From Saccharothrix sp. (lineage in GTDB: Bacteria; Actinomycetota; Actinomycetes; Mycobacteriales; Pseudonocardiaceae): DNA of 64,000 bases. The first letter of the stretch is position 1. The number at the start of each line of letters is the position of its first letter. The DNA lies in NCBI RefSeq assembly GCF_031180885.1, contig NZ_JAPSLK010000031.1:1-64000 (forward strand), in the 5' to 3' direction. The notes under the pieces were generated by a model, which was not told the origin of the DNA, did no database searches, and saw only the letters and a program-made list of their open reading frames with translations. The position numbers and the translations under genes were made by a program. This document shows positions 1 to 64,000 of the stretch, one piece after another.

Positions 1-1220
1 ACCGGGCCAGCGCCGACCGCGGCCTGACCACCCCGGACCTGTCCCTGTTGGTCGACGGCCTGCGCTCCGAGCGCGAGCAGGGCATCACGATCGACGTGGC
101 CTACCGCTACTTCGCCACCCCGAAGCGTTCTTTCGTGCTGGCGGACACGCCCGGGCATGTCCAGTACACGCGTAATACGGTGACCGGAGCGTCCACGGCG
201 CAACTGGGTGTGCTCCTGGTGGACGCGCGCAAGGGTGTGGTGGAGCAGACGCGCCGCCACGCCGCCGTGCTCGCGCTGCTGGGGGTGCCGCGCTTGGTCC
301 TCGCGGTGAACAAGATCGACCTGGTCGACTACGACGAGGTCACGTTCTCCCGCATCGCCAAGGAGTTCACCGCGCACGCCACCGCCCTCGGCTTCCCCGA
401 GGACGCCGTGGTGGAGATCCCGGTGTCCGCGCTGGCCGGCGACAACGTGGTGGAGCGGTCCGACAAGACGCCCTGGTACGACGGGCCGACCCTGTTGGAG
501 CACCTGGAGACCGTCCCGGTCGAGCCGGACCCGCACGACGCGCCGTTCCGGTTCCCGGTGCAGTACGTCATCCGGCCGCGCACCGCCGAGTACCCGGACT
601 ACCGGGGCTACGCCGGTCAGGTCGCGGCGGGCACGGTCCGCGTCGGCGACGAGATCACCGTCCTGCCCAGCGGGCTGCGCAGCACCGTCGAGAAGATCGA
701 CACCGCCGACGGTCCGCTGGACGAGGCCGCCGCCGGCCAGTCCGTGACCCTGCTGCTCGCGCACGACCTGGACATCTCGCGCGGCGACCTGATCACGGCC
801 GGCGACGCGCCGCGGGTCACCGACGAGTTCGAGGCCACCGTGTGCTGGCTGGCCGAGAAGGCGCTCACGCCGGGCGCGCGGGTGCTGGTGAAGCACGGCA
901 CGCGCACCGTCCAGGCGATCGTCACCGAACTGCGCAACCGGTTCGACGAGCAGAAGCTCGCGAGCACCGCGAGCCCGGGCTCGCTGGGCCTCAACGAGAT
1001 CGGCCAGGTCTCGGTCCGCACGGCCGAGCCGGTCCCCGTCGACGACTACACGCGGGACCGCCGCACCGGCGCGTTCCTGGTCATCGACGCGTCGGACGGC
1101 AGCACGCTGGCCGCGGGCCTGGTCGGTGCGCCGCTGCCGGAGCTGGACGGCGTGGACAGCTGTACGGAGGGCGGGAGCACCGCCCAGGACAGCCACGCCC
1201 TCGTCTCCCCCGGACCCTGA
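1..1220 (+). CDS. cysN: Sulfate adenylyltransferase subunit 1, GTPase (5' end outside window)
   Basis: GTPase subunit of ATP sulfurylase; with CysD it makes adenosine 5'-phosphosulfate from sulfate and ATP in the cytoplasm. The reading frame is open from base 3, so the start and the P-loop lie outside the window. Visible motifs are the switch segment around SEREQGITIDVAYRYF, the G3 motif DTPGH and the G4 motif NKID, followed by EF-Tu-like beta-barrel domains. The protein ends without a CysC (APS kinase) domain, so it is the stand-alone form rather than a CysNC fusion. The sulfonate importer genes follow 22 bases downstream on the same strand, which supports one sulfur-assimilation operon. Confidence 0.93.
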   Translation, partial: RASADRGLTTPDLSLLVDGLRSEREQGITIDVAYRYFATPKRSFVLADTPGHVQYTRNTVTGASTAQLGVLLVDARKGVVEQTRRHAAVLALLGVPRLVLAVNKIDLVDYDEVTFSRIAKEFTAHATALGFPEDAVVEIPVSALAGDNVVERSDKTPWYDGPTLLEHLETVPVEPDPHDAPFRFPVQYVIRPRTAEYPDYRGYAGQVAAGTVRVGDEITVLPSGLRSTVEKIDTADGPLDEAAAGQSVTLLLAHDLDISRGDLITAGDAPRVTDEFEATVCWLAEKALTPGARVLVKHGTRTVQAIVTELRNRFDEQKLASTASPGSLGLNEIGQVSVRTAEPVPVDDYTRDRRTGAFLVIDASDGSTLAAGLVGAPLPELDGVDSCTEGGSTAQDSHALVSPGP

Positions 1221-1242
1221 CCCAGAAAGGCCACACGCCACC

Positions 1243-2322
1243 GTGAGCAGCAAACGCGGGATCCTGACCAAGTCACTGGCCGCACTGACCGCTTTCCTGG
1301 CACTGACCGCCTGCTCACGGGCGGACCGCGGCAACGACGCCGCCACCACCGGGGACCAGGGTCCCGCCGCCGAGCTGCGGCTGGGCTACTTCCCGAACGT
1401 CACCCACGCCGCCGCCCTGGTCGGCGTGGAGCAGGGCCTGTTCACCAAGGAACTGGGCGGCACCAAGCTGACCACCCAGACCTTCAACGCCGGTCCCGAG
1501 GCGGTCAACGCGCTGCTCGGCGGCTCGCTGGACGCCACGTTCATCGGGTCCGGCCCGGCGATCAACGCCTACGCGAAGTCGGGCGGCGAGGCCGTGCGGC
1601 TGATCGCCGGCGCCACGTCCGGTGGGGCGCAGCTGGTCGTGAAGCCGGAGATCGCCTCGGTGAACGACCTCAAGGGCAAGGTCGTCACCACGCCCCAGCT
1701 GGGCAACACGCAGGACATCGCGTTGAAGAAGTGGCTGTCCGACCAGAAGATCGGCATCGGCGCGGGTGCCGACCAGGTCAACGTCACCAACACGGAGAAC
1801 GCGCCGTCGCTCGACCTGTTCAAGAAGGGCGACGTGCAGGGCGCGTGGGCGCCGGAGCCGTGGTCGTCGCGGCTGGTGCTGGACGCGGGCGCGAAGGTGC
1901 TGCTGGACGAGAAGACCCAGTGGGAGGGCGGCGAGTTCCCGACCACCGTGCTGCTGGTGCGCACCCAGTTCCTCAGGGAGCACCCGCAGACCGTCGAGGC
2001 GCTGCTCAAGGGCCACCTGGCGGCCACGGACTTCGCGCTCAACAACAAGCCGGACGCCAAGAAGGTCGTCAACGACGCCCTGAAGAAGCTGACCGGCAAG
2101 TCGCTGGGCGAGCCGGTGCTGGACCGGGCGTTCGACAACATCGAGCTGACGCTGGACCCGCAGGCCAAGACGTTCCCGCGGCTGGCGGAGGACGCGGTCA
2201 CCGCGGGCGTCGCCAAGGAGGCCGCGGACGTCGCCGGGCTCGCGGACTTCACGCTGCTGAACAAGGTGCTCGCGGCGGCCGGCAAGCCGACCGTGGACAC
2301 CGCCGGGCTGGACAAGAAGTAA
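1243..2322 (+). CDS. Sulfonate/nitrate/taurine-type ABC transporter substrate-binding lipoprotein
   Basis: Extracytoplasmic binding protein of an SsuA/TauA/NrtA-type importer, about 359 residues. The chosen GTG is preceded by AGAAAGG and gives a lipoprotein signal with hydrophobic core and lipobox LTAC near residue 24, as expected for a membrane-anchored receptor in a Gram-positive cell. The mature part begins LRLGYFPNVTHAAALVGVE, the usual start of this fold (NMT1/SsuA-like). ATPase and permease genes follow directly. Its place after cysN suggests an alkanesulfonate or other organosulfur ligand, which is inference from context; the family also includes nitrate and taurine binders. Confidence 0.88.
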   Translation: MSSKRGILTKSLAALTAFLALTACSRADRGNDAATTGDQGPAAELRLGYFPNVTHAAALVGVEQGLFTKELGGTKLTTQTFNAGPEAVNALLGGSLDATFIGSGPAINAYAKSGGEAVRLIAGATSGGAQLVVKPEIASVNDLKGKVVTTPQLGNTQDIALKKWLSDQKIGIGAGADQVNVTNTENAPSLDLFKKGDVQGAWAPEPWSSRLVLDAGAKVLLDEKTQWEGGEFPTTVLLVRTQFLREHPQTVEALLKGHLAATDFALNNKPDAKKVVNDALKKLTGKSLGEPVLDRAFDNIELTLDPQAKTFPRLAEDAVTAGVAKEAADVAGLADFTLLNKVLAAAGKPTVDTAGLDKK

Positions 2323-2343
2323 CTCGGGGAAGGCAGGCACACC

Positions 2344-3129
2344 ATGACCGCCACGCTTGAGTCCGCCGTTCCGTCCTCTGTGGACGCAGCTGTGACCCTG
2401 TCCGCGGTGCGCAAGACGTTCGGGCACGGACCGAACGCGGTCACGGCGCTCGACGGCGTCGACCTGCGGGTCGCGCCGGGCGAGTTCGTGTGCCTGCTGG
2501 GCGCGTCCGGGTGCGGCAAGTCGACCTTGCTCAACCTGGTCGCCGGGCTGGACGCGCCCACCTCGGGCTCCATCGCGCTGACCACCTCGCGGCCCGCCGT
2601 GATGTTCCAGGAGGCGGCCCTGATGCCGTGGCTGACCGCCGCGCGCAACGTGGAGCTGCCGCTGCGGCTGGCCGGGGTCAAGCGCGGCGCGCGCCGGGAG
2701 AAGGCCGGTGAGCTGCTGGAACTGGTGCGGCTGTCGGAGGCCGGGCACAAGCGCCCGCACGAGCTGTCCGGCGGTATGCGCCAGCGCGTGGCCCTGGCGC
2801 GGGCCCTGGCCTCGACGCTGGGCAGCGCCGAGGAGGGCACGCCCGGCCTGCTGCTGATGGACGAGCCGTTCGCGGCGCTGGACGCCATCACCCGGGACGT
2901 GCTCCAAGCGGAGCTGGTGCGGGTGTGGCGGGAGACCGGGACGGCGATCGTGTTCGTCACCCACGACGTGCGCGAGGCCGTGCGGCTGGGCCAGCGGGTC
3001 GTCCTGCTGTCCTCGCGGCCCGGTCGCGTCGTGCGCGAGTGGTCCACAGTGGACGGTGACGAGCCCGCGCTGGTGCAGGACATCACGAGCCGGCTGCGAG
3101 AGGTGATCAGTGGCCACGCCGCAGCTTGA
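2344..3129 (+). CDS. ssuB: Sulfonate-type ABC transporter ATP-binding protein
   Basis: Energises the importer at the inner face of the membrane. The 261-residue protein shows Walker A GASGCGKST, the Q-loop in VMFQEAALMPW, the signature LSGGMRQRVALARAL, Walker B LLLMDEPFAALD and the switch histidine in FVTHDVREA. An A/G-rich ribosome site (GGGGAAGG) precedes the ATG. Its last 20 bases overlap the permease start, so the two are probably translationally coupled. The symbol is given by family and context; tauB or nrtD-type function cannot be excluded from sequence alone. Confidence 0.9.
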   Translation: MTATLESAVPSSVDAAVTLSAVRKTFGHGPNAVTALDGVDLRVAPGEFVCLLGASGCGKSTLLNLVAGLDAPTSGSIALTTSRPAVMFQEAALMPWLTAARNVELPLRLAGVKRGARREKAGELLELVRLSEAGHKRPHELSGGMRQRVALARALASTLGSAEEGTPGLLLMDEPFAALDAITRDVLQAELVRVWRETGTAIVFVTHDVREAVRLGQRVVLLSSRPGRVVREWSTVDGDEPALVQDITSRLREVISGHAAA

Positions 3130-3988
3130 CAACGACCTGGCGGCGGTCGGCGCGGGCCTGGACGCGCTCGACGCGCCGTCGCAGGAGCAGCGCCCGTCGC
3201 TGGGCAGGCGGTTCGTCCGCACGGCCCTGCCGCCGCTGATCGCGTTCGCGCTGCTGCTGGGCGTGTGGCAGGCGCTGTGGGCGGCGGCGTTCTGGCCGGA
3301 GTACCAGCTGCCCTCGCCGGCGTCGGTGTGGGCGGCGGTGGCCGAGGCGGTGGAGACCGGGCGCGCGTTCGACGTGCTGTGGACGTCGGTGCACCGCGCG
3401 GTGCTCGGCTTCCTGACGGCGGTGCTGATCGCGACCCCGTTGGGGTTGTTGATCGCCAAGGTGCGCGTGGTGCGGGCGGCGATCGGGTCGCTGCTGACCG
3501 GTTTGCAGTCGCTGCCGTCGGTGGCGTGGGTGCCGGCGGGCATCCTGTGGTTCGGCGCCACCCCGTCCACGATCTACTTCGTGGTGCTGATGGGTTCCGT
3601 GCCGTCGATCGCCAATGGTCTGGTGTCGGGCGTCGACCAGATCCCGCCGCTGCTGCCGCGCGTCGGGCAGGCGCTGGGGGCGGGTCGGTTGGCGGCGGCC
3701 CGGCACATCCTGCTGCCTGCGGCCTTGCCGGGCTACCTGGCCGGGTTGAAGCAGGGGTGGGCGTTCTCGTGGCGGTCGCTGATGGCGGCGGAGATCATCG
3801 CCACCTCGCCGCAACTGGGTGAGGGTCTGGGGCAGTACCTGCACAACGGGTCTTCGTTGAACGACATCTCGATGGTGATCGCGGCGATCTTCCTGATCCT
3901 GCTGGTCGGCATCGGGATCGAGCTGCTGGTGTTCCGGCCGTTGGAGCGGGCGGTGCTGCGGGCACGCGGCCTGTCGGGTGCGCTGTGA
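3110..3988 (+). CDS. ssuC: Sulfonate-type ABC transporter permease
   Basis: Inner-membrane channel of the importer, 292 residues, with a cytoplasmic N-terminal stretch of about 35 residues and then several hydrophobic segments typical of the BPD_transp_1 family. The EAA-type loop is seen around GAGRLAAARHILLPAALPGY. The GTG start lies inside the 3' end of the ATPase gene, preceded by GAGAGG. The stop overlaps the start of the next gene (GTGA), continuing the operon. Confidence 0.88.
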   Translation: MATPQLDNDLAAVGAGLDALDAPSQEQRPSLGRRFVRTALPPLIAFALLLGVWQALWAAAFWPEYQLPSPASVWAAVAEAVETGRAFDVLWTSVHRAVLGFLTAVLIATPLGLLIAKVRVVRAAIGSLLTGLQSLPSVAWVPAGILWFGATPSTIYFVVLMGSVPSIANGLVSGVDQIPPLLPRVGQALGAGRLAAARHILLPAALPGYLAGLKQGWAFSWRSLMAAEIIATSPQLGEGLGQYLHNGSSLNDISMVIAAIFLILLVGIGIELLVFRPLERAVLRARGLSGAL

Positions 3989-4716
3989 CCGCTTTGGTGG
4001 CCGTGGCGCACGGCAGTCGTGATCCGCGTTCGGCGGCGACCGTGCACGCGTTGTTGGACGTGGTGCGGGCTTTGCGGCCGTCGCTGGACGTGCGGGCGTC
4101 GTTCCTGGACCTGTCCGCGCCCCGGTTGGGTGACGTGCTGCACGCGGTGCGCGGGGACGGGCACCGTTCGACGGTGGTCGTGCCGTTGTTGCTGGGCAAG
4201 GCTTTTCACGCGCGGGTGGACGTGCCCGGGGCGGTGGCCGAGGCCCGGCTGCCTTCGCTGGACGTGACGATCGCGGACGTGCTGGGGCCTTCGCCGTTGC
4301 TGGAGTCGGCGGCGTTGCGGCGGTTGGCGTCGATCGGCGTGCAGTCCCATGACCGGACTTTGGGTGTGGTGCTGGCGGGTGCCGGGTCTTCGCACGAGCC
4401 CGCGAACGCGGCGGTGCGTTCTATTGCCGCGCGGTGGGCTTCGGGGGCCGGTTGGGCGGGCGTGGAGGCGGCTTTCGCGTCGATGGCTGCGCCGGACGTG
4501 CCGGCGGCGGTTGAGCGGCTGAAGGCCCGGGGCGCGCGGCGGATCGCGATGGCTTCGTGGTTCCTGGCCCCGGGCTTCCTGCCGGACCGGGTCGCGCGGT
4601 TGGCCGAGACGGACCTGGTCGCCCCGCCGCTGGGCGCGGACCCGGAGGTGGCGGAACTGATCCTCCACCGCTACGAGGCCGCGCTCGCCGCCGACCTTTT
4701 GACGCGATCCGCCTAG
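3985..4716 (+). CDS. Sirohydrochlorin chelatase (CbiX/SirB family)
   Basis: Inserts metal into sirohydrochlorin; in a sulfur operon the expected product is siroheme for sulfite reductase. The 243-residue protein starts VAVAHGSRDPRSAATV, the hallmark chelatase N-terminus with the metal-binding histidine, and carries a second half-domain from about residue 125, as in the fused two-domain form. It overlaps the permease stop by 4 bases, so it is the last gene of the operon. Its TAG stop and that of the convergent MarR gene share one CTAG. Cobalt chelation for cobalamin is the alternative reading, but the context favours iron. Confidence 0.85.
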   Translation: MTALVAVAHGSRDPRSAATVHALLDVVRALRPSLDVRASFLDLSAPRLGDVLHAVRGDGHRSTVVVPLLLGKAFHARVDVPGAVAEARLPSLDVTIADVLGPSPLLESAALRRLASIGVQSHDRTLGVVLAGAGSSHEPANAAVRSIAARWASGAGWAGVEAAFASMAAPDVPAAVERLKARGARRIAMASWFLAPGFLPDRVARLAETDLVAPPLGADPEVAELILHRYEAALAADLLTRSA

Positions 4717-5174
4717 ACCCGGGGTGGGTTCTCGTCGACCGCTTCGACCAGTTGGCGCATGACCTTCAGGGTCGTCTTCAGCTCGTCCAGGTCCACCTGG
4801 GCCGACACCTTGTTGGTGAACGCGTGCTGGGCCGCGCGCAGGCTTTCGACGGCCTCGTAGCCGGCCTTGGTCGGCCGGAAGAGCTTGGCGCGGCGGTGGG
4901 CCGGGTTGGGCAGGTATTCCGCCAGGCCCTTCTCGACCAGCAGGTCGGCGATGCGTTGCACGCTCTGCCGCGCCAGGCTCATCTCGCGGGCGATCCCCGC
5001 GACCGGCAGGGGCTCCTTCAGGACCGCGCCCAGGACCTGCCACCACGCCGCCGTCAGGCCGACCGGTTTGGTCATCACCTCGGCGGCGTCGAGGAAAGCG
5101 CCGTAGAGGCGGAAGGTGCGCATGATGACTTCCGTCAGCACGTCTCCCGCCTCCGTGCGCGGTTCCACGGTCAC
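4713..5174 (-). CDS. MarR-family transcriptional regulator
   Basis: Winged-helix repressor of about 153 residues. The recognition region reads GIAREMSLARQSVQRIADLLVEKGL followed by a wing with NPAHRRAKLF, the usual MarR layout. The GTG start overlaps the stop of the upstream DJ-1/PfpI gene as GTGA; a second in-frame GTG lies two codons on. Co-transcription with the DJ-1/PfpI gene and two palindromes at that gene's start suggest autoregulation of the pair. The effector is unknown. Confidence 0.85.
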   Translation of the reverse strand: MTVEPRTEAGDVLTEVIMRTFRLYGAFLDAAEVMTKPVGLTAAWWQVLGAVLKEPLPVAGIAREMSLARQSVQRIADLLVEKGLAEYLPNPAHRRAKLFRPTKAGYEAVESLRAAQHAFTNKVSAQVDLDELKTTLKVMRQLVEAVDENPPRV

Positions 5175-5794
5175 GACACCGCCGCCATGAGCTTGCCGAA
5201 CCACTGCGGGTCGCCCGTGCTGAACAGGCCGTACCAGGCCTCCAGCACCGCCGGCTCGTAGACGTCCAGCTCGGCGAGGATTTCGCGGGCGAACTCCAGG
5301 GCGCTGTGCGCGCCGGCCGTGATCAGGCCGCCCTCGCGGACCGCGCGGACGTTGCGGTAGTGCTCGGCGCCGGCGTAGGTCTCGACGGACTGGAGTTCTT
5401 CCGGCATGTTGCCGGTGTGCGGGCGGTCGTCGAGCAGGCCCTCGGCGGCCAGGCCGACCGTCGCGCCGCAGATCGCCGCCACCGGCACGCCCGCGTCCAG
5501 CCAGCGCCGCGCGGCCTTCGCGAACTCGGCGTTGGCGCCCTCGGCCCACGAGTCGGCGCCGGGCAGGAGAAGAAGCGCGCTGTCGGCCGGGTCGATGTCG
5601 GCCAGCGCCAGGTCGGGCGTGATGGTCAGGCCGCCGATGCTGGTGATCGGGTCGCGGGTGAGGCCGACCGTGCGGACCCGGTAGCGGCCGGGCTCCTTCT
5701 GGAACGCCGGGTCGTTGATGCGCGCCGTGGCGTAGCCGAACTCCCAGTCGGCGAGCGCGGGATAGAGGGCGAGGTGGACCGTCTTCGTCGTCAT
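5171..5794 (-). CDS. DJ-1/PfpI family (class I glutamine amidotransferase-like) protein
   Basis: Cytoplasmic alpha/beta protein of 207 residues in the family of PfpI peptidases, glyoxalase III-like enzymes and isonitrile hydratases. The nucleophile elbow is AAICGATVGLA with cysteine near residue 111, and a histidine lies downstream in HYRNVRAVR. The ATG is preceded by AGGA embedded in a palindrome, so a repressor bound there would cover the ribosome site. It forms a two-gene unit with the MarR gene. The substrate cannot be read from the sequence. Confidence 0.83.
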   Translation of the reverse strand: MTTKTVHLALYPALADWEFGYATARINDPAFQKEPGRYRVRTVGLTRDPITSIGGLTITPDLALADIDPADSALLLLPGADSWAEGANAEFAKAARRWLDAGVPVAAICGATVGLAAEGLLDDRPHTGNMPEELQSVETYAGAEHYRNVRAVREGGLITAGAHSALEFAREILAELDVYEPAVLEAWYGLFSTGDPQWFGKLMAAVS

Positions 5795-5829
5795 GACAGC
5801 ATCCTGTCATGTTGACAGCGTCCTGTCAA
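5793..5829. promoter_or_regulatory. Two tandem 18-bp palindromes, likely MarR operator
   Basis: ATGACAG-N4-CTGTCAT (5793-5810) and TTGACAG-N4-CTGTCAA (5812-5829) are both perfect 7+7 palindromes, one base apart, so equivalent bases sit 19 bp apart. The first includes the ATG and ribosome site of the DJ-1/PfpI gene; the second lies about 28 bases before the divergent enoyl-CoA hydratase. MarR dimers commonly bind palindromes of this size. Assigning it to the adjacent MarR protein is inference. Confidence 0.72.
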
Positions 5830-5856
5830 TTGGGCGTCCTGGTTAGAGTGCGCCCC

Positions 5857-6633
5857 ATGGCAGACGAGCTGGTCCACTACGAGGTGCGGCGTGGCATCGC
5901 GACGATCACGCTGGACTCCCCGCACAATCGCAACGCCCTGTCCGCGCAGCTGCGCGCCGAGCTGACCGGGCACCTGAAGGCGGCCATCGCCGACGACGCC
6001 GTCCGGGTCGTCGTCCTGACCCACACCGGGCCGGTGTTCTGCTCGGGCATGGACCTCAAGGAAGCCGGCGGGGCGAGCGCGTCCCAGCAGGGGGTCAACG
6101 AGTTCCCCGCGATCCTCGAACAGCTGTGGACCAGCCCGAAGCCGGTCGTCGCGCGGCTGGCGGGGCCCGCGCGGGCCGGTGGTGTGGGGATCGTGGCGGC
6201 GTGCGACATCGCGGTGGCGGTGGAGTCGGCGACGTTCGCGTTCAGCGAGGTCCGGATCGGTGTGGTGCCGGCGGTGATCTCGGTGACGGTCCTGCCTCGG
6301 CTGTTGCCGCGCGCGGCGCACGAGCTGTTCCTGACCGGCGAGACCTTTGACGCGGGGCGCGCCGTGGCGGTCGGGCTGATCAACTCGACGGTTGCCGCCG
6401 ACGAGCTGGATGCAGAGGTCACCCGCTACACCGACATGCTTGCCCTCGGTGCACCTAACGCCCTCGCCGCCACGAAACGGATGTTGCAGCAGGAGCGGTC
6501 GAGCAACCTGGGTGAGGTGTTCGCGGACATGCTGGAGCTGTCGGCCAGGCACTTCGGTGGACCTGAGGGGCAGGAAGGCATCGCGGCGTTCGTGCAGAAG
6601 CGCAAGCCGAGCTGGGTGCCGTCCGAGGACTAG
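5857..6633 (+). CDS. Enoyl-CoA hydratase/isomerase family protein
   Basis: Crotonase-fold protein of 258 residues; members hydrate, isomerise or cleave acyl-CoA thioesters. The CoA oxyanion-hole segment GPVFCSGMDLKEA is visible near residue 58, and the second oxyanion loop around LAGPARAGGVGIVAACD. The ATG at 5857 gives the usual N-terminus (LVHYEVRRGIATITLDSP). The gene is divergent from the MarR/DJ-1 unit and may share its operator region. It converges with barstar, overlapping by 4 bases. The specific substrate is not deducible. Confidence 0.85.
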   Translation: MADELVHYEVRRGIATITLDSPHNRNALSAQLRAELTGHLKAAIADDAVRVVVLTHTGPVFCSGMDLKEAGGASASQQGVNEFPAILEQLWTSPKPVVARLAGPARAGGVGIVAACDIAVAVESATFAFSEVRIGVVPAVISVTVLPRLLPRAAHELFLTGETFDAGRAVAVGLINSTVAADELDAEVTRYTDMLALGAPNALAATKRMLQQERSSNLGEVFADMLELSARHFGGPEGQEGIAAFVQKRKPSWVPSED

Positions 6634-6890
6634 CGTTCCCACCGAAAAGTGCGTGGGCCGTCGGCGGTGGCGGATTCGGCGTCGGCCAGGACGGCTGCGA
6701 CCGAGGCGTCACCGCCGGTCCACACCAGGACGTGCTCGCCTTCCGGCAGCCAGGACAGGTCGGTCAGGCAGTCGTACAGGGCGTCGAGGTTCTGGCCGTA
6801 GTAGTCCGGGAACTCCATCGCCTCGCCGATGGCGGCCAAAGCCGCGCTCTTGGTCCGCGCACCGGGGCGCGCCACGTGCCGGTGGATCAT
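6630..6890 (-). CDS. Barstar-family RNase inhibitor
   Basis: Small cytoplasmic protein of 86 residues matching the barstar fold: the block ALAAIGEAMEFPDYYGQN followed by LDALYDCLTDL is the diagnostic helix-loop that plugs a guanyl-specific RNase active site. Its start overlaps the stop of the upstream RNase gene as ATGA, so both are made from one message. The inferred role is protection of the producer from the RNase before export or on re-entry. Confidence 0.88.
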   Translation of the reverse strand: MIHRHVARPGARTKSAALAAIGEAMEFPDYYGQNLDALYDCLTDLSWLPEGEHVLVWTGGDASVAAVLADAESATADGPRTFRWER

Positions 6891-7354
6891 CCGGTCACGT
6901 CCACGACGACGAACGACTCGTAGTGGTCACCCGTGTAGTAGACCTCCCGCTCGCGCCCCGTCACCAGTCGGCGGGCGCCGCGGTCGTCACTGCCCGGGGT
7001 CGGCACCGTGTACTCGCGGTAGTAGTCGCCGGACTTCGCGGGCAGGCGCTTCTCGCGGTTCTGGAAGGTCGTGCCGTCGTTGCGCGGGTACGGGAACGGG
7101 CCGCCGCGTTCGATCAGCTCCCACGTCGCCTTGGCCTCGCCGGGCAGGCTGGTCAGGGCCTTGACCGGCAGCCCGGAGGCGGCCCCCGGCACCTGGGCGG
7201 GCTTGCCCGACGCCGTGCCGGACGCGGCCGACCCGGTGGTCGTGGTGGTGGGCGAGGGCTCGGTGGAGCCGCCGAGGTCCTTCGCGAGGTAGCCGATCAC
7301 GACCAGCGCGATCAGGCCCACCAGCGCGACGGTGAGGCGCCGTGCGGGAGTCAC
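6887..7354 (-). CDS. Secreted or membrane-anchored guanyl-specific RNase (barnase/RNase Sa family)
   Basis: Microbial RNase of about 155 residues. The GTG at 7354 places a hydrophobic export segment at residues 7-25, a Thr/Ser-rich linker (about 30-48), then the RNase domain. Expected catalytic residues are present: Glu near 114 (REYTV), Arg near 129 (RRLVTG) and His near 144 (GDHYESF). Because no clear signal-peptidase site follows the hydrophobic segment, it could be released or stay anchored. The inhibitor gene follows directly. Family knowledge says such enzymes cleave RNA after guanosine. Confidence 0.85.
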   Translation of the reverse strand: MTPARRLTVALVGLIALVVIGYLAKDLGGSTEPSPTTTTTGSAASGTASGKPAQVPGAASGLPVKALTSLPGEAKATWELIERGGPFPYPRNDGTTFQNREKRLPAKSGDYYREYTVPTPGSDDRGARRLVTGREREVYYTGDHYESFVVVDVTG

Positions 7355-7364
7355 GGTGGTCAGC

Positions 7365-7592
7365 CTACGAAGGCGTGCCCGCGTCCACCTTCTCGGGCTC
7401 GGTCGCCGCGGGCACCTTGGGCACCGGGTTGAACCGGCCCGCGGCCTGGTCAACGACCCGGTCGATCAGCCGCGCCACGCCCAGTGCCGCGGGCAGCAGA
7501 ACGGCCATGACCAGCGCGAACTGGAACGGGAACGGGAGTTGGGCGAGCCACAGCTCGACCCCGTCCCACCACTGCGCGAAGGCTTCCAGCAC
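7365..7592 (-). CDS. Small single-span membrane protein, function unknown
   Basis: 75 residues: an aromatic-rich N-terminus (FAQWWDGVELWLAQLPFPFQ), one membrane segment at about residues 24-42, a basic/acidic juxtamembrane part and a Pro-rich tail. It lies 10 bases upstream of the RNase gene on the same strand and may be its operon leader. No family with a known role was recognised. The reading frame and composition match its neighbours, so it is likely real. Confidence 0.6.
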   Translation of the reverse strand: MLEAFAQWWDGVELWLAQLPFPFQFALVMAVLLPAALGVARLIDRVVDQAAGRFNPVPKVPAATEPEKVDAGTPS

Positions 7593-7661
7593 GCCACCGA
7601 GCCTACTGCCGTGACGTGGTTCACCGCACAGGACTCCCTACCTCTGGGTAAGTTCGCCCCC

Positions 7662-8627
7662 ATGTTCGCCGTCTACGCAGCCGAGCCGAGCCCGCAGGAC
7701 CCCCTCGCCGCACTGCGCGTGGGTGACCGCCCCGATCCCGAGGTGCCGGCCGGCTGGGTCCGCGTCGGCGTGAAGGCCGCCAGCCTGAACATGCACGACC
7801 TGTGGACGTTGCGCGGTGTCGGCATCAAGGCGGACAAGTTCCCGATGATCCTGGGCTGCGACGGCGCGGGCGTGCTCGACGACGGCACCGAGGTCGTCCT
7901 GCACTCCGTCATCGGCGACCCGAACTGGACCGGTGACGAGACCCTCGACCCGGGCCGCACCCTCCTGACCGAGAAGTACCAGGGCACCTTCGCCGACTAC
8001 GTGGTCGTCCCGGCCCGCAACGCCCTCAAGAAGCCGGAGGGCCTGTCCTTCGAAGAGGCCGCGTGCATGGGCACGGCGTGGCTGACGGCCTACCGGATGC
8101 TGTTCGTGAAGTCCGGCCTGCGCCCCGGCCAGACCATGCTGGTCCAGGGCGCGTCCGGTGGCGTCGCCACGGCGCTCATCCAGCTGGGCCGCGCGGCCGG
8201 TTACCGCGTGTGGGTGACGGGTCGGAGCGAGGAGAAGCGCGCCCTGGCCGAGCAGCTGGGTGCGCACGCCACCTTCGAGTCCGGCGCACGCCTGCCCGAT
8301 CGGGTGGACGCGGTCTTCGAGACGGTGGGCAAGGCGACCTGGTCGCACTCCATGAAGGCGCTCAAGCCGGGCGGCATCGTGGTCATCTCGGGTGCGACCA
8401 GCGGCGACGCCACCGCGGCCGAACTCCAGCGCCTGTTCTTCCTCCAGCTCCGGGTGGTCGGTTCGACCATGGGCACGCGCGAGGAGCTGGGCGACCTGCT
8501 GGCGTTCTGCGCCCTCAACGGCCTGCGCCCGCAGATCGGCACGACCCTGCCGATGGACCAGGCCGAGCAGGGCTTCAAGGCCATGCTGGACGGCGAGACG
8601 GCGGGGAAGATCGTCTTCACCCGGTGA
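7662..8627 (+). CDS. Zinc-binding-type dehydrogenase / quinone oxidoreductase (MDR superfamily)
   Basis: NAD(P)H-dependent medium-chain oxidoreductase of 321 residues. The N-terminal GroES-like domain contains AASLNMHDLWTLRGVGIK and ILGCDGAG; the Rossmann part has the dinucleotide motif in VQGASGGVATALIQLG and the family helix EEAACMGTAWLTAYR. The ATG at 7662 was chosen because the conserved N-terminus MFAVYAAEP begins there. Catalytic zinc ligands are not evident, so it is more likely a quinone/alkene-reductase-like member than an alcohol dehydrogenase. The gene ends 4 bases from the convergent LysR gene. Confidence 0.82.
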   Translation: MFAVYAAEPSPQDPLAALRVGDRPDPEVPAGWVRVGVKAASLNMHDLWTLRGVGIKADKFPMILGCDGAGVLDDGTEVVLHSVIGDPNWTGDETLDPGRTLLTEKYQGTFADYVVVPARNALKKPEGLSFEEAACMGTAWLTAYRMLFVKSGLRPGQTMLVQGASGGVATALIQLGRAAGYRVWVTGRSEEKRALAEQLGAHATFESGARLPDRVDAVFETVGKATWSHSMKALKPGGIVVISGATSGDATAAELQRLFFLQLRVVGSTMGTREELGDLLAFCALNGLRPQIGTTLPMDQAEQGFKAMLDGETAGKIVFTR

Positions 8628-8631
8628 CGGT

Positions 8632-9483
8632 TCACCCGGCGGTCACGGAGCCGACCAAGGCTTTGACCGCCGGGTGCCACTCCTTTCCCGGCGGGCCGCT
8701 GATCACCAGGCGGCGAACCACGCGTCGGCGCAGCGGGACCAGCACCAGGCCCGGTGGCAGCATGGCGGAGATCAGGCCGGGCACGATGGTGATGCCCACG
8801 CCGGCCCGCACCATCGCCAGCAACGTCCCCAGCTCGCGGACCCGGTGCACCGGCTTGAACGGCAATCCCTGGTGGGCCTGCCGCACGTGCCGCTCGCAGC
8901 CCCCGCACGACAGCAGGAACGGGTCGTCGGCCAGCTCCGCCACGTCCACGTCCGCCTCACCGGCCAACGGGTGGTCGTCGCGCAGCAACGCGTGGAACGC
9001 GTCCTCCCCCACCTCGACGCCGGGCCCCGGGGGCGGGTCGACGACCACCGCCACCTCGACGGTCCCGTTCGCCAGCCAGTCGGCGACCTCGTCGTCCTCG
9101 CCCTCGAAGACCCGGATGCGCACGTGCGGGAACTCCGCCTTCCACCGGGACAGCAGCTCGGGCAGCAACCCCTGGCACACCGTGGGCGGCGCGGCGAGCT
9201 TGATCGTGCCGCGCGCCAGGCCGCCCCGCCGCGCGGCCAGGTCGGTGATCGCGCTGGACGCCGCGACCGCGCTGCGCGCGTGGCCCAGCAGTTCGGCGCC
9301 GAAGGCGGTGGGCGTCGGCCGGCCCTGGCGGTGCAGGACCGGGTGGCCCAGGGTGCGTTCGAGCGCGGCGACGGCGTGGGAGACTGCGGACTGGGTGATG
9401 CCCAGGGTGTCGGCGGCGGCGCCGAAGCCGCCCTCGTCGACGACCGCCAGGAACGCTCGGAGCTGCGCGAAGTTCAGTGCCAT
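8632..9483 (-). CDS. LysR-family transcriptional regulator
   Basis: 283 residues with the N-terminal winged helix (LRAFLAVVDEGGFGAAADTL then ITQSAVSHAVAALE) and a C-terminal periplasmic-binding-like effector domain. It is divergent from a truncated DMT exporter 71 bases away, a common LysR-target arrangement, so its original target may have been that exporter. A CxxC-type pair in LLSCGGCERHV is unusual for the effector domain. The effector is unknown. Confidence 0.87.
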   Translation of the reverse strand: MALNFAQLRAFLAVVDEGGFGAAADTLGITQSAVSHAVAALERTLGHPVLHRQGRPTPTAFGAELLGHARSAVAASSAITDLAARRGGLARGTIKLAAPPTVCQGLLPELLSRWKAEFPHVRIRVFEGEDDEVADWLANGTVEVAVVVDPPPGPGVEVGEDAFHALLRDDHPLAGEADVDVAELADDPFLLSCGGCERHVRQAHQGLPFKPVHRVRELGTLLAMVRAGVGITIVPGLISAMLPPGLVLVPLRRRVVRRLVISGPPGKEWHPAVKALVGSVTAG

Positions 9484-9554
9484 GAGCGTCCCTCATGTCC
9501 CGGTTGCGTGGTGCTTGTTGGACTCATCCTCTTCGTTGACGTGATTGTGCTCCC

Positions 9555-10170
9555 GTGCAGTCGACTTGGGTGGGAAAGTTCGCACTCCTGTCCGCCATCT
9601 GGGGCGCGAGTTTCGCCTTGATCAAGCTTTCGGTGGACGCCGGCGTGCCACCCGTCTGGGTGGCGTTCGGCCGGTGCTTCTTCGGGGCGCTCGCGTTGGC
9701 GCTGGTGTGCCTGGCCACCCGGACGCCCCTGCCGCGCGACCGCCGCACCCGGGGACACGCGCTGGTGGTCGCCACACTGCTCAACGCGGTGCCGTTCACG
9801 TTGCCGGCGTTCGGCGAGACGCTGGTGACGTCGGTGCTGGCCGGTGTCTTCAACGCCACCATGCCGTTGACCACGCTGGTGTTCGTGCTGCTCGTCGTGC
9901 CGTCCGAGAAGGTCACCGGGGCGCGGCTCGCGGGACTCGCGATCGGGTTCTCCGGTGTGCTGGTGGTGCTGGGCGTCTGGGACGGGGTCGGCGGCGACGT
10001 GCTCGTCGGCGGGTTGGCGTGCCTCGGGGCGACGACCCGCTACGGCACGGGGTACGCCTACACGCGGCGGTTCTTCTCCGGTGGGTCGCAGTCGGCCAGT
10101 GCGCTGTCGGCGGTGCGGATCATCTGCGCGGCGGGTGAGCTGGCGGTCGCCGCGCCGGTGATCGGCGGGT
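9555..10170 (+). pseudogene. DMT-superfamily (EamA) exporter, 3' third missing
   Basis: From GTG 9555 the frame encodes a typical EamA transporter (ALLSAIWGASFALIKLSVDA and several membrane helices) for about 205 residues, up to ELAVAAPVIGG. Intact members have ten helices in 280-300 residues; here the last three or so are absent. After about 10170 the frame runs into unrelated sequence and the promoter of the next gene. No stop follows immediately, so a chimeric tail could still be translated. This looks like a deletion between the exporter and the APC permease upstream region. Confidence 0.68.
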
Positions 10171-10182
10171 GCACAATGGTGA

Positions 10183-10217
10183 GATCGCACAAAGAGTGCA
10201 CGTCAAGTGGTGCGATC
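10183..10217. promoter_or_regulatory. 8-bp inverted repeat upstream of APC permease
   Basis: GATCGCAC (10183-10190) is repeated in inverted form as GTGCGATC (10210-10217), with 19 bases between that include one of two GTGCAC copies (10196-10201; the other is 10169-10174). A TTGACG at 10237-10242 could be a -35 box for the permease. The position, 68-102 bases before the start codon, suits an operator; no cognate regulator is identified. Confidence 0.35.
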
Positions 10218-10284
10218 GAACAAACCCCGGTGACAGTTGACGCGCGTACGGTTCGCCGCACAACACCACCGAGGGAGCAAAGGC

Positions 10285-11727
10285 ATGACCTCCGTGCAGG
10301 GCGGCTTCGGCCAGGGCTCCGGCGTGTTCCGCCGCAAGCCCATCGAGCAGATCACCGAAGAGAAGACCGGACTCACCCGGACCCTGGGCCTCTGGCAGCT
10401 CACCGCGATCGGCATCGGCGGCATCATCGGAGCGGGCATCTTCTCGCTCGCGGGCGCCGTGGCCAACAAGACCGCAGGCCCGGCGGTGCTCATCTCGTTC
10501 CTCATCGCGGGCATCGCCAGCGCCGCGGCGGCCTTCTCCTACGCCGAGTTCGCGGGCCTGATCCCCAAGGCGGGCTCCGCCTACACCTACGGCTACGCGG
10601 TGCTCGGCGAGATCGTCGGCTGGTTCATCGGCTGGGACCTGCTGCTGGAGTACACGGCGATCGTGGCGGTGGTCGCGATCGGCATCTCGGGCTACTTCAA
10701 CGAGTTGCTCAACCTGCTCGGCCTCGACCTGCCCGTCTGGATGCTCGGCGCACCCGGCACGGAAACCGGTGACCTCGCCGCGGGCAGCTACAAGGTCAAC
10801 CTGTTCGCGGTCGTGCTGTGCCTGCTCATCGCCTGGATCCTCAACCTGGGCATGAAGAACGCCGCCCGCTTCGAGACCGCCCTGGTCTACCTCAAGGTCG
10901 GCATCGTCCTGCTGGTGATCATCGTCGGCGCGTTCCACATCAACACCGGCAACTACAACCCGTTCTTCCCGTTCGGCATCGCGGGCGCCATGACCGGCGC
11001 GGCCACGGTCTTCTTCGCCGTCTTCGGCTACGACGCGATGTCCACCGCCGCCGAGGAGTCCAAGGACTCGCAGCGGCACATGCCCAAGGCGATCATCTAC
11101 TCGCTGGCCATCTCGATGGTGCTGTACGTGCTGGCCTGCCTCGTCCTGACCGGCATGGTCAACTACAAGGACGTCGACACCGAGAGCGCGTTCGCCACGG
11201 CGTTCGCCGACGTCGGCCTGCCCGCGCTGGGCATCATCATCTCCGTGGGCGCGGTCCTGGGCATCACCACCGTGCTGTTCACGTTCCTCATGGGCGCGGC
11301 GCGCGTCGGCTACTCGATGTCCCGCGACGGCCTGCTGCCGAAGTGGTTCGCCAAGACGCACCCGGTCAAGCACGTCCCGACGCGCACCACGTGGGTGCTG
11401 GGCATCGCCTCCGCCGTCATCGCGGGCTTCCTGCCCATCGCCGAGGCCGCCGAGCTGACCAACATCGGCATCCTGCTGGCGTTCGTGGTGGTCTGCGTCG
11501 CGGTGATCGTGCTGCGGTACAAGCAGCCCGACCTGCCGCGCACGTTCAAGACGCCGGGCATGCCGATCGTGCCGATCATCGGCGTCGTGTTCTCGATCTG
11601 GCTGATCACCTTCCTCGCGCCGGAGACGTGGCTGCGCTTCGCCGCCTGGTTCGCCCTCGGCCTGATCATCTACTTCGCTTACAGCAAGCGGAACTCCGCC
11701 ATGGAGAAGAACCGCACCGAGAGCTGA
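10285..11727 (+). CDS. APC-superfamily amino acid permease
   Basis: Secondary amino acid transporter of 480 residues with about 12 membrane helices. The first helix carries GIGGIIGAGIFSLAG, the substrate-binding kink typical of the CAT/GabP-like APC group, and the FSYAEFAGLIPKAGSAYTY segment follows. ATG 10285 is preceded by GGGAG. Compared with prokaryotic cationic amino acid transporters the length is ordinary. The substrate is not certain; cationic amino acids are the best guess. Its TGA abuts the TCA of the convergent DUF885 gene. Confidence 0.87.
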   Translation: MTSVQGGFGQGSGVFRRKPIEQITEEKTGLTRTLGLWQLTAIGIGGIIGAGIFSLAGAVANKTAGPAVLISFLIAGIASAAAAFSYAEFAGLIPKAGSAYTYGYAVLGEIVGWFIGWDLLLEYTAIVAVVAIGISGYFNELLNLLGLDLPVWMLGAPGTETGDLAAGSYKVNLFAVVLCLLIAWILNLGMKNAARFETALVYLKVGIVLLVIIVGAFHINTGNYNPFFPFGIAGAMTGAATVFFAVFGYDAMSTAAEESKDSQRHMPKAIIYSLAISMVLYVLACLVLTGMVNYKDVDTESAFATAFADVGLPALGIIISVGAVLGITTVLFTFLMGAARVGYSMSRDGLLPKWFAKTHPVKHVPTRTTWVLGIASAVIAGFLPIAEAAELTNIGILLAFVVVCVAVIVLRYKQPDLPRTFKTPGMPIVPIIGVVFSIWLITFLAPETWLRFAAWFALGLIIYFAYSKRNSAMEKNRTES

Positions 11728-13359
11728 TCAGGGACCGACGTGGTCGACCCACCGGTCGACCACGTCGGCGAGCACGGCCATCGGCAGCGGACCGCCGCCG
11801 ATCACCAGGTCGTGGAAGGCCCTGATGTCGAAGCGGTCGCCCAGGCGCCGCTCCGCGTCCCCGCGCAGGCGTTGGATCTCCAGTCGTCCCACCATGTACG
11901 ACAACGCCTGCGCGGGGTTCTCGATGTAGCGGTCCACTTCTGAGTGGATGTCCACGTCCGGCATGACCGCGTTGTCCCGCAGGAAGTCCACCGCCCGCTG
12001 CCGGGTCCAGCCCAGGGCGTGCAGGCCGGTGTCCACCACGAGCCGCGCGGCGCGCAGCGAGTCGCCCGCCAGCATCCCCAGGCGGGCCACGTCGTCGCTG
12101 TAGAGGCCCATCTCGTCGGCCAGCCGCTCGGCGTAGAGCGCCCAGCCCTCCAGGTATGCCTCGATGGAGGCGAACCGGCGCAGCGTCGGCAGGTCGGTGC
12201 GGCCCTGGGCGAGCGAGATCTGGAAGTGGTGTCCGGGCACGCCCTCGTGGAACGCGGTGGACTCGGCGCTGAACCGGTCGCGTTCGGTGGCCTGGAAGGT
12301 GTTCACGTAGTAGACGCCCGGGCGCGAGCCGTCCAGCGCCGGGTCCATGTAGAAGGCCAGCGGGGCGTTCGGCGCGTCCGCCTCGGGCACCGCCCGCACC
12401 TCGCACCCGTCGGCGGGCACCGTGCCGAACCAGTCCGGCGCGACGCGTTCCGCGCGCTCGATGGTCGCCTTGGCCAGCGCGGTCATCTCCTCGGCGCTGG
12501 TCCAGCGCATCGCGGGGTCGGCCAGCAGTCGCGCCCGGACCTCCCGTGCGGGCAGCGGGCCGAAGACCCGTGCGCCGATCTCCTCGTACTCGCGGTCCAG
12601 CGCCTTGATCAGGTCCAGACCGATGCGGTGCAGTTCCTCCGGTGTGTGCGCGGTCGTCGTGTAGAGGGGGACGAGTTGCGCGTAGATCTCCGCACCGCCC
12701 TCCAACGCGCACAATCCCGGTTCGTCTTCCGAACGGCCGCGCGGGGCGATCTCCGCGCGCAGGAAGTCCCGGTAGCGCTCGAACGCGGGCCGGACCTCGG
12801 CGGTCAGCAGGGCGGCGCACTCGTCGTAGAGGTCGGTGGCGCGCAACGGGTCCGCGAGCGGGTCGACGGGGTCGGCGAGGTGCCGGTCCAGCCGTGCGGC
12901 GGCGGCCTCCACCAGGTGCGCGACGGGGCGCTTCGGGGAGTCGCGCTGGCGGCGGGCGAGGGCGTCGAGGTAGGCGGGGAAGGCGGCCAGGCGGGTCAGG
13001 TAGTGGCGGGCGGCCTGCGCGTCCACGGGCCGGACCAGCGGCAGGGCGGTCAGCAGCAGCGGGATGGGGGCGTTGAGGCCTTCGGCGTGGGTGTGCTCGA
13101 CCAGCCCGGCGCGCGCCCGGCCCGCGACCGCGTCGGCCTGCTGCGCCACCACCGCGCGGGTCACCGGGTCGTCGTCACCCCCGGACCGCGCCCGGCGCGC
13201 GATGTCCTCGGCGCGGCGGGCGATGTCGGCGGCGGCCTCCGCGCTCGGGTCGGGCAGCCGGTCGTCCCACCCGGGCACCCCGCGCAGGGTCGCCTCGACC
13301 GGGTCGGCGTCGAAGGCGACGGTCAGCAGCTCGTCGGACAGCTCGCGGGCAGTCGTCAT
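11728..13359 (-). CDS. DUF885 family protein, putative metallopeptidase-like
   Basis: 543 residues of the DUF885 family, which is all-helical and distantly related to zinc peptidases. The metal-site motif HEGVPGHHFQ is present near residue 385, with downstream acidic residues in SIEAYLEGWALYAERL, the order seen in HExxH-like gluzincins. No signal peptide is seen, so it is likely cytoplasmic. It follows the nitronate monooxygenase-like gene by 26 bases on the same strand and is probably co-transcribed. The substrate is unknown. Confidence 0.83.
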   Translation of the reverse strand: MTTARELSDELLTVAFDADPVEATLRGVPGWDDRLPDPSAEAAADIARRAEDIARRARSGGDDDPVTRAVVAQQADAVAGRARAGLVEHTHAEGLNAPIPLLLTALPLVRPVDAQAARHYLTRLAAFPAYLDALARRQRDSPKRPVAHLVEAAAARLDRHLADPVDPLADPLRATDLYDECAALLTAEVRPAFERYRDFLRAEIAPRGRSEDEPGLCALEGGAEIYAQLVPLYTTTAHTPEELHRIGLDLIKALDREYEEIGARVFGPLPAREVRARLLADPAMRWTSAEEMTALAKATIERAERVAPDWFGTVPADGCEVRAVPEADAPNAPLAFYMDPALDGSRPGVYYVNTFQATERDRFSAESTAFHEGVPGHHFQISLAQGRTDLPTLRRFASIEAYLEGWALYAERLADEMGLYSDDVARLGMLAGDSLRAARLVVDTGLHALGWTRQRAVDFLRDNAVMPDVDIHSEVDRYIENPAQALSYMVGRLEIQRLRGDAERRLGDRFDIRAFHDLVIGGGPLPMAVLADVVDRWVDHVGP

Positions 13360-13385
13360 CGGGCCATTCTGACCGCAAACCCTTG

Positions 13386-14423
13386 CTACAGCGGCGGAAT
13401 CCGCATTGCGGCGGAGTCCAGCGCGGCCCGTGCCTCCGCGCGGAGGCGCTGAACCAGCTCCGCCGCCGGGGCCGGTCGGACCAGCGCGTAGGTCTGCCCG
13501 GCCCACAACGACATCAGCTCCGGGTCGCCGGTCGCGCGGACGGGTTTGGTCAGGTGGTGCACGTCCGGGTAGGCGGCCGGGGCGTGCGGCGAGTTCTCGA
13601 CGAGGAACCGGTTCACCAGCCCGCGCGCCGGACGTCCGCTGAACGCCCTGGTCAGCGCGGTGCGCCGGGTGCCGGCGGCGAGGGCCTCGCGGTACGCGGC
13701 GGCGGTGCCCGCCTCCGGGCAGGACAGGAACGCGGTGCCCAGCTGGGCCGCGACCGCTCCCGCGGCGAGCACGGCGGCCACGTCCGCGCCGTGCACGATC
13801 CCGCCCGCGGCGATCAGCGGAAGGTCCACCCGGGCCGAGACCAGGCGGAGTGCGGCCAGTAGCCCGAACAGCTCGCCGCCACCCGGGGACACGCCGTCGT
13901 CGGTGAACGTGCCGCGGTGCCCGCCGGCGTCGCAACCCTGCACGCACAACGCGTCCACGCCGACCGCCGCCGCCTGCCGGGCCTCCGCCGGGGTGGTCAC
14001 CGTGGCGACGACCGTCGAGCCGGCCGCGTGCAGCCGGTGCACGTCGTGCGGCTCGGGCAGGCCGAAGGTGAAGGAGACGACCGGCACCCGCATCGCCATG
14101 ACCAGCTCCAGCTTGGCCGCGTACGAGTCGTCGTCCCAGCGCGGTTCGCCGGGCTCGGCGGGCGCCTGCGCGCGGACCCGGTCCCGGTACGCACTGAGGT
14201 CCACAGTGGACTTGACGCCGGGCACGAACAGGTTGATGCCGAACGGCTTGTCCGTCAGCGCCATGGTCTCCTTGATCTGGGTGGCCACGGCTTCCAGGCT
14301 CTGGTACCCGGCCGCGAGGAACCCCAGACCACCCGCGCGACCCACCTCCGCGACCAGTTCGGGGGTGGACGCGCCACCCGCCATGGGCGCGGCGATCACG
14401 GGCACTTCCAGTCGGTCCAGCAT
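13386..14423 (-). CDS. Nitronate monooxygenase / 2-nitropropane dioxygenase-like flavoprotein
   Basis: FMN-dependent TIM-barrel protein of 345 residues. Family signatures are VIAAPMAGGASTPELVAEV at the N-terminus, GYQSLEAVATQIKE, the phosphate-binding QGCDAGGHRG and the LIAAGGIVHG/GTAFLSCPEA strand pair. The histidine in GGHRG is the usual catalytic position. The ATG at 14423 gives the compact N-terminus expected. Some members are enoyl-ACP reductases (FabK-like), so the reaction remains uncertain. Confidence 0.83.
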   Translation of the reverse strand: MLDRLEVPVIAAPMAGGASTPELVAEVGRAGGLGFLAAGYQSLEAVATQIKETMALTDKPFGINLFVPGVKSTVDLSAYRDRVRAQAPAEPGEPRWDDDSYAAKLELVMAMRVPVVSFTFGLPEPHDVHRLHAAGSTVVATVTTPAEARQAAAVGVDALCVQGCDAGGHRGTFTDDGVSPGGGELFGLLAALRLVSARVDLPLIAAGGIVHGADVAAVLAAGAVAAQLGTAFLSCPEAGTAAAYREALAAGTRRTALTRAFSGRPARGLVNRFLVENSPHAPAAYPDVHHLTKPVRATGDPELMSLWAGQTYALVRPAPAAELVQRLRAEARAALDSAAMRIPPL

Positions 14424-14482
14424 GACAACGACGATAACCCGCCATTTGGCGGAATACCCGCGACGCGGCACGTGATCCGCAC

Positions 14483-14504
14483 GGCGAACTCCGGGTGAAC
14501 TCCC
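14483..14504 (-). promoter_or_regulatory. Possible PHO box (PhoP-binding direct repeats)
   Basis: Read on the minus strand, two adjacent 11-base units GGGAGTTCACC and CGGAGTTCGCC lie head to tail and contain GTTCACC and GTTCGCC, close to the direct-repeat unit bound by PhoP in Streptomyces. They end about 40 bases upstream of the phoD start. Matching both composition and target gene makes a phosphate-starvation site plausible, but only two units are present. Confidence 0.45.
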
Positions 14505-14543
14505 CCGCCCGGTGGTTCCGCACCGCCCGTCGACGCCCCTGGA

Positions 14544-16145
14544 ATGGACGCCGTGCCGCACACACACCCCCGCCGGGACGCCCTGAGACTGGGCGCCATC
14601 GCCGGCGCCGCCCTGCTGACCGCCCCCGCCCTGCCCGCCTTCGCGGCCACCGCGCACTTCCGCCACGGCGTGGCGTCCGGCGACCCCCTGCCCGACCGGG
14701 TCGTCCTGTGGACCCGCGTCACCCCCACCGACGACGCCCTGCCCGGCTCAGGTGTCGGCCCGACCGTGACGGTGTCCCACGAGGTCGCCGAGGACGCCGC
14801 GTTCACCCGGGTCGTGGTGCGCGGCAGCACCACCACCGGCCCCGACCGCGACCACACCGTGAAGCTCGACGTGGCCGGCCTCCAGCCCGGCCGGCACTAC
14901 TTCTACCGGTTCGCCCTGGACGGCCAGACCTCCCCGGTCGGCCGCACCAAGACCGCGCCCGCCGCCGGCGCTGCCGTCGCAGGTCTGCGGTTCGGCGTGG
15001 TGTCGTGCTCGAACTGGCAGTCCGGCCGGTTCGCCGCCTACCGGCACCTGGCCGAGCGCGGCGACCTCGACGCCGTGGTCCACCTCGGCGACTACCTCTA
15101 CGAGTACGGCCCCGGCGAGTTCGGCAGCGGACGCCCGCACGAGCCCGCCCGCGAGGTGCTGTCGCTGTCGGACTACCGCGTCCGGCACGCCCAGTACAAG
15201 ACCGACCCGGAACTCCAGCAGCTGCACGCCGCCTACCCGTGGGTCATCACCATCGACGACCACGAGGTGGCCAACGACGCCTGGTCCGGCGGCGCGGAGA
15301 ACCACACCGAGGGCGCGGAGGGTGCGTACGTCACCCGCCGGGCGGTGGCGATGCGGGCCTACCGGGAGTGGATGCCCGTGCGGACCGGCGCGGACGGCCG
15401 GATCTACCGGCGACTGCGGTTCGGCACGCTGGCCGAGTTGACCATGCTGGATCTGCGCACCTACCGGTCGCAGCAGGTCGGCACCGACATCGGCCGCGCC
15501 GACGACCCGGACCGCAGCATCACCGGCGCGGAGCAGCTCGCGTTCGTGCGGGACGGCTTGGTCGGCTCGGACGCCCGGTGGAAGCTGGTCGGCAACCCGG
15601 TGATGTTCTCACCAGTGCTCGTCCCGGCCCTGCCGCAGGCGATCGGCCGGCCGTTGGCGGAGCTGATCGGCGTGCCCGCGGACGGCGTGCCGATCAACGT
15701 CGACCAGTGGGACGGCTACCAGCACGACCGGCGCGTGCTGATCGACGCGCTGGCCGCCAACGGCGTGCAGAACACCGTGTTCCTGACCGGTGACATCCAC
15801 ACGTCCTGGGCGTTCGAGGTGCCCTACGACGCGGCGCTGTACCCGTTCACCCGGCGGACCGTGGCCACCGAGTTGGTGGTCCCGTCGGTCACGTCGGACA
15901 ACATCGACGAGCTGACCGGCGCGCCGCCGCGCTCGGTGTCCCTGGCCGCCGAGGCCAGCCTGACCACGCTCAACCGGCACCTGAAGTGGGTCGAGCTGGA
16001 CTCGCACGGCTACACCGTGCTGGACGTGGCGCCGGAGCGGGTCCGGATGGACTGGTACTTCCTGGCCGACCGGTCGCGCGCCGACTCGCCCGCGACCCTG
16101 GCCCGGACGTTCACCGTGCCGGCGGGCACCCAGCGGTTGAGGTGA
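14544..16145 (+). CDS. phoD: PhoD-family alkaline phosphatase, TAT-exported
   Basis: Extracellular phosphatase/phosphodiesterase of 533 residues that releases phosphate from esters using Ca/Fe. The twin-arginine signal (HPRRDALRLGAIAGA then a hydrophobic stretch ending PAFAA) directs folded export. Domain landmarks are the N-terminal PhoD_N segment FRHGVASGDPLPDRVVLWTR, the metal-binding HLGDYLYEYG, ITIDDHEVANDAW and the late GDIHTSWAF. A GTG three codons after the ATG is an equally possible start. A perfect hairpin follows the stop. Possible control is the PHO box-like repeat upstream. Confidence 0.9.
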   Translation: MDAVPHTHPRRDALRLGAIAGAALLTAPALPAFAATAHFRHGVASGDPLPDRVVLWTRVTPTDDALPGSGVGPTVTVSHEVAEDAAFTRVVVRGSTTTGPDRDHTVKLDVAGLQPGRHYFYRFALDGQTSPVGRTKTAPAAGAAVAGLRFGVVSCSNWQSGRFAAYRHLAERGDLDAVVHLGDYLYEYGPGEFGSGRPHEPAREVLSLSDYRVRHAQYKTDPELQQLHAAYPWVITIDDHEVANDAWSGGAENHTEGAEGAYVTRRAVAMRAYREWMPVRTGADGRIYRRLRFGTLAELTMLDLRTYRSQQVGTDIGRADDPDRSITGAEQLAFVRDGLVGSDARWKLVGNPVMFSPVLVPALPQAIGRPLAELIGVPADGVPINVDQWDGYQHDRRVLIDALAANGVQNTVFLTGDIHTSWAFEVPYDAALYPFTRRTVATELVVPSVTSDNIDELTGAPPRSVSLAAEASLTTLNRHLKWVELDSHGYTVLDVAPERVRMDWYFLADRSRADSPATLARTFTVPAGTQRLR

Positions 16146-16149
16146 GGGT

Positions 16150-16178
16150 GTGGTGCTCCCCGTCGTGGGGAGCACCAC
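16150..16178. terminator. Bidirectional terminator between phoD and chitinase
   Basis: A perfect 12-bp stem GTGGTGCTCCCC / GGGGAGCACCAC with a 5-base loop lies in the 39-base gap between two convergent stops. No T-run is obvious, as often in high-GC actinomycetes. Confidence 0.75.
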
Positions 16179-16184
16179 CTTCCG

Positions 16185-17663
16185 CTACGGCAGGGTGTCC
16201 AGGTGCGGGGCCACCGTGTTGGCGAACTGCCAGTTGTTCGAGGCGTCCCAGTTGATCGACCACGTCATCGCGCCGCGGATGCCCGGCCACGTCTGCGCCG
16301 GCTTGAACGAGCCGCAGTTCGTGCCCTTCGCGAGGCAGTTCAGCGCCGCGTTGACGTTTGCCGGCGACTGGTAGCCGCCGCCCGCGCCGGAGGGCGAGGC
16401 GGGCAGGCCGAGGCCGACCTGGTCGGGGCGCAGGCCGTTCTGGAGCTGGATGCAGGCCAGCGCGACCAGGAAGTCCACCGTGCCCTGGGCGTAGACCTTC
16501 TGGTCGCAGCCGAGCATGGTGCCCGAGTTGTAGTACTGCATGTTGACCACCGTGAGGATGTCCTTCACGGCCAGCGCCAGCTTGAAGTACTCCTGGCCCG
16601 TCGACTGCATGTCGATGGTCTGCGGGGCCATGGCGATGATCTTGCCGCCGGCGGCGTGGATGCTCCGGAGCGCAGGTGCCATGTGGGTGGAGTTGATGCC
16701 GTTCTCCAGGTCGATGTCCACGCCGTTGAAGCCGTACTCGGCGATGAGGGACTTGACGCTGTTGGCGAAGGCGGTGGACGCGGCGCTGTCGCCGACCCAG
16801 ATGGTGCCCTTCTCGCCGCCGACGGAGATGATCACCTTCTGGCCGCGGGCCTGGAGGGTCTTGATGTCGGCCTTGAACTGGGCGTCGGTGTAGCCGCCGA
16901 GCTTGCTCGACAGCGTCGGGTCGAGGGTGAAGTCGACCGCGCCCCGGGTGGCCGGGACGGCGTCGGCGAACGCGACCGCGACGATGTCGTAGGTGGTCGG
17001 GACGTCGGCGAGCTTGAGCAGGCGGGAGCCGTTGTCGAAGTTGTGCCAGTAGCCGGTGAGGACGTGCTTGGGCAGCGTCGGGTCCGGCGGCGTGGTGGTG
17101 GTCGTGGTGGTTGTGGTCGTTGTCGTTGTGGTGGTCGTGGTGGTGGTGGTGGTGCTGGTCGGCGGGGTGCCGGGGCCGTCCAGGGCGACGTCGTCGGCGT
17201 AGTAGGTGGGCTGGCCGTACCAGCCGTGGATGTAGATGGTGACGCTGGTGGTGTTGCCGGTGGTGAAGTCGATCGAGAGCCGGCTGAAGCCGCTCGACCC
17301 CGGCGTCCAGGTGCTCTTGTCGCCGCTGCCGGTGCCGGTGACGCCCAGGTACACGTAGCTGCCCTGGACCCAGGCGGACAGCTTGTAGGGGGTGTTCGCC
17401 TGGACGCTGATGGTCTGCGAGCAGCGGGCGTTGTCCGAGCCCGCCGGGGTCGCGGACAGGGCGTGCGTGCCGCTGCGCTTGGGCGTGGTGACCGCGCTCG
17501 CGGTCCCGGTGCAGGTCCAGCCGCCCAGGTCGCCCGCGTCGAAGCCGGGGTTGGCGACCAGGTTGGCGGCCGAGGCGCTGCCGACCACCACCAGGGTCAG
17601 GCCCGCGAAGGCCAGCACTCCGGCCAGTGCCGCGACCAGAGCGCGTCTCGTCCTCGAAGCCAC
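16185..17663 (-). CDS. Secreted GH18 chitinase with N-terminal carbohydrate-binding module
   Basis: Extracellular chitin-degrading enzyme of about 492 residues. Order: signal peptide with cleavage after VVVGSASA, a beta-sandwich module (ANLVANPGFDAGDLGGW, about residues 32-165), a Thr-only linker of about 22 residues, then a GH18 barrel with the catalytic signature DGVDIDLE near 313-320 and the substrate motif in MQYYNSG. The GTG at 17663 is preferred because GGAGG sits 5 bases upstream; an ATG at 17675 would include that ribosome site. A DasR-type element overlaps the promoter, which fits induction by chitin breakdown products. Confidence 0.9.
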   Translation of the reverse strand: MASRTRRALVAALAGVLAFAGLTLVVVGSASAANLVANPGFDAGDLGGWTCTGTASAVTTPKRSGTHALSATPAGSDNARCSQTISVQANTPYKLSAWVQGSYVYLGVTGTGSGDKSTWTPGSSGFSRLSIDFTTGNTTSVTIYIHGWYGQPTYYADDVALDGPGTPPTSTTTTTTTTTTTTTTTTTTTTTPPDPTLPKHVLTGYWHNFDNGSRLLKLADVPTTYDIVAVAFADAVPATRGAVDFTLDPTLSSKLGGYTDAQFKADIKTLQARGQKVIISVGGEKGTIWVGDSAASTAFANSVKSLIAEYGFNGVDIDLENGINSTHMAPALRSIHAAGGKIIAMAPQTIDMQSTGQEYFKLALAVKDILTVVNMQYYNSGTMLGCDQKVYAQGTVDFLVALACIQLQNGLRPDQVGLGLPASPSGAGGGYQSPANVNAALNCLAKGTNCGSFKPAQTWPGIRGAMTWSINWDASNNWQFANTVAPHLDTLP

Positions 17664-17726
17664 GTCCACCTCCATAGAAGTCCCAGTCGGCGGCCTTGCC
17701 CAGCAGGTGACGTGGGCCACTGGCAA

Positions 17727-17754
17727 AATGGACTAGACCACTGGGCCTTGTCAA
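17727..17754 (-). promoter_or_regulatory. DasR-responsive element (dre)-like site within the chitinase promoter
   Basis: Bases 17727-17742 read AATGGACTAGACCACT, 14 of 16 identical to the Streptomyces dre consensus ACTGGTCTAGACCACT. On the minus strand a perfect TTGACA (17754-17749) lies just upstream, so the element sits between the -35 and -10 regions, where a GntR repressor would block transcription. Its position 64-79 bases before the chitinase start, and the chitinase itself, both support DasR-like control by glucosamine metabolites. It could also affect the divergent HD-domain gene. Confidence 0.75.
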
Positions 17755-17764
17755 GGGTGTGACC

Positions 17765-18205
17765 ATGGTCGGCGTGACCTTCACAGTCGAGGACGCCGTC
17801 CGCATCGCCCGGTCCGCGCACGAGGGGCAGGTCGACAAGTCCGGCAAGCCGTACATCGGGCACCCGTTGCGCGTGATGGGCGCGGTGTCCGGCGAGCACG
17901 CCCAGATGGCCGCGGTCCTGCACGACGTTGTCGAGGACACCCCGGTCACGGCGGCGGACCTGCTCGCGGCCGGCTGCCCTGCGCACGTGGTGGACACCGT
18001 CGTCGCCTTGAGCCACCTGCCGGGCGAGTCCCAGGAGGACTACCTGACCCGCGTGGTGGCCGACCCGGTGGCTGTTGTGGTGAAGCGAGCCGACATCGCC
18101 GACAACCTGTCCCCGCACCGCATCGAGCAGCTCGATCCGTTGACCCAAGATCGCCTGCGGGCCAAGTACGCGCGCGCCCTTCACCTGCTCGACACGCTCG
18201 CGTAG
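17765..18205 (+). CDS. HD-domain phosphohydrolase (RelA/SpoT hydrolase-like)
   Basis: Single-domain protein of about 146 residues resembling the hydrolase half of (p)ppGpp synthetase/hydrolases and small MESH1-like enzymes. Motifs are AHEGQVDKSGKPYIGHPLRV, the HD pair in AAVLHDVVEDT and the late KRADIADNLS. No synthetase or TGS/ACT regulatory domain is present. ATG 17765 is used; GTG at 17759 and 17774 are alternatives. (p)ppGpp or another nucleotide may be the substrate; that is inferred from the fold only. Confidence 0.78.
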   Translation: MVGVTFTVEDAVRIARSAHEGQVDKSGKPYIGHPLRVMGAVSGEHAQMAAVLHDVVEDTPVTAADLLAAGCPAHVVDTVVALSHLPGESQEDYLTRVVADPVAVVVKRADIADNLSPHRIEQLDPLTQDRLRAKYARALHLLDTLA

Positions 18206-18305
18206 GAGTTGTCTCCAAGGTCACGTGCGATCTGGTCGAAACCTGCTCTGACATGCGGCATCATAGTAGGTGAACCGATACAGAACGACCGACCAGAAAG
18301 GCGAC

Positions 18306-18527
18306 ATGACCAAGGCACTGGAGTCCGTTCGCACGTACTTCGCCACCCGGCGGGAGCTTCGCAGGCGCGAGGCGGAACTGTCCCGCGAGCTGGCCGCCTA
18401 CGACACCCCGAGCGCCCGGCAGGACCTGGAAGCGATGCTCGCCCGCCACCCGGAGCACGAGACGCGGGAAATCGAAGCCATCCTCCGCCGCCACACGCTC
18501 GACCGCCTGGTCCGCAACTACAGCTGA
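18306..18527 (+). CDS. Small helical protein, function unknown
   Basis: 73 residues, highly charged and helical, rich in Arg and Glu (TRRELRRREAELSRELA), ending RRHTLDRLVRNYS. The ribosome site AGAAAGG lies 4 bases before the ATG, and a strong terminator follows the stop, so it is very likely a real single-gene unit. It resembles small actinobacterial hypothetical proteins; no function can be assigned. Confidence 0.65.
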   Translation: MTKALESVRTYFATRRELRRREAELSRELAAYDTPSARQDLEAMLARHPEHETREIEAILRRHTLDRLVRNYS

Positions 18528-18541
18528 CCGGCAGCATTGTG

Positions 18542-18575
18542 AGGGCCTTCGGGACAGGGGCGTCCTGAAGGCCCT
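18542..18575. terminator. Bidirectional terminator
   Basis: A perfect 9-bp stem AGGGCCTTC / GAAGGCCCT, extended inward by GGAC/GTCC, sits between the small helical gene and the convergent Uma2 remnant, followed by TTCGTCATTT on the plus strand. Confidence 0.75.
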
Positions 18576-18578
18576 TCG

Positions 18579-19117
18579 TCATTTCAGCGAGCCCAGCAAC
18601 TCCGCCGGCACGATCCGCACCGGAAACGGCCGCACCGCGTCGAACGCATCATCGTTCTTGACCTCGGCCAGCAGCTCGTACCGGCCCGTGTCGTCCAATT
18701 CGAACACCGTCAGCTTCGGCTCGCGCGGATCGATGATCCAGTAGCTCGCCACACCCAAGCGTTCGTATACGGCCTTCTTGGTGTGGAGGTCGACCAGCGT
18801 CGTACTGGGTGACAGGACCTCCACCGCCAGCAGCGGCCCCACCGGCAGCACCTTGTCGGTGAAGTCCTCGTCCCGCCCACCAGTACATCCGGCTGCAGCT
18901 CTGTCGACTTCGACGGCCGCACCGCGAACGGGGCGGGCAACACGTGCATGTTGTCCGGACACTTCCGGACGAGGGCTGCGGTCAGCATTGCCACGATCTT
19001 CTGGTGCCGGAGGCCGAGCGCGGGGCTCACCAGAAGCGCTCCGTTGATGAGTTCGTAGCGCCGGCCGTCATCAGGCACCCCCTCCAGGTCGTCGACCGTG
19101 TAGGGACGCCCACCCAT
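18579..19117 (-). pseudogene. Uma2-family (DUF820) endonuclease-like gene with a frameshift
   Basis: The N-terminal part (MGGRPYTVDDLEGVPDDGRR then YELINGALLVSP through LQPDVLVG) and the C-terminal part (DEDFTDKVLPVGPLLAVEVL through YWIIDPREPKLTVFEL) lie in two frames that meet near 18873-18880. Together they make a full-length Uma2 protein of about 180 residues, with the PD-(D/E)XK-type residues in LQPDVLV and AVEVLSPS. One missing base in the run at the join would explain it. It is either a pseudogene or an assembly error. Uma2 proteins are abundant in actinomycetes and poorly understood. Confidence 0.78.
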
Positions 19118-19198
19118 GTCTTTCCGGCATGGCGGTCATGATCCCCCTTTCGACTCGGTACGCCAACCGTCTCAGAGGTGATCACTTATTCCACTATT

Positions 19199-19236
19199 GA
19201 TCTCCGCGAACCACTCGAAAGTGGTCAGCGGAGATC
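19199..19236 (-). terminator. Probable lepA terminator
   Basis: GATCTCCGC (19199-19207) pairs perfectly with GCGGAGATC (19228-19236), and an inner CCACT-CGAA-AGTGG hairpin fills the loop. It lies directly after the lepA stop on the minus strand. The remaining 80 bases up to the Uma2 gene show nothing further. Confidence 0.7.
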
Positions 19237-19245
19237 GACAATGCG

Positions 19246-21087
<1,842 letters not shown>

Positions 21088-21147
21088 TCAGGTTCCTCGC
21101 ACGGTACGGACAAAGGGGATCGGCCCATCATCTCATGCCGCGCCGAC

Positions 21148-21627
21148 GTGCTGCCCCACCCGGACGTGACCCGGGCCATAAGCTTCCCGGCCGTGTACAC
21201 GAACGGTGAGGACCCGCGGCCGGCGCGCGGCGCGGTGCGCGAGGTCTACTCGAAGGCCGTGGCGGCCACCCTGGAGTACTCCCCCGACCTGGACGGGCTG
21301 GCCGACCCGGGCGAGGTCGTGTGGGCGTGGGTGCCCTACGAGGAGGACGCGAGCCGCGGCAAGGACCGCCCGCTGCTGGTGGTCGGCCGCCACCGCCGCG
21401 CCCTGCTGGCCCTGATGCTGACCAGCAAGGACCCGCGCCCGAACGAACTGGACGACTTCCTGCCGCTGGGCTCGGGCCGGTGGGACCGCGACGCCCGCGT
21501 CTCCTACCTGCGCCTGGACCGCGTCTTCGAGCTGGACGAGGACGACATCCGCCGCGAGGGCTCGGTGCTGGAGCCGGAGCGGTTCTCCCTGGTCGTGGAC
21601 GCCCTCCGCCGCCTCGGCTGGCGCTGA
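21148..21627 (+). CDS. PemK/MazF-like family protein
   Basis: About 159 residues with the SH3-like barrel pattern GEVVWAWVPYEEDASRGKDRPLLVVGRH and ALMLTSK expected for PemK/MazF-type RNases. No antitoxin-sized gene sits beside it, and a lone copy divergent from lepA suggests a housekeeping relative rather than an active toxin-antitoxin pair; that is inference. The start is uncertain: GTG at 21148, 21166 or 21193 are all in frame and none has a clear ribosome site. Confidence 0.65.
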   Translation: MLPHPDVTRAISFPAVYTNGEDPRPARGAVREVYSKAVAATLEYSPDLDGLADPGEVVWAWVPYEEDASRGKDRPLLVVGRHRRALLALMLTSKDPRPNELDDFLPLGSGRWDRDARVSYLRLDRVFELDEDDIRREGSVLEPERFSLVVDALRRLGWR

Positions 21628-21637
21628 TCACCGCAGG

Positions 21638-22486
21638 TCAGGCCAGCCGGGTGACCTCCACCGTGACCTCCAGCGCGGACGCCGCCCCGCCCGAGTAGAT
21701 GCCCTTGAGCGGGGCGACGTCGGCGTAGTCGCGCCCGTGCGCCAGCCAGATGTGCCGGGGTCCGACGGGGATCGCGTTGGTCGGGTCGTACCCCCACCAC
21801 CCGCCGGTCCACGCCTCGATCCACGCGTGGCTCTCCCCGCGCACCGTCTCGCGCACCGCCCCGTCCGGCTTGGTGTGCAGGTACCCCGACACGTACCGGG
21901 CCGGCACGCCCATCGCCCGCAGCAGCACCAGGCTCAGGTGGGCGAAGTCCTGGCACACCCCTTCCCGGGCCTGCCAGGCGTCCACCGCCGAGCTGTGCAC
22001 CCCGGTGGTACCGGACTGGTACCGCAGCTGCTCGTGCACCCAGTTGCAGGCGGCCAGCACGGCTTCCGCCGGCGCCAACCCCTTCCGCAGCCCCCGCGCG
22101 ACCGCGGACAGCTCCCGGTCCCGGGGCACGTACCGCGTCCAGTCCAGGAACTCGGTGTACCGGTCCACCAGCGAGTCGGCCCGCAGGTCGGCCCACGAGG
22201 CCGTCCGCACCGGCTCCTCCTCCGCCCCGGTCTCCACCACCGACGACGCCACGACCTTCAGCTCCACGTGCGGCGCGTGCAGGTCGAACGACGTCACCTC
22301 GGTCCCCCAGTAGTCGGTGTACCGGTAGGCCCGCGTGGCCGGGGTCGTCTCGACCCGGCTGACCACCACGTTCTGCCGCCGGTCCGCCCGGGGCGTCATC
22401 CGGGCCTCGTTGAACGACTGCGTCACCGGCTGCTCGTACCGGTACCCGGTCGTGTGCACCACCCGCACCCGCCACGACACGCTCAC
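21638..22486 (-). CDS. Transglutaminase-like cysteine protease-fold protein
   Basis: 282 residues with an N-terminal beta-barrel domain (bacterial transglutaminase N) and a core whose triad is visible: Cys in REGVCQDFAHLSL, His in GESHAWIEAW and Asp in WGYDPTN. It is the last gene of a three-gene operon with alpha-E and ATP-grasp proteins and starts by GTGA overlap with alpha-E. Such trios are predicted from comparative genomics to make or break amide bonds on an unknown peptide; the substrate is unknown. Confidence 0.85.
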   Translation of the reverse strand: MSVSWRVRVVHTTGYRYEQPVTQSFNEARMTPRADRRQNVVVSRVETTPATRAYRYTDYWGTEVTSFDLHAPHVELKVVASSVVETGAEEEPVRTASWADLRADSLVDRYTEFLDWTRYVPRDRELSAVARGLRKGLAPAEAVLAACNWVHEQLRYQSGTTGVHSSAVDAWQAREGVCQDFAHLSLVLLRAMGVPARYVSGYLHTKPDGAVRETVRGESHAWIEAWTGGWWGYDPTNAIPVGPRHIWLAHGRDYADVAPLKGIYSGGAASALEVTVEVTRLA

Positions 22487-23430
22487 ACCACCTCCGCGTT
22501 CGTCCACGCGACCCAAGGCGCGGTGTGGAAGTACTGCAACGACACGGCCTCGCCCACGTCCCGAACGGTCGCCTGCAACGCCTTCAACCGCCGGGGCAGG
22601 TCGTCCAGCAGGTCGTGGGGCCGCAGGAACTCCAGGTCGCTGCGCGCCCGCCCCAACAGCCGCAACGCCTCCGCCCGCGCTCCGACCCGCACCGACGGCT
22701 GGTGGTCCAACTGCTCCAGACACGCTTCGGCCTGCCGCAACGCGTGGAACACCGACCTGGGGAACAGCCGGTCCAACAGCAGGAACTGCACCACCCGCGT
22801 AGCGTCCAAAGCCCCGCGATAGGTCCGCAGGTACGTGTCGTGCGCACCCGCCGAGCGCAGCACGGTCACCCACCCCGGCGAGGACGCCTTGTCCCCCACC
22901 CGCGCCAGCAGCAGCCGCACGATCATGTCCACCCGCTCCACCGAGCGCCCCAGCACCAGGAACCGCCACCCGTCGTCCCGGCTCATGGTCGAGTCGGCCA
23001 GCCCGGCGAACATCGCCGCCCGCTCCTCCACGAACGCGAAGAACGCGTGCGGCCCCAGGGTTCGCGCGTAGGCCTGCCGCTCCTCGACCGCGTTGTACAT
23101 CGCGTTGAGGCACTCCCACATCTCCGCGGACACCACCTCGCGCGCGCCCCGCGTGTTCTCCCGCGCACTGGTCACCGAGGCGACGATGGACGCCGGGTTG
23201 TCCGGCGCATAAGCCACCAGTTCGGTCAGCGACCACACGTCGAACGAGGCGTCCCGGGGCGCGTCGATGCCCAGCACCGACAGCAACCCCCGGCTCGCCG
23301 CGTCCGGGTCGACGGTCGCGTCCTCCAGCAGTTGGTGCACGGTCACGTCGAGGATGCGCGCGGTGTCGTCGGCGCGTTCGACGTACCGGCCGATCCAGTA
23401 CAGCGACTCGGCGTTGCGGGCCAGCATCAC
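22483..23430 (-). CDS. Alpha-E domain protein
   Basis: 315-residue all-helical protein of the alpha-E family, starting MLARNAESLYWIGRYVERAD, which is the hallmark N-terminus. GTG 23430 and the ATG next to it both work; the GTG overlaps the ATP-grasp stop. Alpha-E proteins nearly always accompany circularly permuted ATP-grasp and transglutaminase-like genes, as here, and are thought to be structural partners or enzymes of that peptide-modification system. Confidence 0.88.
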   Translation of the reverse strand: MMLARNAESLYWIGRYVERADDTARILDVTVHQLLEDATVDPDAASRGLLSVLGIDAPRDASFDVWSLTELVAYAPDNPASIVASVTSARENTRGAREVVSAEMWECLNAMYNAVEERQAYARTLGPHAFFAFVEERAAMFAGLADSTMSRDDGWRFLVLGRSVERVDMIVRLLLARVGDKASSPGWVTVLRSAGAHDTYLRTYRGALDATRVVQFLLLDRLFPRSVFHALRQAEACLEQLDHQPSVRVGARAEALRLLGRARSDLEFLRPHDLLDDLPRRLKALQATVRDVGEAVSLQYFHTAPWVAWTNAEVV

Positions 23431-25073
23431 GCGTCCCTCCCCGACTGCTGCTGTTGCTGTTGTTGCTGTTGCGAGACGGTCAGCTCGGGACCCTGCTCGG
23501 CGGCGGGCGAGTCCATGGTGGATCGCTCAACCAGACCCGGCTCGGCCAACTCGCGGTCCACAGTGGACGATCGTGGCGCGAGCACCCAGGTGTCCTTGGA
23601 ACCGCCGCCCTGCGAGGAGTTCACCACCAGGCTGCCCTCGGGCAGCGCGACCCGGGTCAGGCCGCCGGGCAGCACGAAGATGAAGTTGCCGTCGTTGACC
23701 GCGAACGGCCGCAGGTCCACGTGCCGGGGCACCAGCCGGTCCCCGACCTTCGTCGGCACGGTCGACAGCTGCACCACCGGCTGCGCGATCCACCCGCGCG
23801 GGTTCCCCCGGATCCGCCGCTTCAAGGAGGTCAGCTCACGCGGTGAAGCCTGCGGTCCGAACACGATCCCGTACCCGCCGGACCCCTCGACCGGCTTGAC
23901 CACCAGCTCGTCCAGGTGGTCCAGCACGTGCGCGCGTTCCTCGGGCAGCCAGCAGCGGAACGTGTCCACGTTGGGCAGCAGCGGTTTCTCGCCCAGGTAG
24001 TACTGCACGATCTCGGGCAGGTAGGTGTAGACGAGCTTGTCGTCGGCCACGCCGTTGCCGACCGCGTTGGCGATGACGACGTTGCCCGCGCGGGCCGCGT
24101 TGATCAGGCCCGCCACGCCCAGCACCGAGTCCGGCCGGAACTGCACCGGGTCCAGGAAGTCGTCGTCGATGCGCCGGTAGATCACGTCCACCTGCCGCTC
24201 GCCCTCGGTGGTGCGAAGGTAGACGACGTTGTCGCGGCAGAACAGGTCCCGGCCCTCGACCAGCTCCACGCCCATCTGCCGGGCCAGCAGCGAGTGCTCG
24301 AAATACGCCGAGTTGGCCACGCCGGGCGTGAGCACGACGACGTTCGGGTCGGCCACGTTGGGCGCGGCGGCGTTGCGCAGGGACCGCAGCAGGTGCACGG
24401 CGTAGTCGCCGACGGACCGGACGCGGTGCCGGGCGAACAGGTCCGGGAAGACCCGCGCCATCGTGCGCCGGTTCTCCATCACGTAGGAGACCCCGGACGG
24501 GCAGCGCAGGTTGTCCTCCAGCACGCGGAACACGCCGGCCTCGTCGCGCACCAGGTCCACGCCGGCGACGTGGATGCGCACCCCGTTGGGCGGGTTGACC
24601 CGCGCGGCCTCGCGGTGGAAGTGCTCGCACGAGGTGATCAGCCGGCGCGGCAGGACGCCGTCGCGCACGATCTGGGCGTCGCCGTAGATGTCGGCCAGGA
24701 ACATCTCCAGCGCCCGCACCCGCTGCACGATCCCGCGCTCCAGCTTGGCCCACTCGGACGCGGTGATCACCCGCGGGATCAGGTCCAGCGGGAACGGCCG
24801 CTCCTGGCCGGACAGCGAGAACGTGATGCCCTGGTCGACGAACGCCCGGTCCAGGGCCTCCGCGCGGGCGGTCAGCTCGGCCACCCGGGACGGCGCGATC
24901 GACTCGTACAGCGCGCGGTAGGCCGAGCGCACCGACGAGTCGTCGCCGAACATCTCGTCGTAGGCGCCGGCGTGCGGGCGGTGCGGGTCGAGGTAGCCGT
25001 CGAACAGCTCCCCGAGACGCGCGACCGCTCGGGCAGGGGTCCGGCGCAGGCTGGACGTGCGGCTCGTCGTCAT
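23427..25073 (-). CDS. Circularly permuted ATP-grasp peptide-ligase-like protein with poly-Gln tail
   Basis: 548 residues of the CP_ATPgrasp family; relatives are predicted to form amide bonds using ATP. Recognisable blocks are YDEMFGDDSSVRSAYRALYE, VLEDNLRCPSGVSYV, VANAVGNGVADDKLVY-type loop, VKPVEGSGGYGIVFGP and DLRPFAVNDGNFIFVLPGGLT. The ATG at 25073 starts MTTSRTSSLRR; an ATG three codons upstream is an alternative. The C-terminus is odd: nine consecutive glutamines (23445-23471) before SGRDA, mixed CAG/CAA codons, outside the conserved fold. It heads the operon. Confidence 0.88.
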   Translation of the reverse strand: MTTSRTSSLRRTPARAVARLGELFDGYLDPHRPHAGAYDEMFGDDSSVRSAYRALYESIAPSRVAELTARAEALDRAFVDQGITFSLSGQERPFPLDLIPRVITASEWAKLERGIVQRVRALEMFLADIYGDAQIVRDGVLPRRLITSCEHFHREAARVNPPNGVRIHVAGVDLVRDEAGVFRVLEDNLRCPSGVSYVMENRRTMARVFPDLFARHRVRSVGDYAVHLLRSLRNAAAPNVADPNVVVLTPGVANSAYFEHSLLARQMGVELVEGRDLFCRDNVVYLRTTEGERQVDVIYRRIDDDFLDPVQFRPDSVLGVAGLINAARAGNVVIANAVGNGVADDKLVYTYLPEIVQYYLGEKPLLPNVDTFRCWLPEERAHVLDHLDELVVKPVEGSGGYGIVFGPQASPRELTSLKRRIRGNPRGWIAQPVVQLSTVPTKVGDRLVPRHVDLRPFAVNDGNFIFVLPGGLTRVALPEGSLVVNSSQGGGSKDTWVLAPRSSTVDRELAEPGLVERSTMDSPAAEQGPELTVSQQQQQQQQQSGRDA

Positions 25074-25195
25074 GGTCCACATCTTGACTGCGCAAACATC
25101 CGACGTCACTACCCCGAACCCGACAGAAACGCCCCGGAAACAACTTCAGGGCGATCCCCGATGCCGTCTCGTTTCGCCGCGCGGACCCTGGAGGC

Positions 25196-25792
25196 ATGGC
25201 GACGAGGCTGATGAAGGCGTTCGACGCGGCGTTCGGCCACCCGCGCGGCAAGGTGGGCGAGCTGGGCGGCCGGGTCATGGCGAAGGTCAACGCGAAGGTC
25301 GAGGCCCACGTGGTCGAGGTCGCGAACCCGGCCGCGAACGAGACGGTGCTGGTCGTCGGTCCGGGGCCGGGTGTGGGGCTGCGGCTGGCGGCGGAACGGG
25401 CGTTCAAGGCGATCGGCGTGGACCCGTCGCGGGTCATGCTGGACGAGGCGCGGGAGCGGTGCGCGGACCTCATCGCGGCCGACCGGGTCGAGCTGCGCGA
25501 GGGCACGGCGGCGCGCACCGGGCAGGAGCCGTCGTCGGTGGACGTCGTGGTGTCGGTGAACAACGTCCAGCTGTGGGACAACCGGCCGGCCGCGTTCCAC
25601 GAGCTGTTCCGGGTGCTCAAGCCGGGTGGCCGGCTGGTCGTGTCGGTGCACCGGATGGTGCTGGACGTGTCCGAGTTCGAGCTGGTCCGCGAGGCCGAGG
25701 CGGCGGGCTTCACCGGCGCGCGCACGACGTTGCGGCACCACGGCGGGGTCGTGCCGCCCGCGATCGAGCTACTCGCGGACGTCCCGGCGTAG
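25196..25792 (+). CDS. Class I SAM-dependent methyltransferase
   Basis: 198 residues with the Rossmann motif VLVVGPGPGVGLRLAAE, an acidic ribose contact in GVDPSRVMLDEAR, and the motif IV strand VDVVVSVNNVQLWDN followed by LKPGGRLVVSVHR. The NNVQLW motif resembles small methyltransferases acting on low-molecular-weight substrates, but the target is unknown. It is divergent from the ATP-grasp operon (122-base gap) and overlaps the convergent VOC gene by 24 bases. Confidence 0.82.
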   Translation: MATRLMKAFDAAFGHPRGKVGELGGRVMAKVNAKVEAHVVEVANPAANETVLVVGPGPGVGLRLAAERAFKAIGVDPSRVMLDEARERCADLIAADRVELREGTAARTGQEPSSVDVVVSVNNVQLWDNRPAAFHELFRVLKPGGRLVVSVHRMVLDVSEFELVREAEAAGFTGARTTLRHHGGVVPPAIELLADVPA

Positions 25793-26146
25793 CGGGTGCG
25801 CGGCGGGGACCTCGACCAGCACGATCCGCAGCCCGTCGGGGTCCTCGATCCACATCTCGTCGAGCCCCCACGGCTCCCGACGCGGCTCGCGGACCACGTG
25901 CTCGGCGAGTTCTCCGGCGGCTTCGCGCAGGTCGCGGACCTGGAGCCACAGCTGGACCGCGCCGGTCGGACCGTCGTCGGACCGACCGGACACCTCCAGG
26001 AACCCGCCGCCCAGGAAGAACACCGTGCCGCCCGGGAACTCCCGGTACACGGCGAGCCCCAGCACGTCCCGGTAGAACGCCCGCGCCCGCTCCGGGTCGC
26101 GGGACCGCACCAACACCCGGCTGCCCAGCACCTCCACGCGTGCCAC
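25769..26146 (-). CDS. VOC-family (glyoxalase/bleomycin-resistance fold) protein
   Basis: 125 residues with the two beta-alpha-beta-beta-beta units of the vicinal oxygen chelate fold: RVLVRSRDPERARAFYRDVLG at the start and EMWIEDPDGLRIVLVEVP at the end. Potential metal ligands are a Glu in FLEVSGR and one in RIVLVEV; the first His ligand of glyoxalases is not evident, so enzymatic function is doubtful. Confidence 0.8.
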   Translation of the reverse strand: MARVEVLGSRVLVRSRDPERARAFYRDVLGLAVYREFPGGTVFFLGGGFLEVSGRSDDGPTGAVQLWLQVRDLREAAGELAEHVVREPRREPWGLDEMWIEDPDGLRIVLVEVPAAHPLRRDVRE

Positions 26147-26150
26147 CCGA

Positions 26151-26400
26151 TCACGCCACGGCGATCGCCGCCACTCCGGCGACCACGATCACCGCACCGG
26201 ACAGCCGCCGAACGGGGTCGGGCTCGCCCAGCACCAGCACCCACCACGACCGCCGCCGCGCCGGCCAGCCCCAGCGGGTGCGGGCGTTCCCCGATCACCG
26301 CCACAACCAGCACGACCGGCGCCGCGCACGCGGCAACCGGGTCCTGGCTCGGCGTGCGGATGATGATCCCCATAACCATCAGGACGCTCACCGCCCGCCG
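26151..26400 (-). pseudogene. Remnant of a DMT/EamA transporter
   Basis: On the minus strand, pieces of EamA repeats can be read in two frames: DPVAACAAPVVLVVAVIGER then PHPLGLAGAAAVVV, and after a frame change VLVLGEPDPVRRLSGAVIVV ending VAAIAVA with a TGA at 26153-26151. These are the conserved last helices of EamA domains, but only about 80 residues survive and no start or first helices are seen. It is a decayed gene between a VOC gene and a winged-helix gene. Confidence 0.6.
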
Positions 26401-26404
26401 AGGT

Positions 26405-27496
26405 TCAGCACACGAGCCGGACGTCGTGCTTGGGCACGTCGTGCGCCAGGAACTCCAGCAGCGCCGCACCCTCCCGCTCCAGTTCGTCCACAGTGGACAG
26501 CCGGTGGAACGGCCGCAGCTCCAGGGTCGCGACCTCCTTGGTGCGCTCGACCCGCCAGTCCCCCGCGGTCACACCGTCCACCAGGAAGAACTGCGGGACC
26601 GGCCCGTGCGGGTCGTAGTCGCGCGCCTTCACGTCCGGGGTGACGACGCGGCGGCGGTCCGCGTAGGACAGCAGCAGGTTGTCGAAGTCGTACAGGAACC
26701 GCACGGGCGCTGGAGTGTCCTCGTCGGGCCGGGGCGCGTCGGGCAGGTCGAACAACTCCTGGCCGTCCTCGTCGAGCAGCCGGACCAGCGGCAGCCGTTC
26801 GACCACCTCGCGCAGCCGGGTCAGGCCGGACCACGTCTGGACGTCCTTCACCGTCGCCGGGCCGAACGCGGCGAGGTAGCGCAGCACCATGTCCTCCACG
26901 GACGGGTGCTCGGTGACGCCCTCCCCCAGCCACTCCTCGACACTGGTGTGCGCGATGGTGCCGCTGCGACCCCACAGGCCGCGCGGCGGCACCTGCACCA
27001 GCGGCACCTGGCAGCGGATGGCGTAGGCCAGCGCGGACGGCGCGCGGTCGGGCCACCGCTCGTGAAGCAGCGCGCCGAGTTCCTTGTTGGTGCGGGGTTT
27101 CTCGGCGAGCAGGGCGCGGCCGGCGGCGACCACGGCGTCCACGTCGAGGCCGCGCATGTCCGGGCCATGGGTGAAGTTGCGGAACAGGTCGCGGTCGAGC
27201 ACGGGCTGGACGAGCGGGCGCAGCGCGAGGGCGTCGGACGCCGTCACCAGGTGGATCGTGGAGCGCATCACGGCGATGCGGACCAGCGTGCGGTCGACGA
27301 GCAGGTCGGCGGCGTCCTCGGGGCGGAAGTCCGCGATCCGCGACCACAGACCGGTGTACCAGGTGTGCGGGGTCTGGGCCTGGAGCCCTACGAGGTGCGC
27401 GACGACCTCGGGCACCGGCCGCGCGGTGCGCTCCAGCAGGAACTGCCGGGCCAGCGTGGCGCGGTTGACGGCTCGACGGCTCAGAACCTCGGTCAT
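26405..27496 (-). CDS. Winged-helix DNA-binding protein (AlkZ/YcaQ-like)
   Basis: 363 residues of the HTH_42 family, which includes DNA glycosylases AlkZ and YcaQ. Family features are LARQFLLERTARPVPEVVAH followed by LVGLQAQTPHTWYTGLWSR, the LVRIAVMRSTIHLVTASDA block and DFDNLLLSYADR. In AlkZ the QxQ motif is catalytic; here LQAQTP matches it, so a role in repair of alkylated DNA or crosslinks is possible. Whether it is a glycosylase remains inference. ATG 27496 is used; an in-frame ATG 14 codons upstream is less likely. Confidence 0.8.
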   Translation of the reverse strand: MTEVLSRRAVNRATLARQFLLERTARPVPEVVAHLVGLQAQTPHTWYTGLWSRIADFRPEDAADLLVDRTLVRIAVMRSTIHLVTASDALALRPLVQPVLDRDLFRNFTHGPDMRGLDVDAVVAAGRALLAEKPRTNKELGALLHERWPDRAPSALAYAIRCQVPLVQVPPRGLWGRSGTIAHTSVEEWLGEGVTEHPSVEDMVLRYLAAFGPATVKDVQTWSGLTRLREVVERLPLVRLLDEDGQELFDLPDAPRPDEDTPAPVRFLYDFDNLLLSYADRRRVVTPDVKARDYDPHGPVPQFFLVDGVTAGDWRVERTKEVATLELRPFHRLSTVDELEREGAALLEFLAHDVPKHDVRLVC

Positions 27497-27567
27497 ACGC
27501 CCACGGTAGATGGCATTGCGGACAGGTTCGGTCCTCATGCGTTACCCGGCTTGGCACCGCCCGGGAA

Positions 27568-27592
27568 AAAGTGATATCACTTTGCTAAGCAA
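27568..27592. promoter_or_regulatory. Stacked palindromes before the SPFH gene
   Basis: AAAGTGATATCACTTT (27568-27583) is a perfect 16-bp palindrome, and TTGCTAAGCAA (27582-27592) is an 11-base palindrome around a central A overlapping it by two bases. The pair is AT-rich in a GC-rich region and ends 24 bases before the ATG, so it probably covers the promoter. The binding protein is not known; the downstream ribbon-helix-helix protein is one candidate. Confidence 0.65.
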
Positions 27593-27616
27593 GCGATAGA
27601 CCGTGAGGGGTGCGAG

Positions 27617-28540
27617 ATGGATACGTCGACCGATGTGAGCGTCCGGATGCCGGCGCCGGCCGTGCGGGAGCGCGAGGCGTCCGAGGTCTCGGGGTGGACC
27701 ATGCTGCTGGTGGCGGTGGCCCTGACGCTGGCCGGCGCGGCCGTGGTCGTGCTGGGCTTCCTGCCCGTCACGGACGGCCCGAACGCGCCGGTGATCGTGA
27801 CCGGCGTGATCTTGACCGGGGCCGGCCTGGTGACCGGCAGCGGCCTGTTCACCGTCGCGCCCGGCGAGGCGCGGGTGCTCCAGTTCCTGGGCCGGTACAC
27901 CGGCACGGTGCGGCGGGACGGCCTGCGCTGGGCCAACCCGTTCACCACGAAGGTCCGGGTGTCCACCCGCATCCGCAACCACGAGACGGCGACGCTGAAG
28001 GTCAACGACGCCGACGGCAACCCGATCGAGATCGCCGCCGTCGTGGTGTGGCAGGTCGACGACACGGCCCGGGCCAAGTTCGAGGTGGACGACTTCGTCC
28101 GGTTCGTCGGCATCCAGACCGAGACCGCCGTGCGGCACATCGCCACCAGCTACCCGTACGACAGCCACGACGACGCGAGCCTGTCGCTGCGGGAGAACGC
28201 CGACGAGATCACCGAGACGCTGTCGGTCGAGATCGCGGCCCGGGTGCAGGCGGCGGGCGTGAAGGTGATCGAGTCCCGGCTGACGCACCTGGCCTACGCT
28301 CCGGAGATCGCGCAGGCGATGCTCCAGCGCCAGCAGGCGGGTGCGGTGGTCGCGGCGCGGCAGCGGATCGTGGAGGGCGCGGTCGGCATGGTGGAGCTGG
28401 CGCTGGCCCGGCTCGCCGAGCAGGACGTGGTGGAACTGGACGAGGAGCGCAAGGCGGCCATGGTGTCGAATCTGCTGGTGGTGTTGTGCGGTGACCGGTC
28501 GACGCAACCCGTCGTGAACGCCGGGTCGCTGTACCACTGA
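27617..28540 (+). CDS. SPFH/band-7 domain membrane protein
   Basis: 307 residues: a short cytoplasmic N-terminus, two hydrophobic segments at about 28-50 and 56-80, then a stomatin/prohibitin/flotillin (SPFH) domain from [21 protein letters not shown] through [20 protein letters not shown] and [20 protein letters not shown]. The C-terminal helix ([20 protein letters not shown]) would drive oligomerisation. Such proteins organise membrane microdomains or hold proteases. The GAGGGG ribosome site supports ATG 27617. One base after its stop the ribbon-helix-helix gene begins, implying coupled synthesis. Confidence 0.88.
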
Positions 28541-28541
28541 C

Positions 28542-28796
28542 GTGGCCGAGCGCAAGAGCGTCCTGCTCCGCCTGGACCCGGCCGTGCACGACGCGCTGAC
28601 CAGGTGGGCCAACGACGAACTGCGCAGCACCAACGCGCAGATCGAGTTCCTCCTCCGCCGCGCCCTGGCGGAGGCGGGACGGGCCCCCTCCGGCGCGGCG
28701 GCGCCACCGAAGCGGGGCAGGCCGCGCAAACCTCGCGACGACGTGACCGGCGAGACCGGCAAGACGGACAAGACCGACGGACAAGATCCCGGGTGA
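28542..28796 (+). CDS. Ribbon-helix-helix (Arc-like) DNA-binding protein
   Basis: 84 residues. The N-terminus [20 protein letters not shown] then [17 protein letters not shown] is a classic ribbon-helix-helix: a beta-strand that enters the DNA groove followed by two helices. A basic AT-hook-like [12 protein letters not shown] and a polar tail follow. It begins 2 bases after the SPFH stop. This makes it a natural candidate for binding the palindromes upstream of the operon, but no toxin partner is seen, so an antitoxin role is unlikely. Confidence 0.8.
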
Positions 28797-28812
28797 TCAC
28801 CACCCACCAAGA

Positions 28813-28846
28813 CCCGGCCGTGCACTCAGGGGGAGGCACGGCCGGG
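28813..28846 (+). terminator. Terminator of the SPFH operon
   Basis: A perfect 11-bp stem CCCGGCCGTGC / GCACGGCCGGG with a 12-base loop, followed by CCTTCC, lies 17 bases after the ribbon-helix-helix stop. Confidence 0.8.
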
Positions 28847-28876
28847 CCTTCCGCCTGACCACCGCCAGTCGTCGGA

Positions 28877-28957
28877 GATCAGGTGGTCTCGCCTCCTGAT
28901 CAGGTGGTCTCGTCGTCGGCGATCAGGCGGTCTCGTCATCGGGATCAGGTTGTCGGG
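28877..28957. repeat. Degenerate 21-23-bp tandem repeat
   Basis: GATCAGGTGGTCTCG occurs at 28877 and 28898, with GATCAGGCGGTCTCG at 28921 and a weaker GATCAGGTTGTCGGG at 28943. Spacing is 21-23 bp, about two helical turns. It lies in the 229-base gap between the SPFH operon and a VOC gene; nothing else was seen in that gap beyond the terminator. Confidence 0.7.
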
Positions 28958-29025
28958 ATGCGCGCTCCGCCCGTCGTCCCGTGATCAACTCGCGGGTCCG
29001 GGTGCGCGGTGCAACCGTTGTCGGG

Positions 29026-29805
29026 GTGAGCGAGCTGAGCACCCCGTACGCGCCGGGCACGCCCGCGTGGGTGGACATGATGACCACCGACCGCGTGGCC
29101 ACCATGGACTTCTACGGCGGCCTGTTCGGCTGGGACTTCGAGATCGGCGGCCCCGAGACCGGCTACTACACGATGGCGCTGGTGCGCGGGAAACCGGTCG
29201 CGGGCTTCGGCGAGATGCCGCGCGACGTGATGTTCCCGGTGGTCTGGACGACCTACCTGGCCACCGACGACCTGGACGAGTCGATCGAGCTGATCGGCGC
29301 GAACGGCGGCAAGGTCCTGGTGCCGGAGTTCGACACCGGCGGACCGGGGCGCGGCGCGGTCGCCGTGGACCCGAGCGGTGCCGCGTTCGGGTTGTGGGAG
29401 GCGGGGACGCACATCGGCGCGTACGTCGTGAACGAGCCCGGCACGGTGATCTGGAACGAACTGGCCACCCGCGACGCCTTCAGCGCGGCCGAGTTCTACC
29501 AGCAGGTGTTCGGCCTGGGCCTGGACCCGCTGCCGGACTTCCCGTACACGCAACTCAAGGCCGACGGCCGGGTCGTGGGCGGGATCTTCGGGATGGCGGC
29601 CGACATCCCGGCCGAGATCCCGCCGCACTGGATGACCTACTTCGCGGTGACCAGCCTGGAAGCGGCGGTCGACAGGGCGCGGGAACTGGGCGGCATCCCG
29701 GTCGGGGACGTGGCCGAGTCCCGGTTCGGCCGGTTCACCACCGTCGGCGACCCGATGGGCGCGACCTTCAAGGTCATCCAAGCGCCGCCTTCCACCCCAG
29801 ACTGA
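29026..29805 (+). CDS. Two-domain VOC-family protein
   Basis: 259 residues made of two glyoxalase-fold repeats, the first from PAWVDMMTTDRVATMDFYGG and the second from TVIWNELATRDAFSAAEFYQ. This resembles the tandem-VOC family often annotated as glyoxalase or hydroxylase-like (CFP-30B type). GTG 29026 gives the usual VSELSTPYAPGTPAW start; an upstream in-frame GTG at 28981 lies in the repeat-flanking region. It overlaps the convergent TauE gene by 32 bases. Activity is unknown. Confidence 0.8.
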   Translation: MSELSTPYAPGTPAWVDMMTTDRVATMDFYGGLFGWDFEIGGPETGYYTMALVRGKPVAGFGEMPRDVMFPVVWTTYLATDDLDESIELIGANGGKVLVPEFDTGGPGRGAVAVDPSGAAFGLWEAGTHIGAYVVNEPGTVIWNELATRDAFSAAEFYQQVFGLGLDPLPDFPYTQLKADGRVVGGIFGMAADIPAEIPPHWMTYFAVTSLEAAVDRARELGGIPVGDVAESRFGRFTTVGDPMGATFKVIQAPPSTPD

Positions 29806-30574
29806 CCACCAGCGCCACGACCACGGTCAGGAACACCCGCCGAACGAACGCCGACCCGCGCCGCACCGCGAGCCGAGCCCCGAACACCGACCCGGCGACG
29901 TTGCACGCGGCCAACACCAGCCCAAGCCCCCACAGCACCTTCCCAGCCGGGATGAAGTACATCAACGCGCCCAAATTCGTGGCGACGTTCACGATCTTCG
30001 CCGTAGCCGAGGCCCGCAGAAACGCGAACCCCACCACCCCCACCAGCAAGAACACCAGGAACGCCCCGGTACCCGGCCCCGCCAGCCCGTCGTAGAACCC
30101 GATCACCGCCCCACCCAGCGCCATGACGCCGATCTGCGCGACCCGCTTGAACCGAGGCGTCTCCGCAACCCCCAACTCAGGCTTGCGCCACGTGTAAAGC
30201 CCCACCCCGACCAGCGCGACCAGGACCACACCGTTCAACACCCCGGGCGCCAACGCCCCAGCGAACGCCGCACCCCCAACCGCCCCACCGAACGCCGCAA
30301 ACGCCATCGGCAAGGCCGCCCACCAGTCAATGGTCGTCTGCCGCGCATAAGTAGTAACCGCCGACGCAGTCCCCACCACAGCGGCCACCTTGTTCGTGGC
30401 CAACGCGTACAACGGCTGCCCACCAGGCGCGATGAGCAACAAGGCGGGCAGTTGGATCAACCCACCTCCGCCCACCACGGCGTCCACAGCCCCCGCGAGG
30501 GCAGCCGCAAGACAGAGGAACAGCAACCCGGCGACGGTGATCTCCCCGAACCCCGGCCAATCGAGTGCGCTCAT
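29774..30574 (-). CDS. TauE/SafE-family anion exporter or permease
   Basis: 266 residues with about eight membrane helices and the two conserved TauE blocks AGAVDAVVGGGGLIQLPALL (first half) and GFYDGLAGPGTGAFLVFLLV (second half). Family members move sulfite, sulfoacetate or other organosulfonates. No sulfur gene is adjacent, so the substrate is open. ATG 30574 is used, with a GTG one codon upstream. Many CCA/CCC/AAC codons give this gene a slightly different look from its neighbours. Confidence 0.83.
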   Translation of the reverse strand: MSALDWPGFGEITVAGLLFLCLAAALAGAVDAVVGGGGLIQLPALLLIAPGGQPLYALATNKVAAVVGTASAVTTYARQTTIDWWAALPMAFAAFGGAVGGAAFAGALAPGVLNGVVLVALVGVGLYTWRKPELGVAETPRFKRVAQIGVMALGGAVIGFYDGLAGPGTGAFLVFLLVGVVGFAFLRASATAKIVNVATNLGALMYFIPAGKVLWGLGLVLAACNVAGSVFGARLAVRRGSAFVRRVFLTVVVALVVSLGWKAALG

Positions 30575-30646
30575 CACCCGATCAGCTTAACGGGACACCC
30601 GTACTGTTTTTCCCACCGTGGCCACGCCCACACCCAACCGCCCTGG

Positions 30647-30790
30647 TTGGGAGGGCGGCACCGCCCCCTGTTAACCTAGTCAGCCGTACCGCGCGGCATT
30701 CCGCTGTGGAGGAAGACCGCCCTCGAGAGGGGGCGGAGCCGACGACAAGCGCGGTGCGACTCCGAACTCGAAGGAAAAGGTGGCTTTCGC
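30647..30790 (+). promoter_or_regulatory. Promoter and structured leader of rpsT (tentative)
   Basis: A TTGGGA (30647) and TAACCT (30672) pair with 19-base spacing could be the promoter. The leader then contains a stem CCGCCCTC / GAGGGGGCGG at 30717-30736. S20 synthesis is autoregulated in other bacteria, so the leader may matter, but no specific motif was recognised. Confidence 0.32.
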
Positions 30791-31051
30791 GTGGCGAACA
30801 TCAAGTCCCAGATGAAGCGGATCAAGACGAACGAGAAGGCGCGCCTGCGCAACAAGGCCGTCAAGTCGTCCCTCAAGACCGCCATCCGCAAGTTCCGTGA
30901 GGCCGCCGAGGCCGGCGACAAGGACAAGGCCATCGCCTTGGCCCGCGAGGCCTCCCGCAAGCTGGACAAGGCCGTCACCAAGGGCGTGATCCACGCCAAC
31001 CAGGCCGCCAACAAGAAGTCGGCCCTGGCGAAGCGCGCCAACCAGATCTGA
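30791..31051 (+). CDS. rpsT: 30S ribosomal protein S20
   Basis: 86-residue, lysine/arginine-rich helical protein that binds 16S rRNA early in 30S assembly. The sequence ([20 protein letters not shown] start, [17 protein letters not shown] end) is unmistakably S20. The start is GTG, with an A/G-rich AAGGAAAAGG further upstream than usual. It is convergent with holA, and a strong terminator follows. Confidence 0.96.
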
Positions 31052-31081
31052 CGGCCCGGGCCTCCAGCCCAGCCGCACTCC

Positions 31082-31116
31082 CGAAGCGCCGCCCCACAAC
31101 CGGGGGCGGCGCTTCG
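31082..31116. terminator. rpsT terminator
   Basis: A perfect 14-bp stem CGAAGCGCCGCCCC / GGGGCGGCGCTTCG with a 7-base loop is followed by CGTTTGTC, 30 bases after the rpsT stop. Confidence 0.85.
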
Positions 31117-31317
31117 CGTTTGTCACCCACCCAGGCGCCCTTCCCTCAGCCTGAGGACACCCAGCCCCACCCACTACTCAGCGCCACCATCCAGCGCCCC
31201 ACTCACCGCACAGCACCCACCGGCCCACAGTCCACTCCGCCCCACCAGCCCGCGGCCCGCCAGTCCACTCCGGCTCACCGGCCCGTTCCGGCCGGCCGCA
31301 ACCACCGCGCCCGCCAG

Positions 31318-31418
31318 CCCAGCACCCGCCGACCTAACGCCCGCAAGCCCACGGCCAGCCCAGCGTCGGCCGACCCAACGCCCGCCTGCCCAGCGTCGGC
31401 CGGCCCAGCGTCGGCCAT
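31318..31418. repeat. 15-bp unit tandem array (intergenic)
   Basis: Six 15-base units begin at 31318, 31333, 31359, 31374, 31389 and 31404, with an 11-base partial between the second and third. The typical unit is CCCAGCGTCGGCCGA. The whole gene-free stretch 31117-31429 is C-rich low-complexity sequence; outside the array only loose relatives of the unit were seen. Confidence 0.75.
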
Positions 31419-31429
31419 CCGGTATCCGG

Positions 31430-32410
31430 TCAGCGGCGGCCGTGGGCAGCGACGATCTTCAAGACCGCCCGTTCCAGCGCGTAGCCCGAGTCCGCCGCGA
31501 CACCCTTCACGTCCGCGTTCAGGTCCGCGACCACCGACATCGCCGCCGCCAGCCCGGCCCCGTCCCAGCCCCGCGCCTGCCCCTGCGCCTTCTTCACCTT
31601 CCACGGCGGCATGCCCAGCTCACCCGCCAGCTTGAACGGGTCACCCCGACCCACCGCCGACACCCGCGCGATGGTCCGCACCGCGTCCGCCAGCGCGTCG
31701 GCGACCAGGACGTGCGGCACACCGAGGTGGATCGCCCACCGCAACGCCTCCAGCGCCCCCGCCCGGTCGCCCATGACCGCCTTCTCCGCCACCGCGAACC
31801 CGGTCACCTCGGCCCGGCCCCGGTGGTAGCGGTGGACGGCCTCCACGTCCACCTTGCCGCCGGTGTCCGCGACGAGCTGCGACGCCGCCGCCGCCAGCTC
31901 CCGAAGGTCGGACCCGACCGCATCGATGAGCGCACCGACCGCCTCCGGGTCGGCCTTGCCGCCCGCCGTGCGGATCTCGTTGCGGACGAACGCCTCGCGG
32001 TCGGCGGCCTTGGTGATCTTGGGGCACTCGATCACCTCGGCCCCGGCCTTGCGCAAAGCCGTAGGTAGTTCCTTCGCCACTTTGCTGCGCCCGCCGCCCG
32101 TGTGGACGACCACCAGGGTCACCCCGTCCGCCGGCGACTTCGCGTACGCGAGGACCGCGTCCGCGATCTCCTTGCCGGCGTCCTGCGCACCCTCCAGAGC
32201 GATCACGCGACCCTCCGCGAACAGCGACGGGCTCACCAGTTCGGCCAGCTCAGGAGGGGTGAGGTCGGTCACCTTCACGCGGGTCAGGTCGGCCTGCGGA
32301 TCGACCCGGCGGGCCGCGGCCAGCGCCCTGCGGACAGCACGCTCGACCAGCAACTCCTCCTCGCCGACCACCAGTTGCACGGGGGCCGGGGCGACTGCGG
32401 ACGCGCTCAC
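31430..32410 (-). CDS. holA: DNA polymerase III subunit delta
   Basis: Clamp-loader subunit that opens the beta clamp. The 326-residue protein has the delta layout: N-terminal AAA+-like domain (LVVGEEELLVERAVRRAL), ALEGAQDAGKEIADAVLAYA, middle lid and C-terminal collar domain ending GYALERAVLKIVAAHGRR. The GTG at 32410 starts just before the conserved APVQLVVGEEE. Its location near rpsT and comEC follows actinobacterial synteny, although thrC and a hypothetical gene intervene before comEC. Confidence 0.9.
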   Translation of the reverse strand: MSASAVAPAPVQLVVGEEELLVERAVRRALAAARRVDPQADLTRVKVTDLTPPELAELVSPSLFAEGRVIALEGAQDAGKEIADAVLAYAKSPADGVTLVVVHTGGGRSKVAKELPTALRKAGAEVIECPKITKAADREAFVRNEIRTAGGKADPEAVGALIDAVGSDLRELAAAASQLVADTGGKVDVEAVHRYHRGRAEVTGFAVAEKAVMGDRAGALEALRWAIHLGVPHVLVADALADAVRTIARVSAVGRGDPFKLAGELGMPPWKVKKAQGQARGWDGAGLAAAMSVVADLNADVKGVAADSGYALERAVLKIVAAHGRR

Positions 32411-32508
32411 GGACCCGATCCTCCCACGCCGCCGTCGCCGTCCGGATGGTGGACGGATCTGGCTGAAGCTCGGGACGGTGTCGTAAGTTGAGGGCACAAC
32501 CGAATACC

Positions 32509-32624
32509 GCTCATCCAGAGGGGCAGAGGGATCGGCCCGAAGAAGCCCCGGCAACCCGTCGTTGCAGTGCTGCGCACTGCCGACCACGGTGCCAATTCCG
32601 ACCCGCCTCGCGGGAAAGATGAGG
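32509..32624 (+). ncRNA. SAM-I (S-box) riboswitch
   Basis: The aptamer core is present in order: P1 5' strand CTCATC (32510-32515), the CAGAGGGGCAGAGGGAUCGG internal loop, GGCCCGAAGAAGCCCCGGCA then ACC, a variable hairpin GCAGTGCTGCGCACTGC, GGTGCCAATTCCGACCCG, and GGGAAAGATGAG closing P1 (GATGAG 32618-32623). These match the SAM-I consensus closely. The GAGGAG ribosome site (32621-32626) of thrC overlaps the P1 3' strand, so ligand binding could directly hide it. The only gene downstream is thrC. Confidence 0.93.
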
Positions 32625-32636
32625 AGAAACCTCGCG

Positions 32637-33899
32637 ATGACCGCTGTCAGTGTGCCCTCGACCGCCACCTCCTTCGACCTCGGCCCGGCCCGTGCCCTGT
32701 CGTGTCGCGAGTGCGGTCACGAGACCCCGCTCGCCCCGGAATACGCCTGTCTCGAGTGTTTCGGGCCGCTGGAAGTCGCCTACGACTTCGGCCGCGTCCG
32801 CCGCGAGGACATCGAGGCGGGCCCCCGGTCGATCTGGCGCTACCGCGGCCTGCTCCCCGTGCCCTCGGACGTCGAGTCGCACCCCAACACCAACCCCGGC
32901 CACACCCGCCTGGTCGAGGCCGACAACCTCGCCAAGGCCCTGGGTGTCCGGAAGGTCTGGGTCAAGGACGACACCGGCAACCCCACCCACTCGTTCAAGG
33001 ACCGCGTCGTCGGCGTCGCCTTGGCGGCGGCCCGCGAGCTGGGCTTCAAGGTCCTCGCCTGCCCCTCCACCGGCAACCTCGCGAACGCCGTCGCCGCCGC
33101 CGCGGCCCGTGCGGGCTGGCAGTCGGTCGTGCTCGTCCCCTCCTCCCTCGAGCGCGCCAAGATCCTCATGACCGCCGTCTACGACGGCAACCTGATCACG
33201 GTCGACGGCAACTACGACGACGTGAACCGCCTCGCGCAGGAACTCGCCGCCGAGCACGAGGACTGGGCGTTCGTCAACGTCAACGTCCGCCCCTACTACG
33301 CCGAGGGCTCGAAGACCCTCGGCTACGAGGTGGCCGAGCAGCTGGGCTGGCGCCTGCCCGACCAGATCGTCGTCCCGATCGCGTCCGGCTCCCAGCTCAC
33401 CAAGGTCGACAAGGCCTTCCGCGAACTCGGCGAGCTGGACCTGGTCGAGGCCACCCCGTACAAGGTGTTCGGCGCCCAGGCCACCGGCTGCTCCCCCGTG
33501 TCCGCCGCGTTCAAGGCAGGCCACGACGTGGTCTCCCCCGTCCGCCCGGACACCATCGCCCGCTCCCTGGCGATCGGCGCCCCCGCCGACGGCCCGTACG
33601 TGCTCGACGCGGTCCGCCGCACGGGCGGCGCGATCGAGGACGTCACCGACGAAGAGGTCGTCGAGGGCATCCGCCTGCTCGCCCGCACCGAGGGCATCTT
33701 CGCGGAGACCGCCGGCGGCGTGACCGTGGCGACCGCGAAGAAGCTCATCGAGTCCGGACAGCTCGACCCCGAGGCCGAGACCGTGCTGCTGATCACCGGC
33801 GACGGCCTCAAGACCCTGGACGCCCTCGGCGACCGCGTGGGACCGCGCGCGAACGTCCCGCCGTCGGCCGAAGCCGTCATCAACGCCCTCAAGGACTGA
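32637..33899 (+). CDS. thrC: Threonine synthase with N-terminal zinc-ribbon-like segment
   Basis: PLP enzyme of 420 residues converting O-phosphohomoserine to threonine. An N-terminal CxxC pair (Cys23/26 and Cys38/41) forms a zinc-ribbon-like cap. The PLP lysine is expected in NPTHSFKDR (Lys121), with the phosphate-binding STGNLANA loop and GSQLTKV further on. The gene is alone, not with hom or thrB, and sits behind a SAM-I riboswitch, which is unexpected for threonine synthesis and raises the chance that it is a threonine synthase-like paralogue serving methionine metabolism. ATG 32637 follows GAGGAG by 10 bases. Confidence 0.88.
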   Translation: MTAVSVPSTATSFDLGPARALSCRECGHETPLAPEYACLECFGPLEVAYDFGRVRREDIEAGPRSIWRYRGLLPVPSDVESHPNTNPGHTRLVEADNLAKALGVRKVWVKDDTGNPTHSFKDRVVGVALAAARELGFKVLACPSTGNLANAVAAAAARAGWQSVVLVPSSLERAKILMTAVYDGNLITVDGNYDDVNRLAQELAAEHEDWAFVNVNVRPYYAEGSKTLGYEVAEQLGWRLPDQIVVPIASGSQLTKVDKAFRELGELDLVEATPYKVFGAQATGCSPVSAAFKAGHDVVSPVRPDTIARSLAIGAPADGPYVLDAVRRTGGAIEDVTDEEVVEGIRLLARTEGIFAETAGGVTVATAKKLIESGQLDPEAETVLLITGDGLKTLDALGDRVGPRANVPPSAEAVINALKD

Positions 33900-33932
33900 C
33901 CGCCGAGCAAGGTCCACAGCAGACCCCGCCGT

Positions 33933-33980
33933 GGCTTGCGCGCCAGGGCTTTTCGACCGAAAGGCCTTGGCGCGCAAGCC
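33933..33980. terminator. Large near-perfect hairpin after thrC
   Basis: GGCTTGCGCGCCA (33933-33945) pairs perfectly with TGGCGCGCAAGCC (33968-33980), and most of the loop also self-pairs (CTTTTCG / CGAAAGG). It lies 34 bases after the thrC stop and immediately before a repeat array. Termination is the simplest role. Confidence 0.65.
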
Positions 33981-34001
33981 AAACGCGGTCCCAGCCGGCC
34001 A

Positions 34002-34196
34002 TCGAACGGCCAAACTGCCAACCGCACGGCCAGCCGCCCAACGCACGGCCAAACTGCCAACCGCACAGCCGGCCGCCCATCACACGGCCCAGCCGCCCAT
34101 CACACAGCCCAGCCGCCCATCACACAGCCCGGCCGCCCATCACACGGCCCGGCCGCCCAACGCACGGCCCGGCCGCCCAACGCACGGCCCGACTGT
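34002..34196. repeat. 20-bp unit tandem array, about ten copies
   Basis: Units of 20 bases, typically CACACGGCCCAGCCGCCCAT, run almost without gaps. From 34061 to 34180 six units are in perfect register, and earlier copies vary at 2-6 positions. A 20-base period is not codon-compatible, so this is not coding. It fills the space between thrC and the convergent hypothetical gene. Confidence 0.88.
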
Positions 34197-34651
34197 CACA
34201 AGGTGAGGCGGGCGGTGCGCAGCCACCCGCTGCGCGGGAACGAGGACAGCTCCGGCATCACGTGCGGCTCCACCTCCTCGACCTCCGCACGCCAGGCGGT
34301 GACCAACTGCGGCCACGGCACCGCGGACTTGTGCCCGTTGTAACGATTGGCCCGCCAGTTCTCCGGCGGGATCGTCAGCTCGTCGTCGAACAGCGCGTCC
34401 GCGATCCGGCGATACGCGGCCTCCGGCGACTTCACCTCCGTGGTCGGGACCATCTTGGTGACCTTCGCCTTCGCCACGATGGCACGCCCGTCCCGCCCGA
34501 CGTCGTCGCAGATGTAGAAGACGAAGTCGGGCCCCAACTCGTCGCGCGGCCAGGGATGGGCCACGTACCCGGGCTGCCACAGCGCCCACCCCACCTCACG
34601 CGGTTCCCAGCCGGTGTGCAGGCGGATCCAACTGTCGTTGTCGTTGCTCAT
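34196..34651 (-). CDS. Hypothetical protein, possibly PUA/EVE-like
   Basis: 151 residues, Trp-rich (WIRLHTGWEPREVGWALWQP), with a predicted beta-rich core including DFVFYICDDVGRDGRAIVAK and AKVTKMVPTTEVKSPEAAYR. The pattern of alternating strands and a gap for a ligand recalls PUA-like or EVE domains, but the match is weak. It lies 12 bases after comEC on the same strand with a good ribosome site (GGGGAGAAACC). Function unknown. Confidence 0.65.
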   Translation of the reverse strand: MSNDNDSWIRLHTGWEPREVGWALWQPGYVAHPWPRDELGPDFVFYICDDVGRDGRAIVAKAKVTKMVPTTEVKSPEAAYRRIADALFDDELTIPPENWRANRYNGHKSAVPWPQLVTAWRAEVEEVEPHVMPELSSFPRSGWLRTARLTL

Positions 34652-34663
34652 GGTTTCTCCCCT

Positions 34664-36955
34664 TCACTTGTTGTCGATCGGGTCGCCGCGCCGGGCGACC
34701 CGCGGCCCGTCCGGGCCGGGTAGGACGGCGGTGTCGCCGTCCCGGTCGGTGCGCAGGACCAGCGCACCCTGACGTGCGAGCGAGTCGACCAGCACGCCGC
34801 TGGGGTGGCCGTAGCGGTTGCCCGCGCCAACGCTGACCAGCGCAACCTTCGGCCGCACCGCCGCGAGGAACGCCGGCGACGAGTAGCGCGACCCGTGGTG
34901 CGGCACCTTCAGCACGTCGGCCCGCAGGTCGACCGGCGCGTCGAGCAGCCCGGCCTGGCCCGCGAGTTCGACGTCCCCGGTCAACAGCACCCGCCCGGCC
35001 GGGGTCGACGCGCGCAGCACCAGCGACGCGTCGTTGACGGCCGTGTTCTCCTCCCCTCTCGGGACCACCCGCGGCCCCAGCACGTCCAGCTCCAGCCCCG
35101 GCCAGCTCAGCCGCTGCCCGGCGGCCAGCTCCACCACGCGGACACCCGCCGCCCGCGCCTGTTCCCGCACCTCCCTCCAAGCCCATCCCGGATTGCGCGA
35201 CGGACCCACCGCCACCGCGCCCACACCCCGCTCCGCCAGCACCGCCGCCAACCCACCGATGTGGTCGGCGTGCAGGTGGCTGAGCACCACCAAGGGCACT
35301 TGCCGCACGCCCAGCCGCCGCAGGCACCCCAACACCGGCACCGGATCGGGCCCGGTGTCGACCAACACCGCCCGGCCGGGCTCGGCCGTCGCGAGGACGA
35401 CCGCGTCGCCCTGCCCCACGTCGCACGCGACCACCGCCCAGCCGGACACCGGCCACCGCGGCGCGAACACCCCGACCGGAGCCAGCACCGCGACCAGCCC
35501 GACCACGACCGCCACGAGCAACACCCGCACCCGCCGCCACCGCAGCAGCAGGTAGCCGACCAGCACCGCGGCGGCCAACGCGGCACCGCCCGCCCAGCCC
35601 TGCGGCCACGAGACGGCCGACCCCGGCACCGCCGCCGCGTGCCGCCCGACCGCCACCAACCAGCTCGCCGCCGGACCGGCCACCTCCACCACCAGCCGCG
35701 CCAGGCCCTCGTGGACCTGGGCGACGCCGGCGGCCACCACCCCGAGCACCGTCACCGGCGCGACGACCGGCGCCACCAGCAGGTTCGCGGGCACGGCGAC
35801 CAGGCTCACCTCACCCGCGAACCCCGCGATGAGCGGAGCGGTGGCGACGTGCGCCGCCGCGGGCACCGCCAGCGCCTCGGCCAGCCCGACCGGCACGCCC
35901 CGGTCGCGCAGCCACCCCGCCCACGACGGCGCCAGCAGGACCAGCGCCGCCGTGGCGACGACCGACAAGCCGAACCCGACATCGACCGCCAGCCCCGGGT
36001 CGTGGAGCACCAGCACCACCACGGACGCGGCGAGGGCGGGCAACGCCGACCGCTCCCGCCCGAGCACCAGGGCGAGCAACGCCACCGCACCCATCACCGC
36101 CGCCCGCAGCACGCTCGGCTCCGGACCGGCGAGCAGCACGAACCCGACCAGCGCGGCCATCGCCCCGACCGCACGCCCGCGGGGCCCCACGGGGAACAGC
36201 CGCAGCAGCAACAGCACCGCGCCGCACAGGATCGCCAGGTTCGCCCCGCTGACCGCGAGCAGGTGCGCCAGCCCGGCCGTGCGGAACTCCTCCACCACCC
36301 TGGACGACAACCGCGAGGTGTCGCCGACGACCAGGGCGGGCAGGAGCCCCGCCGGTTCCGGGTCGAGCGCGCCGCTCGCGTCCCGCAGGCCCGACCGGAG
36401 CGCCTCCGCCCCGCGCTGCCACACCGGTGCGGGCGTGACCTCGCGCGGCGGACCCCGGACCCGCAACAGGGCGACGGTCGGCTCACCGGGCCGGGCCGGT
36501 GCCAACGAGCCACGTGCCAGGACGCTCTGCCCGGGCAGGAGCGTCCGCCACGTCGCCGCCGGCGCCAGCACGACCACCCGGCCGCCGTCTTCGAGCGTCG
36601 CCTGGGCTCGGACCAGGTCGACCCCGCCCTGCCGCGAGCCGAACCCGCTGGTGCGCAGTCCGTGCGGCCGGTCGTCCAGCTCGAACCGGAGGGTGGTGGG
36701 CCCACCGTGCTCGGCCGCCGAACGCAGCGGGTGGTGGGCCGACGCGTGCAGCTGGAGACCGATCCAGCACGCCGCCACCGGCCCGGCCACCACGACGGCC
36801 ACCGCCGTGGGCCGCACCCGGCGGAGGACCAGGCCACCGATCCCGCCGGCCGCGAGACCGATGACCACGGCCCACCACCAGGCCCACAGCAACCCGGTCA
36901 GGGCCGCCGCCCACACGGCCAGCGCCGCGGGAACCAGGTGGGCGCGAGGGCTCAC
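34664..36955 (-). CDS. comEC: ComEC/Rec2 DNA-uptake channel protein
   Basis: 763-residue membrane protein thought to pass single-stranded DNA during transformation. The N-terminus has several hydrophobic segments and a DUF4131-like domain, the middle a competence domain (VSGANLAILCGAVLLLLRLF) with more helices, and the C-terminus a metallo-beta-lactamase-like domain with SHLHADHIGG. The GTG start overlaps the stop of a 33-codon ORF with a strong ribosome site and has little ribosome site of its own. Natural competence in actinomycetes is mostly unproven. Confidence 0.9.
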   Translation of the reverse strand: MSPRAHLVPAALAVWAAALTGLLWAWWWAVVIGLAAGGIGGLVLRRVRPTAVAVVVAGPVAACWIGLQLHASAHHPLRSAAEHGGPTTLRFELDDRPHGLRTSGFGSRQGGVDLVRAQATLEDGGRVVVLAPAATWRTLLPGQSVLARGSLAPARPGEPTVALLRVRGPPREVTPAPVWQRGAEALRSGLRDASGALDPEPAGLLPALVVGDTSRLSSRVVEEFRTAGLAHLLAVSGANLAILCGAVLLLLRLFPVGPRGRAVGAMAALVGFVLLAGPEPSVLRAAVMGAVALLALVLGRERSALPALAASVVVLVLHDPGLAVDVGFGLSVVATAALVLLAPSWAGWLRDRGVPVGLAEALAVPAAAHVATAPLIAGFAGEVSLVAVPANLLVAPVVAPVTVLGVVAAGVAQVHEGLARLVVEVAGPAASWLVAVGRHAAAVPGSAVSWPQGWAGGAALAAAVLVGYLLLRWRRVRVLLVAVVVGLVAVLAPVGVFAPRWPVSGWAVVACDVGQGDAVVLATAEPGRAVLVDTGPDPVPVLGCLRRLGVRQVPLVVLSHLHADHIGGLAAVLAERGVGAVAVGPSRNPGWAWREVREQARAAGVRVVELAAGQRLSWPGLELDVLGPRVVPRGEENTAVNDASLVLRASTPAGRVLLTGDVELAGQAGLLDAPVDLRADVLKVPHHGSRYSSPAFLAAVRPKVALVSVGAGNRYGHPSGVLVDSLARQGALVLRTDRDGDTAVLPGPDGPRVARRGDPIDNK

Positions 36956-37053
36956 GGCCCGCCGCGCCGTTCAGGGCCGTGATCGACGCCCTTGGAGCGG
37001 TGGTCGGCCCGTCGCCCGGCCAAACGCCCGACGACGGTGTGGTCAATGGACAT
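36952..37053 (-). CDS. 33-residue ORF coupled to comEC
   Basis: ATG 37053 has GGAGG exactly 5 bases upstream, the best ribosome site near comEC. The 33-residue product is strongly basic and polar (starts MSIDHTVVGRLAGRR, ends HGPERRGGP), and its TGA overlaps the comEC GTG as GTGA. It fills the 203-base gap between comEA and comEC. It may be a real microprotein or serve only to deliver ribosomes to comEC. No homologue was recognised. Confidence 0.5.
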   Translation of the reverse strand: MSIDHTVVGRLAGRRADHRSKGVDHGPERRGGP

Positions 37054-37158
37054 GGGTGCCTCCAGGTGTTCGAGGGTCGGAGTACGGACGGTGTGGCGGA
37101 CCCGCGTGGTGGACGGGACGGGACTCGTGGGCGGGGTTGAACCGCCCAGGTGGGGTCG

Positions 37159-37869
37159 TCAGAGGCGGACGAGGTCGCCGAGCCGGGCGAGCTTCGCCTC
37201 GCCGATGCCCTCTATCTCGCCGAGTTGGTCGATGGAGGTGAACGGGCCGCGTTTCAAGCGCCTCTCGACGATGCGCTGCGCTGTCACGGGCCCCACGCCG
37301 GGCAGTTGGTCGAGTTGCTCCTTCGTCGCGGTGTTGAGGTTGACGGGTTCGACGGTGGTGTCCTGGTGCTGGAGCGGGATACCGACGGCGATCTGCTCCC
37401 CGTCGGCGACCTTGCGCGCGAGGTTGAGGCCCTGGAGATCGGTGCCGGGGTGTGCACCGCCCGCCGCCTCCACGGCATCGGCCACCCGCGCGCCGCTGGG
37501 CACGGTGACCAGACCGGGCCGGGGCACCGCGCCCACCACGTTGACCACGAGCTCTTCGGGCAGGCGCGTGACCTCTGCGGCGGCCATGGGGAGCGGCGGT
37601 GGCGTCTCCGGCTCGGGCCGCTGCCACCACAGGCTGAGCGCGACCGCCAACAGCACGCCCAACAACATGCCGACCAGGACCACGCGCCGACGCGGCACGG
37701 AGCCCACCGGCAGCCGGCTCAGGAGGGCGCGCAGCCCTCCCGGTGGGTCGACGCCCGCGGACGAGGTGAAGACGACCAGCGGCTCCTCGCGAGCCCGGTG
37801 CCTGCCCTGGCTCTTCGCGATCAGGGCGCGGAGTCGCGCGGCTGAGGTTTCGGATCGGTTCTCGAACAT
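37159..37869 (-). CDS. comEA: ComEA-like helix-hairpin-helix DNA-binding protein
   Basis: 236 residues: basic N-terminus, one membrane helix at about 62-84 (VVLVGMLLGVLLAVALSLWW), a SLBB domain (VVNVVGAVPRPGLVTVPSGA then RVADAVEAAGG) and a C-terminal double helix-hairpin-helix with NLNTATKEQLDQLPGVGPVT and IEGIGEAKLARLGDLVRL. It would bind DNA outside the membrane and pass it to ComEC. A near-consensus SOS-like palindrome covers the ATG. Confidence 0.9.
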   Translation of the reverse strand: MFENRSETSAARLRALIAKSQGRHRAREEPLVVFTSSAGVDPPGGLRALLSRLPVGSVPRRRVVLVGMLLGVLLAVALSLWWQRPEPETPPPLPMAAAEVTRLPEELVVNVVGAVPRPGLVTVPSGARVADAVEAAGGAHPGTDLQGLNLARKVADGEQIAVGIPLQHQDTTVEPVNLNTATKEQLDQLPGVGPVTAQRIVERRLKRGPFTSIDQLGEIEGIGEAKLARLGDLVRL

Positions 37870-37877
37870 GTGGTCGA
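37862..37877. promoter_or_regulatory. SOS-box-like palindrome at the comEA start (tentative)
   Basis: TCGAACATGTGGTCGA matches the actinobacterial LexA consensus TCGAAC-N4-GTTCGA at 11 of 12 fixed positions. It straddles the comEA start codon. One site of this quality can arise by chance in GC-rich DNA. Confidence 0.3.
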
Positions 37878-37922
37878 CGCTAGGCCGGATGGCGCAAGGG
37901 CCGCGACCACCGAATCCGGATC

Positions 37923-37949
37923 TGTGGACAACTCGGGGCCTGTGGACAA
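37923..37949 (-). promoter_or_regulatory. Two DnaA-box matches
   Basis: TGTGGACAA occurs at 37923-37931 and 37941-37949; on the minus strand both read TTGTCCACA, the preferred Streptomyces DnaA box. They are 18 bp apart within a longer direct repeat CTGTGGACAACTC in the 86-base gap between degV and comEA. Two boxes are too few for an origin, so DnaA titration or regulation of comEA is the possible role. Confidence 0.5.
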
Positions 37950-37955
37950 CTCCGG

Positions 37956-38798
37956 CTACTCGTAGCCGCCGGGCAGTACCACGACGCCCAACACGCCCGG
38001 CCCGGTGTGCGCCCCGATCACCGCGCCGACCTCGGAGATCAGGCAGCCGGTCGACCCCGGCACGCGCTCGTCCAGCAGCGTTGCCAGCTCGGCGGCGCGC
38101 TCGGGAGCGGCCAAGTGGTGCACCGCGAGCCCCACCGGTCCGGTGCCGGCCGCGGCCGCCGCCAAGTCGACCAACCGGCCGATCGCGCGGCCCATCGTGC
38201 GCACCTTCTCCAGCGGCACGATCCGCCCGTCGTCCACGTGCAACAGGGGCTTGACGGCGAGAGCCGTGCCCACCAGCGCCGCCGCGGCCCCGATCCGGCC
38301 GCCCCGCCGCAGGTGGTCCAACGTCTCCACGCAGAAAAACATCTTCATCCGCTCGGCCGCACGTGCGGCCGCCGCCTCCACGCAGGCGGGATCGTCGCCG
38401 GCGGTGCACGCGGCGAGCACCGCGAACCCCAGCCCCATCCCGGTCGCCCGCGAGTCCACCACGCGGATGCGCGCCGGATCGACCTCCTCGGCCGCCAGCC
38501 GCGCCGCCTCCCACGTCCCCGACAGCTCCCGGGACAGGTGCACGGACACGATCCCGTCCACGCCCTCGTCCAGCACCTGCCGGTACACGTCGGCCAACTC
38601 GCCGGGAGTCGGCCGGGAAGTGGTCACCCGCCGGTGCTCGCCCAGGGCCGCCGCCAGCTCCTCCGGGCCGAAGTCCACGCCGTCCAGCACGCTGCGCCCG
38701 TCCACCGCCACGTGCAGCGGGACGACGCGGATGCCGTGCCGCTCCGCGAACCCTTCCGGCAGGTAAGCCGTCGAGTCGGTGACGATCGTGATGGACAC
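37956..38798 (-). CDS. DegV family fatty-acid-binding protein
   Basis: 280 residues with the DegV N-terminus ITIVTDSTAYLPEGFAERHG then IRVVPLHVAVDG and TTSRPTPGELADVYRQVL, and the second domain RGGRIGAAAALVGTALAVKP. DegV/FakB proteins hold a fatty acid for phosphorylation by FakA kinases. The GTG at 38798 begins just before the conserved strand. It lies in the conserved block between comEA and an SGNH gene. Confidence 0.88.
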   Translation of the reverse strand: MSITIVTDSTAYLPEGFAERHGIRVVPLHVAVDGRSVLDGVDFGPEELAAALGEHRRVTTSRPTPGELADVYRQVLDEGVDGIVSVHLSRELSGTWEAARLAAEEVDPARIRVVDSRATGMGLGFAVLAACTAGDDPACVEAAAARAAERMKMFFCVETLDHLRRGGRIGAAAALVGTALAVKPLLHVDDGRIVPLEKVRTMGRAIGRLVDLAAAAAGTGPVGLAVHHLAAPERAAELATLLDERVPGSTGCLISEVGAVIGAHTGPGVLGVVVLPGGYE

Positions 38799-38809
38799 GA
38801 GTGCCGAGA

Positions 38810-39541
38810 CTACGGCTCCGCCGTGCCCGAGTGGCTGACCGCCACGGACCTGATGAGATCGGCCATGGCCGCGCCGACCAGCGCGTGCCCGTCCCAGCCC
38901 CAGTGCATGCCGTCCGGGTTGCCGCGCCGTGACCGGACGTGATCGCCGACCAGCTCGGGCACGTCCAGCAGCGGCACGTCGGCGCCCTCGGCCCATGACC
39001 GCACAGCGCGCTCCGCGGCCGGACGTCCGCTGTGCACGTTCGCGTAGGCCGGGGAGCGGTGCACGGACGGGGTCATCCCGACCGCCCGGATACCCGGCTG
39101 CAACGCGTGCACCGACCGCACGCACGAGTCCAGGTAACGCACGGTCAAGTGCGGCGGCAACGCCACCGGATACCCGCCGAGCAGGCGCGACAGGTGGGGT
39201 TGCAGCGTCCGGTAGGTCGACCGCGCGTGCCGGCGGAGCCCGTCGGGACGCAGGTAGCGCAGCCCCTGCCGCAAGAAGGTCGGCAGAGGCGACGGCAACG
39301 TGTCCATGTGCCCCACGGCGAGCACAAGGACGTCCGTGCGCGGCAACAACGACCACACGCGCGGATCACCGGTCAACGCCCACCAGGCGTCCCGCGCGGT
39401 CCACCCGAACCCGGCGACCAGCTCCGTGTGTCCGCCCAACGCCGCCGCGGCCACGTTCGGCCACAGCTGCGGGTGGTCCGCGGGCAACGGCCCCTGCGGA
39501 CCGTGGAACGTCAGCGAGTCGCCGAGGACGAGCAGTCTCAC
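38810..39541 (-). CDS. SGNH/GDSL hydrolase, syntenic with OctT
   Basis: 243 residues with block I LLVLGDSLTF at the very start, the oxyanion region AVGHMDTL and the late catalytic pair in GNPDGMHWGWDGH. It overlaps the phosphatase stop (GTGA). In mycobacteria the protein at this position, next to GpgP, is the diglucosylglycerate octanoyltransferase OctT, which acylates a methylglucose lipopolysaccharide precursor. The shared neighbourhood suggests the same role; sequence alone shows only an SGNH esterase or acyltransferase. Confidence 0.78.
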   Translation of the reverse strand: MRLLVLGDSLTFHGPQGPLPADHPQLWPNVAAAALGGHTELVAGFGWTARDAWWALTGDPRVWSLLPRTDVLVLAVGHMDTLPSPLPTFLRQGLRYLRPDGLRRHARSTYRTLQPHLSRLLGGYPVALPPHLTVRYLDSCVRSVHALQPGIRAVGMTPSVHRSPAYANVHSGRPAAERAVRSWAEGADVPLLDVPELVGDHVRSRRGNPDGMHWGWDGHALVGAAMADLIRSVAVSHSGTAEP

Positions 39542-40152
39542 CGGGTGGTTCCGGCGTTGTACGACGACAGGCGCCACGACCCGTCGCCGTGCGGGCGCCG
39601 GGTGAACACGGTCCAGTGGCAGTTGCCGATGCCGCCGAGCAGGCCCCACCGGTCCACCGGCAGGTCCAGCAGCCGCCCGGTCAACGCGCTGATCAGGCCG
39701 CCGTGCGCGCACAGCATCACGGTGCCGGCGAACTCCGCGTCGACCGCCGCCACGACCTCCAGCGCCCGTTCGGCGACCTCCACGCGGGTCTCGCCGTCGG
39801 GCGGCGCGATCGTCCCGTCCGCCCGCCAGGCCTCCAACATGCCCGGCCACTCGACCTCGATCTCGTCCGAGGTCAGGCCCTGCCACTTGCCGAGGTTGGT
39901 CTCCCGCAGCCGTTCGTCGACCCGCAGGCCGATGCCGGTGGCGGTGGTGAACACGGTGGCCGTGTCCCGCGCCCGGCGCAGGTCCGAGGCCACCACCAGC
40001 TCGGGCGCGAACCCGGCGAGCACCGGCACCGCGAACCGCGCCTGGTTCCACCCGGTTTCGGTCAACGCCGAGTCCAGGTGTCCCTGCATGCGACCGGTCG
40101 CGTTGTAGTCGGTCTCACCGTGCCGCCACAGCACGAGCCGGTTCAGGGTCAT
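39538..40152 (-). CDS. Histidine phosphatase, GpgP-like
   Basis: 204-residue phosphoglycerate-mutase-fold enzyme with the catalytic LVLWRHGETDYN motif, the second Arg in SDLRRARDTA and the late AHGG motif (LCAHGGLISALTG). In mycobacteria the gene between rsfS and octT encodes glucosyl-3-phosphoglycerate phosphatase, so that role is likely here. ATG 40152 overlaps the rsfS stop. The neighbours nadD, rsfS and the SGNH gene make one operon-like block. Confidence 0.82.
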   Translation of the reverse strand: MTLNRLVLWRHGETDYNATGRMQGHLDSALTETGWNQARFAVPVLAGFAPELVVASDLRRARDTATVFTTATGIGLRVDERLRETNLGKWQGLTSDEIEVEWPGMLEAWRADGTIAPPDGETRVEVAERALEVVAAVDAEFAGTVMLCAHGGLISALTGRLLDLPVDRWGLLGGIGNCHWTVFTRRPHGDGSWRLSSYNAGTTR

Positions 40153-40541
40153 GCCTCGGCGACCTCGTCGGTCACGGCGTTCGGCCCGGCGTCGAACTCG
40201 ATGCGCGGGCAGTCCTTCCACAGCCGCTCAAGGCCGTAGAAGCTGCGCTCCTCCACGTGCTGGACGTGCACGACGACGTCCACGAAGTCCAGCAGGACCC
40301 AGCGGCCTTCGCGCGCGCCCTCGCGGCGGACCGGCTTGCGGCCCGCTTCGCGCAGCTTCTCCTCGATGTTGTCCACGATCGCGCCGACCTGCCGCTCGTT
40401 GGGAGCGGACGCGATCACGAACGCGTCCGTGATCACGAGCTGGTCGGACACGTCGAGCACGATCACGTCGTGCGCCTTCTTGTCGGCTGCCGCGTTAGCG
40501 GCGACCAGCGCCAACCGTCGTGCCTCGTCGGTGGCTGCCAC
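40149..40541 (-). CDS. rsfS: Ribosome silencing factor
   Basis: 130 residues of the RsfS/Iojap family, which binds L14 and blocks subunit joining in starvation. The family core VIVLDVSDQLVITDAFVIAS then APNERQVGAIVDNIEEKLRE and WVLLDFVDVVVHVQ is intact. GTG 40541 is chosen because GAGGAG lies 5 bases upstream; upstream in-frame ATG/GTG codons would place that ribosome site inside the gene. Confidence 0.92.
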   Translation of the reverse strand: MAATDEARRLALVAANAAADKKAHDVIVLDVSDQLVITDAFVIASAPNERQVGAIVDNIEEKLREAGRKPVRREGAREGRWVLLDFVDVVVHVQHVEERSFYGLERLWKDCPRIEFDAGPNAVTDEVAEA

Positions 40542-40611
40542 GTCTCTCCTCATCACCCTCGGCGGGTGCCGATACACCCGCACGAGTCAATGAGGGTACC
40601 GGCGTCCGGCG

Positions 40612-41205
40612 TCAGTCAAGCACCGAGTAAAGCCTGCGCTTGGAGATGTACTGAACGACACCGTCCGGCACGAGGTACCAAATGGGCAGCCCAGTGGCGT
40701 TGCGGGCGCGCACGTCGGTGGAGGAGATGGCCATCGCGGGCACCTCGATGAGCGACACCGCGCCGGGCGGCAGGTGGGTGTCGTCCAGGTCATAACCCGG
40801 TCGGGTGACGCCGATGAAGTGCGCCAGGTCGAACACGTCGTCCGCGCGCCGCCAGGACAGGATCTGCTCCAGCGCGTCGGCGCCCGTGATGAAGAACAAC
40901 TCCGCGCCCGGGTAGGCCGCCTTGAGGTCGGTGAGCGTGTCGACCGTGTACGTGGGGCCACCTCGGTCGATGTCGACCCGGCTGACGGAGAACCGCGGGT
41001 TGGAGGCGGTCGCGATGACCGTCATCAGGTAGCGGTCCTCGGCGGGGCTGACCTCGCGCGCGCTCTTCTGCCACGGTTCGCCGGTGGGCACGAACACGAC
41101 TTCGTCCAGGTCGAAGCGGGCCTGGACCTCGCTCGCGGCCACGAGGTGGCCGTGGTGCACCGGGTCGAAGGTGCCACCCATGACGCCGATGCGGCGGTTG
41201 GACAT
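40612..41205 (-). CDS. nadD: Nicotinate-nucleotide adenylyltransferase
   Basis: 197-residue enzyme making NaAD from NaMN and ATP in NAD synthesis. The nucleotidyltransferase motif [15 protein letters not shown] and the C-terminal [15 protein letters not shown] are diagnostic. ATG 41205 begins just before the first strand. It heads the nadD-rsfS-phosphatase-SGNH block. Confidence 0.95.
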
Positions 41206-41228
41206 GAGACGTGAGCGTAGTTCGCGCG

Positions 41229-41271
41229 GTGCGCGGGCGGCCGTTCAAGTCCCCGTCGGCCGCCCGCGCAC
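41229..41271. terminator. Strong hairpin between ferredoxin and nadD
   Basis: GTGCGCGGGCGGCC pairs perfectly with GGCCGCCCGCGCAC (14 bp, 15-base loop), 24 bases upstream of nadD. It is likely the end of the ferredoxin transcript, or a leader structure for nadD. An AT-rich GATTTTTTGACTAG at about 41395 is the only other feature of this gap. Confidence 0.55.
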
Positions 41272-41433
41272 CTCGACTCCCCGTCCGCGGCCCTGGGGGA
41301 GGAGGCCGCCTCCGCGGAAGCGCGGCCCACCCCGAAACAGAGCCGCGCAACGGTGAAACGGACCACTTCAGCGGCTATGACGCGATCGACCGAAGATTTT
41401 TTGACTAGTTCGAGTGACGCCGGTCACGAACCG

Positions 41434-41652
41434 TCAGGCCGACGGGGCGACGACCGCGCCGTCCGAGCCGCGCACCAGGATCGCCTCCACGGGGCACGAC
41501 TCGGCGGCTTCCACCACGACCTCGTCCGGGTCGACGGAGGGGTCGATCGGCTGGGAGACGCCGTCGAGCCGGAAGTGGTCGGGCGCGATCGCCTCGCACA
41601 TCCCGCTGGCGACGCACTTGCCACCGTCGACTTGCAGCTGCCACTTCCCCAT
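41434..41652 (-). CDS. [3Fe-4S]-type ferredoxin
   Basis: 72-residue electron carrier with cysteines arranged CVASGMC (Cx5C) and a distant CPV, the pattern of small actinobacterial ferredoxins that feed cytochrome P450s. No P450 is next to it in the window, so its partner is unknown. Confidence 0.9.
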   Translation of the reverse strand: MGKWQLQVDGGKCVASGMCEAIAPDHFRLDGVSQPIDPSVDPDEVVVEAAESCPVEAILVRGSDGAVVAPSA

Positions 41653-41772
41653 CGGGCTACCACCTCACCGCAACGGCTGATCGGACTCGACCAGTCTGCC
41701 CGTCCTGAGGCCGGCGTCACCGTCCTTTCGGGGTGCAGTTACGCCTCGATGGGTGACGAGTGGATCACTCGG

Positions 41773-43038
41773 TCACGACGACGGCCGGACGTGCCCCTCG
41801 CCCCACGCGACCCACTTCGACGAGGTCAGCTCGGCGAGCCCCATCGGACCGCGCGCGTGCAGCTTCTGGGTGGAGATGCCGATCTCCGCGCCCATGCCGA
41901 ACTCGCCGCCGTCGGTGAATGCCGTGGAGGCGTTGACCATGACCGCCGCCGCGTCGACCCGGGCGGTGAAGCGGCGGGCCGCGGCGACGTCGCTGGTCAC
42001 GATGGCTTCCGTGTGGCCGGAGCCGTGCTCGGCGATGTGCCGCACGGCCTCGTCCAGCGAGTCGACCACGCGGGCGGCGATGTCCAGGGACAGGTACTCG
42101 GTGTCCCAGTCCTCGTCGTTGGCGGCCACGACGCCCTCTTGGCGCGCGAAGGTCTCATCGCCGTGCACGGTGACTTCGTGGTCGCGCAGCGCGGCCGTGA
42201 TGCGCGGGACGAACTCGTCCGCGATGGCGGCGTGCACCAGCAGGGACTCAGCGGCGTTGCACACGCTCGTGCGGCGGGTCTTGGAGTTGAGGACGATCGT
42301 CTCCGCCATGTCCAGGTCGGCGGTCGCGTCGACGTAGACGTGGCAGTTGCCGACACCGGTCTCGATGGTCGGCACGGTCGCCTGCCGCACGACCGCGTCG
42401 ATCAGGCCCGCCCCGCCGCGCGGGATCACCAGGTCCACCAAGCCGCGCGCGGTGATGAGGTGGGTGACCGAGGCACGGTCGTGGCACGGCAGCAGCTGCA
42501 CGGCGTCGGCGGGCAGACCGGCCGCCTCCAGGGCGTCGCGCAGGATCGCCACGAGCGCGGTGTTCGAGTGCTCGGCGGACGACGAGCCGCGCAGCAGGGC
42601 GGCGTTGCCGGACTTCAGCGCGAGACCGGCGGCGTCGACGGTGACGTTCGGGCGGGCCTCGTAGACCATGCCGACCACGCCCATCGGGACGCGGATCTGC
42701 CGCAGCTCCAGGCCGTTGGGCAGGATCGAGCCGCGCAGCACTTCGCCCACCGGGTCGGCCAGACCGGCCACCGTCTCCAGGCCCTTGGCCACGCCGTCGA
42801 TGCGCTTCTCGTTCAGCGCGAGGCGGTCCAGCAGGCCCTCCGACAGGCCGGCGGCGCGGCCCGCCTCGATGTCCTTGGCGTTGGCTTCCAGGACCTCTGG
42901 CGCACGGGCGCGCAACGCGGCGGCCATCTCGTGCAGCGCGGCGTCCTTGCGCTCGCGGGTGGCCAGGACCAGGTCGTCGGCCGCGACACGGGCGCGCCGG
43001 GCGGCGGCGTGCACCTGTTCGCGCAGGTCATCAGTCAC
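41773..43038 (-). CDS. proA: Glutamate-5-semialdehyde dehydrogenase
   Basis: 421-residue NADPH-dependent enzyme that reduces glutamyl-5-phosphate, the second proline step. The aldehyde dehydrogenase fold shows [18 protein letters not shown], the nucleophile cysteine in [16 protein letters not shown] written [17 protein letters not shown], and [20 protein letters not shown] near the end. The GTG start is at 43038. proB lies 4.5 kb downstream on the same strand, separated by three plus-strand genes, rather than adjacent. Confidence 0.95.
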
Positions 43039-43137
43039 GTGAACCAGACTACGGTCACCCGTCCGTGGCTGTCGCGGAGGTTCCCGCGACCTGGAACTCC
43101 GGCACCCGCGACGCCTGGATTGTCGGTGGTCTCTGGG

Positions 43138-45231
43138 ATGGTGTTCGGCGTGGACGAGATGGCGTTGCGCGAACTGGCCGAAGAACGGCTGCGGGCCCTG
43201 GCGGGGCCCGCCGCGGTGCTGCGCGAGGACCAGTGGACAGCCATCCGGGCGCTGGTCGCCGAGCGGCGGCGGGCGCTGGTCGTGCAGCGGACGGGGTGGG
43301 GCAAGTCAGCGGTGTACTTCATCGCCACGGCGTTGCTGCGATCGCTGGGCGAAGGTCCGACGGTGATCGTGTCGCCGCTGCTGGCGTTGATGCGCAACCA
43401 GGTCGACGCGGCGGCACGGGCGGGCGTGCACGCGGCCACCATCAACTCGGCCAACACCGACGAGTGGCACGACGTGCAGGACCGGGTGGCGGCGGGCGAA
43501 GTGGACGTCCTGCTCGTTTCGCCGGAAAGGCTGAACAACCCGGATTTCCGTGACTCCGTCCTGCCTTCGCTGACACAATCGGCAGGGCTGCTGGTGGTCG
43601 ACGAGGCCCATTGCATCTCCGACTGGGGTCACGACTTCCGGCCCGACTACCGGCGGCTGCGGACGTTGCTCACAGAGCTTCCGACCGGGGTGCCGGTGCT
43701 GGCGACGACCGCGACGGCCAACGACCGGGTGGTGCGGGACGTGGCCGAGCAACTGGGGTTGGGCGCGGGTTCGGACACGCTGGTGTTGCGGGGCCCGCTG
43801 GACCGGGAGAGCCTGCGGCTGTCGGTGGTGCGGCTGCCGGGGGCGGAGGCCAGGCTGGGGTGGCTGGCCGACAGGCTCCACGAGCTGCCGGGCTCGGGGA
43901 TCGTCTACACGCTGACCGTGGCCTCCGCGGACGACGTGGCGGCCTTCCTCCGGGAACGCGGGTTCGAGGTGGCGGCCTACTCGGGGCGCACGGACCCGGC
44001 GGAACGGCAGCGCGCCGAGCAGGACCTGCTGGAGAACCGCGTCAAGGCACTGGTGGCCACGTCGGCGCTGGGCATGGGGTTCGACAAGCCGGACCTGGGG
44101 TTCGTGGTGCACCTGGGCGCGCCACCCTCCCCCATCGCGTACTACCAGCAGATCGGGCGTGCGGGCCGCGGGGTGGAGCGGGCCGAGGTCCTGCTGCTGC
44201 CGGGTCCGGAGGACCGGGACATCTGGGCGTACTTCGCGTCCCTGGCGTTCCCGCCCGAACGGATCGTGCGGCAGGTGCTGGACGCGTTGGCCGACGCGGG
44301 GCGGGTGCTGTCGACGGCGGCGCTGGAGCCGTTGGTGGAGCTGTCCCGGACACGGTTGGAAGTGGTGTTGAAGGTGCTCGACGTGGACGGCGCGGTGCGG
44401 CGGGTCCGCGGCGGGTGGGAGTCGACCAGGCGGCCGTGGTCCTACGACGCGGACCGGTACTCGCGGATCGAGGCGGCGCGGCAGGTCGAGCAGCGCGCGG
44501 TGCTCGACTACCTCGCCACCGACGGCTGTCGCATGGAGTTCCTGTTGCGGCAGTTGGACGATCCGCACGCCGCGCCGTGCGGGCGGTGCGACAACTGCAC
44601 CGGCCGGCGGTGGTCGGCGGAGGTGTCGTCGGCCGCGGCCGAGGCGGCGCGGGAGAAGTTGCTGCGGCCCGGGGTGTCGGTCGAGCCGCGCAAGCAGTGG
44701 CCGACCGGGATGGCGGCGGTCGGCGTGGGGTTGTCCGGGCGGATCCCGGCGGGCGAGGCCGCCGAGACCGGTCGGGCGCTGGGCCGGCTGACCGACATCG
44801 GGTGGGGCAACCGGCTGCGGTCGCTGTTGAACGAGGAGGACCAGGAGGTACCGGATGACGTTTTCGCGGCGTGCGTGAAGGTGCTGTCGGCGTGGGGCTG
44901 GAGCGAGCGGCCGGTGGGTGTCGTGGCGGTGGGGTCGCGAACACACCCGCTGCTCGTGGACAGCTTCGCGCGGCGGATCTCCTCGGTGGGGCGGCTGCCG
45001 CTGCTCGGCCGGGTGTGGCTGGGTGAGGCCATGCGCCGGGCGAACAGCGCGCAGCGGCTGGCCGGTCTCGTGCGGGCGACCGAGGCACCCGATCTGTCCA
45101 CAGTGGACGGACCGGTGCTGTTGGCGGACGACCGGATCGACACCGGGTGGACCATGACGGTCGCGGCGCGGCTGCTGCGGCAGGCGGGTGCGCGGTCCGT
45201 GCTGCCGTTCGCGCTGGCGGTGACGGCCTGA
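43138..45231 (+). CDS. RecQ-family DEAD/DEAH helicase with phosphoribosyltransferase-like C-terminus
   Basis: 697 residues. Helicase motifs are Walker [13 protein letters not shown], the DEAH box [25 protein letters not shown] and the arginine finger motif [10 protein letters not shown] RecQ zinc-binding CGRCDNC follows. The last 150 residues resemble a phosphoribosyltransferase fold, including [20 protein letters not shown] where the PRPP loop would be. ATG 43138 is used; GTG 43141 and 43150 are alternatives. Its stop overlaps the ATG of the GNAT gene by one base. The role is likely DNA repair. Confidence 0.85.
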
Positions 45232-45755
45232 TGCTCACCACGGAAAGGTTGGTGCTGCGCCGTTTCCGCCCGGAGGACGCCCCGGAGTTCGCCGCGTACC
45301 GGTCGGATCCCGGTGTGGCGCGCTACCAGTCCTGGGAAACGCCGTTCCCGTTGGCGCTGGCGGAGGAGTTCGTGCGCGAGGTGGCGGGTCTGGACCCGGC
45401 CGAGCCGGGCTGGTTCCAGTACGCCGTCGAGGCGGACGGGGTGCTCGTCGGCGACGTCGGGGTGAACCTGCACGAGAACCGGCGGCAGGCCGAGATCGGC
45501 TACACGGTCGCGGCCGCGCACCAGTGCAAGGGGTACGCGTCGGAGGCGGTGCGGCGCGTGCTGGACCACCTGTTCACCGAGCGCGGCCTGCACAAGGTGT
45601 CCGCCGAGTGCGACGCGCGCAACGAGCCGTCGACGAAGTTGCTGGCACGGCTGGGTTTCCGCCGCGAGGGACACCTGGTCGAGCACACGTGGATCAAGGG
45701 TGAGTGGACCGACGACCTGCTGTTCGGGCTGCTGGCCCGGGAATGGAGGAGTTGA
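45231..45755 (+). CDS. GNAT-family N-acetyltransferase
   Basis: 174 residues of the RimJ/RimL-like group. It begins LTTERLVLRRFRPEDAPEFA and has the acetyl-CoA site IGYTVAAAHQCKGYASEAVR with the family Q/RxxGxA/G variant QCKGYA, then NEPSTKLLARLGFRREG. TGATG coupling links it to the helicase gene. The substrate is unknown; protein N-termini and aminoglycosides are modified by relatives. Confidence 0.82.
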   Translation: MLTTERLVLRRFRPEDAPEFAAYRSDPGVARYQSWETPFPLALAEEFVREVAGLDPAEPGWFQYAVEADGVLVGDVGVNLHENRRQAEIGYTVAAAHQCKGYASEAVRRVLDHLFTERGLHKVSAECDARNEPSTKLLARLGFRREGHLVEHTWIKGEWTDDLLFGLLAREWRS

Positions 45756-45818
45756 CGACCGAACAGGGCCGTTCGCCGGCTCTTCCCCAACCTCGATCGG
45801 CCGTGGAAAGGTCCCAAC

Positions 45819-45857
45819 ATGGCTGACACGACCGATCCACGGGGAGGTCCGGCGTGA
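45819..45857 (+). CDS. 12-codon ORF coupled to the MHS transporter (tentative)
   Basis: ATG 45819 follows AAAGG by 8 bases and encodes MADTTDPRGGPA. The TGA overlaps the transporter GTG as GTGA. The transporter also has its own ribosome site (GGGGAGG) inside this ORF, so the ORF may be incidental. Confidence 0.28.
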   Translation: MADTTDPRGGPA

Positions 45858-47128
45858 GTGAGGCGACCACCGTCCGGCAGGAACACCGGCTACCGGTCCG
45901 CAAACTGGTGGCGGCGAGCATCGGCAACGCCACCGAGTGGTACGACTGGACTGTCTACGCGACCTTTTCGATCTACTTCGCGACCCAGATCTTCCCGAAG
46001 GAGAACGAAGGGCTCGCGCTGATCAACACGTTCGCGACCTACGCGCTGGCGTTCTTCTTCCGGCCGCTGGGCGGGTACCTGCTGGGGCGGTTCGCCGACC
46101 TGCGCGGGCGGCGGACGGCGATGATCCTGACCATCGTGCTGATGGCGGGCGGCTCGGCGGCGATCGGTCTGCTGCCCACCTACGAGCAGGTGGGCTGGCT
46201 GGCGCCGATCCTGCTGCTGCTCGCGCGGATCGCGCAGGGGTTGTCGCTGGGCGGCGAGGTGTCGAACGCGTCGGCGTACTTGGCGGAGATCGCGCCGGCC
46301 GATCGGCGTGGCCGGTACTCGGCGTTCTTCTACATCTCCACCGGCAGTGCGCTGCTGGTGGCGTCGCTGCTCGGGCTGCTGCTGGCCCGGACGATGTCCA
46401 AGGAGGACCTGGCGGCGTACGGGTGGCGGATCCCGTTCCTGATCGGCGGCGTGCTGGGGCTGGTCGGACTGTGGCTGAGGAGGAGCCTGGAGGAAACGGA
46501 ACAGTTCGCGCACAACAAGGTGAAGGCCGAACGGCTGCGGCGCCCGCTGGCGACGACCCTGCGGGAGCACCCGAAGGCCGTGGGTCGGCTGGTCGGGTTC
46601 ACGATGCTGTCGACGCTGTGCTACTACACGTTCTTCAGCGCGCTGACGCCGTTCGCGGTCACCACGCGGAAGGCCGACGCCGGGGACGTGTTCTTGGCGC
46701 TGTCGATCGCCACGGTCCTGTTCATCGCCCTCCAGTACCCGATGGGCGCGCTGTCGGACCGGTACGGGCGCAAGCCGCAACTGCTGGTGTGGTCGGCCGC
46801 GACGGCGGTGTTGGTGGTGCCGCTGTCGACGTTGATCGGGCCGGGGCTGGGCGGGCTGTTGGTGGTGTTCTGCGTGGGGCTCGGGCTGTACACGGCGATG
46901 ACGTCGATCGCTCCGGCGGTGATGAGCGAGCTGTTCCCGACGGAGCTGCGGGGTCTCGGCATCGGGGCCTGGTACAACCTGACGGTCGCGCTGTTCGGCG
47001 GCACCGCGCCGCTGGTCATCAAGGTGATGCCGGGGACCACGTTCTTCTGGTACGTGGCGGCGGGTGCGGCCGTGGCGTTCCTGGTGATCCTCACGCTGCC
47101 GGAGACCAAGGGCACCGAGCTGCGGTAG
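45854..47128 (+). CDS. MFS transporter, metabolite:H+ symporter (MHS) family
   Basis: 424-residue membrane protein with 12 helices. MHS hallmarks are GNATEWYDWTVYATFSIYFA in the first helix, RFADLRGRRTAM between helices 2 and 3, and LSLGGEVSNASAYLAEIAP. Relatives carry proline/betaine, citrate, alpha-ketoglutarate or shikimate. The proB/proA context might hint at osmolyte uptake, but this is weak. GTG 45854 is preceded by GGGGAGG. Confidence 0.85.
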   Translation: MSEATTVRQEHRLPVRKLVAASIGNATEWYDWTVYATFSIYFATQIFPKENEGLALINTFATYALAFFFRPLGGYLLGRFADLRGRRTAMILTIVLMAGGSAAIGLLPTYEQVGWLAPILLLLARIAQGLSLGGEVSNASAYLAEIAPADRRGRYSAFFYISTGSALLVASLLGLLLARTMSKEDLAAYGWRIPFLIGGVLGLVGLWLRRSLEETEQFAHNKVKAERLRRPLATTLREHPKAVGRLVGFTMLSTLCYYTFFSALTPFAVTTRKADAGDVFLALSIATVLFIALQYPMGALSDRYGRKPQLLVWSAATAVLVVPLSTLIGPGLGGLLVVFCVGLGLYTAMTSIAPAVMSELFPTELRGLGIGAWYNLTVALFGGTAPLVIKVMPGTTFFWYVAAGAAVAFLVILTLPETKGTELR

Positions 47129-47148
47129 GGCCGGGCTGCGGTGGGCTG

Positions 47149-47450
47149 GGCCACCGCGGACCAGGCCACCGCGGACCAGGCCACCGCGGACCAGGCCACC
47201 GCGGGCAGGGCCACCGCGGGCAGGGCCACGCCCGGCAAGGGCTGGGCCACCGCGGGCCGGGCAGGGCCACGGCGGCTGAGCCGCAGGGGGCTGGGCCGCG
47301 GGGGCTGGGCCACAGGGGCTGGGCCACAGGGGCTGGGCCACAGGGGCTGGGCCACAGGGGCTGGGCCACGGGGGCTGGGCCACGGGGCTGGGCCACGGTC
47401 GGGCGGGCCACGGTCGGGCGGGCCACGGTCGGGCGGGCCACGGTGAGGCT
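47149..47450. repeat. 15-bp unit tandem arrays between the MHS transporter and proB
   Basis: Three blocks share a 15-base period: GGCCACCGCGGACCA from 47149 (three copies, then two of GGCCACCGCGGGCAG), GGCTGGGCCACAGGG-type units around 47305-47375, and GGCCACGGTCGGGCG-type units around 47390-47445. The whole gap 47129-47517 is G-rich low complexity. A 15-base period keeps frames open and creates false repetitive proteins in several frames; no gene was seen here. Confidence 0.88.
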
Positions 47451-47517
47451 GGGCCGCGATCGGGTAGGGCCGTGGCGAGGCTGGGCTGTGGTGGGGCCGG
47501 GCTGTGGTGGGGCCGGG

Positions 47518-48648
47518 TTAGTGGCGTGGGAGGGGGACGAGGTCGTCGGCGTGGACTACCTCGCGGCGCTGCTCTGCGGGCAGGTCGTGGCTGGAGCGGC
47601 CGATCAGGGCGGGTAGTTCCGTGGCGTCGAAGCCGACTACGCCGCGGGCGACCACGTGGCCGGTCAGGTCGACCAGTTCGACGACGTCACCCGCTTCGAA
47701 CACGCCGTCGACCGACGTGATCCCTGCCGCCAGCAGGGAGCGGCGGCGGTCGACCACGGCGGCTACCGCGCCGTCGTCCAGGGTCAGGCGGCCGGTGGCG
47801 TCGGCGGCGTGGCCGAGCCAGAAGCGCCTGGCGGACAGGCGTGGGCCGGTGACGGCGAACGCCGTGCCGACGTCGGCCTGGTTCAGGGCGCGGACGGCGT
47901 CGGCAGCACCTGCCAGGAGGACGGGGATGCCTGCGGAGGCGGCCAGGCGGGCGGCGGCGAGTTTGGAGGCCATGCCTCCGGTGCCCAAGCCGGAGGCGCC
48001 TACCGAGCCTGCGCGGACGCCGTCGACGTCGGAGGCGCCGGCGACCTCGGTGATGCGCTGCGCGCCGGCGCGGCGGGGGTCGCCGTCGTAGAGGGCGTCC
48101 ACGTCGGAGAGGAGGAACAGGGCGTCCGCGCCGACCAGGTGGGCGACGAGCGCGGCCAGGCGGTCGTTGTCGCCGAAGCGGATCTCTTCGGTGGCGACGG
48201 TGTCGTTCTCGTTCACCACCGGCACCGCGCCCAGGGCGAGCAGGCGGGAGAACGTGCGCTGGGCGTTGCGGTAGTGCGAGCGGCGGACGACGTCGTCGGC
48301 GGTGAGCAGGACCTGGCCGACCGTGAGCTGGTAGCGGCCGAAGGAGTTGGCGTAGGCGTGCGCCAACGCCAGTTGGCCGACGCTCGCGGCTGCCTGCTGG
48401 GTCGCCAGGTCGCGGGGGCGGCGGGTCACGCCCAGGGGTGCCAGGCCGGCCGCGATGGCGCCGGACGACACCAGCACCACCTGGCTGCCCGCCGCGCACC
48501 GGGCGGCGACCGCGTCGACCAGGGCGTCCAAGCGGGAGCGGTCCAGGCCGCCCTGCGCCGTGGTCAGCGACGACGACCCGACCTTGACCACGACCCGGCC
48601 CGCCGCCGCGACGGCCTGCCGGGCCTGGGACAACACCGACCCGATCAC
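47518..48648 (-). CDS. proB: Glutamate 5-kinase with PUA domain
   Basis: 376-residue enzyme phosphorylating glutamate, the first and feedback-inhibited proline step. The kinase domain shows [32 protein letters not shown] and [12 protein letters not shown], with [15 protein letters not shown] further on; a C-terminal PUA domain starts near residue 280. The GTG start overlaps the obg stop by 4 bases, so it ends the rplU-rpmA-obg-proB operon. Confidence 0.96.
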
Positions 48649-50102
48649 TCTTCCTCTTCGAGGTCCTCGTCGTAGGCACCGGGCAGGCGACGCGCCTTCT
48701 TGGCCGCGAGGCGCTCGGCGGCGCCCACCCGGTTGTGGGGTTCGAGGCGTGCGTCGGTACCGCGACCGGTCATGGCCACGGCGGCGATGCCGGCCGGGGT
48801 GGACGGCTCCCAGTCGAACACCAGGTCGCCGATGGTGACCTGGGCGCCGGGGACCGCACCCATCTTGACCAGCACGTCCTCCACGCCCAGGCGGGCGAGG
48901 CGGTCGGCGAGGTAGCCGACGGCCTCGTCGTTGCTGAAGTCCGTCTGCCGGATCCAGCGCTCCGGGCGCTCGCCGCGCACGATGAACCCGCCCGGTGTCT
49001 GCGGGTCCTCGACGACGGTGAAGCCGGAGTCGTCCACGGCGGTCGGCCGCAGGACGATCCGGGTCGCCTCCTGCTTGGGCCGCGAGGCCCGGTACTCCTC
49101 GACGATCCGCCCGAGGGCGAACGTCAGCTCCCGCAGGCCCTCCCGGCTGGCCGTGGAGACCTCGAACACCGGCAGGCCGCGGGCCTCGATGTCGGGCTTC
49201 ACCATGTCCGCCAGGTCGCGGGCCTCGGGGATGTCGATCTTGTTCAGCACCACGACGCGGGGGCGCTCGGCGAGGTCGTCCGCCAGGGAGGGCGTGTACT
49301 TCGCCAGCTCCGCCTCCAGCGCGTCGATGTCCGACAGCGGGTCGCGGTTGGCCTCGTAGGTGGCGCAGTCCACGACGTGCACGAGCACCGCGCAGCGCTC
49401 GATGTGCCGCAGGAAGTCCAGGCCGAGGCCCTTGCCCTCGGACGCGCCCGGGATCAGGCCGGGGACGTCGGCCATGGTGAACACCGTCTCGCCCGCGGTG
49501 ATCACGCCGAGGTTCGGCACGAGCGTGGTGAACGGGTAGTCGGCGATCTTCGGCTTGGCCGCGGACAGCACCGAGATCAGCGACGACTTGCCCGCGGACG
49601 GGAAGCCCAGCAGGCCCACGTCGGCGACGGACTTCAGCTCCAGGACGAGGTCGTGCTTCTCGCCGGGCTCACCCAGGAGAGCGAATCCGGGGGCTTTGCG
49701 GGCCTTGGAGGCGAGTGCCGCGTTGCCGAGGCCGCCCCGGCCGCCCTGGGCGGCGATGAGGCGGGTGCCCTCGCCCACGAGGTCGGCGACGACCTCGCCG
49801 TCCGGGGTGAGCACGACGGTGCCGTCGGGGACGCGCAGCTCCAGGTCGGCGCCGTTCGCGCCGTCCCGGTTGCCGCCCGCGCCGCCCTTGCCGTTGCCGG
49901 CCGCGGCGTGCGGGCGGAAGTGGAAGTCCAGCAGCGTGTGGACCTGCGAGTCGACGATGAGGACGACGTCGCCGCCCTTGCCGCCGTTGCCGCCGTCCGG
50001 GCCGCCGAGCGGCTTGAACTTCTCGCGGTGCACGGAGGCGACCCCGTTGCCGCCGTCACCGGCGGCGACGTGGATCACCACCCGGTCGACAAAACGGGAC
50101 AC
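48645..50102 (-). CDS. obg: GTPase Obg (CgtA)
   Basis: 485-residue GTPase in 50S assembly and stringent signalling. The Obg glycine-rich domain ([32 protein letters not shown]) precedes the G domain with [23 protein letters not shown] and NKID, then an OCT domain and a long acidic tail ending [11 protein letters not shown] 50102 was chosen because homologues begin two codons before FVDRV; GTG 50111 and TTG 50117 are in frame upstream. Confidence 0.95.
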
Positions 50103-50206
50103 GGGACTCACTTCCAAAGCGCTAGGTGTGGAACGTCTGCTCTAAACACTACTGAGCGCCGTGGTCCGCGCATTCCCGCGGACACACGGCGCTCAGAGGT
50201 GGTGAC

Positions 50207-50470
50207 TCAGGCAGCAGCCTCGACCGGAACGATGTTCACGGTCTTGCGGCCCCGCTTCACGCCGAACTCGACCGCACCCGGGGCGAGCGCGAACAGCGTG
50301 TCGTCCTTGCCGCGACCCACGTTCACACCGGGGTGGAACTTGGTGCCGCGCTGGCGGATCAGGATCTCGCCGGCCTTGACGACCTGACCGCCGAACCGCT
50401 TGACCCCGAGGTACTGGGGGTTCGAGTCACGGCCGTTGCGGGAGCTGGATGCACCCTTCTTGTGTGCCAT
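50207..50470 (-). CDS. rpmA: 50S ribosomal protein L27
   Basis: 87 residues, start [20 protein letters not shown] and [20 protein letters not shown], both diagnostic of L27, which reaches the peptidyl-transferase centre. It lies 14 bases after rplU and before obg. The N-terminus starts directly at AHKKG, without the extension processed in Firmicutes. Confidence 0.97.
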
Positions 50471-50484
50471 GGCTAGTCAGATCC

Positions 50485-50799
50485 TCACTTACCGGTGATG
50501 CCGGTGACCTCGACGCGGGTCAGCTTCTGGCGGTGACCCTGGCGCTTGTGGTAGCCGGTCTTGTTCTTGAACTTGTGGATGCGGATCTTGGGACCCTTGG
50601 TCTGCTCGACGACCTTGCCGGTCACCGAGATCTTCCCCAGGGCGTCGGCGTCGGCGGTGACGTCGGAGCCGTCCACGACGAGAAGCGGCGCCGGGAAGGT
50701 GATTTCGGTGCCCGGCTCGCCTTCGAGCTTCTCGACCTCGACGACGTCGCCGACAGCCACCTTGTACTGCTTGCCGCCGGTCTTGACGATCGCGTACAT
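50485..50799 (-). CDS. rplU: 50S ribosomal protein L21
   Basis: 104 residues, beginning [20 protein letters not shown] and ending [20 protein letters not shown], typical of L21. It is the first gene of the operon. A promoter lies about 120 bases upstream, leaving a leader with no recognised L21 leader structure. Confidence 0.97.
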
Positions 50800-50916
50800 C
50801 GGGACGGAAGTCTCCTGCTACTCGACGGACGGGGCCACGCGCGCCACAGTGCCACTGAAGGTCTTCGTGGACTGGGCTTCGCACGACAGGGCCCACCGGA
50901 CGGCGGGCCGTGTATC

Positions 50917-50946
50917 AGGTTACGTGGCGGTGGACTGCGGGGTCAA
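50917..50946 (-). promoter_or_regulatory. Promoter of the rplU-rpmA-obg-proB operon
   Basis: On the minus strand TTGACC (50946-50941) and TAACCT (50922-50917) are separated by 18 bases, close to the principal sigma consensus. The start of rplU is about 118 bases downstream. Confidence 0.6.
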
Positions 50947-51029
50947 ACCGGGGTGGGTGTCCGGTGATCTGCCTGCTCACCGCCGATGCGGCACCCCTGT
51001 GGACGCGGGCCGCGACCGGGCATGCGGAC

Positions 51030-51067
51030 GTGCCCTGCCCGCCCCGCGAACGGGGTGGGCAGGGCAC
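51030..51067. terminator. Terminator of the RNase E/G gene
   Basis: GTGCCCTGCCCGCCCCG and CGGGGTGGGCAGGGCAC form a 17-bp stem with one G-T pair and a CGAA tetraloop, 17 bases after the stop. The rest of the 285-base gap up to rplU holds the rplU promoter and nothing else recognised. Confidence 0.85.
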
Positions 51068-51084
51068 GGGTGTCCGCTGCTCGC

Positions 51085-54000
51085 TCAGCTCTCCTTGACG
51101 GCACCCAGCGGCGGCCCGGCCGGGCGCGAGGCGGCGCGGCGGGGACGGCGGCGGGCGGTCGGGGCGGGCTCGACGTGGCCGTTGAGCGACTGGTCGGCCG
51201 CGTTGGCCTCGGCGGTGCCGACCTGGGTGGGCGGCTGCACGTCGGCGCGCACGACCGCCTCGGTGCCGTCACCGGGGACGACCGCTTCGGTGCCGGACGG
51301 TGCCGCGGTGGCGGCCTCGGTGGTGCCGGACGCCGCTGCCGCGGTGCCGGGCGCCGCCGGGGCGGTGTCCGAGGGTGCTTCGGCGGGCGTGGGCGCGGCC
51401 TGGGCGACCCCAGTGGCCGGCTGGGCCTGGGCAGCCGGCTGAGCGGTCGCCTCGGCCTCGGCGGCCGGCTGAGCGGTCACCGGGGCCTGGGCGGTCGGCT
51501 GAGCGGTCGCCTGGGCCTCGGCGGCCGGTTGGGCGGTCACCGGGGCCTGGGCGGTCGCCGCATGAGCGGGCTCGGGCTGGGCAGCCGGGGCCTGTCCGGG
51601 CTGGGCCTGAGCCGGGGCCGCGGCCTGGGCGGGCTCGGGCTGGGCCTGGGTGGGCTGGGACTCGTGCTTGGTCACCGCGCCTGCTTCTCGGCGGGCTCGG
51701 CGGCGTTGGCGGCGCTTCGGCTCGGGGGTCGTGTCCTCTTCCACGATCGCGGCCAGGGGCTCCGCCGACGTGGGCTGCTCGGCGACCGCCTGGGGCTCCT
51801 CGGTGGGCGGCACGACGACCTCGGCCACCGGCTCCGGGGTCACCGGGGGTGCGGTAGCGGGGGTCGACGTGGCGGCCGGGGACTCCGCGGGAGTGGCGGC
51901 GGCTGAGGCGGCTGCGGGAGCGCCGGCCGCAGCGGTAGCAGTGGCAGCGGGAGCAGTGGCAGGGGCAGTGGCGGGCGCTGGTTCCTGGGAGTCGCCGCCC
52001 TTGCCGCGGCGGGACTTGCGGCCGCCGCTCTGGCCCTGCTGCTGTTGCTGCTGCGCACCACCACCGTTGGACGGGCCGTGGGTGTGGACCGGCTCGGTCG
52101 ACACGATCAGGCCTCGGCCGCGGCAGTGCTCGCACGTCGTCGAGAAGGCCTCCAGCAGGCCCGTGCCGACGCGCTTGCGGGTCATCTGGACCAGGCCCAG
52201 CGACGTCACCTCGGCCACCTGGTGCCGGGTCCGGTCGCGGCCCAGGCACTCGGTCAGCCTGCGCAGCACCAGGTCGCGGTTGGACTCCAACACCATGTCG
52301 ATGAAGTCGATCACGATGATGCCGCCGACGTCGCGCAGCCGGAGCTGGCGGACGATCTCCTCCGCCGCCTCCAGGTTGTTGCGCGTCACCGTCTCTTCGA
52401 GGTTTCCACCCGATCCGGTGAACTTGCCGGTGTTCACGTCGATGACCGTCATCGCCTCGGTGCGGTCGATGACCAGGTAGCCGCCGGAGGGCAGCCAGAC
52501 CTTGCGGTCCAGGGCCTTCAGCAGCTGCTCGTCGATGCGGTACTCGACGAAGGCGTCGTTGTTGCCGACGTGCCGGCGCAGGCGTTCCTGCAGGTCCGGG
52601 GCCACGTGGCGGACGTACCCGTCGATGGTGTCCCACGCGTCCGAGCCCTGGACGACCAGCGCGGCGAAGTCCTCGGTGAACAGGTCGCGGACGACCTTCA
52701 CCAGCAGGTCCGGCTCTTCGTAGAGCAGCTGGGGGGCCTGGGCCTTGGGCGTGCTCGCCTTGTCCTTGATGACCTGCCACTGCGCCTGCAGGCGGGTCAC
52801 GTCGCGGGCCAGTTCCTCCTCCGAGATGCCCTCGGAGGCGGTGCGGATGATCACGCCGGCGTCCTCGGGGACGACCCGCTTGAGGATGTCCTTGAGGCGC
52901 TTGCGCTCGACGTCGGGCAGCTTGCGGCTGATGCCGGTCGCGCCGCCGCCGGGCACGTACACCAGGAAGCGGCCGGGCAGGCTGATCTGGGTGGTCAGCC
53001 GGGCGCCCTTGTGGCCGACCGGGTCCTTGGTGACCTGCACCAGGACGCTGTCGCCGGTGGACAGGGCCTGCTCGATCTTGCGCGCCTTGCCCTCCAGGCC
53101 TGCCGCGTCCCAGTCGACCTCGCCCGCGTACAGCACCGCGTTGCGGCCCCGGCCGATGTCGATGAACGCCGCCTCCATGGACGGCAGCACGTTCTGCACG
53201 CGGCCCAGGTAGACGTTGCCGACCAGCGAACCGGTGCCCGAGGAGGTCACGAAGTGCTCCACGAGCACGCCGTCCTCCAGCACGCCGATCTGGGTGCGGT
53301 CGCCGCGCTCGCGCACGACCATGGTGCGCTCGACGGCCTCGCGGCGCGCCAGGAACTCGGCCTCGGACAGCACCGGGGCGCGGCGGCGGCCGGCCTCGCG
53401 GCCGTCGCGGCGGCGCTGGCGCTTGGCCTCCAGCCGGGTCGAGCCGCGCACGCTGCGCACCTCGTTCTGGGCGGCCTCGGAGTCGGCCTTGTCGTCGCGG
53501 GCGTCGCGCGTCTCGCGGACGTGCACGACCGTGTTCGGCGGGTCGTCCTCGCTCGGGGCGGCCTCGTCGTCCGCGCCGGTCTTGCGGCGGCGGCGACGGC
53601 GCCGGCGGCGGCTGGTGCCGCCCTCCTCCTCGGCCTCGGCGGTCTCCTCGACCTCGGCCTCGGCTTCGGCCTCCGCGGCCTCCTCGGCGACCTCGTCCTC
53701 GGTGGACGCCTCGTCGCCCGCGCCCTTGCCGCGACCGCGACCACGCCGGCCACGACGGCGGCGGCGGCGGCCTTCGCCCTCGTCACCGGCGTCGTCGCCG
53801 TGCGGCGCCTCCTCGACGTCGTCCTCGTGCTCCTCCTCCACCTCGAGGGTGGACGCGGCGGGCGCGACCACCGGGGTGGGCGGCAGGAACACCGCGGACG
53901 GCGGCGCGAACAGCGGGGTGAGCGCGGCCACCTCGCGCGCCGGGACGGCGGGAGCCTCGGTGGTCTCGTCGATGTCGCCGGACTCGATGTCGTCCCAGGT

Positions 54001-54228
54001 CAGCAGGCTCTCGGCGACCTTGATCGCCAGGTCGCGGCTCACGCTCGACTGCGCGCCCTTGACCGGCTCGCCCAGGTCGGCGAGCGCCGCGACGACGTCC
54101 TTGCTGCTCGTGTTCAGCAGCTTCGCCAGCGCGTGCACCCGCAGCTTGTCCGGCAGGTCGGCGAGCACGGGGTGTGCGGATGTGGCGTTACCCCCGCCGG
54201 CGCCGGCGGGCTTGTTCGTGTTCGACAT
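51085..54228 (-). CDS. rne: Ribonuclease E/G family protein with IF2-N-like domain
   Basis: 1047-residue endoribonuclease central to RNA processing and decay. Order: an IF2-N-like domain (LRVHALAKLLNTSSKDVVAA then LADLGEPVKGAQSS, residues 25-75), an acidic/basic low-complexity stretch, an S1 domain (GSLVGNVYLGRVQNVLPSME), the catalytic DNase I-like part with VIDVNTGKFTG and VIDFIDM, the zinc-link CEHCRGRG, and a 250-residue Ala/Pro/Gln tail of repeats such as AQPAAEAQA. ATG 54228 is preceded by GGAGGAG. The tail could host degradosome partners; that is inferred from E. coli. Confidence 0.93.
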   Translation of the reverse strand: MSNTNKPAGAGGGNATSAHPVLADLPDKLRVHALAKLLNTSSKDVVAALADLGEPVKGAQSSVSRDLAIKVAESLLTWDDIESGDIDETTEAPAVPAREVAALTPLFAPPSAVFLPPTPVVAPAASTLEVEEEHEDDVEEAPHGDDAGDEGEGRRRRRRGRRGRGRGKGAGDEASTEDEVAEEAAEAEAEAEVEETAEAEEEGGTSRRRRRRRRRKTGADDEAAPSEDDPPNTVVHVRETRDARDDKADSEAAQNEVRSVRGSTRLEAKRQRRRDGREAGRRRAPVLSEAEFLARREAVERTMVVRERGDRTQIGVLEDGVLVEHFVTSSGTGSLVGNVYLGRVQNVLPSMEAAFIDIGRGRNAVLYAGEVDWDAAGLEGKARKIEQALSTGDSVLVQVTKDPVGHKGARLTTQISLPGRFLVYVPGGGATGISRKLPDVERKRLKDILKRVVPEDAGVIIRTASEGISEEELARDVTRLQAQWQVIKDKASTPKAQAPQLLYEEPDLLVKVVRDLFTEDFAALVVQGSDAWDTIDGYVRHVAPDLQERLRRHVGNNDAFVEYRIDEQLLKALDRKVWLPSGGYLVIDRTEAMTVIDVNTGKFTGSGGNLEETVTRNNLEAAEEIVRQLRLRDVGGIIVIDFIDMVLESNRDLVLRRLTECLGRDRTRHQVAEVTSLGLVQMTRKRVGTGLLEAFSTTCEHCRGRGLIVSTEPVHTHGPSNGGGAQQQQQQGQSGGRKSRRGKGGDSQEPAPATAPATAPAATATAAAGAPAAASAAATPAESPAATSTPATAPPVTPEPVAEVVVPPTEEPQAVAEQPTSAEPLAAIVEEDTTPEPKRRQRRRARREAGAVTKHESQPTQAQPEPAQAAAPAQAQPGQAPAAQPEPAHAATAQAPVTAQPAAEAQATAQPTAQAPVTAQPAAEAEATAQPAAQAQPATGVAQAAPTPAEAPSDTAPAAPGTAAAASGTTEAATAAPSGTEAVVPGDGTEAVVRADVQPPTQVGTAEANAADQSLNGHVEPAPTARRRPRRAASRPAGPPLGAVKES

Positions 54229-54402
54229 GCAGCTCCTCCGCCCCCGGGCGCGTCCGGTTCGACGCCGCCGCTCAGGGGCCTCTCTTGTCCACTCACCGCC
54301 GCGGCTGGCGGCGGGAATCCTTGCCTTCGCCGTGCGCACGGGCACGGCAGGTCTGTCTTCTCCCGCGACGACGCCGTCAGCGCCGCTCCGGCGGCTTCCG
54401 GG

Positions 54403-55257
54403 TCAGACCTCCGCCGCCCGGTCAAGGGCGAGCGGGTCGACCAGGCCGCCTTCGTCGTCGAGCCGCCCCTGCGCCATCCGGGTCGCCTTCGCGGGCACCG
54501 GCGGAACCAGGTCGGCGACGACTCGGAGCGCGCTCAGCACGTCGTCGGGTCGAACGGTAGGGGTTGTCTGCCGAACGACCATCACGAGTATCCCACACGG
54601 TTGTGACAAATCCCGTGCATCGTGTCCCGCGTCGCTTGAATACGCCTGGACCTGCGCCGTTCCCGCGTCCCCCGGCTCGGCGGCGACGACCTTCGCCGAC
54701 ACCACCGCGGGGCGGACGTCGATCACCTTCCGGCCGTCCTTGGTGAGCCGTTCCACCTCGACCGACTCGGCCGCGAGGAACGCCTCGACCGCCGCCCCCA
54801 ACGCCTCCGGCGACACGCTGGGCAGCTCCACCTGCCAGGTGCTCGCCTCGATCCGCTCGGGCAGCGACCCGCCCGCCGCCTGCACGACCTCCAGCACGTC
54901 CAGCCCGGGCGGCAGCACCGCGTCCAGCGCGTCGCGCAGCGCCGCCGGGTCGACCGCCTCGACCACCGAGACCTCGACGTACTCGGCCTCGCTGGCCACG
55001 CCGGTGGGCGCGGCGCCGACCCACGACACCTTCGGGTGCGGGCTGAAGCCCTGGGAGTAGGCCATGGGTACGCCGGCCCGCCGCAACGCCCGCTCGAACG
55101 TGCGGGCGATGTCACGGTGTGAGGTGAACCTCAGCCGTCCGCGCTTGGCGTAGCGCAGCCGGAGCTTCTGCACCGGTGCGGCCGACGGGTTGGGCTGCTG
55201 CTGGCGACTCAGTGCTACTCCCCTTGGGTACCGGGTGGCGTCCGTCGGGGTAAGCAT
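54403..55257 (-). CDS. TIGR03936 family radical-SAM-associated protein (DUF2344)
   Basis: 284 residues with the family core QKLRLRYAKRGRLRFTSHRD then IARTFERALRRAGVPMAYSQ and GFSPHPKVSWVGAAPTG. It normally sits directly after the radical SAM protein TIGR03960, with RNase E/G downstream; here RNase E/G is close but the radical SAM gene is 6 kb away. It may help that enzyme modify an RNA or protein. ATG 55257 has a weak ribosome site; the precise start is uncertain. Confidence 0.85.
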   Translation of the reverse strand: MLTPTDATRYPRGVALSRQQQPNPSAAPVQKLRLRYAKRGRLRFTSHRDIARTFERALRRAGVPMAYSQGFSPHPKVSWVGAAPTGVASEAEYVEVSVVEAVDPAALRDALDAVLPPGLDVLEVVQAAGGSLPERIEASTWQVELPSVSPEALGAAVEAFLAAESVEVERLTKDGRKVIDVRPAVVSAKVVAAEPGDAGTAQVQAYSSDAGHDARDLSQPCGILVMVVRQTTPTVRPDDVLSALRVVADLVPPVPAKATRMAQGRLDDEGGLVDPLALDRAAEV

Positions 55258-55395
55258 CCCAACGGTCCACGCTCCTACTCCAGCGGGACGGTACCTTGAT
55301 GCCGTTCCGCGCCGTTGAGCTTGTCTGCTTCGACGCACGTGGCTACCGTCCGGCACCAGAGGACCACCCCCGACGGCCGCTCTTGGAGGTCACCC

Positions 55396-56904
55396 GTGCC
55401 TCTGCTCCGCCGCGTCCACGCGGTCGCGGTCAGCACGGCGCTGCTCGCGACCGGCTGCTTCGCGGTTTCCGCGCACGCCGCCGCCCCGGACGGCGTCCCC
55501 GCGAGCACCGGGTGCATCCAACCGGGTCCGACCCTGCGCTACCTGGTCGTGCTGGACCAGGGCACGAGCGCGCCGCTGGCCGACGCCACGGTCGCCGCCG
55601 CGTGCGGGATCACCCTCGGCTACTACCCGCAGATCGCGGTGGCCGTCGCGGTGTCCGCGGACCCGGGCTTCGCGCGCAAGATCGGCTTGCACCGGGCGTA
55701 CAGCGCGCAGGCGGACGGGCTCTCCCGCCGCACGGGCGCGCCGGCCCGCAAGCAGGACGAGACGCCCGCCCGGTCCGGCACGCCCGACACGCGCGACCGC
55801 ACCGCCGAGCAGTGGGACATGGACCTGATCCGGGCCGCCGAGGCGCACGCGATCAGCAAGGGCAGCCGGGACGTGGTGGTCGGCGTCCTGGACTCGGGCA
55901 TCGACCCGACCCACCCGGACCTCGTGCGCGCGCTCGACCCGACCCTGTCGGCGGGCTGCACGACCGGCGTGGCGGACCCGGCGCGCACCGCGTGGTCGCC
56001 GACGACGTCCGCGCACGGCACGCACGTGGCGGGCACCATCGCCGCCGCCGACGACGGCCTGGGCACCACGGGTGTCGCGCCGGACGTGCGGATCGCGTCG
56101 GTCAAGGTCGTGGACGACGCGGGCTTCATCTACCCCGAGTACGCGGTGTGCGGGTTCATGTGGGCCGCCGAACGGGGCATGACGATCACCAACAACAGCT
56201 ATTTCATCGACCCGTGGGTGTTCACCTGCCAGAACAAGATCGGTCAGGCCGTCGTGTACGAGGCCGTCCGGCGGGCCGTGGACTACGCGAGCCGGCGGGG
56301 CGTGCTGACCGTCGCGGCGGCGGGCAACGGCGGCGTCGACCTCACCCGACCGGGTCGGGACACCCAGAGCCCCACGAACGCCGCCACCGAGGACGTCAAG
56401 CCGCGCGCGGTGGACAACACCTGCCTGGTGCTGCCGGCACAGCTGCGCAACGTCGTTGCGGTGTCGTCCGTGGGCGCGGCCAAGGTGAAGGCCGGCTACA
56501 GCTCCTACGGGCTGGGCGCGGTGGACGTGACCGCGCCGGGCGGTGACCGCAGGCAGCAGCCGGACGGCGCGCAGGCGTGCGTGCTGTCGACGGTGCCGGC
56601 GGGCTACGACTACTCGTGCGGCACGTCGATGGCCGCGCCGCACGTGTCGGGCGTGGCTGCCCTGCTGGCGTCGACCCACCCGGACGCGACCGCGGGCGAG
56701 CTGAGCCGGATGCTCAACGCGCAGGCCGAGACCCTGGCGTGCCCCGCCGACTACGACCTGAACGGCACGGGCGCCCAGGACGCGTTCTGCACCGGGTACT
56801 CGGAGTACAACGGCTTCTACGGCCACGGGCTGGTGGACGCGAAGGCAGCCGTGCAGAAGGGCGGCGCGGACGGCCCTCCGGCGGTCCCGGGCAAGCAGCG
56901 CTAG
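55396..56904 (+). CDS. Secreted S8 subtilisin-like serine protease
   Basis: Extracellular protease of 502 residues. GTG 55396 follows GGAGG by 6 bases and gives a Sec signal peptide (LLRRVHAVAVSTALLATGCF then AVSAHAAA). An inhibitor-like prodomain follows to about 110. The triad is visible as Asp in VLDSGIDPTHPDL, His in AHGTHVAGT and Ser in CGTSMAAPHVSG, with the oxyanion Asn in AAAGNGG. The C-terminus lacks a P-domain. It converges by 4 bases with the LuxR gene. Confidence 0.9.
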   Translation: MPLLRRVHAVAVSTALLATGCFAVSAHAAAPDGVPASTGCIQPGPTLRYLVVLDQGTSAPLADATVAAACGITLGYYPQIAVAVAVSADPGFARKIGLHRAYSAQADGLSRRTGAPARKQDETPARSGTPDTRDRTAEQWDMDLIRAAEAHAISKGSRDVVVGVLDSGIDPTHPDLVRALDPTLSAGCTTGVADPARTAWSPTTSAHGTHVAGTIAAADDGLGTTGVAPDVRIASVKVVDDAGFIYPEYAVCGFMWAAERGMTITNNSYFIDPWVFTCQNKIGQAVVYEAVRRAVDYASRRGVLTVAAAGNGGVDLTRPGRDTQSPTNAATEDVKPRAVDNTCLVLPAQLRNVVAVSSVGAAKVKAGYSSYGLGAVDVTAPGGDRRQQPDGAQACVLSTVPAGYDYSCGTSMAAPHVSGVAALLASTHPDATAGELSRMLNAQAETLACPADYDLNGTGAQDAFCTGYSEYNGFYGHGLVDAKAAVQKGGADGPPAVPGKQR

Positions 56905-59567
56905 TCGCCCCGGTGCAGCGCGGCGGCGAGGTCCGCGCGGCCGGTGATGCCGAGCTTGCGGTACGCGCCGGACAGGTGCAGCTCGACCGTGCGGCGGGTG
57001 AGGAACAGGGCCTCGGCGATCTGCCGGTTGGTCAGGCCCTGGGCGGCCATGCCGGCGACGCGGGTTTCCTGGCGGGTGAGGCCGTGGACGGTGCCCCGGG
57101 CGGTCGCGGGTTCGCAGGCGCGCAGTTCGTCGGCGGCCAGTCCGATGAGCGGCTTGGACTCGCACCGGGCGCTCAGCTCGACGGCCCGGCGCAGGTGCGG
57201 GATGGCCCGTTCCGGCTGGCCCCGGCGGCGCAGGCGGGCGCCGAGTTCGAACAGGGCCTCGGCGTGCAGCAGGCGCGCGGCGGATTCGGTGAGGTACTCG
57301 ACGGCTTTGCGCAAGGCCCGCACGGCGGGTTCGTCGTCGCTGGTGAGGCCGACGGAGATCAGGGCGGTGCCCATGGCCCGCGGTGTGCCCCAGCGCTTCG
57401 CGCGTTCCAGGTCTTCAAGGGCGAGCCGGGCGGCTTCCTCGCGCATTCCCAGGGCGAGTTGGGCCCGCACGGCGAGCGCACGCCACGGCAGGATCGCCGG
57501 ACTGTCTATTTTGGACGCCGTAAGTCTTCGCCCGCATTCGGAGACGTCTTCCAGCGCGCCCGCCGCGTCGCCGGTGGCGAGCTTGAGCTTGCCCCGCGCG
57601 AAGAGCGTGACGTTGTGCTGGAACATCTCCGGGAGTTCGCCCGCGAAACCGTGGCGCGCCAACAGGTCCCGTGCCTCGTCGAACCGCCCGAGGTCGACCA
57701 GGACCTCCGCGAGCCTTGCCGCGCACAGGATCGCCATCGGGCACACGTCCACCGCGTGCAGCTCGTCGAACAGCCGGAGCTGCCACTTGAGGAACGTCTT
57801 GGCGCGCACCAGATCGCCCTTGGCGAGGTAGTCCATGCCGTGCGCGAGCGAGACGACCGTGCCCTTGCGCAGGTGGTAGTCGTGCGGCTCGGCCTCGCTG
57901 CCGATCATGCGGCGGAACCGGTCGGACAGGTCCGGCGCGTCGGCCATGAAGCACGTGCTGACGGTGAACACGAACGGCTGGGTGAACACGTCCACGCGGT
58001 CGCCGTCGAGCGCTTCCGCCGCGTACTGCACGGCCTTCTCCGCCGAGTCGCCGCGCAACGCGTGCCCCAGCGACATCAGCGCGGAGTGGACCTGGCGCAG
58101 GCGCGGCGAGTTCGGCACCTCCGACTCCAGCTCGTCGGTGAACATGCTGGCGCGCAAGGCGAGTCCGACGTTGTTGCCGACGCCCGCGAGGTAGGACATG
58201 GTGCGCAGCTCCCACGACTCGTCGTGCTCCTGGGAGCTGAGCCGGGACACCAGTTGCAGGCCGATGGACAGCGCCAGCCGGGCTTCCGGCGCGCTGCACA
58301 GCCGCAGCAGCATCGACACGGCCTGGCCGGCGGCGGACCGGGCGTCGTCGGCGTGCGCGAGGGCGTCGCGCAGCTTCGCCATGCCCTCGGCCTGGTCGAC
58401 GATGTAGGTGACGTGCACCAGTTCCAGCTGCACGGCAAGGCGTTCGTCGCTGGTGAGGCGTTCTTCGAGGGCGCGTTCGAGGTAGTCCTGGGCGGCGTCG
58501 AGGCGGCCGTCGTGGGTGGCCTGGCGGGCGGCGCGGCGCAGCACGTCCACCGCCCACGGCAACGGGATCGCCCGCGCCTCCCGCAGGTGCTCGGCGACAC
58601 GGGCGTCCGGCGCACCGGCGTCGGCGAGGAGCTTCGCGGCGCGGGCGTGGTCGGCGGCGCGGGTGGCGACCGGGAGGTCCGCGAGCACCGAGTTGCGCAG
58701 GAACGGGTGCACGAACGCGATCGGGTAGTCGTCGCGGAAGACGTGCAGGCGCACCAGCGCGTCGATGATGCGCAGGGCGCGGCGGGGTTCGACGCCGGCC
58801 ATGGTGGCGACGCGGTCCACGGTGGCGTCCGGACCGAGGACCGCCGTGGCGCGGACCAGTTCGGTCGCGCCCTCGTACGGCCGCAGGCGGACGCGGAGGA
58901 TCTGGCCGATGTCCGACGAGCCGAGGGTCGCGATGTCGGCGTCGGGCTTGAGTTCAGCGCGCAGTGCGCGCAGGAGGTAGGGGTTGCCGCCGGTGACCTC
59001 GTGGCAGGCACGGGCGATGCGCCGGTCGTCGAGCAGTTCGGCGACCGCGTCGACGTCGAGGCCGTCGAGTTCGATCGTGGTGGTGTGGCCGCCGGTCAGC
59101 TCGGGCAGCGCCACCTCGCCCGCGGGCGAATGGCCGGTGGCGGCGGAGAGCAGGACGGCCAACGGCTCGTCGCAGATGCGGCGCAGCAGGTAGGCCAGGC
59201 AGCGCAGGGACCAGCTGTCGGCCAGGTGCACGTCATCGACCACCAGGAGCAGCGGTCCGCGTGCCAGAGCGCGGCGGACGGCCTTGTGCAGGTCGCCCAG
59301 GGACTCGACCGGGTCGGCGCGCAGCCCGTCCGCGAGCTGGCCTGCGACACCGCCGCGCAGGTCGCTCTCCAGCCGGGTGGCACGGGCGGTCGCGACCGCG
59401 AACCCCAGCGCGCGGGCCTGGCCGGTGACCGCGTCGAGCAGGGTGGACTTGCCGACGCCGATCTCCCCCGTGACGAAAGCCGTCGTCGTGCGGCCCGCGG
59501 CGGCGCCGACCAGCAGCGCGCGGGTCGTGCACAGCTCGGGGTCGCGGCCCACTGTCGGCGTTCGCAC
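56901..59567 (-). CDS. Large ATP-binding LuxR-type transcriptional regulator (LAL-like)
   Basis: 888 residues. An AAA-type ATPase at the N-terminus has Walker A GEIGVGKST (34-42) and Walker B LLLVVDDVHLAD; a long helical TPR-like middle region follows; the last 65 residues are a LuxR winged HTH (LTRQETRVAGMAAQGLTNRQ then IAEALFLTRRTVELHLSGAY). GTG 59567 is preceded by GGAGG. Such regulators often control secondary metabolism or exoenzyme genes; the adjacent convergent subtilase is one possible target. A 12-bp inverted repeat lies upstream. Confidence 0.9.
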   Translation of the reverse strand: MRTPTVGRDPELCTTRALLVGAAAGRTTTAFVTGEIGVGKSTLLDAVTGQARALGFAVATARATRLESDLRGGVAGQLADGLRADPVESLGDLHKAVRRALARGPLLLVVDDVHLADSWSLRCLAYLLRRICDEPLAVLLSAATGHSPAGEVALPELTGGHTTTIELDGLDVDAVAELLDDRRIARACHEVTGGNPYLLRALRAELKPDADIATLGSSDIGQILRVRLRPYEGATELVRATAVLGPDATVDRVATMAGVEPRRALRIIDALVRLHVFRDDYPIAFVHPFLRNSVLADLPVATRAADHARAAKLLADAGAPDARVAEHLREARAIPLPWAVDVLRRAARQATHDGRLDAAQDYLERALEERLTSDERLAVQLELVHVTYIVDQAEGMAKLRDALAHADDARSAAGQAVSMLLRLCSAPEARLALSIGLQLVSRLSSQEHDESWELRTMSYLAGVGNNVGLALRASMFTDELESEVPNSPRLRQVHSALMSLGHALRGDSAEKAVQYAAEALDGDRVDVFTQPFVFTVSTCFMADAPDLSDRFRRMIGSEAEPHDYHLRKGTVVSLAHGMDYLAKGDLVRAKTFLKWQLRLFDELHAVDVCPMAILCAARLAEVLVDLGRFDEARDLLARHGFAGELPEMFQHNVTLFARGKLKLATGDAAGALEDVSECGRRLTASKIDSPAILPWRALAVRAQLALGMREEAARLALEDLERAKRWGTPRAMGTALISVGLTSDDEPAVRALRKAVEYLTESAARLLHAEALFELGARLRRRGQPERAIPHLRRAVELSARCESKPLIGLAADELRACEPATARGTVHGLTRQETRVAGMAAQGLTNRQIAEALFLTRRTVELHLSGAYRKLGITGRADLAAALHRGD

Positions 59568-59612
59568 GGTTCCTCCGATCCGCTTTCGGGGTGGACCACC
59601 GTAGGACACCCG

Positions 59613-59661
59613 GGGTACCGAAGGGTTCGCACCTGTGGGGGCGGCATTTCCTTCGGTACCC
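59613..59661. promoter_or_regulatory. 12-bp inverted repeat upstream of the LuxR gene
   Basis: GGGTACCGAAGG (59613-59624) and CCTTCGGTACCC (59650-59661) are perfect inverted copies 25 bases apart, and CCACCGTAG flanks each side. It lies 46-94 bases before the GTG. This is likely a dimer operator, perhaps for autoregulation. The rest of the 263-base gap to the sigma gene shows nothing further. Confidence 0.5.
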
Positions 59662-59830
59662 ACCGTAGAGACCGCCGGCCGGGGTTCGGCCAGACTTGTT
59701 CGGCAGCCGCGGGAGGGTTCACCCGCCACCGCACTGCCGCAATGTGTCCGGGAATTGTTCTCAATTGCTGCCGACCGGACCGGGACGCGCGTTCGGAGCA
59801 GACTGCGCGTGCAATTCGCGGCGGGCTCTT

Positions 59831-60376
59831 TCAGTGCCACTCCCGCAATGCGCGGCGCAGGATCTTCATCGCGTTGTAGACGCGCGACTTCACGGTGCCT
59901 TCCGGAATGCCCAGCACTTGCGCCGCCTCGCGGATGGTGCGACCCCGGACGTAGGTCTCGTAGATCGCGGCGCGGTGCTCCTCGCCGAGCCGGCCGATCA
60001 CGTCGGTGATCACCATGATGGACAGCCGCTGCTCGGTCTCGTCGTCGGCGTGCACGGCGTCCGGGCTGGTCAGCTCCACTTCCTGCGGTCGGGCCCGGCG
60101 GGTGCGCCAGCCGTCGATGACGATGCGGCGGGCCACGGTCAGCAGCCAGCCGCGCAGCATGCGCGGGTCGCGGACGAGGGTCTCGGCGTTCTGCCACGCG
60201 CGGATCAACGTCTCCTGGACGACGTCCTCGGTCCATTGCCGGTCGTGGTTGGTCAGGCCGAGGACGTGGGCGAACAAAGCGCCTTTGAACTGGCCGTAGA
60301 GCTGGGTGACGAGTTCCTCGCTGGGCCGCCGGCGGACCTGACTGCCGTCCACCCACACTCCACCCAAGGAATTCAT
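59831..60376 (-). CDS. ECF-type RNA polymerase sigma factor
   Basis: 181 residues with sigma2 (LYGQFKGALFAHVLGLTNHD then RQWTEDVVQETLIRAWQN) and sigma4 (YVRGRTIREAAQVLGIPEGT then VKSRVYNAMKILRRALREW). ATG 60376 follows GAGGAGG by 10 bases. No anti-sigma gene adjoins it in either direction, which is unusual for ECF factors. It is divergent from a cytochrome b-like/ferredoxin fusion gene and may control it. Confidence 0.87.
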   Translation of the reverse strand: MNSLGGVWVDGSQVRRRPSEELVTQLYGQFKGALFAHVLGLTNHDRQWTEDVVQETLIRAWQNAETLVRDPRMLRGWLLTVARRIVIDGWRTRRARPQEVELTSPDAVHADDETEQRLSIMVITDVIGRLGEEHRAAIYETYVRGRTIREAAQVLGIPEGTVKSRVYNAMKILRRALREWH

Positions 60377-60544
60377 GCGAACCGAACCTCCTCGAAGTTG
60401 GCGCGCGGCGGGGCGAACGAGACGTGCCGTGAACGTACTACACACGATGGCGTTAATCCACAGTTGCGCGGAAGGGTTGTGAGAACTTTTCAGGGTTGTA
60501 GGGGGTGCAACGTATTGATCGAGTCAGCGGTTCTACGACATCGG

Positions 60545-60560
60545 TGTGACACGGATCACA
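60545..60560. promoter_or_regulatory. CRP/GlxR-type site
   Basis: TGTGACACGGATCACA is a perfect TGTGA-N6-TCACA palindrome, the CRP consensus and that of actinobacterial GlxR/Crp. Overlapping it is CGGAT-N5-ATCCG (60552-60566). It sits about 88-103 bases before the divergent fusion gene and about 170-185 bases before the sigma factor gene. Sequence match is exact; the binding protein is inferred. Confidence 0.6.
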
Positions 60561-60647
60561 TATCCGATTTGAACCGGCGGTCGAACCGGCGGCACCGGGG
60601 TTCGTAGTACCCCTATGGAGACCCGCGACTTGAGGGGGAGTCGAATC

Positions 60648-61469
60648 GTGTCCTCGACTGTGGCGCCGTGGTCCGGGCGGCTCGCGTACGTGGCGATGTG
60701 CCTGACGATCTGCCTGGGCGTGCTGACCGCGACCGGGTGGGTGCGGGGGCTGCCGGGCGGGCGGCGGGCGTTGCGGGTGACGCACCAGGCGCTGGCGACG
60801 TTCAGCCTCGTGCTGGGGTTGACGCACGCCCTGGCGCTGACGGCGTCCGGCGTCATCTCGCCGCTGGCCGTCGTGCTGCCGCTGGGGGCGCCACGCCACG
60901 TCCTGGGGGTGTTGGGCTTCGAGCTGATGGTGGCGGTGGCCGTCACGGCGGCGCTCCAGGGTTCGACGTTCTACCGGAGCTGGTTACCCCTGCACCGCTT
61001 GGCGTACGTGGCGGTGTGGCTGTGCGCGATGCACGCGTGGCTGGGCGCGGCGGCGGCCGGCACGGTGCCGGTGCTGTGGCTGGGCGGCATCACCGTCCTG
61101 GTCCCCGCCATCACGCTGACCCTGCTCCGCTTCCTGCCGCCGCGGACGTTGGTGCGCCTGGGGATCATCGCCCCCTCCCCCGCACCGCGCCACCGCCGGC
61201 TCGCCCCGGTCCGGACCCCGGCGGCGGGAAGCCCGGCCGCCGGCGAGCCCGCGGCCGGGGTGCGGGTCGAGGTCGACCACGGGTTGTGCCGGCACTTCGC
61301 GATGTGCCAGGTGCAGGCGCCCCGGGTGTTCCGGGTGCTGGCCGACGGGACCTTGCGGTACGCGCGGAACCCGGACCCCGAGGAGGGGCCGCGGGTCGCC
61401 GCCGCCGCACGGGCCTGCCCGATGCGCGCCGTCCGGGTCGTGTCCGATCGAGGGGCTACTGCCGGGTGA
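60648..61469 (+). CDS. Ferric-reductase-like membrane cytochrome fused to a ferredoxin
   Basis: 273 residues. Six hydrophobic segments with histidines at spaced positions (TGWVRGLPGG, RVTHQALATFSLVLGLTHAL, LPLHRLAYVAVWLCAMHAWL) suggest a ferric-reductase-like heme core. After a Pro/Ala linker the C-terminal 65 residues are a ferredoxin with CRHFAMC and CPMRA, the Cx5C...CP pattern of 3Fe-4S types. GTG 60648 is used because GGGGGAG lies 7 bases upstream; ATG 60615 is in frame upstream. The soluble cluster would pass electrons to or from the membrane heme. Confidence 0.8.
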   Translation: MSSTVAPWSGRLAYVAMCLTICLGVLTATGWVRGLPGGRRALRVTHQALATFSLVLGLTHALALTASGVISPLAVVLPLGAPRHVLGVLGFELMVAVAVTAALQGSTFYRSWLPLHRLAYVAVWLCAMHAWLGAAAAGTVPVLWLGGITVLVPAITLTLLRFLPPRTLVRLGIIAPSPAPRHRRLAPVRTPAAGSPAAGEPAAGVRVEVDHGLCRHFAMCQVQAPRVFRVLADGTLRYARNPDPEEGPRVAAAARACPMRAVRVVSDRGATAG

Positions 61470-63420
61470 GGGCCGGGTTGCGGACCGGGGAGCCCTTGCC
61501 CACCGGGGAGATCGGGAGCAGGGTGCGGCCGGTCGGGCCGACCTCGATGTCCGTCCCCATCGCCGGGCAGACGCCGCAGTCGAAGCACGGGGTCCAGCGG
61601 CAGTCGTCCTGCTCGCGCTCGTCCAGCGCGTCCTGCCAGTCCGACCAGAGCCATTCCTTGTCCAGGCCCGAGTCCAGGTGGTCCCAGGGCAGGACCTCCA
61701 GCTCCTCCCGCTCCCGGGTGGTGAACCAGTCCAGGGACACGCCCAGCGGGGTCAGCTCGGCTTCCGCCGCGGCCACCCAGCGGTCGTAGGAGAAGTGCTC
61801 GGACCAGCCGTCGAACCGGCCGCCCTCGCGCCACACGCGTTCGATGACCAGACCGACCCGGCGGTCGCCCCGGGACAGCAGTCCCTCGATCAGCGACGGC
61901 TGCCCGTCGTGGTAGCGCATGCCGATGTTGCGGCCCAGGGAGCGGTCGGAGTTGACCGCCTCGCGCAGCTTGCGCAGCCGACTGTCCACAGTGGCCGGAT
62001 CGCACTGCGCCGCCCACTGGAACGGCGTGTGCGGCTTCGGCACGAACCCGCCGATCGAGATGGTGCAGCGGATGTCCTTGCGGCCGCTGACCTCCCGACC
62101 CGCGCGGATCACGTTCTTGGCCATCTCGGCGATCTGCAGGACGTCGTCGTCGGTCTCGGTCGGCAGGCCGCACATGAAGTACAGCTTCACCTGCCGCCAG
62201 CCCGCGCCGAACGCCGCGCTGACCGTCCGGATGAGGTCCTCCTCGGACACCATCTTGTTGATCACGCGCCGGATCCGCTCGCTGCCGCCCTCGGGCGCGA
62301 AGGTCAGGCCCGAGCGGCGGCCATTGCGGGACAGCTCGTTGGCCAGGTCGATGTTGAACGCGTCGACCCGGGTGGACGGCAGCGACAGCGAGGTGTTCGT
62401 GCCCTCGTACCGGTCGGCCAGCCCCTTGGTGATCTCGGCGATCTCCGAGTGGTCCGCGCTGGACAGCGACAGCAGGCCGACCTCTTCGAACCCGGTCGCC
62501 TCCAGGCCGCGCTGCACCATCGCGCCGATGCCCTCGATGGACCGCTCGCGCACCGGCCGGGTGATCATGCCCGCCTGGCAGAACCGGCACCCGCGCGTGC
62601 AACCGCGGAAGATCTCCACGCTCATCCGCTCGTGCACGGACTCCGCCAGCGGCACCAGCGGCTGCTTCGGGTACGGCCACGCGTCGAGGTCCATCGTGGT
62701 CCGCTTGAACACCCGGTACGGCACCCGCTCGCGGTTGGGCACCACGCGCTGGATGCGCCCGTCGGGCAGGTACTCCACGTCGTAGAACCGGGGCACGTAC
62801 ACGCCACCGGTCTCGGCCAGGCGCAGCAGCAGCTCGTCCCGGCCGCCGGGGCACCCCTCGGCCTTCCACGTGCGCACGAGATCGGTGATCTCCAGGACGG
62901 CTTCCTCGCCGTCACCCAGCACCGCCGCGTCGATGAACGGCGCGATCGGCTCGGGGTTGAACGCCGCGTGCCCGCCGGCCACCACCACGGGGTCGTCGTC
63001 ACCGCGCTCGTCGGCGTGCAGCGGGATGCCCGCCAGGTCCAGCGCGGTGAGCAGGTTCGTGTAGCCCAGTTCGGTGGCGAAGCTCACCCCGAGCAGGTCG
63101 AACGCCTTCACCGGCCGGTGCGCGTCCACGGTGAACTGCGGCACGCCGTGCTCGCGCATGAGCGCTTCGAGGTCCGGCCACACCGCGTAGGTCCGCTCGG
63201 CCAGGACGTCCGGCTGCTCGTTGAGCACTTCGTAGAGGATCATGACGCCCTGGTTGGGCAGCCCGACCTCGTAGGCGTCCGGGTACATCAGGGCCCACCG
63301 CACGGCGGCGGAGTCCCAGTCCTTGACGGTCGCGTTCAGCTCCCCGCCGACGTACTGCACGGGCTTGGACACCCTCGGCAGCAGGGGCTCCAACGCGGGG
63401 AAGACGGACTCGACACTCAC
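61456..63420 (-). CDS. TIGR03960 family B12-binding-like radical SAM protein
   Basis: 654 residues. The N-terminal part resembles a cobalamin-binding-like domain (ALMYPDAYEVGLPNQGVMIL), then the radical SAM core with CTRGCRFCQAG giving the CxxxCxxC cluster ligands, and a long C-terminal domain with CRWTPCFDCGVC. The partner TIGR03936 gene is normally adjacent but here is 6 kb away. GTG 63420 is the start. Its function is unknown; substrate may be RNA or protein. Confidence 0.9.
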   Translation of the reverse strand: MSVESVFPALEPLLPRVSKPVQYVGGELNATVKDWDSAAVRWALMYPDAYEVGLPNQGVMILYEVLNEQPDVLAERTYAVWPDLEALMREHGVPQFTVDAHRPVKAFDLLGVSFATELGYTNLLTALDLAGIPLHADERGDDDPVVVAGGHAAFNPEPIAPFIDAAVLGDGEEAVLEITDLVRTWKAEGCPGGRDELLLRLAETGGVYVPRFYDVEYLPDGRIQRVVPNRERVPYRVFKRTTMDLDAWPYPKQPLVPLAESVHERMSVEIFRGCTRGCRFCQAGMITRPVRERSIEGIGAMVQRGLEATGFEEVGLLSLSSADHSEIAEITKGLADRYEGTNTSLSLPSTRVDAFNIDLANELSRNGRRSGLTFAPEGGSERIRRVINKMVSEEDLIRTVSAAFGAGWRQVKLYFMCGLPTETDDDVLQIAEMAKNVIRAGREVSGRKDIRCTISIGGFVPKPHTPFQWAAQCDPATVDSRLRKLREAVNSDRSLGRNIGMRYHDGQPSLIEGLLSRGDRRVGLVIERVWREGGRFDGWSEHFSYDRWVAAAEAELTPLGVSLDWFTTREREELEVLPWDHLDSGLDKEWLWSDWQDALDEREQDDCRWTPCFDCGVCPAMGTDIEVGPTGRTLLPISPVGKGSPVRNPALTRQ

Positions 63421-63451
63421 GCATCCAGGGTAACGGCACCGCCGGCAGTGC

Positions 63452-63862
63452 TCAGAACAGCGGTCCCGTGACGGTCAGGCCCAGCTCGGAGCCCGCGCCC
63501 GCGTAGAGGCCGAAGAACATCAACGCCGCGCCCGCCAGCGAGACGTCCTTGCTGAACTGGACCATCTCGCCCTGCCTGGCCTGCGGGTCCCGCTCCTTCC
63601 AGAACGGGTGCATGAGGAACGCCGTGGGCAGCAGGAACAGCACCAGCAGCAGCGCTCCGAGGTCCGCCCACACGCCCAGCAGCACCATCAGCGCGGCCAC
63701 GAGCTGCACCGCGCCGCTGGCCTGGGTGGCGAGCTTCGGCGACGGCACGCCCTTGGACTCGGCGTACCCGGCCATGCCCTCGGTCTTGGTGAAGTGGCCG
63801 AACGCGGAGCTGAGGAAGAGCAGGACGAACAGGATGCGGCCGACGAGCACGATCACGTCCAT
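63452..63862 (-). CDS. DoxX-family membrane protein
   Basis: 136 residues with four hydrophobic segments and the family start DVIVLVGRILFVLLFLSSAF. GGGAGG precedes the ATG. Relatives are DoxD/DoxX and mycobacterial membrane-associated oxidoreductase components; the exact function is unknown. It lies 31 bases upstream of the radical SAM gene on the same strand. Confidence 0.83.
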   Translation of the reverse strand: MDVIVLVGRILFVLLFLSSAFGHFTKTEGMAGYAESKGVPSPKLATQASGAVQLVAALMVLLGVWADLGALLLVLFLLPTAFLMHPFWKERDPQARQGEMVQFSKDVSLAGAALMFFGLYAGAGSELGLTVTGPLF

Positions 63863-63907
63863 GACGACCTCCCGTGAAGGGATGACTGCGTCCAGTGTTG
63901 GACCAGC

Positions 63908-64000
63908 TCAGGAGGTCAGCAACTTGCCCAGCCGGCGGGCCGCGACCAGCACCCCCACAGCGCCCATGACGACCAGGTAGAGCACGTGCGCCAGCACACC
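63908..64000 (-). CDS. C-terminal fragment of a membrane protein, possibly ABC-2 permease (continues past window)
   Basis: The last 30 codons before a TGA at 63910-63908 read HVLYLVVMGAVGVLVAARRL then GKLLTS, a membrane helix followed by a basic tail. That resembles the end of an ABC-2 type permease (NodJ-like), but too little is visible for certainty. The remainder lies outside the window. Confidence 0.45.
   Translation of the reverse strand, partial: GVLAHVLYLVVMGAVGVLVAARRLGKLLTS

Follow-up and report, generated by a model that had tools for sequence, protein, structure and literature searches.

The stretch of DNA analysed here (the window, 64,000 nucleotides from a Saccharothrix sp.) encodes, on its plus strand, a 420 amino acid protein resembling threonine synthase (ThrC), and the gene, read below as metM, is preceded by a complete SAM-I (S-box) riboswitch aptamer. 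A cmscan search of the whole 64-kb window returned RF00162 at 32508-32625 (plus strand; 82.5 bits against a gathering score of 44.4, E 6.1e-18, model positions 1-108) as the sole Rfam match above its gathering score, in agreement with the preliminary description of this DNA, which had recognised such an aptamer ahead of a ThrC-like gene from the letters alone. Eleven nucleotides separate the end of the aptamer from the ATG. The features of the locus are as follows:

32508..32625, plus strand: SAM-I (S-box) riboswitch aptamer, RF00162 (cmscan)
32510..32515, plus strand: 5' strand of P1, CUCAUC, P1 being 6 bp long (covariance-model alignment)
32618..32623, plus strand: 3' strand of P1, GAUGAG (alignment; GATGAG is invariant in 28/28 aligned leaders, these being 28 of 32 leaders)
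32621..32626, plus strand: Shine-Dalgarno sequence GAGGAG, its three leading bases within the 3' strand of P1 (sequence)
32630..32636, plus strand: CCTCGCG immediately 5' of the start codon, a putative functional element (predicted fold and leader alignment)
32637..33899, plus strand: metM-type ThrC-like PLP enzyme, 420 aa plus stop, a predicted O-phosphohomoserine-dependent homocysteine synthase (profiles, clade, pocket residues)
32703..32759, plus strand: CxxC...CxxC cap, residues 23-41, zinc-ribbon-like in its sequence (alignment)
32997..32999, plus strand: PLP lysine K121, the counterpart of K61 in T. thermophilus threonine synthase (alignment)

The overlap between the ribosome site and the 3' strand of P1 that had been noted earlier is thus real and amounts to three bases (32621-32623). 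The gene lies between holA and comEC (31430-36955), and the next plausible ORF 3' of it is on the minus strand at 34196-34651. By eye, the interval 33925-34200 holds an extended inverted repeat, GCTTGCGCGCC...GGCGCGCAAGC, that lacks a T run, and behind it a series of short GC-rich near-tandem repeats.

The window protein scores 267.9 bits with TIGR00260, the NCBIfam thrC model (cut-off 167.1), and also matches PF00291, the PALP fold. TIGR00260 does not separate the MetM clade from ThrC. The best named relative among the matches listed is from Saccharothrix luteola, with 95% identity over residues 1-420. Elsewhere in the genome (9.46 Mb in 125 contigs) a separate canonical ThrC of 358 aa, 34% identical to the window protein, is encoded on contig C19 between hom and thrB, the ThrC and Hom calls being confirmed and the thrB-like ORF judged by eye; unlike this thrC, the window gene is not clustered with hom or thrB. 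The second thrC beside hom and thrB for which the preliminary description proposed a search therefore exists, and the possibility it had raised that the window gene encodes the only threonine synthase of the genome is rejected.

A quick tree built from 75 proteins places the window protein in a clade that holds together on one branch (SH-aLRT 100), with ThrC and four further ThrC-like paralogues lying outside it. The PLP lysine is retained in 158/158 clade members and in the 15/15 ThrC proteins compared, a narrow set made up of the window genome's own, 13 from Pseudonocardiaceae and one from T. thermophilus. Six positions (T. thermophilus numbering 88, 155, 157, 160, 188 and 249), some of which we take to be substrate contacts in the T. 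thermophilus enzyme, are constant in these 15 proteins and carry another, equally constant residue in all 158 clade members, close relatives included: T88, S155, N157, R160, N188 and W249 of ThrC correspond to L148, N216, R218, Y221, S250 and G319 in the window protein. Since most of the six positions also differ between ThrC and the other ThrC-like paralogues, the changes exclude an ordinary ThrC but do not prove a MetM. The CxxC-CxxC cap (C23, C26, C38 and C41), to which the preliminary description had pointed in suggesting a paralogue for the methionine branch, is present but is not diagnostic of such a paralogue: all seven other ThrC-like paralogues (7/7) have it, and it has been lost in 24/158 members of the clade. 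The suggestion itself fares better, the window protein belonging to the MetM clade and not to that of ThrC. The MetM assignment was made via Streptomyces orthologues and the metM-carrier gene layout, the S. albulus MetM being known by description; clade rows L065-L068 are assigned to Streptomyces on the grounds that the MetO protein encoded next to metM in L065 is 92-94% identical to those of L218, L220 and L221, which are named as Streptomyces.

Distribution of metM and of methionine-pathway genes

Two samples, the window genome included, were searched: 148 actinomycete genomes representing the class, several of them incomplete MAGs, and 80 genomes from the family Pseudonocardiaceae. A window-type protein is encoded in 80/80 family genomes, its own included, the best match in the other 79 being 75-93% identical. 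In the class sample 108 genomes pass a threshold of E 1e-60, and metM is counted in 106/148, G007 and G023 having been dropped as holding only 37%-identical paralogues. In 104 of these 106 genomes, the window genome again included, metM is immediately preceded by a SAM-I aptamer, at no more than 76 nt from the estimated start in 102 and at 254-267 nt in two; both metM genes without an aptamer (G015 and G067) are cut by a contig end. With at most 24 candidates scored per genome under stricter filters, the class sample gave 115 SAM-I places, of which 11 are not at metM, and two of the 11 (L227 and L228; by eye) stand ahead of metM-like fragments where a contig ends. In the family, the aptamer is within about 20 nt of the metM start in 27/28 fetched loci; the one locus that departs from this, L099, holds a second metM copy of genome G195, whose other copy has the aptamer. 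The pairing of SAM-I and metM is therefore not special to the window locus: in actinomycetes, SAM-I usually stands before metM. The chromosomal neighbourhood is more restricted, with a holA-like sequence in 27/28 and comEC in 25/28 family metM loci and neither in any of 49 class loci (tblastn E 1e-8, fetched flanks).

Several individual loci may be recorded here. The second metM copy of L099 (about 2498-3748) is 68% identical, and a SAM-I aptamer at 1672-1761, ~740 nt upstream of it, stands before an acetyltransferase-like ORF (by eye). At L229 (G116 contig C24), SAM-I lies upstream of a peroxiredoxin-like ORF (by eye). A 76%-identical metM of actinomycete type among the matches listed comes from a contig labelled as a Spirochaetaceae MAG (L191), which is probably mis-binned. 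Two SAM-I riboswitches were found in the window genome; the one outside the window, at L007 1501-1591 (G000 contig C41), lies upstream of a MetN-like ABC ATPase (named by eye).

Strong MetX was defined as a score above 300 bits with TIGR01392, with up to 12 candidates scored per genome, and is found in 78/148 genomes; the 500-bit cut-off of that model is reached by no sampled genome and by no control genome. Some 63/148 genomes, a number of them incomplete, have metM without strong MetX. The window genome encodes a MetX (NF001209, 412.3 against 331), a MetY-like protein ~1.6 kb from it on contig C79 (478.8 bits, just below the 495.1 of TIGR01326) and, on contig C61, a cystathionine gamma-synthase (NF005871, 676 against 513), so that MetM may here be a second, SAM-regulated route.

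These surveys bear on whether the window gene might encode a true second threonine synthase, lowered by SAM for the sake of flux balance. The genome already has a canonical ThrC in hom-thrC-thrB, and the residues constant in 15/15 ThrC proteins are replaced in 158/158 members of the window protein's clade, although the protein passes the NCBIfam thrC cut-off, retains the PLP lysine and the STGN motif, and has a cyanobacterial MetM homologue that is reported as mainly ThrC-like in vitro (PMC12172450). The gene content of other genomes is harder to square with a threonine enzyme: among 15 metM genomes examined, none has MetA (PF04204) or HcyBio (PF01837) and 14, all except the window genome, also lack strong MetX, which leaves these 14 with no recognisable homocysteine route unless metM supplies one, or as auxotrophs. 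We regard a second threonine synthase as improbable.

The SAM-I leader

Many core columns of the aptamer are invariant across 28/28 aligned leaders. Between 32380 and 34300 a simple consensus scan found no sigma-70-type promoter and a simple pattern scan no T-run terminator, for which reason translational control is the simplest reading; transcription termination as the mode of control is, by the same simple pattern, unsupported. We infer from the sequence that the RNA binds SAM and acts as an OFF switch. When SAM is plentiful, P1 would be stabilised and the start of the Shine-Dalgarno sequence, lying in its 3' strand, would be hidden, with less MetM translated as a result; when SAM falls, MetM would be made and O-phosphohomoserine diverted from ThrC towards methionine. 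The preliminary description had found repression of a threonine synthase by SAM counterintuitive, but the paradox dissolves once the gene is read as metM: an enzyme of methionine synthesis is expected to be under SAM feedback, and repression of MetM by SAM would be feedback of the ordinary kind in this pathway.

The aptamer is not recovered by plain folding of the leader, whose stability is not unusual (z -1.41 and -1.62). In the predicted minimum-energy fold the CCTC of CCTCGCG pairs with the GAGG of the ribosome site, and the SAM-free state may therefore be only partly open. CCTCGCG is kept before the ATG in the window and in 21/24 other aligned Pseudonocardiaceae leaders (counted by eye), and the motif (32630-32636) would also complement the 5'-terminal sequence of bacterial initiator tRNA. 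In a Xanthomonas SAM-I switch the ribosome site is covered without SAM too, and uncharged initiator tRNA opens it (PMC7270179).

In other metM leaders, the 3' arm of P3 is complementary over 7-12 nt to the spacer between the ribosome site and the AUG (for example L014, L017, L036, L065, L084 and L097, and further L101, L149, L172, L180, L224 and others). Leaders at 142/158 loci fitted a fixed pattern, and 95 remained once near copies were removed. P3 pairing of at least 7 bp is present in 34/95, a few of them pairing in another register, against a permuted mean of 16.6 and maximum of 30 (2000 permutations, relatedness ignored); pairing of at least 6 bp, in 45/95, is reached by some permutations (maximum 47, relatedness again ignored), and 50/95 have 5 bp or fewer. 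At the level of short motifs, CGAGG in the 3' arm of P3 is complementary in many relatives to CCTCG before the AUG: 33 of the 95 dereplicated leaders have both, five the P3 motif only, 16 the ribosome-side motif only and 41 neither (Fisher p 1.7e-8, relatedness ignored). Covariation of the flanking pairs, assessed in 32 anchored leaders, is found at one position (9 of 5000), is weak at two (120 and 125 of 5000) and is not seen at the outermost two (1049 and 1178 of 5000) or at the innermost on the other side (462). The window itself does not have the pairing, its longest match being 4 where the shuffled mean is 4.6, and with its near kin it is without the P3 half.

CCTCGCG persists before the ATG in the lineage of the window though the P3 partner is absent. 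In some Nocardioides (L199, L201 and L207), P3 contains CCTCCT, complementary to the ribosome site AGGAGG. A P3-loop pseudoknot is a feature of SAM-IV RNAs. For SAM-I, the accessible portions of the literature searched, PMC2864571 included, yielded nothing on pairing between P3 and the ribosome site.

The full-length and high-scoring RF00162 match, the core columns invariant in 28/28 leaders and the retention of the aptamer before almost every metM sampled speak for a working switch and against a relic aptamer with a gene downstream that is now constitutively expressed. A relic would account for the absence, from the window and its near kin, of the P3 arm complementary to the pre-AUG motif of other genera, for a predicted SAM-free fold in which a hairpin covers the ribosome site and for the failure of plain folding to recover the aptamer; we nevertheless consider it very improbable.

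Candidate sulfur carriers

Hasebe and colleagues are said to have shown in 2024 that MetM uses O-phosphohomoserine together with thiocarboxylated MetO. In our samples, a gene for a small carrier of the ThiS/MoaD type follows metM in 29/49 class loci and in 45/80 named loci, including the Streptomyces loci L218, L220 and L221, the named loci being the best 80 of at least 575 relatives. Outside the window genome, adjacency was assessed at 49 of 105 class metM genes and at 28 of the 80 window-type genes of other family genomes. None of the 28 fetched Pseudonocardiaceae loci (0/28) has metO next to metM, and nothing MetO-like follows metM in the window. Mapping MetO adjacency on the MetM tree requires 8 changes, of which starred branches force 3, so the arrangement must have been lost or gained repeatedly.

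The closest carrier in the window genome is CysO, encoded within a mec-cysO-cysM cluster, and CysO may therefore feed both cysteine and homocysteine synthesis. The same company of Mec and CysM is found at 7/7 other family CysO loci fetched (L125-L131), and a CysO/MetO-like protein is present in 79/80 family genomes, the best matches sharing 55-66% identity with the MetO query. A tree of the carriers, built on 92 columns, unites the MetO proteins on one branch (81/89; recovered in 79% of bootstrap trees) that excludes CysO, and CysO forms no supported single group (41/0). L010 (G000 C24:5320-5589) encodes a solitary member of the ThiS family with 37% identity to MetO, beside a BNR/sialidase-like protein (by eye), and weaker ThiS-family matches like it occur in part of the Pseudonocardiaceae genomes.

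Outside the family, metO is absent beside metM in 20/49 class loci, and 18 of these 20 genomes have a CysO/MetO-like protein; the other two, just 82-84% complete, give no MetO/CysO-like match at all. Whether MetO is adjacent shows no association with whether the genome has MetX (Fisher p 0.55 over 49 loci). Twelve of the 20 genomes are without strong MetX, and in the 10 of these examined for MetA and HcyBio there was no match to either; one of them, G053, has a weak MetX-like match (159.5 bits). The cleanest case, G095 (a single contig, 100% complete), has metM with its riboswitch (L080), no MetO and no MetX match, and its sole carrier match is CysO in mec-cysO-cysM (L141). Genomes of this type suggest that CysO may be able to serve MetM.

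An alternative that concerns the sulfur donor only is that the Pseudonocardiaceae MetM uses free sulfide and needs no carrier protein. The loci without an adjacent metO (28/28 in the family and 20/49 in the class) would fit this, as would the two class genomes that have no MetO/CysO-like match, though these are 82-84% complete. The keeping of a CysO/MetO-like protein in 79/80 family genomes and 18/20 class genomes, and the 55-66% identity of the family's best matches to the MetO query, argue for a carrier, but presence of CysO is weak evidence because CysO has a role of its own in cysteine synthesis. We think free sulfide possible but on balance unlikely.

Taking the evidence together, we read the window gene as metM, encoding a PLP-dependent homocysteine synthase whose translation is predicted to be repressed through SAM-I and whose sulfur would come from CysO or sulfide, and we put the probability of this whole reading at roughly 0.85. 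The enzyme, with its ThrC fold, would act on the O-phospho-L-homoserine that Hom and ThrB supply, exchanging its phosphate for sulfur to give homocysteine. For the Pseudonocardiaceae MetM, the sulfur is probably the thiocarboxylate of CysO from mec-cysO-cysM, or sulfide, since no dedicated MetO adjoins metM. A broader and distinctly tentative proposal, which we would not expect to hold in all its parts, is that in Pseudonocardiaceae and several other lineages without MetO, CysO feeds both CysM and MetM while SAM switches the methionine branch, and that many actinomycete leaders use P3 as the strand opposing the ribosome site, the P3 side having been lost in the lineage of the window.

Relation to known systems

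The Streptomyces protein MetM is reported to be a homocysteine synthase (Hasebe et al. 2024, AEM 90:e01247-24, via PMC12172450), in a paper whose title, as given in the reference list of PMC12172450, names the O-phospho-L-homoserine route. PMC12172450 further describes a SAM riboswitch upstream of S. albulus metM and places metO in a sulfur-carrier family; our literature search, which extended to parts of papers, returned nothing on MetM beyond this source. The window resembles the S. albulus MetM/MetO system in having a ThrC-homologous enzyme with an upstream SAM riboswitch (PMC12172450), and its protein is 66-68% identical, among the matches listed, to the Streptomyces MetM proteins of L218, L220 and L221, each of whose genes is then followed by a carrier gene. 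It differs in layout, the Pseudonocardiaceae metM being without metO in 28/28 loci and having holA (27/28) and comEC (25/28) as neighbours, and in the additional presence of MetX and a MetY-like protein in the window genome.

The association of a SAM riboswitch with a 'threonine' gene is likewise in print: in S. lividans a SAM riboswitch precedes SLIV_16930-SLIV_16925, which PMC8079986 files under 'threonine biosynthesis', just as RF00162 precedes a gene of that annotation in the window. In its accessible parts, a 2013 survey of riboswitch regulons represents the Actinobacteria by Corynebacteriaceae and Mycobacteriaceae only and makes no mention of 'thrC' (PMC3766115). MetM largely explains the pairing; what differs here is the carrier-less arrangement. 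Actinomycete 'threonine synthases' behind SAM riboswitches are probably homocysteine synthases, which would explain a puzzling annotation. As regards known SAM-I switches, the ribosome site of the window overlaps P1 directly, and complementarity between P3 and the pre-AUG sequence is a feature of many of its relatives and not of the window itself.

A close parallel to the predicted chemistry is the mycobacterial CysO-CysM-Mec system, in which, as in that proposed for MetM, a PLP enzyme acts on an O-phospho amino acid with a thiocarboxylated carrier (PMC3227635). The carrier-less variant makes it possible to test directly whether a single thiocarboxylated protein can serve two amino-acid branches, and the 10 genomes that have metM without adjacent MetO, strong MetX, MetA or HcyBio, several of them incomplete, are natural test cases. 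Mycobacterial CysM converts O-phosphoserine to cysteine (PMC3227635); a mec-cysO-cysM cluster is also present in the window genome, and CysO is predicted to be used by MetM as well.
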